DNA of 32,694 bases. Source: Deltaproteobacteria bacterium (GTDB lineage: Bacteria > Desulfobacterota > QYQD01). Shown here in pieces: positions 1-32,694 of the stretch. The notes below the pieces were generated by a model, which saw only the letters and a program-made list of their open reading frames with translations, was not told where the DNA came from and searched no databases. Where the stretch lies: assembly GCA_007280345.1 (NCBI GenBank), contig QYQD01000149.1:1-32694 (forward strand). The letters run 5' to 3'. Every line of letters begins with the position of its first letter. The first letter of the stretch is position 1. The translations under genes and the position numbers were made by a program.

Positions 1-46
1 AAGAGCTAAGAGCTAAGAGCTAAGAGCTAAGAGCCATCAGCTATGC
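1..46. repeat. Tandem heptamer array at the nusB 3' end
   Basis: Four exact copies of GCTAAGA (from base 5) are followed by two diverged units (GCCATCA, GCTATGC), all in a 7-base register that starts with GC. The array runs into the last codons and stop of nusB. Related arrays lie at 1212-1246 and 6623-6678. It continues beyond the left edge of the window. Function unknown. Confidence 0.85.
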
Positions 47-454
47 GCCTTTTATTTTGGCGTCGTAGATGGCGTCCAGTATTCCATTTATAAAAGAACC
101 GGAGTCTTCGGTCCCAAATTTTTTACCCAGATCTACTGCCTCGTTGATAGTTACCTTAGGAGGGATGTCATCACAATATAAAAGTTCAAAAGCAGCCAGC
201 CGCAAGATATTCCGATCCACCCGCGACATTCGATCCAGCCGCCAGTGCTCAGAATGCCTATTAACTAAAGTATCTATTTGTCCCCGATGGGTCTCGACAC
301 CTTTGACCAGCCGTAAGCAGAAATCATGTGCCTGCTCCGGAATATTAAATGATGAGCAAAAGGCGGACATCGCCTTTTCCGCCCCCAATCCGGTCAGGTC
401 CATTTCGTACAATATTTGAAGAGCGCTTTCTCGTGCCTTCCGGCGAATGCCCAT
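41..454 (-). CDS. nusB: Transcription antitermination factor NusB
   Basis: 137 residues, the normal length for NusB, an all-helical RNA-binding protein that with NusE (S10) binds boxA RNA and supports antitermination of rRNA transcription. The N-terminus (RRKARESALQILYEMD) and the C-terminal part (MSRVDRNILRLAAFELLY, then IPPKVTINEAVDLGKKFG and SFINGILDAI) match the family closely. It lies downstream of ribH in the same direction, a ribH-nusB order that is common in bacteria. It is separated from ribH by a 169-base gap that carries two palindromes. I see no strong Shine-Dalgarno before the ATG. The last codons overlap a heptamer array. Confidence 0.95.
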   Translation of the reverse strand: MGIRRKARESALQILYEMDLTGLGAEKAMSAFCSSFNIPEQAHDFCLRLVKGVETHRGQIDTLVNRHSEHWRLDRMSRVDRNILRLAAFELLYCDDIPPKVTINEAVDLGKKFGTEDSGSFINGILDAIYDAKIKGA

Positions 455-531
455 ACGATAAGTCTTTCAAAGAGGTTTGGGGAGTTGTTTATTCCACCGC
501 TAAGACGCCCCGATACGGTCGGTTCCTATCT

Positions 532-609
532 GACAGGCGAGACGCCTGTCCTACTGGTTACTGGTTACAAAATCACTATTCATGGTAGGACAGCCGTCTC
601 GGCTGTCCT
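532..609. repeat. Paired inverted hairpin repeat (BIME-like) between ribH and nusB
   Basis: Two hairpins in opposite orientation. The first, 532-550, has an 8-bp stem (GACAGGCG/CGCCTGTC) and a 3-base loop. The second, 587-609, has a 10-bp stem (AGGACAGCCG/CGGCTGTCCT) and a 3-base loop. The reverse complement of the second matches the first over about 23 bases except at one base pair, which is swapped from G-C to C-G on both sides. Between them is the duplication CTGGTTACTGGTTAC. No T-tract follows, so it does not look like a plain terminator. Confidence 0.8.
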
Positions 610-623
610 GTGTCCGATTTTCA

Positions 624-1160
624 TCATCCTTTGTGAGCCAAAGGCTCATGGACGTTTCTTTTTTGCTGTTTCAGGTCTTCCTTTGCGTCTTTGCGGTGAA
701 TAATCTTAATAAGATGCGCCATTTCAATAGCGGCCAGGGCTGCGTCCCATCCCTTGTTGCCTGCTTTAGTTCCGGCACGTTCAATGGCCTGCTCAATGGT
801 GTCCGTGGTAAGAATACCAAAAGTCAGGGGGACACCGGTCTCCAGAGATACCTGGGCGATTCCTTTGGAGACTTCGGCACAGACATATTCAAAATGTGGC
901 GTTGCCCCTCTAATGACTGCACCCAGGCAGATTACAACATCATATTTACCGGTGGTAGCCGCTTTTTTGGCCACCAGCGGAATCTCAAAGGCCCCAGGAA
1001 CCTTGTATATATCAATATCCTTTTCGCTCGCGCCGTGGCGCAACAAGGCATCCATAGCCCCGCCCATAAGGCGTTCACCGATAAAGTCATTAAATCGACT
1101 GATGATAATGGCTATCTTGAGCCCTTCGGCCCGTATCTTGCCTTCGAATACTCTGGCCAT
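624..1160 (-). CDS. ribH: 6,7-dimethyl-8-ribityllumazine synthase
   Basis: 178 residues. It condenses 3,4-dihydroxy-2-butanone 4-phosphate with 5-amino-6-ribitylamino-uracil, the penultimate step of riboflavin synthesis, and normally forms large cytoplasmic icosahedral or decameric shells. Family motifs are visible: [51 protein letters not shown] and [32 protein letters not shown] precedes the ATG by 6 bases. Its neighbour upstream is ribBA. The family usually ends at about 155 residues; here about 20 extra residues follow IIHRK, encoded by sequence that looks like an intergenic repeat (CGCAAAGACGCAAAGG) read through in frame. Confidence 0.96.
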
Positions 1161-1211
1161 GTTTCTTCCCTCTTTTTTGAAATTTATTGAATTTTCTCAA
1201 CCAATCTCACT

Positions 1212-1246
1212 GCCGATCGCTGACGGCTAACCGCTGAACGCTTAAC
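1212..1246. repeat. Degenerate heptamer array after ribBA
   Basis: Five consecutive 7-base units in the register GCYNNNN (GCCGATC, GCTGACG, GCTAACC, GCTGAAC, GCTTAAC) lie immediately downstream of the ribBA stop codon. The periodicity and leading GC match the arrays at 1-46 and 6623-6678. Confidence 0.7.
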
Positions 1247-1249
1247 ATT

Positions 1250-2455
1250 TTAATCGATATTCAATATATGCCCCATCTTTTTCTCTTTGGTCTTGAGGTA
1301 ACGAATATTCTCTTTACCAGGAGGGACTTCGATGGGCACCCTTTCTGTAACCTTAAGGTTATATCCCTCCAGGCCAATAATCTTTTTGGGATTATTGGTC
1401 AGAAGCCTCATCTTGCGAACGCCAAGATCGTGCAGTATCTGTGCGCCTATGCCGTAGTCCCTGAGGTCGGCTTTAAAGCCCAGCTCTAAATTAGCCTCTA
1501 CCGTATCCCTTCCCTGATCCTGCAAGGCATACGCCTTGATCTTATTGACAAGGCCTATACCACGACCCTCCTGGGCCATGTAAAGTATAACCCCCTTCCC
1601 TTCCCGCTCCACCATTTTCATGGCGGCCTGCAATTGCTTGCCGCAATCGCAACGCAGGGATCCTAATACGTCTCCAGTAAGACATTCGGAATGGACGCGC
1701 ACCAGAACTTCATCTTCAGGGGTAATCTCGCCTTTAACCAGGGCCAGATGCTCACTATCGTCTATGTCATTAGTGTAGGCTATGGCCGTAAATTCCCCGC
1801 CGTAGAGGGTAGGAAGAACCGTCGTTGCTGCCCGATGCACAAAGCTCTCGTTTCTGAGCCGGTATTCTATTATATCACGGACAGTAACGATCTTAAGGTT
1901 ATGTTCTGCCGCGAATATCTCCAGATCAGGGAGACGGGCCATGGTGCCGTCATCTTTCATGATCTCGCAGATGACGCCGGCCGGTTTTAATCCGGCCAAT
2001 CTGGCCAGATCAACCGAGCCTTCAGTCTGACCGGTGCGCACCAAGACACCGCCTTTGCGTGCCCTTAATGGGAAGATATGCCCGGGCATGACCAGATCAT
2101 CAGGACCGGCGTCGTCGGCAATGGCGGTAAGTATGGTTGTGGCGCGGTCTGCCGCAGAGATTCCGGTGGTTACCCCCTGTTTTGCTTCTATGGATACAGT
2201 GAAGGCGGTTCGAAAAGGGGATGTGTTATGGCCGATCATCATAGGAATTTGCAACTGTTCGATCTTTTCTTGAGTAAGAGAAAGGCAGATCAGACCCCGG
2301 CCATAACGGGCCATGAAATTAATGGCCTCTGCTGAAATCTTTTCTGCCGCCAAGGTCAGATCACCCTCGTTTTCCCTGTCCTCATCATCAACCAGGATGA
2401 CCATCTTTCCGGCCCTAATATCTTCCAGAGCCTCTTCAATGGTACTTATGGGCAT
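1250..2455 (-). CDS. ribBA: Bifunctional DHBP synthase / GTP cyclohydrolase II
   Basis: 401 residues, a standard RibBA fusion. The N-terminal half (about 1-200) is 3,4-dihydroxy-2-butanone-4-phosphate synthase, with [11 protein letters not shown] and the [20 protein letters not shown] segment. The C-terminal half (about 205-400) is GTP cyclohydrolase II, with [19 protein letters not shown] (zinc-binding cysteines) and [19 protein letters not shown]. It supplies both starting branches of riboflavin synthesis. It lies 21 bases downstream of ribE. GGAGATAA precedes the ATG. No FMN riboswitch was seen anywhere upstream in the rib cluster. Confidence 0.97.
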
Positions 2456-2476
2456 CTTATTATCTCCTTAGCTTGC

Positions 2477-3139
2477 TTAAACAATCCCATGTTGGGCCAG
2501 AAACTCCCGGCTGATCTTGCCCTTCTCTACATCTTTGGCCTTATCGTTCCGGCCCCTTAAGAGCAATTTTTCCACATACTTACCAATAATATCAAATTCG
2601 ATATTAACAACATCGCCCGTTTTGCGCCGGCCTATGGTGGTGTGCCGGCCAGTAAAGGGGATGATAGATACAGAGAACGAAGAATTATGACAATCGTTTA
2701 CTGTAAGGCTGATACCATCTACGGCAACGGAGCCCTTTTCTATCACGTATCCGGCGAATCCCTTCGGAATCTGGATAGAAAACAAGGTAAAAGCGGCCTG
2801 CTCCTGCCGGCTCAAAATAACACCTGTCGCATCTATATGTCCGGTCACAATATGACCGCCTAAGCGATCTATGGGCCTTAATGCCCTTTCCAGGTTTACC
2901 TTATCGCCTATATTGATGCGGCCCATGGTGGTCCGGCGGATGCTCTCCGGCGAGACATCTACGGTAAATACCGGACCGGATAAATCTGTTACGGTCAGGC
3001 AGGTACCGTTCACACTAATACTTTCTCCCGGCATCAGGTCGGACCACTTTGTATCGGCCTCAATCGTAAGTCTCAACCCCTCGCCGGAAGCGGCCTTTTT
3101 TCTTACGGTACCCAGGGTCTCTACGATTCCGGTGAACAT
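2477..3139 (-). CDS. ribE: Riboflavin synthase, alpha subunit
   Basis: 220 residues; dismutates two 6,7-dimethyl-8-ribityllumazine molecules to riboflavin. It starts with the invariant MFTGIVE and contains two lumazine-binding repeats: VNGTCLTV with the VSPESIRRTT and GGHIVTGHID segments in the first barrel, and VDGISLTVND with VSIIPFTGRHTTIGRRKTGDVVNIEFDIIGKYVEKL in the second. Length and domain order are normal. It is between ribD and ribBA in a ribD-ribE-ribBA-ribH order, the classical riboflavin operon arrangement. GGTTGAGGAA precedes the start. Confidence 0.96.
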   Translation of the reverse strand: MFTGIVETLGTVRKKAASGEGLRLTIEADTKWSDLMPGESISVNGTCLTVTDLSGPVFTVDVSPESIRRTTMGRINIGDKVNLERALRPIDRLGGHIVTGHIDATGVILSRQEQAAFTLFSIQIPKGFAGYVIEKGSVAVDGISLTVNDCHNSSFSVSIIPFTGRHTTIGRRKTGDVVNIEFDIIGKYVEKLLLRGRNDKAKDVEKGKISREFLAQHGIV

Positions 3140-3188
3140 TTCCTCAACCCTATAACTTTACTCTCAATTATCCGGCCTACGGTCAGCC

Positions 3189-4292
3189 TCAGGCCGGATA
3201 GGCCTCAACTAAAATATCTTCTCCAATCTTTCTTATCTTCATATCTCTGAGCCGGAGGGCGCCTGCTATACGATTTATCCCTTCTCCGCCCACCATGTCC
3301 ACGGCCTTTGTGCCTCCGATAATAATCGGCGCATAAAAGAGATAAAATTTATCCACCAGCCTGGACTGTATAGCTGAACCAAAGACGGTTCCCCCGCCTT
3401 CAATAAGTACGCTTAATATACCCCTCCTGCCTAATTTACTCAACAACTCTGTAAGGTCCAGGCCGCCTTGGTTAACAGAAACCGTGATCACCTCGACGCC
3501 CTTTGTTATGAGGCGTTTTTTTTTACTCTCCGGGGCAGCAGAGGACGTAGCCACCACAGTCGGTGCAGATGAGTCTAAGTTAAAAATCCTGGCAGTGAGA
3601 GGAACTTTTAGCCCGGAGTCCAGTATTACCCGCAGCGGATCCCTGCCTCTTTTTTGTCCGAGCCGTGTAGTCAACATGGGATCGTCTTTTATAACTGTTC
3701 CGGCGCCTACCAGGATGGCATCAACCTCATTTCTCATGCGGTGTACAAAACGGCGTGCCTTTTCACCTGTAATCCATCTGGCATCCCCGCTTCGGGTAGC
3801 AATCTTGCCGTCCATACTGGCCGCCGCCTTCATGATAACAAAGGGCCTTTTCCCCTTGACATACTTAATAAAGATCTCATTTAGGCGAAGGCACTCTTTT
3901 TCTAAGATGCCGTATTCTACTTTCACCCCATGCGATTGCAGAAATTCGACCCCACCTCCCCCTACATCGGGATTGGGATCACGCATGCCAACGACCACCC
4001 GGCGTATCCCTGCCGTCAGGATCGCCTGCGTACAGGGAGGCGTCCGGCCATGGTGATTGCACGGCTCAAGATTTACATATAGGGCGCTGCCCTGCGTCCG
4101 TTTGCCCGCGGCAGTAATGGCGTTGATTTCCGCATGGGGTTCTCCGGCCTTTTTGTGGTATCCCTGCCCGACTATTCTATTATTCTTGACAATAACCGCT
4201 CCGACTAAGGGGTTAGGCGAGGTGCGCCCCCGCCCCTTTGAGGCAAGGTTTAACGCGATCCGCATATATTTTTCATCAGCGTTTTCTGCCAA
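3189..4292 (-). CDS. ribD: Bifunctional pyrimidine deaminase/reductase RibD
   Basis: 367 residues. The N-terminal zinc deaminase domain shows HAEINAI and EPCNHHGRTPPC. The C-terminal reductase domain shows KAAASMDGKIAT, SGDARWITGEKARRFVHRMR, DAILVGAGTV and IEGGGTVFGSA. It performs the second and third steps from GTP to the ribitylamino-uracil. The start is a TTG immediately after the nrdR stop codon. A GAGG lies 8 to 10 bases upstream, and translation from it gives an N-terminus (DEKYMRIALNLA) that fits RibD, so translational coupling to nrdR is likely. An ATG nine codons inside the frame would cut into the first helix. Confidence 0.96.
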   Translation of the reverse strand: MAENADEKYMRIALNLASKGRGRTSPNPLVGAVIVKNNRIVGQGYHKKAGEPHAEINAITAAGKRTQGSALYVNLEPCNHHGRTPPCTQAILTAGIRRVVVGMRDPNPDVGGGGVEFLQSHGVKVEYGILEKECLRLNEIFIKYVKGKRPFVIMKAAASMDGKIATRSGDARWITGEKARRFVHRMRNEVDAILVGAGTVIKDDPMLTTRLGQKRGRDPLRVILDSGLKVPLTARIFNLDSSAPTVVATSSAAPESKKKRLITKGVEVITVSVNQGGLDLTELLSKLGRRGILSVLIEGGGTVFGSAIQSRLVDKFYLFYAPIIIGGTKAVDMVGGEGINRIAGALRLRDMKIRKIGEDILVEAYPA

Positions 4293-4766
4293 CTATTTTT
4301 CCTCTTTTTCCTTGCGATTGGCCAGCAAACCCTTTAGTTCGATCATGAACTCGTCCAGGTCCTTAAATTGCTTGTACACCGAGGCAAATCGAACGTAAGC
4401 CACTTCATCCCATTCGCGCAATTTGGCCATGACTTTTTCTCCAATAACCGAGCACGTGATCTCCTTCTCCCCCATTTCTTGTAAGGTTTTTTCCAGGCCA
4501 TCCACAAATTCCTCGATTAGATTAATGCTAATCGGCCTTTTCTCACAGGCTTTTTTCAGCCCTTCGACAACCTTCTTACGATTAAAGGGCTCCCGGCGTC
4601 CGTCTTTTTTTATTACAAGGGGCATAAATTCCTCAACCCGCTCATAGGTTGTAAACCGGCTCTGACAGCGAAAACACTCCCTGCGGCGCCTGATAATCAG
4701 ATTATCTTTGCTGACCCGGGAGTCGATTACCTTGTCTTCCACGTGTCCACAAAAGGGGCATTTCAT
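4293..4766 (-). CDS. nrdR: Transcriptional repressor NrdR
   Basis: 157 residues. Four cysteines (C3, C6, then the CFRC pair near residue 32) form the N-terminal zinc ribbon, followed by an ATP-cone domain beginning [21 protein letters not shown]. NrdR senses ATP/dATP and represses ribonucleotide reductase genes through NrdR boxes. The C-terminus ends in a charged tail (ANRKEKEEK). It is 24 bases downstream of the dCMP deaminase and directly abuts ribD. The link to nucleotide metabolism (dCMP deaminase, glyA) makes functional sense. I did not see a convincing NrdR box pair in this window. Confidence 0.96.
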
Positions 4767-4790
4767 TTTGGAAAGGCCTCCGTGTTTATG

Positions 4791-5231
4791 TTAGATTTGA
4801 ATCAAGTTAATACCGGCCTCTGCCAGCATATCTCGAGAAAGAGTATCCGCATAACCTTCACGGTAAAAAATACTTATGACGCCGGCGTTGATTAACATTT
4901 TGGTGCAGATAACGCAGGGGAGATTCGTACAAAAGATGGTGGAATCAGCGATGGATATGCCGTGATATGCGGCCTGGATAATCACATTCTGTTCAGCATG
5001 CAGTCCGCGGCAGAGTTCGTGCCGTTCACCAGAGGGGATGCCTTCTTTTTCGCGCAAACAACCTATATCCAGGCAATGTTTAAGACCGGAAGGGGCTCCG
5101 TTGTAACCCGTAGCCAGGATGCGTTTGTCTTTAACCAGGACTGCCCCTACCTTGCGCCGCAGGCAGGTGGATCGTTCGGCCACAAGATAGGTAATGTTCA
5201 TAAAGTATTCTTCCCATGACGGCCTGCTCAT
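4791..5231 (-). CDS. comEB: dCMP deaminase family protein (ComEB-like)
   Basis: 146 residues from the chosen start ([11 protein letters not shown]). It is a zinc cytidine-deaminase-fold enzyme: LHAEQNVI supplies the zinc His and catalytic Glu, and [11 protein letters not shown] supplies the two zinc cysteines. The family converts dCMP to dUMP for thymidylate synthesis. An in-frame start 12 codons upstream would overlap glyA; I prefer the ATG two bases after the glyA stop because the extra residues are not family-like and the arrangement implies translational coupling. Zn-site cysteines near [11 protein letters not shown] are also typical of this family. Confidence 0.92.
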
Positions 5232-5233
5232 CT

Positions 5234-6505
5234 TCAGCCCTTTTTCTGTCCGCCGTATACGGACCACAGACCCGGATATAATGGAAACCGCTCACAAAGG
5301 CTGCGCACTTCCTGCCGTACCTCCCGGCGCACCTTCTCACCATCCAGATTACTTAGGACACGCGTCATAAGACGACCTATAGTAGTCATCTCTTCTTCTC
5401 TCATGCCGCGGCTGGTTACAGCCGGCGTCCCAATGCGTATGCCGCTGGTTATCTGCGGCCCTTTTGTATCGAAAGGTATGGCATTTTTATTCACCGTAAT
5501 ACCGGCTTCATCCAGGGCTATTTCTGCGTCTTTACCGGTTATTCCCCGGACAGTCAGGTCAACCAGCATAAGGTGGTTGTCTGTACCTCCGGAGACTAAA
5601 CGATAACCATCCTGCTGAAGAACCGTAGCCAGGGTCCGGGCATTTTTCACAATCTGTTCCTGATAGGATCTAAAGGAAGGACTTAACGCCTCCTTGAAGG
5701 CCACCGCCTTGGCTGCAATAGTGTGCATAAGCGGCCCGCCCTGGATACCCGGAAATATCTGGCTGTTGAGTTTTTTCCCATATTTTCCACTGGCCAGAAT
5801 AAGACCTCCACGCGGCCCCCGCAGTGTCTTATGGGTAGTCGAGGTGACAAAATCGGCATAGGGTACCGGTGAAGGATGCACTCCGGCCGCGACCAAGCCG
5901 GCGATATGGGCCATATCTACCATCAGATAGGCCCCAATTTTATCCGCAATGGAGCGAAAGGCAGCAAAATCAATTATCCTCGGATAGGCGCTGGCCCCGG
6001 CAATAATCATTTTGGGTTTGTATTGAAGGGCCAGTTTTCCTACCTCTTCATAATCTATGGTCTCGGTTCCCCTGCTTACCCCATATGAGACTATGTTATA
6101 AAATCGGCCGGAAAAATTCACCGGGCTGCCATGGGATAAATGGCCGCCATGCGCCAGATTCATACCTAATACTGTATCGCCGGGCTCAAGAAACCCGAAA
6201 TAGACAGCCATGTTGGCCTGAGTACCGGAGTGGGCCTGGACATTAGCGTATTCGGCGCCAAATATCTCTTTGGCCCGCTCTATGGCCAGATTCTCGGCCA
6301 TATCTACGTACTCGCAACCGCCGTAGTACCGCCGGCCCGGATAACCCTCGGCATACTTGTTCGTTAAAATACTCCCTTGTGCCTCCAGGACGGCTTCACT
6401 GACAAAATTCTCTGAGGCCACCATCTCCAGCTTGTGGGTCTGCCTCTCAAGTTCAAGTTGGAGGACGTTGAATATCTCAGGATCGGTATTTTGCAAAGAC
6501 GACAT
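5234..6505 (-). CDS. glyA: Serine hydroxymethyltransferase
   Basis: 423 residues; PLP enzyme that interconverts serine plus tetrahydrofolate with glycine plus methylene-tetrahydrofolate. Conserved segments are [30 protein letters not shown], the SGTQAN loop, [17 protein letters not shown] and [14 protein letters not shown], where K226 is the PLP lysine. Length is normal. It opens a cluster with dCMP deaminase, nrdR and the rib genes, linking one-carbon supply to dTMP formation. The upstream gap (6506-6660) is filled with degenerate repeats; TAGGGG is 11 bases before the ATG, a weak and distant ribosome site. Confidence 0.97.
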
Positions 6506-6554
6506 GCTCTTTATAACCCCTAACCATCGTCCGCTGTAAGCGGAGAATCAAAAT

Positions 6555-6678
6555 TTCACTAGTCATTGGTTATTAGTATTGGTTATTAGCTATCCGATTA
6601 ACGATTAACAAATAACCTTTGGGCTTTCAGCTTTCGGCTATGAGCTTTGCGCTTTCAGCCTTAAGCCTTGAGCTTCTC
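6555..6678. repeat. Degenerate heptamer arrays between glyA and rpiB
   Basis: Eight contiguous 7-base units, all beginning GCT or GCC, run from 6623 to 6678 (GCTTTCA, GCTTTCG, GCTATGA, GCTTTGC, GCTTTCA, GCCTTAA, GCCTTGA, GCTTCTC). They cover the rpiB stop codon and its last five or so codons. To the left, 6565-6612 holds a second AT-rich array with repeated TTGGTTATTAG and CGATTAA units. No gene lies in 6506-6660. Confidence 0.8.
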
Positions 6679-7116
6679 TTTCCCGGCCAGCTCATCGATT
6701 AAATCGATGCGTCTTTTATGCCGGCCACCCTCAAACTCCGTTTCAAACCATGTCTTAACGATCTCCAGGGCCAGCCCCGGCCCAATAACCCTGGCCCCCA
6801 GGACCAATATGTTGGCATCATTATGCTGCCGGCTCAGGCGTGCCGTGTAAATGTCATGGCACAGGGCGGCCCGAACCCCGGGCAGGCGATTGGCTACAAT
6901 AGACATGCCTATTCCGCTGCCGCAGATTAAAATCCCGCGTTGGCATTCGCCGCTGGAGACCAGTTTAGCAACTTTCATCCCATAAACAGGATAGTCAACT
7001 GAGTCTTCGCTATCGGCGCCTACATCACGGCACAAAATGCCCTTTGATGCCAGATATTGCCTTATAGGCTCTTTCAAGGCATAGCCGCCATGGTCACAAC
7101 CCAGCGCCACTTCCAT
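6661..7116 (-). CDS. rpiB: Ribose-5-phosphate isomerase B
   Basis: 151 residues from [12 protein letters not shown]. RpiB/LacAB family enzyme that interconverts ribose 5-phosphate and ribulose 5-phosphate; the latter is also the substrate of the RibB half of RibBA nearby. Motifs: [31 protein letters not shown] and the [12 protein letters not shown] segment. An upstream in-frame ATG would overlap fabF; the chosen ATG is one base after the fabF TGA, with AGGA just upstream, so the two genes are probably coupled. The C-terminal codons (KEKLKA) are encoded inside a heptamer repeat array. Confidence 0.95.
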
Positions 7117-7117
7117 T

Positions 7118-8359
7118 TCATTCCTCGAATTTTTTAAAGATGATAACGGCGTTTGTGCCTCCGAACCCAAAGGAATTAGACATGGCTGTCTTGACTTCTA
7201 CCTTGCGCGCCTGGTTGGGCACGTAGTCCAGGTCGCACTCCGGATCCGGCGTTACATAGTTTATAGTCGGGGGCACCACACCATCTACAATAGACAAGAT
7301 ACAGAAAACAGCCTCAACGCCACCTGCCCCGCCCAAAAGATGGCCGGTCATAGACTTGGTCGAACTGACCGGGACACTTTGGCTTCGTTCTTTAAACACG
7401 CTCTTTATAGCTAAAGTTTCCATGAAATCGTTAAGGGAGGTCGATGTGCCATGGGCGTTGATATAATCAATGTCCTGGTGAGAAAGGCCGGCATCATCCA
7501 GGGCGAGTTGCATACATCTGGCTGCGCCTTCCCCGTCCGGCGCAGGTGCGGTCATGTGGTAGGCATCGCTATTTAAGCCATATCCAACGATCTCCGCATA
7601 TATTTTTGCCCCGCGATTTAAGGCAGTATCGAGGTCTTCTAAGATAATGATACCGCTGCCTTCGCCGATAATAAATCCGTCCCGGTCTTTTTCAAAAGGC
7701 CTGGAGGCTGCGGCAGGGTCATCATTTCGGGCGGAGAGGGCCTTCATAGAACTAAAACCAGCCACCGTAAGCGGGGTAATTACCGACTCCACACCCCCGC
7801 AGATCATAACATCTGCCGCACCGCCCTGAACTATCCTGAACGCCTCGCCTATAGCGTGCGAGCCGGCCGCGCAGGCCGTAGTCACAGAGATATTGGGCCC
7901 TTTGGCGCCATAGAGTATTGATATATGGCCACAGGCCATATTAGGGATAACCATGGGAATGAAAAACGGTGTGACTCGCCGTGGGCCTTCACTTGAAAGG
8001 ACGCCGTGATATTCTTCGATTGTCCCTAATCCGCCGAGGCCGCTACCGGTGAGCACCCCCACGCGGGTTGCATTCCCCTCACTGATGACCAGATTGGCAT
8101 CTTCAATGGCCATCCTGGCCGCAGCAATGCCATATTGGATGAACAAATCCATGCGCCTGATCAGCTTCTTGGGTATAAAGTCTTCAGGATTAAAGCCCTT
8201 GACTTCCGCAGCGATCTTTGTAGAAAAATCCCTGGTATCAAAGCGTGTGATCTCTCCTACTCCGGATTTTCCTGCCAATACCGCCGGCCAGGATTCTTTT
8301 ACCCCGATACCAAGGGGAGTAATCAACCCCAAACCAGTAACCACCACTCTTCGCTTCAA
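7118..8359 (-). CDS. fabF: 3-oxoacyl-ACP synthase II (FabF)
   Basis: 413 residues; elongating beta-ketoacyl-ACP synthase. The Cys-His-His triad is visible: C163 in [11 protein letters not shown]303 in [11 protein letters not shown] and H340 in [15 protein letters not shown]. The end [12 protein letters not shown] is typical. The start is TTG, with GGTGGAG seven bases upstream; this start gives the canonical N-terminus [16 protein letters not shown]. It follows acpP after a 101-base gap, the conserved acpP-fabF order. Confidence 0.97.
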
Positions 8360-8460
8360 GACACCACTCCACCTGTAAGTATTCAGCCCCAGGCCACCAG
8401 CGTGGTCAACCAGAACAAAGAAATCAAAAAAAGACGCTGATTACCGGGCCGTTTAATTTA

Positions 8461-8694
8461 TTATTTCTGTTGTGCCTGGATATAACTGATGGCATCCTGG
8501 ACAGTCTTCATCTTCTCCGCATCTTCGTCCGCGATGTCGACGCTAAATTTCTCCTCCATAGCCATTACCAGCTCTACCAGGTCTAATGAATCGGCACCGA
8601 GATCGTCAATAAAAGAGGCCTGAGGTGTAACCTCCTCTTTAGCTACGCTCAACTGATTAGCAATAATCTCCATTACCTGATCCTGCACAGACAT
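8461..8694 (-). CDS. acpP: Acyl carrier protein
   Basis: 77 residues, acidic, with the phosphopantetheine serine S36 in [18 protein letters not shown]. It carries growing acyl chains in type II fatty acid synthesis. A strong GGGAGGAG lies eight bases before the ATG, consistent with high expression. It is between fabG and fabF as in most bacteria. Confidence 0.97.
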
Positions 8695-8739
8695 ATTTTT
8701 TTCTCCTCCCTGTATTTTCGAATATTAATAAGGATAAAT

Positions 8740-9486
8740 TCATCCCATAAACATGCCGCCATTCACATGTATGACCTGTCCGGTTATATAATTGGCCTTA
8801 TCTGAGGCCAGAAATTCCACTACATCAGCTATATCTTCGGGTGTGCCCAGCCTGCCCAAAGGTATCTGGAGGGATAAAGACTTTTTTATCTCCTCGGGGA
8901 TAGCCGCGGTCATATCACTTTCAATATAACCCGGGGCTATGGCATTTACACAGATACCGCGCGGGGCCAGTTCTCTGGCTACGGAGCGGGTGAGCCCCAT
9001 CAACCCGGCCTTAGAAGCGGCATAATTGGCCTGGCCGGCATTGCCCACGGCCCCTATCACGGAAGAGATATTAATTATACGGCCGGTCCGTTGTTTCATC
9101 ATGGCCCTGGCCACAGCACGGATACAATTAAAGGCGCCTTTCAGGTTGATGTCCAGGACACGGTCCCAGTCTTCTTCCTTCATGCGTACCAGCAAACCAT
9201 CGCAGGTAACACCGGCATTATTTACCAGTATATCTATACGTCCCAATTCCTCGAGCGCCTGGCCGAAGAAATCCTGCACCGCTTGATAAGAAGAGACATT
9301 AAAGCAATGGATGCCGGCTGTGCCGCCACCCTTTTCGATGGCCTCTTTAACCTCGATGGCCGCCTTTTCATTGGCCGTATAATTTACGAGCACTCTTGCG
9401 CCGAGGCCTCCCAGACGCAGGGCTATGGCCCGGCCAATACCCCTTGATCCACCCGTGACTATCGCCACCTTCCCCTGGAAGCTCAT
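8740..9486 (-). CDS. fabG: 3-oxoacyl-ACP reductase FabG
   Basis: 248 residues; short-chain dehydrogenase/reductase that reduces 3-oxoacyl-ACP with NADPH. Features: TGGSRGIG nucleotide-binding loop at the N-terminus, NNAG segment, the catalytic Ser in NISSVIG, and YAASK with the Tyr/Lys pair; the end ITGQVIHVNGGMFMG is typical. The ATG overlaps the stop of etfA by four bases (ATGA), so it is translationally coupled to the ETF gene. That coupling places the ETF/acyl-CoA dehydrogenase module in the same transcript as fatty acid synthesis genes. Confidence 0.96.
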   Translation of the reverse strand: MSFQGKVAIVTGGSRGIGRAIALRLGGLGARVLVNYTANEKAAIEVKEAIEKGGGTAGIHCFNVSSYQAVQDFFGQALEELGRIDILVNNAGVTCDGLLVRMKEEDWDRVLDINLKGAFNCIRAVARAMMKQRTGRIINISSVIGAVGNAGQANYAASKAGLMGLTRSVARELAPRGICVNAIAPGYIESDMTAAIPEEIKKSLSLQIPLGRLGTPEDIADVVEFLASDKANYITGQVIHVNGGMFMG

Positions 9487-10679
9487 GAGTTTGATAACTC
9501 CTTCAGTCTCTTGGTTAGCGCCGGAATAATCTCAAAGAGATCCCCGACTATCCCATAGGTAGCTACATCAAAGATAGGGGCGCCAGGATCACTGTTAATA
9601 GCCACAATGATCTCTGAAGATTGCATACCTACCAAATGCTGTACCGCTCCCGACACCCCGCAGGCGATATAAAGCTTGGGACTAACGGTCTTCCCGGTCT
9701 GTCCTATTTGATGGGCATAAGATATCCATCCCTCATCCACTGCGGCCCGTGTGGCTCCAACAGCGCCGCCCAGTTGTCTGGCCAGTTCGTGCAGCAATGC
9801 AAAATTTTCCGCGTTTTTAAGGCCCCTTCCTCCGGTGACTATAACATCAGCCTCCGCCACGTTGACCAGATCAGTCTCTTCCTTAACCGAATTTACCAGG
9901 CGTACACGGGAACACACCCGGTCCGGGCTAGGAGTAACAGGAATGATCCCGGCCTTCCGACCCGGGGTGTAATTCCCTTTCTTCATCACCTTGGGCCGGA
10001 CAGTGGCCATCTGAGGCCGCGACCTGGGGCAGACAATTGTAGCCATAACATTCCCGCCAAAGGCCGGCCGGGTCTGGAGTAATAACCGATCTTTTTTACG
10101 TATAGACAGTTCTGTGCAATCTGCGGTAAGGCCGACGCCGAGCATGGTAGCCACGCGGGGAATAAGCGAACGGCCGATAGCAGTGGCCCCTCCCAAAAAG
10201 ATCTCCGGCCGGTATTGCCGGATAACATCCACCAGGACGTTACCATAGGCATCGTCGCTGTAACAGGTAAGCCCCGGATGATCGATCACATATATCTTAT
10301 CAGCTCCATAGGCGGCCAGTTCATCCGCCATATCCGTGACATTGTGACCTAACAGGACTGCGGATAATTCCACCCCCAGATCGTCAGCCAAGCGCCGGCC
10401 GACACCAAGAAGTTCATGGGAGACGGAGTGCATCTTTCCATATCCCTGCTCGGCAAAAATGCACACGCCACGGTAGGACTGAAGGTCTTCCCCGGCCATA
10501 TCCCGGGCCCGTTCAATAACAATAGCTCCGGCCTCACAGTTATCCGCACAGATCCCACAAAGGACACAGGACTCGCCAACTCTGGCTATGCCATTTTCCA
10601 GGGTAATAGCCTCGTAGGGGCAGGATTCAAGGCAAGTTCCGCAACCGGTGCATTTATCCTGGTCTATTTTTATGCTCAT
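9483..10679 (-). CDS. etfA: Electron transfer flavoprotein alpha subunit with N-terminal ferredoxin domain
   Basis: 398 residues. Residues 1-60 form a 2[4Fe-4S] ferredoxin domain with two cluster motifs (CTGCGTCLESCP and CVLCGICADNC). The rest is EtfA: an N-terminal alpha/beta domain followed by the FAD-binding domain with GGRGLKNAENF, GATRAAVDEGWI, QIGQTGKTVSPKLYIACGVSGAVQHL and INSDPGAPIF. EtfA with EtfB passes electrons between acyl-CoA dehydrogenases and other carriers. The same ferredoxin fusion is known in caffeyl-CoA reductase EtfA (CarE) of Acetobacterium, part of a flavin-bifurcating complex. No Shine-Dalgarno is evident; it starts 10 bases after etfB. Confidence 0.95.
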   Translation of the reverse strand: MSIKIDQDKCTGCGTCLESCPYEAITLENGIARVGESCVLCGICADNCEAGAIVIERARDMAGEDLQSYRGVCIFAEQGYGKMHSVSHELLGVGRRLADDLGVELSAVLLGHNVTDMADELAAYGADKIYVIDHPGLTCYSDDAYGNVLVDVIRQYRPEIFLGGATAIGRSLIPRVATMLGVGLTADCTELSIRKKDRLLLQTRPAFGGNVMATIVCPRSRPQMATVRPKVMKKGNYTPGRKAGIIPVTPSPDRVCSRVRLVNSVKEETDLVNVAEADVIVTGGRGLKNAENFALLHELARQLGGAVGATRAAVDEGWISYAHQIGQTGKTVSPKLYIACGVSGAVQHLVGMQSSEIIVAINSDPGAPIFDVATYGIVGDLFEIIPALTKRLKELSNS

Positions 10680-10689
10680 ATATTGATAT

Positions 10690-11472
10690 TTAATACCTAA
10701 TCTGTTTAATATTTTTAAGCAAAGCCTCTACCTGCTCCTCGACCGGGCCTTCGATTATCAGGCGCTTTCTATCCCATTTCGGGGCAAAAATCTCGGTTAC
10801 CTCGGTAAATGATCCGGCCAGACCGATCTTCTTTTCATCAGCGCCAAGCTCTTTGGCCCCATAAACGGGAATCTGCTGATTCTTGGCCCTTATCTTGGCC
10901 TTAAGCGAAGGAAGACGAGGCTCGTTGATCTCTTTGACCACGGTTAAAAGGGCCGGCAGGGGCAGGTCAAGCACATCGTATCCACTGTCCATCAGCCTTT
11001 GCACACGCATGGCGCCGTTTTCCACAAATTCTATACGCCGCACATAGGTAACATAGGGAATATTTAAACGCTCGGCCAGACCGGGGCCGACCTGAGCCGT
11101 GTCCCCATCTATAGCCTGTTTTCCGCAAATAATCAAATCAAAATGGCCGATCTTTTTAATGCCCAGAGAGAGGATATAGGTAGTAGCCCAGGTATCAGAA
11201 CCGGCAAAGGCCCGATCGGAAAGGAGCACGGCCGCATCAGCGCCACAGGAAAGGGCCTCCCTGAGCGCTGTTTCAGCCTGGGGCGGGCCCATGGTTAATA
11301 CCGTTACCTTTCCTCCGTAATGTTCTTTAAGACTCAATCCGGCCTCGAGGGCGTGCATATCATAGGGATTGACAATGCTTTCTACCCCCTCCCGTACCAG
11401 GGCTTTGGTCTCAGGATCAATACGGACATGGGCCGAATTTGGAACCTGTTTTATACAGGCTACGATGTTCAT
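10690..11472 (-). CDS. etfB: Electron transfer flavoprotein beta subunit
   Basis: 260 residues. Conserved EtfB segments: MNIVACIKQVPN, VNPYDMHALEAGL, TMGPPQAETALREALSCGADAAVLLSDRAFAGSDTWATTY, CGKQAIDGDTAQVGPGLAERL and PALLTVVKEINEPRLPSL. The AVLL-DRAFAGSDTWATT style resembles EtfB of anaerobes that carry out flavin-based bifurcation, but assigning that activity needs phylogeny. GAGGAG lies nine bases before the ATG. The gene is preceded by a 174-base gap and followed by etfA. Confidence 0.95.
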   Translation of the reverse strand: MNIVACIKQVPNSAHVRIDPETKALVREGVESIVNPYDMHALEAGLSLKEHYGGKVTVLTMGPPQAETALREALSCGADAAVLLSDRAFAGSDTWATTYILSLGIKKIGHFDLIICGKQAIDGDTAQVGPGLAERLNIPYVTYVRRIEFVENGAMRVQRLMDSGYDVLDLPLPALLTVVKEINEPRLPSLKAKIRAKNQQIPVYGAKELGADEKKIGLAGSFTEVTEIFAPKWDRKRLIIEGPVEEQVEALLKNIKQIRY

Positions 11473-11646
11473 TTAATACTTCTCCTCGAGTAAATCCCGA
11501 ATTCTAAATCGTAACTCGGACAAGCCAGAATTTCAAATGACAAATGTCATCCGCCTTCGGCGGACTCTATTTGAGCTTTGGCATTTAGCATTGATTTGAA
11601 CTTCACCAATCAGAGTCTTTGCGTTATGAAATTTAGAACTAAGGGT
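11473..11646. other. Gap between acyl-CoA dehydrogenase and etfB
   Basis: No gene is seen. A perfect 6-bp hairpin (TCCGCC-TTC-GGCGGA) lies at 11550-11564 without a T-tract. The surrounding sequence (CCGAATTCTAAATC, TTTCAAATGACAAATG) resembles low-complexity dispersed intergenic sequence. Whether the operon is interrupted here is uncertain. Confidence 0.5.
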
Positions 11647-12804
11647 CTATTTTGTGCGGCTATATTCCTTATTCAGGGCCTGCCCGATGACACTGCGTTG
11701 GATCTGGTTGGTTCCTTCATAAATCTGAAGGATTTTGGCGTCCCGCATCATCTTCTCCACGGGATAGTCCTTCATGTAACCATAGCCGCCAAAGACCTGA
11801 ACCGCATCAGTGGTCACCTGCATGGCCACATCACTGGGAAAGAGCTTGGCCATGGCCGAGACCTTACTTATATCCTTGGGGTTACTGTCTATATATCTGG
11901 CTACGGCATAGACCAAGGCCCGGCCCGCCTCCGTCTGGGTAGCCATATCCGCCAGCATGTGCTGCACGGCTTGGAACGAGATTATGGGGTGACCGAATTG
12001 TACCCGCTCTTTGGCATATTGCACAGCGGCATCCAATGCCCCTTGAGATAAACCGACGGACAGGGCTCCGATGCCCGGCCTGGCCAGAACAAGGGTCTTC
12101 ATGGCTACTATAAAGCCCATGCCTTCACGGCCAATAAGCCGGTCTTTTGGAACGCGGCAGTGGTCAAATATAAGTTCCCGTGTAGATGAGGCCCGAAGCC
12201 CCATCTTCTTTTCCTTTTTTCCGAAGCTAAACCCGGTCTCCCCTTTCTCTACAATGAAGGCGCTTGCTCCCCGCATCCCTTTCTCCCGATCCGTTAAGGC
12301 GATTATCGTATAGATCTCCGCCTCACCGCCGTTGGTAATCCACTGCTTGGTTCCATTTAGAATATAGTCATCCCCGTCTTTCGTCGCCGTGGTGCGGATG
12401 CCTCCGGCATCGCTTCCTGCCCCGGCCTCCGTCAGGCCGAAGGCGGCCAATTTTCGGCCACTGGCGATCTCCGGCAGATATTTCTGCTTTTGTTCTTCAC
12501 TGCCAAAAAGGAGAATGGGGAAGGCCCCCAGACAGCTGGCGGCAAAGGTTGTGGCTACCCCGATGCAGGCGCGCCCAAGTTGTTCCACAGCCAGACAGTT
12601 TTCAAGGCATCCTCCGCCAAATCCACCGTATTTTTCCGGAATATAAATCCCGAAAAGGTCTGCCTTCGCCAGGTCTTCCATTATCTTCCAGGGAAATTCC
12701 TCTTTTTCATCCAGTTCCGCACGCACGGGCACAACTTTTTCTTCGGCTATCTTACGCGCCAGATCCACAATCATCTTCTGCTCATCAGTCAGGAAATAAT
12801 CCAT
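11647..12804 (-). CDS. Acyl-CoA dehydrogenase
   Basis: 385 residues, typical of short-chain acyl-CoA dehydrogenases. FAD and substrate segments are visible: AFGLTEAGAGSDAGGI, QWITNGGEAEIYTI, and QVFGGYGYMKDYPVEKMMRDAKILQIYEGTNQIQR, where Glu363 (YEGT) is the expected catalytic base. It would oxidise or, run in reverse, reduce the alpha-beta bond of acyl thioesters using the adjacent ETF. AAGGGTGA lies upstream of the ATG. Its position between fabH and etfB inside a fatty acid synthesis operon is unusual; no fabD, fabI, fabK or fabZ is present in the window. Confidence 0.94.
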   Translation of the reverse strand: MDYFLTDEQKMIVDLARKIAEEKVVPVRAELDEKEEFPWKIMEDLAKADLFGIYIPEKYGGFGGGCLENCLAVEQLGRACIGVATTFAASCLGAFPILLFGSEEQKQKYLPEIASGRKLAAFGLTEAGAGSDAGGIRTTATKDGDDYILNGTKQWITNGGEAEIYTIIALTDREKGMRGASAFIVEKGETGFSFGKKEKKMGLRASSTRELIFDHCRVPKDRLIGREGMGFIVAMKTLVLARPGIGALSVGLSQGALDAAVQYAKERVQFGHPIISFQAVQHMLADMATQTEAGRALVYAVARYIDSNPKDISKVSAMAKLFPSDVAMQVTTDAVQVFGGYGYMKDYPVEKMMRDAKILQIYEGTNQIQRSVIGQALNKEYSRTK

Positions 12805-12831
12805 AAGAAATCACCCTTTCATTAATATCTT

Positions 12832-13812
12832 TCACCATCTAATCAGCGAGGCCCCCCAGGTGAAACCTCCCCCGAAGGCATTGAGCATTACCATATCCCC
12901 CTCCTTGATGCGCCCTTCACGGTTGGCCTCATCCAGGGCAATGGGAATGGTGGCGGCCGATGTATTGCCATATTTATGGATATTAACATAGACCTTTTCC
13001 CTGGGTATTTGCAGGCGTTCAGCGATGCTGTTAATAATTCGTATATTGGCCTGATGAGGGATGTAAAGGTCTATATCCTGCGGAGATAAGTTATTGGACT
13101 CCAGGGCCTCCCGGGCGGATTCCTCCATGGCCCTTACGGCCAGCTTAAATACATCACGGCCTTGCATTTGAATGTACTGCAGATTGTCGTCCAGCATCTG
13201 GCGGGAGGGTGGCGACACGCAACCGCCTCCCGGGATATGTAAAAGTTTCCACAGGGTGCCGTCGGCGTGCAGGTGGTTGGAGAGGATACCCCGCTTTCCG
13301 TTACGACCGGTTACCACTACTGCTCCGGCCCCATCCCCGAAAAGGACACTCGTATTTCTATCCTTCCAATTGACGCGACAGGAGAGAACTTCAGCCCCTA
13401 TAACCAGTATTTTCAAATTGATATTATTCCGGATAAAATTGTCGGCGGTAGCCAGGCCATAGATAAAACCGGAACACGCCGCAGACAGGTCAAAGGCCGC
13501 TGCCCTTTCTGCCCCAAGATTTTTCTGTACCAGACAGGCGGCCGTGGGCATGAGCATATCCGGCGTCAGGGTACAGACGATAATCATATCCAGCTCTGCG
13601 GCCCTAATCCCGGCCATATCCAGGGCCTTCTTAGCCGCCTGTGTGGCCAGGAAAGAACAGGGTTCATCCTTAGAGGAGATGCGGCGCTCTTTTATTCCCG
13701 AACGCGTAGTAATCCATTCGTCAGAGGTATCGACCATCTTTTCCAGATCCTGGTTGGTCAATACCCTCGCCGGCAGGTGACAACCTGTGCCGACAATAAC
13801 CGTGCGTACCAA
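12832..13812 (-). CDS. fabH: 3-oxoacyl-ACP synthase III (FabH)
   Basis: 326 residues from a TTG start preceded by GAGGAG at nine bases; this gives the expected MVRTVIVGTGCHLP N-terminus, removes an overlap with plsX and matches the family length. A longer frame to 13893 exists but its extra 27 residues are not family-like. FabH condenses acetyl-CoA with malonyl-ACP to start fatty acid synthesis. Catalytic residues are visible: Cys in LSAACSGFIYG, His in IPHQANIRI and Asn in KYGNTSAATIP. It follows plsX, as usual, but is followed by an acyl-CoA dehydrogenase and not by fabD. Confidence 0.95.
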   Translation of the reverse strand: MVRTVIVGTGCHLPARVLTNQDLEKMVDTSDEWITTRSGIKERRISSKDEPCSFLATQAAKKALDMAGIRAAELDMIIVCTLTPDMLMPTAACLVQKNLGAERAAAFDLSAACSGFIYGLATADNFIRNNINLKILVIGAEVLSCRVNWKDRNTSVLFGDGAGAVVVTGRNGKRGILSNHLHADGTLWKLLHIPGGGCVSPPSRQMLDDNLQYIQMQGRDVFKLAVRAMEESAREALESNNLSPQDIDLYIPHQANIRIINSIAERLQIPREKVYVNIHKYGNTSAATIPIALDEANREGRIKEGDMVMLNAFGGGFTWGASLIRW

Positions 13813-13846
13813 AATAAAATTCTCCTCAGATTTTCCTATTCCTGTA

Positions 13847-14884
13847 TTACCTGTTAGATACGACCCGCCGCCTGCCCAGGGCCTGCAAGTCACCGCTGTT
13901 TCTTACATTGGAAAGGAGGTGTTCGTTCAGCTTCTGTGATACAAACTCAGCAGCCATCAAAATGGCATTCTTGATGGCCTTGGGACAAGATCGGCCATGG
14001 GCAATAATTCCGATGCCATTTATACCCAGAAGAGGGGCTCCTCCGTACTCTGCATAATCTACCTTCTTCTTAAACCTGCGGAAGGCGCTACTACATAACA
14101 AATAACCTGCCCTGGCCAAAAGGCTCTTTTCTATCTCGGCCCTGAGCATAAGACTGATGGCCTCGGCCAGACCTTCGCTTAACTTCAACGAGACATTGCC
14201 GACAAAACCATCACAGACAATAACATCTACGTCGCCTCTAAAGACGTCCCTTCCTTCCACGTTGCCTATAAAGTTGAGTGAACTCGCGGAAAAAAGCTCA
14301 TACGCCTTTTTTACTACCAGATTCCCTTTGGCGCCCTCTTCGCCTATACTCATCAGACCTACACGCGGATTGGATACCCCCAAAATGCCCTGAGAAAACA
14401 CCGCGCCCATTATACCGAATTGGAGAAGATGATGGGGCTTACAGTCCACATTGGCCCCGGCATCAATCATCACCGTCGGTCCCTTTAGCGTGGGAAGGAC
14501 ACCGGCAATGGCCGGCCGTTCCACCCCTTCCAGTCTTCCCAGCACAAAACCGGCCGTAGCCAGAGTGGCGCCGGAATTTCCGGCGCTGACCGCTGCGTCG
14601 GCCCGACCCTGACCCACCATCTCAAACGTCACCCGGATAGAAGAATCCTTCTTCTTTTTCAAGGCCTCAGAAGGAGATTCATCCATGCCCACAACTTCTG
14701 TGGCATTTTGTATGATAAAATGACCCGATCCGGCCCCGAGACGCTTAATTTCCTGAGTTAATAGCTCTTCCTGGCCAACCAGAATGATGGAAAGAGACCT
14801 TTCCTTTACAGCCTGAGCGGCCCCTTCTATGACCACGGCGGGGGCATGGTCGCCCCCCATGGCATCAACAGCTACGCTTATCAT
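13847..14884 (-). CDS. plsX: Phosphate acyltransferase PlsX
   Basis: 345 residues; converts acyl-ACP to acyl-phosphate, the donor for PlsY in phospholipid synthesis; peripheral membrane enzyme. The N-terminus ISVAVDAMGGDHAP, the DSPSEALKKKKDSSI segment, SAGNSGATLATAGFVLGRLEGVERPAI, DAGANVDCKPHHLLQF and EYGGAPLLGINGIGIIAHG are all diagnostic. It begins 22 bases after rpmF; no Shine-Dalgarno is seen, so coupling to rpmF is possible. Confidence 0.97.
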   Translation of the reverse strand: MISVAVDAMGGDHAPAVVIEGAAQAVKERSLSIILVGQEELLTQEIKRLGAGSGHFIIQNATEVVGMDESPSEALKKKKDSSIRVTFEMVGQGRADAAVSAGNSGATLATAGFVLGRLEGVERPAIAGVLPTLKGPTVMIDAGANVDCKPHHLLQFGIMGAVFSQGILGVSNPRVGLMSIGEEGAKGNLVVKKAYELFSASSLNFIGNVEGRDVFRGDVDVIVCDGFVGNVSLKLSEGLAEAISLMLRAEIEKSLLARAGYLLCSSAFRRFKKKVDYAEYGGAPLLGINGIGIIAHGRSCPKAIKNAILMAAEFVSQKLNEHLLSNVRNSGDLQALGRRRVVSNR

Positions 14885-14906
14885 ATCATAGTTGGTTATA
14901 TGGTTA

Positions 14907-15086
14907 TTACTCGGTTACTTCGATTAAGGTCCGGCCCTTATAAGTGCCGCAGTGAGGACAAACACGGTGCGGCAACTTGGTTTCCTGGCACTGCGGGCAA
15001 AGAGAAATACCGGGCAGCTCCAAACCCTGCTGGGCCCGCCGTTTTCCCCTCCTTGACTTTGAATGTCTTCTTTTTGGTAATCCCAT
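14907..15086 (-). CDS. rpmF: 50S ribosomal protein bL32
   Basis: 59 residues, found by direct translation. It starts MGLPKRRHSKSRRGKRRAQ, a basic tail that reaches into the ribosome, followed by a zinc ribbon with CPQC and CPHC pairs, so it is the cysteine-containing form. AAGGAGAA lies six bases before the ATG. The yceD-rpmF-plsX-fabH order is strongly conserved across bacteria and couples ribosome and lipid synthesis. Confidence 0.97.
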   Translation of the reverse strand: MGLPKRRHSKSRRGKRRAQQGLELPGISLCPQCQETKLPHRVCPHCGTYKGRTLIEVTE

Positions 15087-15104
15087 ATTAAATTCTCCTT
15101 ATTT

Positions 15105-15623
15105 TTATGATCGATCCTTGAGCTTTATATCTCTCAACGTCTCAAATGGCGAGGAATTCGCCTCTGACCGGCAGTCACATGAGATAAGATTCAGATTGAC
15201 GCCGCAATGCGGGCACAGCCCCTTACACTCCTCATGACAGAGAGGTTTAACAGGCAGCTGCAAGAATATCTGCTCGGCCGCGATCTGCGCCACATCCACG
15301 GTCTCCCCGTCAAAAAAAGAAACATCCATATCCTCATGTGAAAGTTCGATCTCAGTATAACCCTTTTCGCCGGTGGGCAACATCAACAGGAAATCGAATT
15401 CATCCGCTAACGACCATATAAAATCTTCCAGGCAACGACTGCAGTTAAGTAATAGCCGGGCCTTAATATCACCCATGACCCGGATATCGCGGCCCGCCCG
15501 TTCAATCTTTACGTTAACCGCGATCGGCTCCTGTACCTGAGTTATATCCTGTAGTATCTCTGCCCCGTATTCGGCATGGCAGCTTAACCCTTCCTGGGGG
15601 ATGTCATGTACCTTTATCTTCAA
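15105..15623 (-). CDS. yceD: DUF177 (YceD-like) protein
   Basis: 172 residues. It carries the DUF177 signature: a first cysteine pair in LLLNCSRCLEDF, then acidic segments, and a C-terminal CHEECKGLCPHCGVNLN zinc-ribbon-like motif. The family is co-conserved with rpmF and has been linked to 23S rRNA metabolism in some organisms. The first codon is TTG with AAAGGT six bases upstream. It is the first gene after the promoter at 15747-15774 and so probably heads the lipid operon. Confidence 0.9.
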   Translation of the reverse strand: MKIKVHDIPQEGLSCHAEYGAEILQDITQVQEPIAVNVKIERAGRDIRVMGDIKARLLLNCSRCLEDFIWSLADEFDFLLMLPTGEKGYTEIELSHEDMDVSFFDGETVDVAQIAAEQIFLQLPVKPLCHEECKGLCPHCGVNLNLISCDCRSEANSSPFETLRDIKLKDRS

Positions 15624-15746
15624 GGCTGGACCTTTAAAAACTTAAAATTGCCGCGGAGGCCCGGAAGAATCAGAGATAATTTACTAATTTTTATCCTGTA
15701 ATCTCTGCGACTTAAAGACTACACATAAAAAATGCATAGCTTGTCA

Positions 15747-15774
15747 AATATATACAAAAAACCAGTCATGTCAA
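15747..15774 (-). promoter_or_regulatory. Sigma70-type promoter for the yceD-rpmF-plsX-fabH operon
   Basis: On the minus strand a perfect -35 TTGACA (15774 to 15769) is followed by a 16-base spacer and a -10 TATATT (15752 to 15747, five of six consensus). The predicted transcript starts near 15740, giving a leader of about 115 bases to the yceD TTG. A second, weaker TTGACA lies just downstream. The 200 bases between gltX and yceD contain no gene. Confidence 0.7.
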
Positions 15775-15823
15775 GCTTAAATGGTGGCCTAATATGGGTT
15801 TTGAGAAAATGCGGCAGGCGCTC

Positions 15824-17227
15824 TCATACCATAGAGGCGAGGTATTTAATGCCTCGCTCTAAGCGTTTTACTACCCTTTCCGGGCCGAGGGCTTCCATCA
15901 ACTCAAACAGGCCCGGGCTTACTGTTTTGCCGGTAAGTATGAGCCGAAGGGGCTGGGCTATTTTTTTAAATTTAATATCTTTTTCGGCGCAAAAACGTTC
16001 AAATATCGCCTCCATATCCGCCTGCCGAAAGAGAGGAAGCCCCTTTAACTCTTCCAAAATCTGCTGCATGAGTCCTTTAATGTCCGGGGTAAGAAACTTC
16101 TGGGCGGCTTTTTCTTCATAATCCAATTCATCTTTAAAATAAAAGGGCATGCCCCCGGCCATCTCTACCATCGTCTTGCTACGCGGCTGCAGGGTAGGAA
16201 TAGCCCTGGCCAGATAAGACACATCTTCCACCTTAATGCCGTGCTGTTCCAGAAATGGGAGAACAATTTGGGCCAATTTATTCGGGTCTTCTTCCTTAAT
16301 ATAATGGGCGTTCAGCCAGAGGAGTTTATCCGGGTTAAAGATGCCCGCAGACTTACCCACATTCTCTAAAGAGAACTTTTCAATCAATTCTTCCCGCGAG
16401 AATATCTCCTGGTCTCCATGAGACCAGCCGAGCCGGGCCAGGTAGTTGAGCATGGCCTGGGGTAAGTAGCCCATCTCTTTATAAGCCAGGACGGAGGTGG
16501 CTCCGTGGCGTTTACTGAGCCTGCTTCTATCTGCGCCCAGAATCATGGGCACATGGGCAAACTCCGGCACCGGACAGCCCAGGGCCTCATAGAGCAGTAT
16601 CTGACGCGGGGTATTATTCAGGTGATCGTCGCCCCGGATAACATGGGTGATCTCCATGCTGATGTCGTCTATCACCACGGCGAAGTTGTAAGTGGGCATG
16701 CCGTCGCTGCGCTGTATAATCAGGTCATCCAGTTCTGTATTGTCAAAAACCGTTGCCCCTTTTACCAGATCGTGTACTACAGTTGTTCCGTGCTCCGGGG
16801 CGCGAAAACGGACGACGGTATCCGGTCCTTTCTCAAGACCCCGATTGCGGCAGGCGCCGTCATACTTCGGCTTTCTCCCTTCGGCCATAGCCGCCTTCCT
16901 TCTGGCATCCAATTCCTCCGGCGCACAGGAGCAATAATATGCCTTTCCTTCCGATACAAGGCGATCAATGTAAGACTGATAAATATCCAGACGCTGAGAT
17001 TGGAAATACGGGCCTTCGTCCCAATCAATACCCAGCCACTCGAGTCCGTCCAAAATAGCCCGGGTCGCCTCTTCTGTAGAGCGGGCTACATCTGTGTCTT
17101 CAATCCGCAGGATAAACGTCCCGCCATGCCTCCGGGCAAACAGCCAGTTAAACAGGGCGGTGCGTACCCCGCCAATATGCAGATAGCCAGTTGGACTGGG
17201 TGAAAAACGCGTGCGTATCTTGACCAT
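15824..17227 (-). CDS. gltX: Glutamyl-tRNA synthetase
   Basis: 467 residues; class I synthetase. The HIGH-type motif is in [24 protein letters not shown] and the KMSKS-type motif is SRLSKRHGA. The [19 protein letters not shown] segment is the usual insertion in the catalytic domain, and the C-terminal helical anticodon-binding domain is complete. GAGGGAG lies upstream of the ATG. Because the window also contains glnS, this GluRS may be tRNA-Glu specific, but that cannot be decided from sequence alone. It is preceded by a terminator at 17246-17277. Confidence 0.97.
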
Positions 17228-17245
17228 AGTTACCGCTCCCTCCCG

Positions 17246-17277
17246 TATAAAATTAAAACGAGGCCAAAAGGCCTCGT
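17246..17277 (-). terminator. Rho-independent terminator after the MEMO-like gene
   Basis: On the minus strand the stem ACGAGGCC/GGCCTCGT (8 bp, TTTT loop) is followed by TTTTAATTTTATA. It separates the MEMO-like gene from gltX. On the plus strand no T-tract follows, so it acts on minus-strand transcripts. Confidence 0.8.
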
Positions 17278-17309
17278 CAATGTAATAAACATTCTTAGTT
17301 TTATCAAGC

Positions 17310-18110
17310 TTACTCTATGTAAAGCCCGGCGTACCCAACCACCTGCAGATAATCACCACTGACATCACCCGAGGTGGCATACTTAACCAGTTCAGCATGA
17401 GTGGCCCCCAGCTCTTTGCAGGCTGCCAGAGTAATCGTTGCCGGGATAACCCCGCACATAGAAATATCGTGTTTAAAGACCGTGGCTAAAAGACCCTGCG
17501 GATCAATAGCCAGGATGTGATCAATAGCCAATTTATCTTTCTGCCTGGCGGACTTGTCAGACTCGTAGTGGGTCATATCTGAACTGGCCACAATAAGCAC
17601 CTTCCGGCCGTAATCCTTGATGGCCCTGGCTATAGATTCGCCGATCTCCCGGCAGACCTCCCAGCCCGCATGGGCGAGGGCGATCGGCACCAACCTGAAA
17701 TCCTTATTTAACGCCTGCAGAAAAGGAACCTGCACTTCTAATGAGTGTTCATAAGCATGGGCGCGATAATCATCTGTAATATGGCGTGAATGCCCAAGTA
17801 TCAGGGAGGCGAGTTCCTTATTGATAGATACCTCGCCGTTGGGCATCTGCCATGAACCTTCAGCCATCATGGCAAAAGGATCGCCCATGCCGCGGTGATT
17901 CGGGCCTAATATAATCACATCATCGGGCACGGCTATACAGGAGAAGACCGCCCCGGCTACGTGGCCGGAGTATATATAACCGGCGTGAGGGGAAATAACC
18001 CCCAAGACTTCCTTCTTCTCCCCCGGAACCAGATACGACTGCACTTCTCTTTCTAAAGCGGCCGCCGACCCCGGATAAAATTGACCGGCTACGGCCGGTT
18101 TTCTTACCAT
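17310..18110 (-). CDS. amrB: MEMO1-family protein (AmmeMemoRadiSam system protein B)
   Basis: 266 residues. It begins [22 protein letters not shown] and contains [33 protein letters not shown] and [19 protein letters not shown], the conserved positions of the MEMO fold (related to extradiol dioxygenases; His and Cys line the metal pocket). In many bacteria and archaea it travels with an AMMECR1 protein and a radical SAM enzyme; neither is adjacent here. GGTGAGG precedes the ATG by eight bases. It is transcribed divergently from tldD. Substrate is unknown in the family. Confidence 0.93.
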
Positions 18111-18127
18111 ATTTATTACCTCACCAG

Positions 18128-18155
18128 TTAAAACGAAACGTTTTGTATTTATAAT
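18128..18155 (+). promoter_or_regulatory. Candidate promoter and palindrome between the MEMO-like gene and tldD
   Basis: The divergent gap contains a perfect -10 TATAAT (18150-18155) with a 16-base spacer from TTAAAA (four of six -35 matches). Overlapping it is the palindrome AAAACG-AAA-CGTTTT (18130-18144), which could be an operator. The reverse strand has TATTAT in the same spot, so bidirectional use is possible. Confidence 0.45.
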
Positions 18156-18219
18156 AGCATGTGTACAATAATCGCTACAAGCTTTTTGCTCTTGGCAATA
18201 GCCTGCCCTTTACAGTATT

Positions 18220-19611
18220 ATGGTAATTATGATTAAGACGCTTAATTTTCTATTGGCCGATCTCGTCTTTGACATGGAGAAAAAGGTCCCATACGCCTCC
18301 GCCCTGGCTATGGAGACGGAAGGAGAAAAGGTCACCGTAGAGACCCATGAACAGAAGGCCGAGCCATTACCTCCCCAGCGAGGGGTGGTGTTCACGGTCT
18401 TCACCGGACGTCATTTCATGGAAGCGGCGACAAACGACCTTAGGCCGGAGATGCTGAAAAAGACGGCGCAGGACCTCGTCAAAAAAGCAGAAGACCTGAT
18501 TCGCTACGATGGCCCTGTGATCGACCCTGGAGAAATGACGGACCAGGAATTTTACGTCCAGCGTCAGATAAAAAACGAAGATATTCCTCTTGCCCGGAAA
18601 ATAGACCTCTGCCAGTCCTGCAAAGACCGGGTGGAACGGGCCGACAAGCGGATAACCAGCGCCCTTTGCCAATACCTTTTTGTGAGGACACGGGAACTTT
18701 TCGTGAGCCGTCACAAAAAGCTCTATCAGGACCTGAAAAGAACCCAGGCGGTGGCCTTTGTTGTGATGTGTAATAGTGAAAGGGCCGCCCAACTCCATAC
18801 CGGACACGCCTATCAGGGCGGCTACGAACATGCGGCATTGCCTGAAGAAAAGCTCGACAAGCTCATTACGGATTGTGCCTCCATCCTTTATGCGGAGCGT
18901 CTTAACCCCGGATACTATGACTGTATTTTTTCTCCGGCGTTTGCCGGCATGTTTGCTCACGAGGCATTCGGCCATGGCATGGAGACAGATATGTTCCTTA
19001 AGCACAGGGCCAAGGGTGCGGAGTACATTAATAAACAGGTGGCCTCCCCTCTGGTCAATATGTTTGACTCACCTGCCCTCCCCGGCCAGGCCGCCTCTTT
19101 TTTCTTCGACCATGAGGGGCAACCGGCGAGCGAAACGCAGATAATCGAAAACGGCATATTAAAATCCGGCCTGACCGACCTTAACTCCGCACTTCGACTA
19201 AACCTGCGCCGCACGGCCAACGGGAGACGAGAGTCATTTACGCACAAGGTCTATGCGCGGATGACGAATACCTATTTTGTACCTGGAAAGAATTCTCTTG
19301 AAGAGATGCTAAAGGATATCTCTTTCGGTTACCTCCTTGAGCATCCCTCAAACGGAATGGAAGACCCCAAAGGATGGGGCATTCAACTCGAAGGATACTA
19401 TGCCGAGGAAATACGCGACGGCCAACTGACCGGTAAGGTTTACAGCCCGGTAATCGTAACCGGCTATGTCCCGGAATTGCTCAAGTCCATTACCATGGTT
19501 GGTGATAAAATGGAGATCGGGGGCCTGGGTATGTGCGGCAAGGGGCATAAAGAGTGGGTTAAAGTAACGGACGGCGGGCCGTACCTGAGATTAAAGGCCA
19601 GGCTGGGCTGA
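18220..19611 (+). CDS. tldD: TldD/PmbA family metallopeptidase, catalytic (TldD-like) subunit
   Basis: 463 residues. The zinc motif HEAFGHGMETD (H247, E248, H252, HExxxH type) marks it as the active subunit. The C-terminus has the family VTGYVPELLKSITMVGDKMEIGGLGMCGKGHKEWVKVTDGGP segment. TldD/TldE in E. coli form a heterodimer that unfolds and cleaves peptides inside a closed cavity and matures microcins and the CcdA antitoxin. The N-terminal half is more diverged than in E. coli. No Shine-Dalgarno is visible at either of the two candidate starts (18220 or 18229). It is followed after 10 bases by a second family member. Confidence 0.9.
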   Translation: MVIMIKTLNFLLADLVFDMEKKVPYASALAMETEGEKVTVETHEQKAEPLPPQRGVVFTVFTGRHFMEAATNDLRPEMLKKTAQDLVKKAEDLIRYDGPVIDPGEMTDQEFYVQRQIKNEDIPLARKIDLCQSCKDRVERADKRITSALCQYLFVRTRELFVSRHKKLYQDLKRTQAVAFVVMCNSERAAQLHTGHAYQGGYEHAALPEEKLDKLITDCASILYAERLNPGYYDCIFSPAFAGMFAHEAFGHGMETDMFLKHRAKGAEYINKQVASPLVNMFDSPALPGQAASFFFDHEGQPASETQIIENGILKSGLTDLNSALRLNLRRTANGRRESFTHKVYARMTNTYFVPGKNSLEEMLKDISFGYLLEHPSNGMEDPKGWGIQLEGYYAEEIRDGQLTGKVYSPVIVTGYVPELLKSITMVGDKMEIGGLGMCGKGHKEWVKVTDGGPYLRLKARLG

Positions 19612-19621
19612 GGAGACCGGA

Positions 19622-20914
19622 ATGCTTCTTTCTGAGATTGCCGACTACCTATCATCTGTAAAAGAACTAACTGCGTGGGAAGTAACTCAACTGGAGCGCC
19701 GTGAGTCCCAGCTTTATACTGTCTTTCAGGACGTAGAAAATATCAGGGAAGTGACCACTGAAGAATTTCAGGTAAGGATATATCTCACTTACGAAAGAAA
19801 TGCTCGGAGTTTCCTGGGAGAGTCTTCTTTTGTGCTGACCGGAGATGATCTCCCACGCCCAAAGATTAAATCCGCCCTGGAGATGGCTCGGCTGATTGCC
19901 AACCAGCCCTTCTCCCTGCCTGTCCCAGTATCTGTCTATCCCGCCATACAGACTTTTGATGCCAAAGTTGCGCTTGACCCGGCCTACTATCTTGAGCACA
20001 TACGTAAAGATCTAATCACTTTCAGCTCCCCTGGGATACGGTCAAGTTCTTCTGAGATATTCATCGCGGAAATTACATACAACCTTCTTAATTCTAACGG
20101 CCTCTGCGCCAGCCGCAAGGAGACGGAAACCATGGTTGATTTTGTCTTTCTGGCCGGAAATAAAGATAAAGAGGGTGAAATTGAAGGCCTAAAGCGCTGC
20201 CGCCTTTATGACGATCTCAACCTGGCTCCCACCCTGAATCAATATGCCGCCTATGCCCGGGATATGTTGACGGCTGAGCCGCCGCCTACGGGGTTGTATG
20301 ATGTGATATTTGCGGAAGAGGCCCTGGATACCTTTTTTAATTATTTCATCGCCCAGGCCGGCGGCCAGGCCGCCTATCAGGGATGGTCTCAGTTTAAAGA
20401 AAACGAGCCTATAATGACTAACCCCAAAGGAGAGCGGCTCACGCTCATAAGTGATCCCTTTTTGCCTGGCAGCATGAAGAGCAAATCCTTTGACGAAAAT
20501 GGTTTGGCCCCTGAAAAGGTCTTAGTTATCGAGAATAACATCTTCAGAAATCGTACTGCCAATAAACGATACGCTGATTACCTGGGAATAAAGCCTACCG
20601 GTAACTTCGCAAATGTTGTGGTCTCGCCCGGAGATTATTCTCTGAAAGAACTCATGTCCCCGGCCCCGGTGCTTCACCTTCTTAAGTTTTCTACCTTTGA
20701 GCCCAATCCGGTCACCGGGGCCTTTTCCGGAGAGATTCGCGTGGGGTATCTAATTGATGGGGATAAACGCGTGCCGATCAAAGGAGGATCAATCTCCGGC
20801 ACTATGTCCAAAGCCATGCAGGAGATCTATTTTTCTCAGGAAACAACCAAACGGGAATCGTATAGCGGCCCTTTGGCTATTAAGGTCTGCAATGTGAATG
20901 TAGCTGGACGATAG
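19622..20914 (+). CDS. pmbA: TldD/PmbA family protein lacking the zinc motif (TldE-like)
   Basis: 430 residues. It shares the family architecture (N-terminal domain, then central region with DVIFAEEALDTFFNYFIAQ, and the SGEIRVGYLIDGDKRVPIKGGSISGTM end) but the HExxxH region is absent: the equivalent position reads AEEALDTFF. This is the pattern of TldE/PmbA, the non-catalytic partner. GAGGAGA lies five bases before the ATG and the gap to tldD is 10 bases, so the two are co-translated. Likely forms a TldD/TldE heterodimer. After the stop, 140 bases to prmA contain no gene. Confidence 0.87.
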   Translation: MLLSEIADYLSSVKELTAWEVTQLERRESQLYTVFQDVENIREVTTEEFQVRIYLTYERNARSFLGESSFVLTGDDLPRPKIKSALEMARLIANQPFSLPVPVSVYPAIQTFDAKVALDPAYYLEHIRKDLITFSSPGIRSSSSEIFIAEITYNLLNSNGLCASRKETETMVDFVFLAGNKDKEGEIEGLKRCRLYDDLNLAPTLNQYAAYARDMLTAEPPPTGLYDVIFAEEALDTFFNYFIAQAGGQAAYQGWSQFKENEPIMTNPKGERLTLISDPFLPGSMKSKSFDENGLAPEKVLVIENNIFRNRTANKRYADYLGIKPTGNFANVVVSPGDYSLKELMSPAPVLHLLKFSTFEPNPVTGAFSGEIRVGYLIDGDKRVPIKGGSISGTMSKAMQEIYFSQETTKRESYSGPLAIKVCNVNVAGR

Positions 20915-21056
20915 AGGTAACCGGTTTACCAAGCAACTACCTTACCGCCTTTTTTCTCTTCTAATTCTATTTGCAACAAATTCCTTATTTGTAGTGCAAC
21001 CTTACATGACCACCATCGTCACAGGCAAAACGGGAAGATGTAGATCTAAAACTTCT

Positions 21057-21980
21057 TCATCGTGTAAATAAACAGCCCGCCCAGGGTCCATCCTTATATA
21101 ATTTTACCAGCTTTAAATTCCGGCCTGTATAACGGGCAACCATAGCCTCACTCTGTGCGTGTCTTATCCCGGAAAGGATCAAGAATCCATTTGGGATTAA
21201 TCGGCGACAGATGTCATCTGCCAGACACAGCGCTACAGAGGCGGTGAGATTGGCCGTGATAAGCTTAAAATAACCTTCGATCTTAGAAAGAGGGGTCAAT
21301 GATATCTCTATCCGGTGTTCGAGGCGGTTCAGAGAGACATTTTCTCTGGCTATCCTGGCTGCCTCCTCATCGACTTCTAGAGCCAGGACCGCCCCACCTC
21401 CGAGTTTGGCTGCGACAATAGAAAGTATTCCCGTTCCCGTGCCCACATCCAGAACAGTCGGGCTACCAGCAAAAAAGCCTTCGTCCCCTATTTCCTCTAA
21501 GACACGCAGGCACAACAAGGTACTGGGATGCTGGCCCGTGCCAAAAACCCTGCCCGGATTCAGTCGAATAACTGTGTCGTCCGGCAGCGATGTGTCTTCC
21601 CATTTCGGGATCACGGTAAAGCGCGGAGAAATCTGGAAAGCAGTGAACACATCTCTGCCGTCATGAATGTATCTCGTTTCCAAATATATGGGCGTATCTA
21701 AGCAATACTTGCCTTCCAGAAGTCCCAGGTATGCATCCAACTTTTTCAGGACGTCGTCCGGATCCGTACTATATGGGATACGGGCAACGAATGTTTGCGC
21801 ACAGTCTGAGATGAGTCCTTGCTCAGAATAGCGGACGACTCCACACGGAGTAGTCAGATGAAAAAACTTTTCCAATAACGGGAAAAGGTGAGCGGGGGCA
21901 ATAATGGTCACTTCCAGCCAGTCCGGGACCTTATCCTCACTGAAAAATTCGATGGGCACAGGATATTCGGTCATTTCCAT
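21057..21980 (-). CDS. prmA: Ribosomal protein L11 methyltransferase (PrmA-like)
   Basis: 307 residues. The N-terminal third is the substrate-recognition domain; then comes a Rossmann methyltransferase with the SAM loop VLDVGTGTGILSIVAAKLGG, the LALEVDEEAARIARENVSLN acidic segment and a TANLTASVALCLADDI motif at the position of the family NILA. RLNPGRVFGTGQHPSTLLCLRVLEE is the family hallmark (usually PGMAFGTG-HpTT). PrmA trimethylates ribosomal protein uL11. The gene stands alone on the minus strand and has no clear Shine-Dalgarno at its first ATG. Confidence 0.88.
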   Translation of the reverse strand: MEMTEYPVPIEFFSEDKVPDWLEVTIIAPAHLFPLLEKFFHLTTPCGVVRYSEQGLISDCAQTFVARIPYSTDPDDVLKKLDAYLGLLEGKYCLDTPIYLETRYIHDGRDVFTAFQISPRFTVIPKWEDTSLPDDTVIRLNPGRVFGTGQHPSTLLCLRVLEEIGDEGFFAGSPTVLDVGTGTGILSIVAAKLGGGAVLALEVDEEAARIARENVSLNRLEHRIEISLTPLSKIEGYFKLITANLTASVALCLADDICRRLIPNGFLILSGIRHAQSEAMVARYTGRNLKLVKLYKDGPWAGCLFTR

Positions 21981-22051
21981 AATCGTAAAAAATCAAAAGT
22001 AACGGGAAAAACTATTAAGTTTCACCACAGAATGCCGATAAATAAAAAAGA

Positions 22052-22081
22052 TTGACATGGTATGACCCATAAAAATAGCAT
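22052..22081 (+). promoter_or_regulatory. Candidate promoter for the D,D-carboxypeptidase
   Basis: A perfect -35 TTGACA (22052-22057) is followed after 18 bases by TAGCAT (four of six -10 matches). The leader to the ATG at 22168 would be about 80 bases. The spacer is one base longer than ideal, so confidence is moderate. Confidence 0.4.
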
Positions 22082-22167
22082 GGGCGCTGAAAAAACTTGC
22101 TTTGTGCTTTTAAAATATAGTATGTATCTAATCAGCAAGAAGCTTAAGTGAGAAAAGGAGTTAATTC

Positions 22168-23208
22168 ATGCGGTGTAGAGCCATTCTCATTTTTATACTT
22201 GCACTAATTCTTATCCTACCATCAACCTCCTCTATTGCAGAAACTAAAAAATGCCAGAATACCAAAAAGAAAATCTGCTACACCGCCAGCGAGAAAGTTC
22301 AAACGCACAAGAAGAAAGCGAAGCAAACTGCCTCTGTAAAAAAATATCACAAAAAGGCCAAGAAGTACAATAAGAAGAGAGCACACAGGGCATCCAGAAA
22401 ATATCGCCGTCAATATTGTTCTGCGTTTACCGCCCGTTCAGCTATAGTCCTGGACGCCGATACCAATTATATTTATTTTGCCCAAAATTCGTGTCTTCCC
22501 TTACAGCCGGCCAGCACTATTAAAATAGTCACCGGTTTCCTGGCATTAAAAAACCTGGAAGAAAGCGATCCCGTTACCGTTAGTCGCTATGCTGCAAAAG
22601 CTCCCTGCCAAAAAGCATACCTTCGTTGCGGAAAAACATATCCGGCTATAGACCTTATCTATGCTACCCTGCTTCATTCCGCTAACGATGCCAGCAGGGC
22701 GCTGGCGGAAAAGATGGCCGGATCAGAAGAAGAATTTGCTCAAATAATGACCCGGACTGCGCGTGAACTCGGCGCTAAAAACACAAGTTGCCGTACGGCT
22801 AGCGGCCTGACTGCACCCGGTCAACATACAACTGCGTATGATCTGGCCGTTATCTTTAAAAAGGCCATGCGGAATGAAAAATTTTCCAATATTCTCAAAA
22901 CCCGGAAGTTTGAGATTCATGGCGGCAAACTGGTTCGCAATCACAATAAGGCCCTCTGGCAGATCGAAGGGGCGGAGGGCGGTAAGACGGGCTTTACCCG
23001 CGCCGCCAAAAAAACTTATGTAGGCATGTTCAAAAGGAATAATCGCACCGTTGTTATCGCCTTCCTGGGCAGTGAAAATCTCTGGAGTGATGTACGTTAC
23101 CTGGTACGCAAGGCATTTACGGACGTGCAACCAACTATCCAGGCCGCCAAGGGCCGGCGCACGACGTATCATCTATCTAGTGTAGTCTCTAACACATCTT
23201 TACAATGA
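22168..23208 (+). CDS. D-alanyl-D-alanine carboxypeptidase (peptidase S11)
   Basis: 346 residues. A signal peptide occupies about residues 1-24 (hydrophobic ILIFILALILILP, then a likely cut after SSIA). Residues 26-82 form a lysine- and arginine-rich linker with about 20 lysines. The penicillin-binding catalytic domain follows with all three motifs: S116-T-I-K119 (SxxK), S171-A-N173 (SxN) and K273-T-G275 (KTG). It trims the terminal D-Ala of peptidoglycan stem peptides in the periplasm. The C-terminal domain and amphipathic anchor helix of PBP5-type enzymes are missing. AAGGAG lies seven bases before the ATG. Confidence 0.92.
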   Translation: MRCRAILIFILALILILPSTSSIAETKKCQNTKKKICYTASEKVQTHKKKAKQTASVKKYHKKAKKYNKKRAHRASRKYRRQYCSAFTARSAIVLDADTNYIYFAQNSCLPLQPASTIKIVTGFLALKNLEESDPVTVSRYAAKAPCQKAYLRCGKTYPAIDLIYATLLHSANDASRALAEKMAGSEEEFAQIMTRTARELGAKNTSCRTASGLTAPGQHTTAYDLAVIFKKAMRNEKFSNILKTRKFEIHGGKLVRNHNKALWQIEGAEGGKTGFTRAAKKTYVGMFKRNNRTVVIAFLGSENLWSDVRYLVRKAFTDVQPTIQAAKGRRTTYHLSSVVSNTSLQ

Positions 23209-23218
23209 TCTTAGAGTT

Positions 23219-23306
23219 GTCATTCCCGCCCCGTATCAGGTACGGGGTAAACTCCAGCGGGAATCCAGATTGAAAAGACTGGGTTCCGGATCAAGTCCGG
23301 AATGAC
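23219..23306. repeat. Composite palindromic repeat (dRS3-like), intergenic
   Basis: The element is bounded by GTCATTCC and GGAATGAC. Inside are three hairpins: ATTCCCGC/GCGGGAAT (23222-23229 with 23257-23264), an inner CCCGTA/TACGGG, and TTCCGGA/TCCGGAA (23284-23302, 7 bp). The ATTCCC...GGGAAT form resembles the dRS3 repeats of Neisseria and similar mobile palindromes in other bacteria; that link is from memory. Its right end overwrites the tail of a reverse-transcriptase relic. The rest of the 23209-23593 gap has no intact gene. Confidence 0.75.
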
Positions 23307-23485
23307 CGCTGTGTAAAGTCATCAATGTTCATCCACAATCCTTTGACAGAAACAAGCCCCTGATCCTTTAGCCATTGATTGGTCTTGCCGGTCTGCACTA
23401 CGTACCGAACCAGACCTGGCCTGCTTCCAATAACGATGCCCATCCCGACAGTTTCTTGGGCCAGCCCGTTTCGAATCTTTCCTAC
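23291..23485 (-). pseudogene. Relic of a group II intron reverse transcriptase/maturase C-terminus
   Basis: An open minus-strand frame of 64 codons without a start lies between stops. Its middle reads TNQWLKDQGLVSVKGLW, preceded by QTG and followed by MNI, which strongly resembles the C-terminal end of group II intron-encoded proteins (TNxWLKxQGLxSVKxLW-x-I). Only this end remains; the polymerase core is absent, and the last residues come from the palindromic repeat. No domain V sequence was seen downstream. I recognise the motif from memory; a profile search would settle it. Confidence 0.55.
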
Positions 23486-23564
23486 CTACATTGTTTCATC
23501 TTGGAATATCGATCAATTCCTGATATAAAATCAAACAATACAACCATACTGAGCTGATAAATTA

Positions 23565-23570
23565 TATAAT
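23565..23570 (+). promoter_or_regulatory. -10 box before the ferritin-like gene
   Basis: TATAAT followed by AGAAAAA, about 24 bases upstream of the ATG at 23594, leaving a very short leader. No good -35 was found at 16-18 bases, so an activator or other sigma factor may be involved. GGAGG lies four bases before the ATG. Confidence 0.4.
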
Positions 23571-23593
23571 AGAAAAAATATGCTGGAGGGCTT

Positions 23594-24574
23594 ATGGACA
23601 AGATTCAAAAAGTGGAGACCAAGGAAGACGCCTTAAGGCTTTTGAACATCGCCCTGGAGCACGAATGGGCCGTAAGCTTTGAATATACGATCCATGCCTA
23701 CTCCATGCCAAAGGGCAAGTTTTTCTATGAAGACCCCGTTATGAAGAATAGAACCGATGTCCGTGCCCAGATGATTCAGATCGGCATCGATGAGATGTAC
23801 CATTCCCTTCAGCTTGCCGTCATTATTACCCAGATGGGCGGGGTTCCCTCTTTTAAAACCGATGAGGTCATGCGCTACCCTCGAATTATGGATAATCTTA
23901 ACAGAGACAAAATGACGGAAGATCTGGTTACGAATCTCTACCAGTCAGCAAAGTTTCCCGAAGGCGCTTTCCCCAAGATTCAGAACATGGTCCTGAATAT
24001 CTCTTATGATGAGGTGCGCCACTCGAACCAGTTTGCGGCCATGATGGACGCCCTGAAGGCACAGGGAGCTGAAGACGCCTTCTGCTACCCATCAAACCCG
24101 GAAAATATCAACCGGCAGGAAGTACAGCTTCTCCACGAAATCATGCGTCTGGAAAATGAACTCACGCACCGCTACTTAAAGTACGTGTTTCTCTTCAGTG
24201 AGCACCAGGATCTCAGTCAGCGCCTCTTTAAAAACTCCATCGATCACATGAGGCACTGGGATAAAAACTCCGGCACCTTAATCAAATGGGGAGATGTAAT
24301 TCAGATCGAAAATGCCAAAAAGGATGCAAACGGAGTAGAAACGAGCAAAAACCCCATGCCTTCTGTCTATCCAGGGGAAGATCGGCTTTCTGTCCTGGAA
24401 GCTCTCATCCCGGCCGAAGAAACCCTGATTGCCAGGTACGAAAGGCTTATCTCCTTGGTCCCTAATGGCGAGATCAAAGATCAGCTCAAACTTCACCTGG
24501 GCCTTAATAGAGAACACCTCTTCACTCAGAACTGGCTCCTCAAAAACGTCCAAAAGATAAAGGGACTGAAATAG
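23594..24574 (+). CDS. Ferritin-like diiron protein, possibly two bundles
   Basis: 326 residues, predicted helical, no signal peptide. The first half has the ferritin-like ligand pattern: E24 and E30 in LEHEWAVSFEYT, E67-x-x-H70 (DEMYH), and E140-x-x-H143 (DEVRH). The second half shows a weaker echo (ENELTHRY near 187-193, DHMRH near 217-221, EETLIARY near 275-282, NREHLF near 306-310), so it may be an internal duplication. Rubrerythrin/bacterioferritin-type bundles store iron or remove peroxide; the exact role is unknown. GGAGG precedes the ATG. It is followed after 12 bases by a membrane-anchored protein. Confidence 0.75.
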   Translation: MDKIQKVETKEDALRLLNIALEHEWAVSFEYTIHAYSMPKGKFFYEDPVMKNRTDVRAQMIQIGIDEMYHSLQLAVIITQMGGVPSFKTDEVMRYPRIMDNLNRDKMTEDLVTNLYQSAKFPEGAFPKIQNMVLNISYDEVRHSNQFAAMMDALKAQGAEDAFCYPSNPENINRQEVQLLHEIMRLENELTHRYLKYVFLFSEHQDLSQRLFKNSIDHMRHWDKNSGTLIKWGDVIQIENAKKDANGVETSKNPMPSVYPGEDRLSVLEALIPAEETLIARYERLISLVPNGEIKDQLKLHLGLNREHLFTQNWLLKNVQKIKGLK

Positions 24575-24586
24575 ACGGAAAATCCG

Positions 24587-25216
24587 GTGAACGAAGAATT
24601 TGATACACGGTTGAAGCAACTAGAAAAGCGAATTCGCCATTTTAAGTGGTTCGTGGGCACCCTGTTAGTGATCCTTGCGATCGCTGTGACAGCTTTTTTA
24701 TTATATATTGGATTTGCTCTGACATCAGAGAAAAAGTCACAGCGCGCATATAAAGCCAGCCTGAAAGAAGAATTTGAGAAGGCTTCCGGGCGTACAGATA
24801 GTCAACCAGAGCTCGTCCTCCTGGGGGCAGATCGAAATCCGCTACAAGGACAAAATATCACGGCAACGGTGGGAAGAAACCCGGATAAATCGGCCTGGCT
24901 TAGTTTTCGGATTATAGAACGGAACCAGGGTGGTACAACCACCGGTCCGGTCTTCCTAAAAGTATATACCTCTGATCCTATTATTCTCGGTTCTCCAAGT
25001 ACCGACGAACCAGACTTCCAATACGAAGGATATATCACCCCCGAACGCCGTCCTATCCCGGCACTCCGGGCCGGTGTCTCAGTTGCGACCCAGTTGAACC
25101 TTCAACTCCTGGGCAGCACCTCGTTATCTGGAACCTATCCTGCTTTGATCAAGGCATATTATGGCGACGGGCAAGTCGCCCAGGCCTATTTCAATTTAGA
25201 GATCACCGGAAAATAA
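24587..25216 (+). CDS. Membrane-anchored protein of unknown function
   Basis: 209 residues from a GTG start 12 bases after the ferritin-like gene. A charged N-terminus (EEFDTRLKQLEKRIRHFK) is followed by one membrane segment at about 21-45 (WFVGTLLVILAIAVTAFLLYIG) and a periplasmic domain of about 140 residues rich in beta-forming residues, with Gly/Pro-rich loops. I do not recognise the family. Its position suggests co-transcription with the ferritin-like gene; the GTG has only a weak ribosome site (GGAAAA). Unlike its neighbours in the next operon it is not a cleaved exported protein. Confidence 0.7.
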   Translation: MNEEFDTRLKQLEKRIRHFKWFVGTLLVILAIAVTAFLLYIGFALTSEKKSQRAYKASLKEEFEKASGRTDSQPELVLLGADRNPLQGQNITATVGRNPDKSAWLSFRIIERNQGGTTTGPVFLKVYTSDPIILGSPSTDEPDFQYEGYITPERRPIPALRAGVSVATQLNLQLLGSTSLSGTYPALIKAYYGDGQVAQAYFNLEITGK

Positions 25217-25223
25217 TAAAGGT

Positions 25224-25300
25224 AATCCCCTTGACGAGCGTAAATGGATGTCCCCATCAGTCTTCTCGTTTTTATTGTACAAGGTTCAGGGGATTTTTTT
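25224..25300 (+). terminator. Terminator of the ferritin-like operon, overlapping the TPR gene end
   Basis: On the plus strand AATCCCC (25224-25230) pairs with GGGGATT (25289-25295), with further pairing inside (TTG/CAA and CGAG/CTCG), and the stem ends in a run of seven T (25294-25300). The right arm lies within the last codons of the convergent TPR gene, so one sequence serves both. Confidence 0.5.
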
Positions 25301-27319
25301 CAAATGTCCATCCGCCTCCTCGATGCCAGCGAGGTTCCCCTGTTTCCGGTGGAGCTCCTTGGCTTTGAGCAGGGCGTCCTTGGCGTGGTCATACTGCTTG
25401 AGCCCGATATAACAAACCCCCAGGCCGACGTATGAATCGGCATAGTCCGGTTTGAATTTCAGCGACCTTTCCAGAAGGGGAATGGCCTCCTGAAACCGGC
25501 CGAGGGAATAGTAAGCGCCGCTCATCCTGTTGAGCAGTTCGGCGTTGTTCGGATCTTCTTTGACTTTCCGCGCAAAAGCCGCGAGCGCCTTTTCATAACC
25601 AGCTATCGCCTTCTGTTTCTCTCCCACGGCATCCCAGGCTAAGCCGAGCGCGTAGTAGCTCTCCGCAGGATCACCGCCCAGCGAAGCCGCCTTCTCGTAA
25701 AAGCTGATTGCCTTCTGCACCTGCCCGAGGTTCTCATAACAAATGCCCAGATTATGGTACGCTTCGGCGTGACGCGGGTCGGCTGCGATTGCCTTTTGGA
25801 AGTACTGGATCGCCTGGTCGGTTTTTTCAGCCTCCATGTAGATGCTCCCCAGCTCACAAAGCGCATCGACATATTGCGGGTTAAGCTGGACCGCTTTCTC
25901 ATAATAGGGAATCGCCTGCGGAGTTTGGTTCAGGGACCGCAGCGCATAGCCCAGGTTATAGTTCGCCTTGTCATACCGGGGGTTGACGGCCACCGCTTTG
26001 ACAAGGGTCTCGCGGGCTTCGGCGAACTTGCCAAGGGTGATGTAGGCGGAGCCCAGGTTGTTGAGCGCGTCGACATCGTTCGGTTTAAGTGCGGCGGCTT
26101 TTTGATAATAAGGAATCGCTTCCGCGGGACGCCCCGATTCAACGTAGGCGACGCCGAGGTTATAGTAGGCGTCGCCGTAGTTCGGATTGATCTCGATGGC
26201 CTTACGATACCAGGTCACGGCTTCTTCATAGTGTTTTAATCCCAAATGGGCAAGGCCCAGGGAGAAGCAGGCCACGGCGTATTTCGGGTTCTTGCGCAGG
26301 GCCTTTTCAAGATAAGGGATGGCTTCCTGATGACGGTTCATATTGACGAGATCGTGACCCAGGTTCCAGTTCGCAGACACTAACTCGGGGTTGATTTTCA
26401 AAGCCTCCCGAAAGTAGCGGATTGCTTCATCGTATTGCTTGAGAGCGCTGTATGAACAGGCAAGATCGTTGAGGGCCTCGACGTAACGGGGGTCTGCCGC
26501 AATGGCTTTCCGGTAAAAGGGGATCGCTTCTTCGTGTTTTCCTTGTTTGGTGTAGACAACCCCCGCGTTATGATAAGCAAATGCATAGTCCGGTTTGGCT
26601 GCGTTGGCTTTCGCGTAGGCGTCGAGCGCTTCCCGGTAACGTCCGAGCTTGCTGTAGGCATTACCGAGCTCGTTGTAGGCGAGGTGGTAGGACGGGTTGA
26701 TCTCAACGGCTCTCTGAAACGCCTCGATCGCTAGGGGCGTCTTACCGAGATGGTCATAGCAAACCCCCAGGTTATAAGAGGACCGGAAGTCGGCCGTGTC
26801 CGCCTCCAATGCTTTGAGGTAATGGGTGACAGCCTTTTCGTACTGTTGCCGATGCAGGGCTTCGTTGCCCAGGGCGGCCGGGTCGCCGGTCTTGGCGGTT
26901 GCGGAAGCTCCGCCCTGAATCAGACTCAGCGCGTTCCGCTGTTTTGCTTCGATCTGCCGGATCAGCTCCCGCACGGTTTCCGCGTCCGCTGCCGTGGGGG
27001 CCAGCTGCAGGTAGCGGTTGAAGGATTGGATAGCTGCCTTGAACTCTCCGGCGGCGTTTTGCGCGACCCCAAGGTAGTAGTAGACTTCGGGCCACTCTGG
27101 GGAGAGGTCGCGCGCCTTTTCAAACTTCCGTAAAGCCAGTTGGAAGCTCACCTCGGAGGAGGCGCTTTCCAAAATGGATTGGCCTTCGGCCAGGAGTTGG
27201 CGGGCCTCCGGCGAGGGTGTCCCGGCGGCAAGCACCAAACCGACGCTGGTGAGCACCAGGAAAATGACGATGATGACAATCGAAGCGGACTTGAGCCTGG
27301 GGGAAAGATATCTTTTCAT
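25286..27319 (-). CDS. Large exported or membrane-anchored TPR protein
   Basis: 677 residues from an ATG preceded by AGGA at six bases; a GTG four codons earlier overlaps the ribosome site and is less likely. An N-terminal hydrophobic segment (about 12-32, ASIVIIVIFLVLTSVGLVLA) is a signal peptide or anchor. Two TPR units, a linker with a Gln/Lys-rich helix, then about 15 further 34-residue TPR units follow, most with the A-Y-x-N-L-G and A-I-P-Y-Y-x-K-A pattern and 'NP/DP' ends. TPR solenoids are protein-binding scaffolds. It is the last gene of a three-gene operon of exported proteins. Partner unknown. Confidence 0.9.
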   Translation of the reverse strand: MKRYLSPRLKSASIVIIVIFLVLTSVGLVLAAGTPSPEARQLLAEGQSILESASSEVSFQLALRKFEKARDLSPEWPEVYYYLGVAQNAAGEFKAAIQSFNRYLQLAPTAADAETVRELIRQIEAKQRNALSLIQGGASATAKTGDPAALGNEALHRQQYEKAVTHYLKALEADTADFRSSYNLGVCYDHLGKTPLAIEAFQRAVEINPSYHLAYNELGNAYSKLGRYREALDAYAKANAAKPDYAFAYHNAGVVYTKQGKHEEAIPFYRKAIAADPRYVEALNDLACSYSALKQYDEAIRYFREALKINPELVSANWNLGHDLVNMNRHQEAIPYLEKALRKNPKYAVACFSLGLAHLGLKHYEEAVTWYRKAIEINPNYGDAYYNLGVAYVESGRPAEAIPYYQKAAALKPNDVDALNNLGSAYITLGKFAEARETLVKAVAVNPRYDKANYNLGYALRSLNQTPQAIPYYEKAVQLNPQYVDALCELGSIYMEAEKTDQAIQYFQKAIAADPRHAEAYHNLGICYENLGQVQKAISFYEKAASLGGDPAESYYALGLAWDAVGEKQKAIAGYEKALAAFARKVKEDPNNAELLNRMSGAYYSLGRFQEAIPLLERSLKFKPDYADSYVGLGVCYIGLKQYDHAKDALLKAKELHRKQGNLAGIEEADGHLKKIP

Positions 27320-27337
27320 TGGAATCCTCACAAATAG

Positions 27338-28294
27338 TTATTTTGCCGACCCCGACAGGGGGAGGGCGCGGAACGCGTCGATCCCCTCGACCTTAACCAC
27401 GGCCAGTGAATTCCTGAGGAAGACGTACAAAGCGCCACCCGCGATTCGGATCGATACGTTGGGAGCTTTGATGAACTCCACCTTACCGTTCGGACCAGCA
27501 TAGCCGACGCCGGAGGGAGTCGCATAGAACAACCCGTGGGCGCGGGAAAAAGCAAGCCCGGTGATTTCCTCGCGGGGGTGAAGGAACATGGGTTCCAGGG
27601 CATCTCTGCCTGCCGTCACCTTGAAGACAAGTCGTCCTGTCGCGATGACCGTCTCGTCCCCGTCGCCCGCCACTGCCGACACCTTCTCGGTGGACACGTA
27701 GATCTTCCGGATCGTACGAACAACCATTCTGGCATCGCGGCCTGGAACAGCCGGCTCCGGGCGCACTAGGTGGACTTCTTCCTTCCCGCTTTCCCTCCCT
27801 GTCCCAGAAAGGTAAAGGGCACCTTTTTCCCCCGCGGAGAGCCGGCAATCGTTGACGGGAAGGAGGAATATCGGTTGGACAGAGACCGTGGCCACCTTGC
27901 CGTCCGCCGCTGATAAACCAACCGCGGGGACGAATCCAAGGTCGGTCCGTCCAGAGATAAGGAGCGCGCCACCGGTCAAAACGGCGATATCGGTAAATGT
28001 CCTGTCCGTGCGGAAGAGGTAACCCCTGGAAAAATTGATCACGGTGTCGCCGTCGTGGCCGAACCAGACAACATCGCCCGGCCCCACGGCAAATGCCACG
28101 TCGGTCCACGCCATTTTTCCGCGAGATTTTTCGTCCGGCGGCGGGACGATGAGGCGAACAGTGATGTGGGAACTGGCCGGGAGCGCAATCGAGAAATCCT
28201 GAAGGAAACCCGCGTCAGCGGGAGGAGCCCCCGCTGACACCGAGACAGCGGTGAGCAGAAGGACGGTTACGACAAGAGGGGCGCTTATCTTCAT
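27338..28294 (-). CDS. Exported protein of unknown function, beta-rich
   Basis: 318 residues with a clear signal peptide (KISAPLVVTVLLLTAVSVSAGAPPADA). The mature part is rich in short beta strands with GD/GDG turns and repeated hydrophobic-polar alternation (for example GDVVWFGHDGDTVINFSRGYLFR, and GGALLISG, GALYLSG, GGALYVFLRN), which would fit a beta-propeller-like fold; I cannot identify the family. It starts three bases after the upstream gene and ends 18 bases before the TPR gene. The three proteins are probably made and exported together. Confidence 0.8.
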   Translation of the reverse strand: MKISAPLVVTVLLLTAVSVSAGAPPADAGFLQDFSIALPASSHITVRLIVPPPDEKSRGKMAWTDVAFAVGPGDVVWFGHDGDTVINFSRGYLFRTDRTFTDIAVLTGGALLISGRTDLGFVPAVGLSAADGKVATVSVQPIFLLPVNDCRLSAGEKGALYLSGTGRESGKEEVHLVRPEPAVPGRDARMVVRTIRKIYVSTEKVSAVAGDGDETVIATGRLVFKVTAGRDALEPMFLHPREEITGLAFSRAHGLFYATPSGVGYAGPNGKVEFIKAPNVSIRIAGGALYVFLRNSLAVVKVEGIDAFRALPLSGSAK

Positions 28295-28297
28295 CGG

Positions 28298-29626
28298 CTA
28301 TAACCCTATCCACTCGAAAACGCACCTCTGGCCCGTCGTCGCATCGCGCTTCATATCATCCCAAGACTGGTCGACGCCGCCGGGCGGAAGCGTCCCAGGA
28401 ACTACCTTTTCTATTTCCGTCACGAACCTGTCCCATGATTTCCGGAAGACGGCGGTGTAGACTTCTCCCACGCCCTGGGCCGTTCCAACACTAAAGGCAG
28501 CACCAGGGATCTTGCCCAGCAACCAGTTGATGGCCGGGGGAGCGGCTGCTTCCTTGTTGCCCTGGGCAAAGGCCATCGCAACACCGCCGACAGCGTAAGC
28601 GTCCCCGAACGAGACCGCCCGTTCCCCCAGGTTATTAACCACGTACTCTTCCGCTCCCTGCTCGATCGCGGTCCCGATCCCGTAGCTTAGCGACGCCTGG
28701 GTCATGTCGAGCATGAGAAGATCGCGGCCGTTTGTCCCTGTCCGCGTCACATCCTCGCGTGCCTGGACGATCCTGTCAAACGTACCGTCCACCGAGCCGG
28801 ATCCCTCGCAGTGCATCCGTAGCCGCAGCGCCTCCCTGTCTTCCGCGGTCAGTCCGGGGACCCCGATCGCCCGTTTCCACAAGCTGTTCCTCTTCTTTTC
28901 CAGTTCCCTGAGTTCCGCCGCTTCGGCGGGACTCAGGGAATGTTTTCGCATCAATTCGTCAATTCGCACCTGCCACTTCCGGGCCAACTTCCACTCCTCT
29001 TCCGTGGTCGCGTTTGATTTCCTCAACAGCGTGGGAATGGTGCCATTCCCGATATAGACGCCGTCCGCAGGCCCCTGCCCCGCTAAGGGAAGTTGTGCTC
29101 CGGCTCCGTCGGCCGGTCTGTTTCCTAGGAGACTGAGCGCTCCGGCCTGGGCGGTGGCGAACGCCTCATCACGCCGCTTCTGCTCGGCAATGCGCCGTTC
29201 CTTCTCCTCCTCATCCCACTTTCTCTGCAGCGCCTCCCTCTGCGCCTCGCCCGACGGTCCGGGATCTGCTTGGAGCCCCCTCATTAGGGCGTTGAGGAAA
29301 GACGACACCACCGTGGCCGCCAATTGCTGTTCAAAAGAGCCGCCGGAAGGCGCGGAACCGGTATCGGAGTCGCACTCGCACCGGGTCTCTGACAATCTGA
29401 AATCGTAACGGTATACCGGGTCGGAACGCATTGCGTCAAGGGCGGCCTGGCACTGTTCCATCGTTGCAAAGTTCCCACCGCGCTGCGGTAGCCTGATTCC
29501 CGACGCTCTATAATACGTTCTCCGGAAATCTTCCGAATATACCGCCCAGCAGCCGGACCAGGCCGGCCCGGAAGCGAAAACGAGGAATAGAATCATCACC
29601 AGGAACATGAATTTTATACGAATCAT
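28298..29626 (-). CDS. Exported protein of unknown function with coiled-coil region
   Basis: 442 residues. A signal peptide spans about 1-24 (FMFLVMILFLVFASGPAWSG). The N-terminal mature part has four cysteines (GCWAVYS, MEQCQAALDAM, TRCECD). A charged helix at about 125-155 (EALQRKWDEEEKERRIAEQKRRDEA) and another at about 205-255 are likely coiled coils. The C-terminal third is Ala/Gly-rich with several amphipathic helices. No family recognised. It heads the operon, with GGGG about 14 bases before its ATG. The genes of this operon look more GC-rich than those on either side, hinting at a separate origin. Confidence 0.8.
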   Translation of the reverse strand: MIRIKFMFLVMILFLVFASGPAWSGCWAVYSEDFRRTYYRASGIRLPQRGGNFATMEQCQAALDAMRSDPVYRYDFRLSETRCECDSDTGSAPSGGSFEQQLAATVVSSFLNALMRGLQADPGPSGEAQREALQRKWDEEEKERRIAEQKRRDEAFATAQAGALSLLGNRPADGAGAQLPLAGQGPADGVYIGNGTIPTLLRKSNATTEEEWKLARKWQVRIDELMRKHSLSPAEAAELRELEKKRNSLWKRAIGVPGLTAEDREALRLRMHCEGSGSVDGTFDRIVQAREDVTRTGTNGRDLLMLDMTQASLSYGIGTAIEQGAEEYVVNNLGERAVSFGDAYAVGGVAMAFAQGNKEAAAPPAINWLLGKIPGAAFSVGTAQGVGEVYTAVFRKSWDRFVTEIEKVVPGTLPPGGVDQSWDDMKRDATTGQRCVFEWIGL

Positions 29627-30061
29627 CGAGTGGAATACCCCTTTCGTGACACCCCGTGTCTTCCGGATGTCCGGATTTTTTCCTATTATGGGAAGCTTGT
29701 TTGATAAGTTTATGTTTTTTGGAAGTACTCAGGTTATCAGGTTCGCAGTCCGGGATTGGGTACATTGCGCTTTTTATCTGGGGTTAATGTGCCGGTTACG
29801 TGCCTAATACATTTAAACCGTTCACTCTTTACCGCTCGTTAACCTTGAACCGTTAACCTTGGAACTTTGAACCTGAGTAGTCACCGTTTTTTACGTTTTT
29901 TATGAATCATTATAGGGACGATATCGCTTTGTGGGGCGTTGACGGGAGGTTGTTTCTTCCGTTGCATAACACCCATCCGCCTTCTATCCAATCGCTTGTG
30001 CAATACTGAGGGAGTTTACTCCTTTTACACTCTTTTCCAAATCAAAAGAAAAGCAATGTAA
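29627..30061. other. Gene-free stretch upstream of the exported-protein operon
   Basis: I see no supported gene. A small hairpin CCGG-ATGT-CCGG followed by ATTTTTT lies near 29667-29684 (plus strand). The stretch includes the heptamer array listed separately and grades into the intron fragment at about 30062. Short open frames here have no family-like sequence. Confidence 0.6.
29815..29872. repeat. Degenerate heptamer array
   Basis: Five good 7-base units (GTTAACC, TTGAACC, GTTAACC, TTGGAAC, TTTGAAC) run from 29838 to 29872, with weaker units to the left. The core AACC differs from the GCT-led arrays near the riboflavin genes. Confidence 0.65.
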
Positions 30062-30232
30062 GAAACAACGTTCCTCTTGCTCCCTCTCTGTACGTCGCCC
30101 CGCACTTTTGGATTAGACTTCCTTCAGACCCCACCTCACGATGACGCCCTTGTCCTTCTACTAGCCTTCGGCTCCGCTAAAACCTGGCTCGGGGACTTTC
30201 ACCCTGATAGTCCTATGCCATGCCCAGCACAC
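30062..30232 (-). mobile_element. 5' fragment of a group II intron (domain I)
   Basis: Read on the minus strand, the sequence starts GTGTGCTGGGCATGGC at 30232 (the GUGYG 5' splice motif), then has GGGTGAAAGTCCCC (30204 to 30191), AAGGGCGTCATCGTGAGG, TCTGAAGGAAGTC (30128 to 30116) and CGACGTACAGAG, in the order found in domain I of bacterial group II introns. No open frame for the maturase follows, and the similarity fades after about 170 bases, so it is a truncated copy. A plus-strand open frame here (LDFLQTPPHDDAL...) is only the antisense of this RNA. Recognised from memory of intron sequences. Confidence 0.7.
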
Positions 30233-30236
30233 GCTG

Positions 30237-30293
30237 CGGTTAACCAGCGCGCGGTTAGCGTGTCCGGTTGAACCGCTGGTTAGCCGTTTTTTT
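30237..30293. repeat. attC-like or terminator-like hairpin at the 3' end of the TIR-like gene
   Basis: CGGTTAACCAGCG (30237-30249) pairs with CGCTGGTTAGCCG (30274-30286) over 13 positions with one G-T pair and a 24-base loop; seven T follow on the plus strand. On the minus strand it reads GGCTAAC-CAGCG ... CGCTG-GTTAACC, with the stop codon of the TIR-like gene inside GGCTAAC, and it ends five bases before the group II intron start. Group IIC introns insert next to such hairpins (terminators or integron attC sites). At 48 bases, without the usual unpaired spacer, it is an imperfect attC. Confidence 0.5.
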
Positions 30294-31236
30294 CTCGGAA
30301 ACCGTGCTGCCTCTCCCCCTTCAGCCGGAACACCGCTTCAATGTTTCCTTTAATTATTGTCTCGAGGCGTTGGAAGCATTCCCTATATGCCGCAATACCT
30401 CGGCCATAGGGGTCTGCAACGTCGCCGGAGGAGCCGAAAAACGCAGAAGAGAGATGCGCTTTGCCCCGAAACTGCGCGGGTATCCCCGAAAGAAGTTTTT
30501 CGTCCATTGGCAGAATCACATCAGCACGCGCAAGTAACGGGAAAGTCGCCCGGACTGTCCTGTGCTTGGCAGCATCGAGGCCGAGGCGCTCCTTGATCAC
30601 CTGCTGCGCTTCTGGAGTTATAAAGGCTTTCGTTTGCTCGATAAGCCCCGCAGACATGGGGACGATAGTGCGATCCTGCCCACCGAGATGCTGCCTTGTG
30701 ATCACGTTAGCCATGGCGCATCGACAGGTTCCTCCCGTACTTACATAGAGAACAAGGACATCGTCCTTTTCTATTCTGACGTCGAAATTGTCCGTAAGAC
30801 TTGAGAATACAAACTCACTCAGGAATCGAGGAATATCCTGCTCAAGCTGTTCATACCCATCGGAGTTATCTTCATAAATGAGACAACGATAGACGCGAAG
30901 GTCAAACGGGATGTCCGCCTCACGTTGTGTGAGGATGATCACGTTCTTCCTCAGGGCATGGGCAAGCCCTAGTTCGTACATTACGTTGGGATTCCGTCCA
31001 GTAATATCAGCTATGATCACGTTGCTTTCAGTAACACCCCGCCAGATATCCGCGAGAATGTTGCTTCCATATAGGTCGTCCGCCCGAATAGCCTTCATTC
31101 CGAAACGCTCGACAATCCTTTTGACGTGCTTTTGCCATATTCTGTCTGACCAAGACTCACCAAACGGCATTAATACGAAGCACTGGTCCTCCTTGACCGT
31201 CACGGGTTGCACCTCTTGATTGCCTTGGACGATCAC
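30280..31236 (-). CDS. Fusion of a TIR-like/deoxyribosyltransferase-like domain with an inactive LMW protein tyrosine phosphatase
   Basis: 318 residues from a GTG with AAAGGAG ten bases upstream; an ATG 14 codons earlier (31278) is possible but lies five bases from a TATAAT. Residues 18-121 (CFVLMPFGESW, RADDLYGSNILADIW, ESNVIIADITGRNPNVMYELGLAHALRKNVIILT) match the TIR-like / nucleoside 2-deoxyribosyltransferase superfamily, with E88 of YELG as the probable catalytic Glu; such domains cleave N-glycosidic bonds and many serve phage defence. Residues 160-305 are a LMW-PTP: P-loop VLYVSTGGTCRCAMA, SAG strand, ADVILPMDE, and DPYG with D275. The nucleophilic Cys is Ser166 (codon AGT at 30739-30741); Arg172 is kept. 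Confidence 0.8.
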   Translation of the reverse strand: MIVQGNQEVQPVTVKEDQCFVLMPFGESWSDRIWQKHVKRIVERFGMKAIRADDLYGSNILADIWRGVTESNVIIADITGRNPNVMYELGLAHALRKNVIILTQREADIPFDLRVYRCLIYEDNSDGYEQLEQDIPRFLSEFVFSSLTDNFDVRIEKDDVLVLYVSTGGTCRCAMANVITRQHLGGQDRTIVPMSAGLIEQTKAFITPEAQQVIKERLGLDAAKHRTVRATFPLLARADVILPMDEKLLSGIPAQFRGKAHLSSAFFGSSGDVADPYGRGIAAYRECFQRLETIIKGNIEAVFRLKGERQHGFREKNG

Positions 31237-31269
31237 TTCTGCCCTGCTCCTTTCACGTGCAGTTTGAAC

Positions 31270-31289
31270 GGCTAACATTATATATTATA
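31270..31289 (-). promoter_or_regulatory. -10 box and integron-like core site before the TIR-like gene
   Basis: On the minus strand TATAAT (31289 to 31284) is followed by GTTAGCC (31276 to 31270), which fits the integron core GTTRRRY and is the exact complement of GGCTAAC at the gene's 3' end. The predicted transcript start falls at the core site, 40 bases before the GTG start. No good -35 is seen. Confidence 0.4.
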
Positions 31290-31659
31290 TCGACTCTATT
31301 TTTTTTCATCGGGATCTGCATGTGAAGATAATCATATAAGAATTTGCTGAATAAGACAATAAGATAACATCTATTTAAATATTCGGTGGATAGGGTTGAT
31401 AGGACAAAAAACAACATCGGCTTCTCAATCGAGAAAAGTCTACTTTTTGTTGAAAATATCAATATTATGTCGGCTCGACATAAGTACGGCAATTTATTAT
31501 CTGGAAGCGCAGTGGCCTGCGCCCGGTCCCTTATGTAGATTATTTTAATGTCATTTTATTGTACTATACAGAGTATGGTGTTATTGTGGATTAAAGCATG
31601 CATAATATTCGATGCCTTGTAATCGGCATGCTCAGGCGATCATATAGATAGAGATAATC
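31290..31659. other. AT-rich gap between the TIR-like gene and the YdjM-like gene
   Basis: No gene supported. It is clearly more AT-rich than its surroundings. A perfect 6-bp hairpin GCGCAG-TGGC-CTGCGC lies at 31507-31522, without a T-tract. The divergent promoters of the two flanking genes presumably lie here. Confidence 0.55.
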
Positions 31660-32205
31660 ATGCCTACCATGATTTCACATACGGTTGTTGCGGTTGCGGC
31701 TGGAAAGGCATTCGCACCAACAGATGTCCCCGATCATTTCTGGTTACTTTCAATAGCCTGTTCGCTTATTCCTGATGCCGACGTTATTGGATTTCCCTTT
31801 GGTGTCCCCTACAACCATTTTTTCGGGCACAGAGGTTTTTTCCATTCACCGTTTTTTAGTTTATTATTGAGCATCTTCATCGTTAGTGTCTTCTTCCCTG
31901 GCGTAGGGATATTTTCTAAACAATGGTTCTTCTATTTTGTTTTCTTTTTCCTGTTATCAGCCAGTCACGGCGTCCTGGACGCTTTCACTAACGGTGGTCT
32001 GGGGGTTGCCCTATTATCGCCTTTCGATAATACGAGATATTTTTTCCCATGGACACCGATCACGGTCTCCCCAATTGGTATAAAAGCCTTCTTCAGTAAA
32101 TGGGGCCTGGCAGTCATTAGAAGTGAGCTGTTATGGATTTGGCTGCCTTCATTGTTAACCGTTATTATTTCAAAGCTCATTCGTGCCGGGGCAGCAAGGT
32201 ATTAG
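31660..32205 (+). CDS. YdjM/DUF457-like membrane-bound metal-dependent hydrolase
   Basis: 181 residues. Motifs of the family are PDADVIGF after a hydrophobic segment, HRGFFHSPFF and SASHGVLDAFTNGG, with His and Asp residues that bind metal at the membrane face; four or so hydrophobic segments follow (FFSLLLSIFIVSVFFPG, FFYFVFFFLLSASHG, and the C-terminal LLWIWLPSLLTVII). In E. coli YdjM is LexA-regulated; no LexA box was found here. Substrate unknown. The ATG has only a weak ribosome site (AGAGAT). It stands alone between the TIR-like gene and glnS. Confidence 0.85.
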   Translation: MPTMISHTVVAVAAGKAFAPTDVPDHFWLLSIACSLIPDADVIGFPFGVPYNHFFGHRGFFHSPFFSLLLSIFIVSVFFPGVGIFSKQWFFYFVFFFLLSASHGVLDAFTNGGLGVALLSPFDNTRYFFPWTPITVSPIGIKAFFSKWGLAVIRSELLWIWLPSLLTVIISKLIRAGAARY

Positions 32206-32389
32206 ACCGTGTTATAAGGCGGTACATATCTCGTGTGTGAGTGATCCAACCAAGGGTATGATGTCTGCTATTCAGCGAAGCAATTGAAATAACCAAAAAA
32301 TTAGGATATAGAAAGCATACCTACAACGCATCTCGATAACTGGAACTAACCTCAAGATGTTATGTTTTTTATAGAAGGGACCCGTAAAC

Positions 32390-32694
32390 ATGACCACTAT
32401 TGATGCCAAGCCTACACCCAACTTTATCCGTAATATCATCGAAGAAGACCTGAAGGCCAACAAGAACCAGGGCCGGGTCATCACCCGATTCCCACCGGAG
32501 CCGAACGGCTATCTGCATATCGGGCATGCCAAATCTATCTGCCTCAATTTCGGTCTGGCCGCCGAATACAAAGGCCTTTGCAATCTGCGCTTCGATGACA
32601 CCAATCCCGCCAAGGAGGAAGTCGAATACGTAGAATCGATCAAGGCAGACGTCCGGTGGCTGGGGTTTGATTGGGCTGACCGGCTGTTCTACGC
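32390..32694 (+). CDS. glnS: Glutaminyl-tRNA synthetase, N-terminal part (cut by window edge)
   Basis: The first 101 residues are present. [23 protein letters not shown] contains the HIGH motif, followed by [30 protein letters not shown], diagnostic for GlnRS. It charges tRNA-Gln directly. The ATG has AAGGGA nine bases upstream. The gene continues beyond the right edge. With gltX in the same window this suggests direct glutaminylation instead of, or beside, the amidotransferase route. Confidence 0.95.

Follow-up and report, generated by a model that had tools for sequence, protein, structure and literature searches.

A truncated group IIC intron behind an integron attC site in a deltaproteobacterial genome

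The window, by which we mean the whole stretch of DNA analysed, comprises 32,694 nucleotides of contig QYQD01000149.1 from a Deltaproteobacteria bacterium. Read on the minus strand, the locus of interest consists of an attI-like leader, a cassette gene, a hairpin at the end of that gene, the beginning of a group IIC intron and a small repeat element standing where the intron should continue. The features are as follows.

31274-31516, minus strand: attI-like leader, ending ..TATAATATATAATG^TT at the cassette junction; it has matches in the genus, most of which diverge after GTT
30280-31278, minus strand: cassette gene whose attC was hit, 332 amino acids; Pfam PF01451 and PADLOC TIR effector profile, stop codon inside R''
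30233-30285, minus strand: attC site, 5' part; attC architecture of 12 bp, hairpin z -3.2
30285-30279, minus strand: attC R'' box GGCTAAC, containing the TAA stop of the cassette gene
30276-30264, minus strand: attC L'', with an extrahelical C at 30270
30247-30236, minus strand: attC L'
30235-30233, minus strand: attC spacer up to the intron
30088-30232, minus strand: group IIC intron relic, the first 145 nt of domain I, with its 5' end GTGTG at 30232; RF02001, sharp homology edges, 75-79% identity to full-length plasmid introns over the retained part
30077-30271, plus strand: antisense open frame of 64 amino acids, not a gene
29934-30087, no strand assigned: small inverted-repeat (MITE-like) element standing in for the remainder of the intron; inverted repeats 29944-29965 and 30053-30074, separate copies elsewhere, no Rfam signal

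The minus strand from 30232 to 30088 is the truncated 5' end of a group IIC intron lying behind a hairpin. Its GTGTG start fits the GTGYG 5' end of this class, and the two domain I blocks named in the original prediction, GGTGAAAGTCCC (30203-30192) and CTGAAGGAAGTC (30127-30116), are both present. The covariance search that the prediction had offered as its possible refutation came out positive for group II domain I: RF02001 (group-II-D1D4-3, gathering score 32) gave 41.8 bits over 30145-29986 in the full Rfam scan, and the 58 nt of 30145-30088 scanned alone gave 41.5 bits (E 1.8e-7). The first of these alignments crosses 29986-30087, and that stretch was ruled out as intron by separate scans of the two halves, 29880-30087 alone giving no Rfam intron signal, and by independent copies of the repeat. 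An apparent reverse transcriptase start in the same stretch, MQRKKQPP, likewise belongs to the repeat element. The homology edges are sharp across loci, starting at 30232 and ending at 30088, and at more than ten loci in other genomes homology begins exactly at GTGTG. The interval first proposed, 30062-30232, was thus right at its intron start, but its remainder beyond 30088 is the repeat element. Full-length relatives extend about 1.7 kb further, which makes the window copy a stub of 145 nt; the EBS1 region is gone, and so is the class C reverse transcriptase expected in domain IV of a group IIC intron. Domains V and VI and the 3' splice site are also absent (no RF00029 match on contig C194) and, as they are missing by truncation, we class the element as a relic. 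It can neither splice nor move. The antisense frame had been suspected of being explained by the intron RNA rather than being a gene, and this is borne out: its first 53 codons show 64-67% identity to the reverse complement of introns annotated on plasmids, a strand to which no gene is assigned there, and the frame is most readily accounted for as the ribozyme read on its opposite strand.

The truncation was made by the repeat element, which is about 150 bp long with 22-nt inverted ends (29944-30074). Separate copies are found elsewhere in this genome (contig C74) and in four genomes of the same genus (G001-G004); it is short, carries terminal inverted repeats and has several dispersed copies, as expected of a MITE. 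An additional short repeat (GTTCAAAGTTCCAAGGTTAACGG...) at 29790-29895 of the window recurs many times in each of the five genomes of the genus.

The 13-bp hairpin predicted before the intron is real (a 13-nt inverted repeat, 30237-30249 and 30274-30286, 92%), with a gap to GTGTG of four bases measured from the repeat arm instead of the five first claimed. We conclude that this hairpin is more than an arbitrary inverted repeat: it is the attC site of an integron cassette. The inverted repeat overlaps the attC pairing, in which the stem GCGGTT-C-AACCGG + CTGGTTAACCGC forms 6+6 bp with one unpaired C, although the isolated strand folds with a slightly different pairing. The R'' box agrees with the consensus at six of seven positions. 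Among 3018 GT positions on both strands of the window, the architecture occurs at one place only (in two adjacent registers), and none of 3000 dinucleotide shuffles reaches it. The R' core has been lost together with the 3' end of the intron. The site lies at the end of the cassette, where an integron cassette carries its attC. The cassette gene encodes a low-molecular-weight phosphatase-like domain (PF01451, E 1.4e-12), and its N-terminal half shows weak nucleoside deoxyribosyltransferase/TIR-like similarity (PADLOC TIR effector profile, E 1.1e-10).

Homologues in the same genus, in a betaproteobacterium and on class 1 integron plasmids lie mostly behind an attC, in sense orientation and exactly at GT^TRRRY. 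We compared 14 non-plasmid intron 5' ends, the window included. The 5' exon ends in CGT at 11 of them, the exceptions being the window, C178 and G132_C3 (GTGT). The surviving 3' ends read CCCGAT, in one case TCCGAT, with a T after it, and GTT is restored when the exons are joined; at G003_C3b, the R' reconstructed in this way, GTTATGC, pairs at all seven positions with R'' GCATAAC. A strict attC search covering 13 of the 14 sites and three plasmid copies was positive at all three plasmid copies and at six of the 13 (window, G003_C3b, G001_C10, G132, Beta and C23, in the last of which the opposite arm carries the extrahelical base). Four loci (G004_C5, G001_C6, G003_C3a and G003_C17) show no significant hairpin within the 62 nt before the intron, and the attC is therefore demonstrated at a part of the copies rather than at every one. 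Sense insertion at GT^TRRRY of R' is seen directly in those relatives that keep their 3' ends, whereas the window retains the 5' side only and its GT is ambiguous. The window junction, GCAGC|GTGTG, lacks 2 nt when set against the rule CGT|GTGTG, and C178 has the same phase. One GT unit has probably been lost (GCGTGTGTGC to GCGTGTGC), slippage in (GT)n being the simplest reading; alternatively, the phase of insertion may vary at the window and C178, as also at G132_C3 with its GTGT. As the GT expected before the intron is missing in the window, its exact insertion phase rests on an assumed slip of 2 nt.

The type of intron is already known, because intact sense-oriented relatives sit in plasmid class 1 integrons; the window holds a decayed member in an unusual genomic setting. 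The full-length plasmid homologues are 1838-1840 nt long, carry an ltrA gene and lie in sense to the cassettes behind aadA1, aadA2 and aac(6')-Ib4, with boundaries ..AAGCGT|GTGTG (or GGCGT, AACGT) and CCTATCCCGAT|TAGATGC. These introns (WP_015063576 ltrA; pEC732_IMP14, pOXA436 and pPp47) agree with the window in 5' end, position in the attC core and orientation; they differ in possessing the reverse transcriptase gene and domains V and VI, whereas the window keeps 145 nt. The attC-targeting lineage of the resistance plasmids therefore also occurs, in the same sense orientation, in environmental Thermodesulfobacteriota and a betaproteobacterium. A phage collection gave no match to the intron and viral contigs gave no exact match to its pattern.

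Canonical IIC-attC introns are found in the bottom strand, at R'', antisense to the cassettes (PMC7923331). That the window relic is one of these is barely credible to us: the subclass and the GT/T position within the core are identical, and the S.ma.I2 type shares the attC target and insertion point with the window lineage, but the window element runs in the same direction as the gene and its attC has the extrahelical base in the 5' arm, which places the insertion in the top strand at R' and on the opposite side of the canonical arrangement in strand, box and orientation. One top-strand exception, a group IIC intron in an attC of Enterobacter cloacae, is described second-hand in PMC7923331 (Rodriguez-Martinez et al. 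2012); going by that description, it resembles the window in orientation and in strand.

Target choice in this family appears to be written in a stretch of domain I that we take to be EBS1 from its position relative to known IIC introns. Copies with an intact domain I have GGCACGTGAC or GGCACGTAAC at this position, and the ACG in it is complementary to CGT at the exon end; the comparison of exon-binding site and exon suggested in the original prediction thus works in the relatives, the window copy having lost the region concerned. The group IIC introns of G010, which have a domain I homologous to that of the window, lie behind typical terminators with T-tracts and have GGCAAATGAT instead, whose AAA pairs with TTT. 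EBS1 and IBS1 thus covary between attC copies (ACG/CGT, GGCACGTGAC) and terminator copies (AAA/TTT, GGCAAATGAT), a pattern that supports recognition of the target by hairpin plus EBS1. The G010 sister introns raise the question of whether the window relic is an ordinary group IIC intron inserted past the terminator of the phosphatase-like gene, its likeness to attC being accidental. The hairpin does follow directly 3' of the stop codon. On the minus strand, however, no T-tract follows it, its attC architecture is unique in the window, the closest relatives mostly target attC with EBS1 ACG, and an attI-like leader precedes the cassette gene. We regard a terminator target as quite unlikely.

We suggest that the window element is very probably the dead 5' remnant of a IIC lineage that inserts sense-wise into the attC core (GT^TRRRY) of cassettes. 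The intact ancestor would have recognised the folded attC hairpin and, through EBS1 (ACG), the last exon bases CGT, and would have inserted by reverse splicing into the R' box, between its GT and the following T. Nothing is left in the window copy of the EBS1 region, of domains II-VI, of the reverse transcriptase or of the 3' exon, and after position 145 of the intron comes the inverted-repeat element. What the fragment is, its attC, its sense orientation, the repeat and the point of insertion in relatives are observed; how the ancestor inserted and in what order it decayed are inferred.

The leader upstream of the cassette gene ties the relic to an integron-like setting. This 240-nt sequence has 5-15 matches per genome in the genus (L105-L123), most of which diverge directly after GTT; most copies end in ..ATAATG^TT and are then followed by a different gene. 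An attC finder applied to 19 leader loci gave one match, the finder being strict and the flanks short, so that this result counts neither for nor against cassettes there; cassettes were supported when the G001/G003 platform was read directly. At an orthologous locus of G001 and G003, the flanks are 97.5% and 95.8% identical and the species-specific cassettes between them, lying between ..ATAATG and TTAGCAGTC.., are unrelated. This is the trace that cassettes leave when they insert at an attI-like site, here with no adjacent integrase gene, and the leader itself looks like one of a set of dispersed attI sites of that kind. We also observed an orthologous platform in several species (L175 4940-5873, L176 4632-6887 and L177) that bears wholly different cassettes between flanks ending in G^TT on both sides. 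There is no integron integrase gene at the window. Within the genus, G003 alone was found to have an intact one, at another place in its genome (L162 5502-6839 on G003:C4, 377 bits), and no homologue of the leader lies beside it. On C112 (L033 10435-10548), a C-terminal fragment of an integron integrase pseudogene, with stops, directly adjoins a copy of the leader; a domain V occurs near this fragment, antisense to cassette-like genes. We found no account of multiple or dispersed attI sites in the literature searched; the use of non-classical attG sites by IntI is already known.

The relic is one of a whole set of shrunken IIC introns that the genus carries in integron-like gene arrays. Both ends could be paired in six cases, of 72, 72, 164, 177, 188 and 219 nt, and all retain both ends with no complete domain V; a second 188-nt element with an unrelated interior is also present. 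A 616-nt case on C23 consists of two intron pieces with a cassette between them. Outside the genus, G022 has a 448-nt copy that lacks an open reading frame and keeps a domain V. The platforms that hold the two 72-nt copies are orthologous, so a single ancestral insertion may account for both. G004_C85 and G003_C3b have a deletion junction in common at different attC sites on different platforms with unrelated flanks, which is poorly explained by decay alone; recombination between copies is possible. Several of the mini-introns (L034, L076, L077 and L079) carry a palindromic insert, CCTGCCCCGGACATGATCCGGG, at the same position of domain I, which marks a subfamily.

Elements this small invite comparison with the group III introns of Euglena chloroplasts, which consist of a 5' end derived from domain I and a domain VI, have no domain V and span about 70-220 nt (PMC4424553). 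The likeness, which is one of layout and size, extends to the shrunken relatives; it excludes the window copy, which lacks the 3' part. It seems quite unlikely that the core-less mini-introns of 72-219 nt, with no reverse transcriptase, are still spliced or copied in trans as a bacterial parallel to group III. The simpler account of the data is decay combined with recombination among the copies. As for the window copy itself, it is highly improbable that it is a functional small RNA, or a mini-intron that factors acting in trans still splice or mobilise: other loci of the genus do keep both intron ends at a size comparable to that of the Euglena introns, but the window copy has no 3' end, domain V or domain VI in the flank read, and the five genomes of the genus yielded no reverse transcriptase of the intron family. 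The group II reverse transcriptases that the genus does have were considered as autonomous partners and rejected, as none carries the 5' end of the family. One reverse transcriptase (L009) adjoins a repeated NNNRTNSNNN-like sequence and, on this neighbouring sequence, resembles a diversity-generating retroelement.

By itself the relic is ordinary; it leads to a genus with attI-like leaders at many chromosomal sites, species-specific cassettes and mini-introns. In such a setting one could test whether a single integrase, working in trans, exchanges cassettes at numerous attI sites, and whether anything besides decay lets core-less introns persist.

Two further observations concern the same genomes. 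In two species (L083 and L096), intron pieces are followed by a short cassette whose product is a lysine-rich peptide (MSKGMDSKKK...). Seven contigs (L012-L018) end within identical 3' ends of another group II intron with the same domain V score, which is a recent multi-copy intron collapsed in the assembly.
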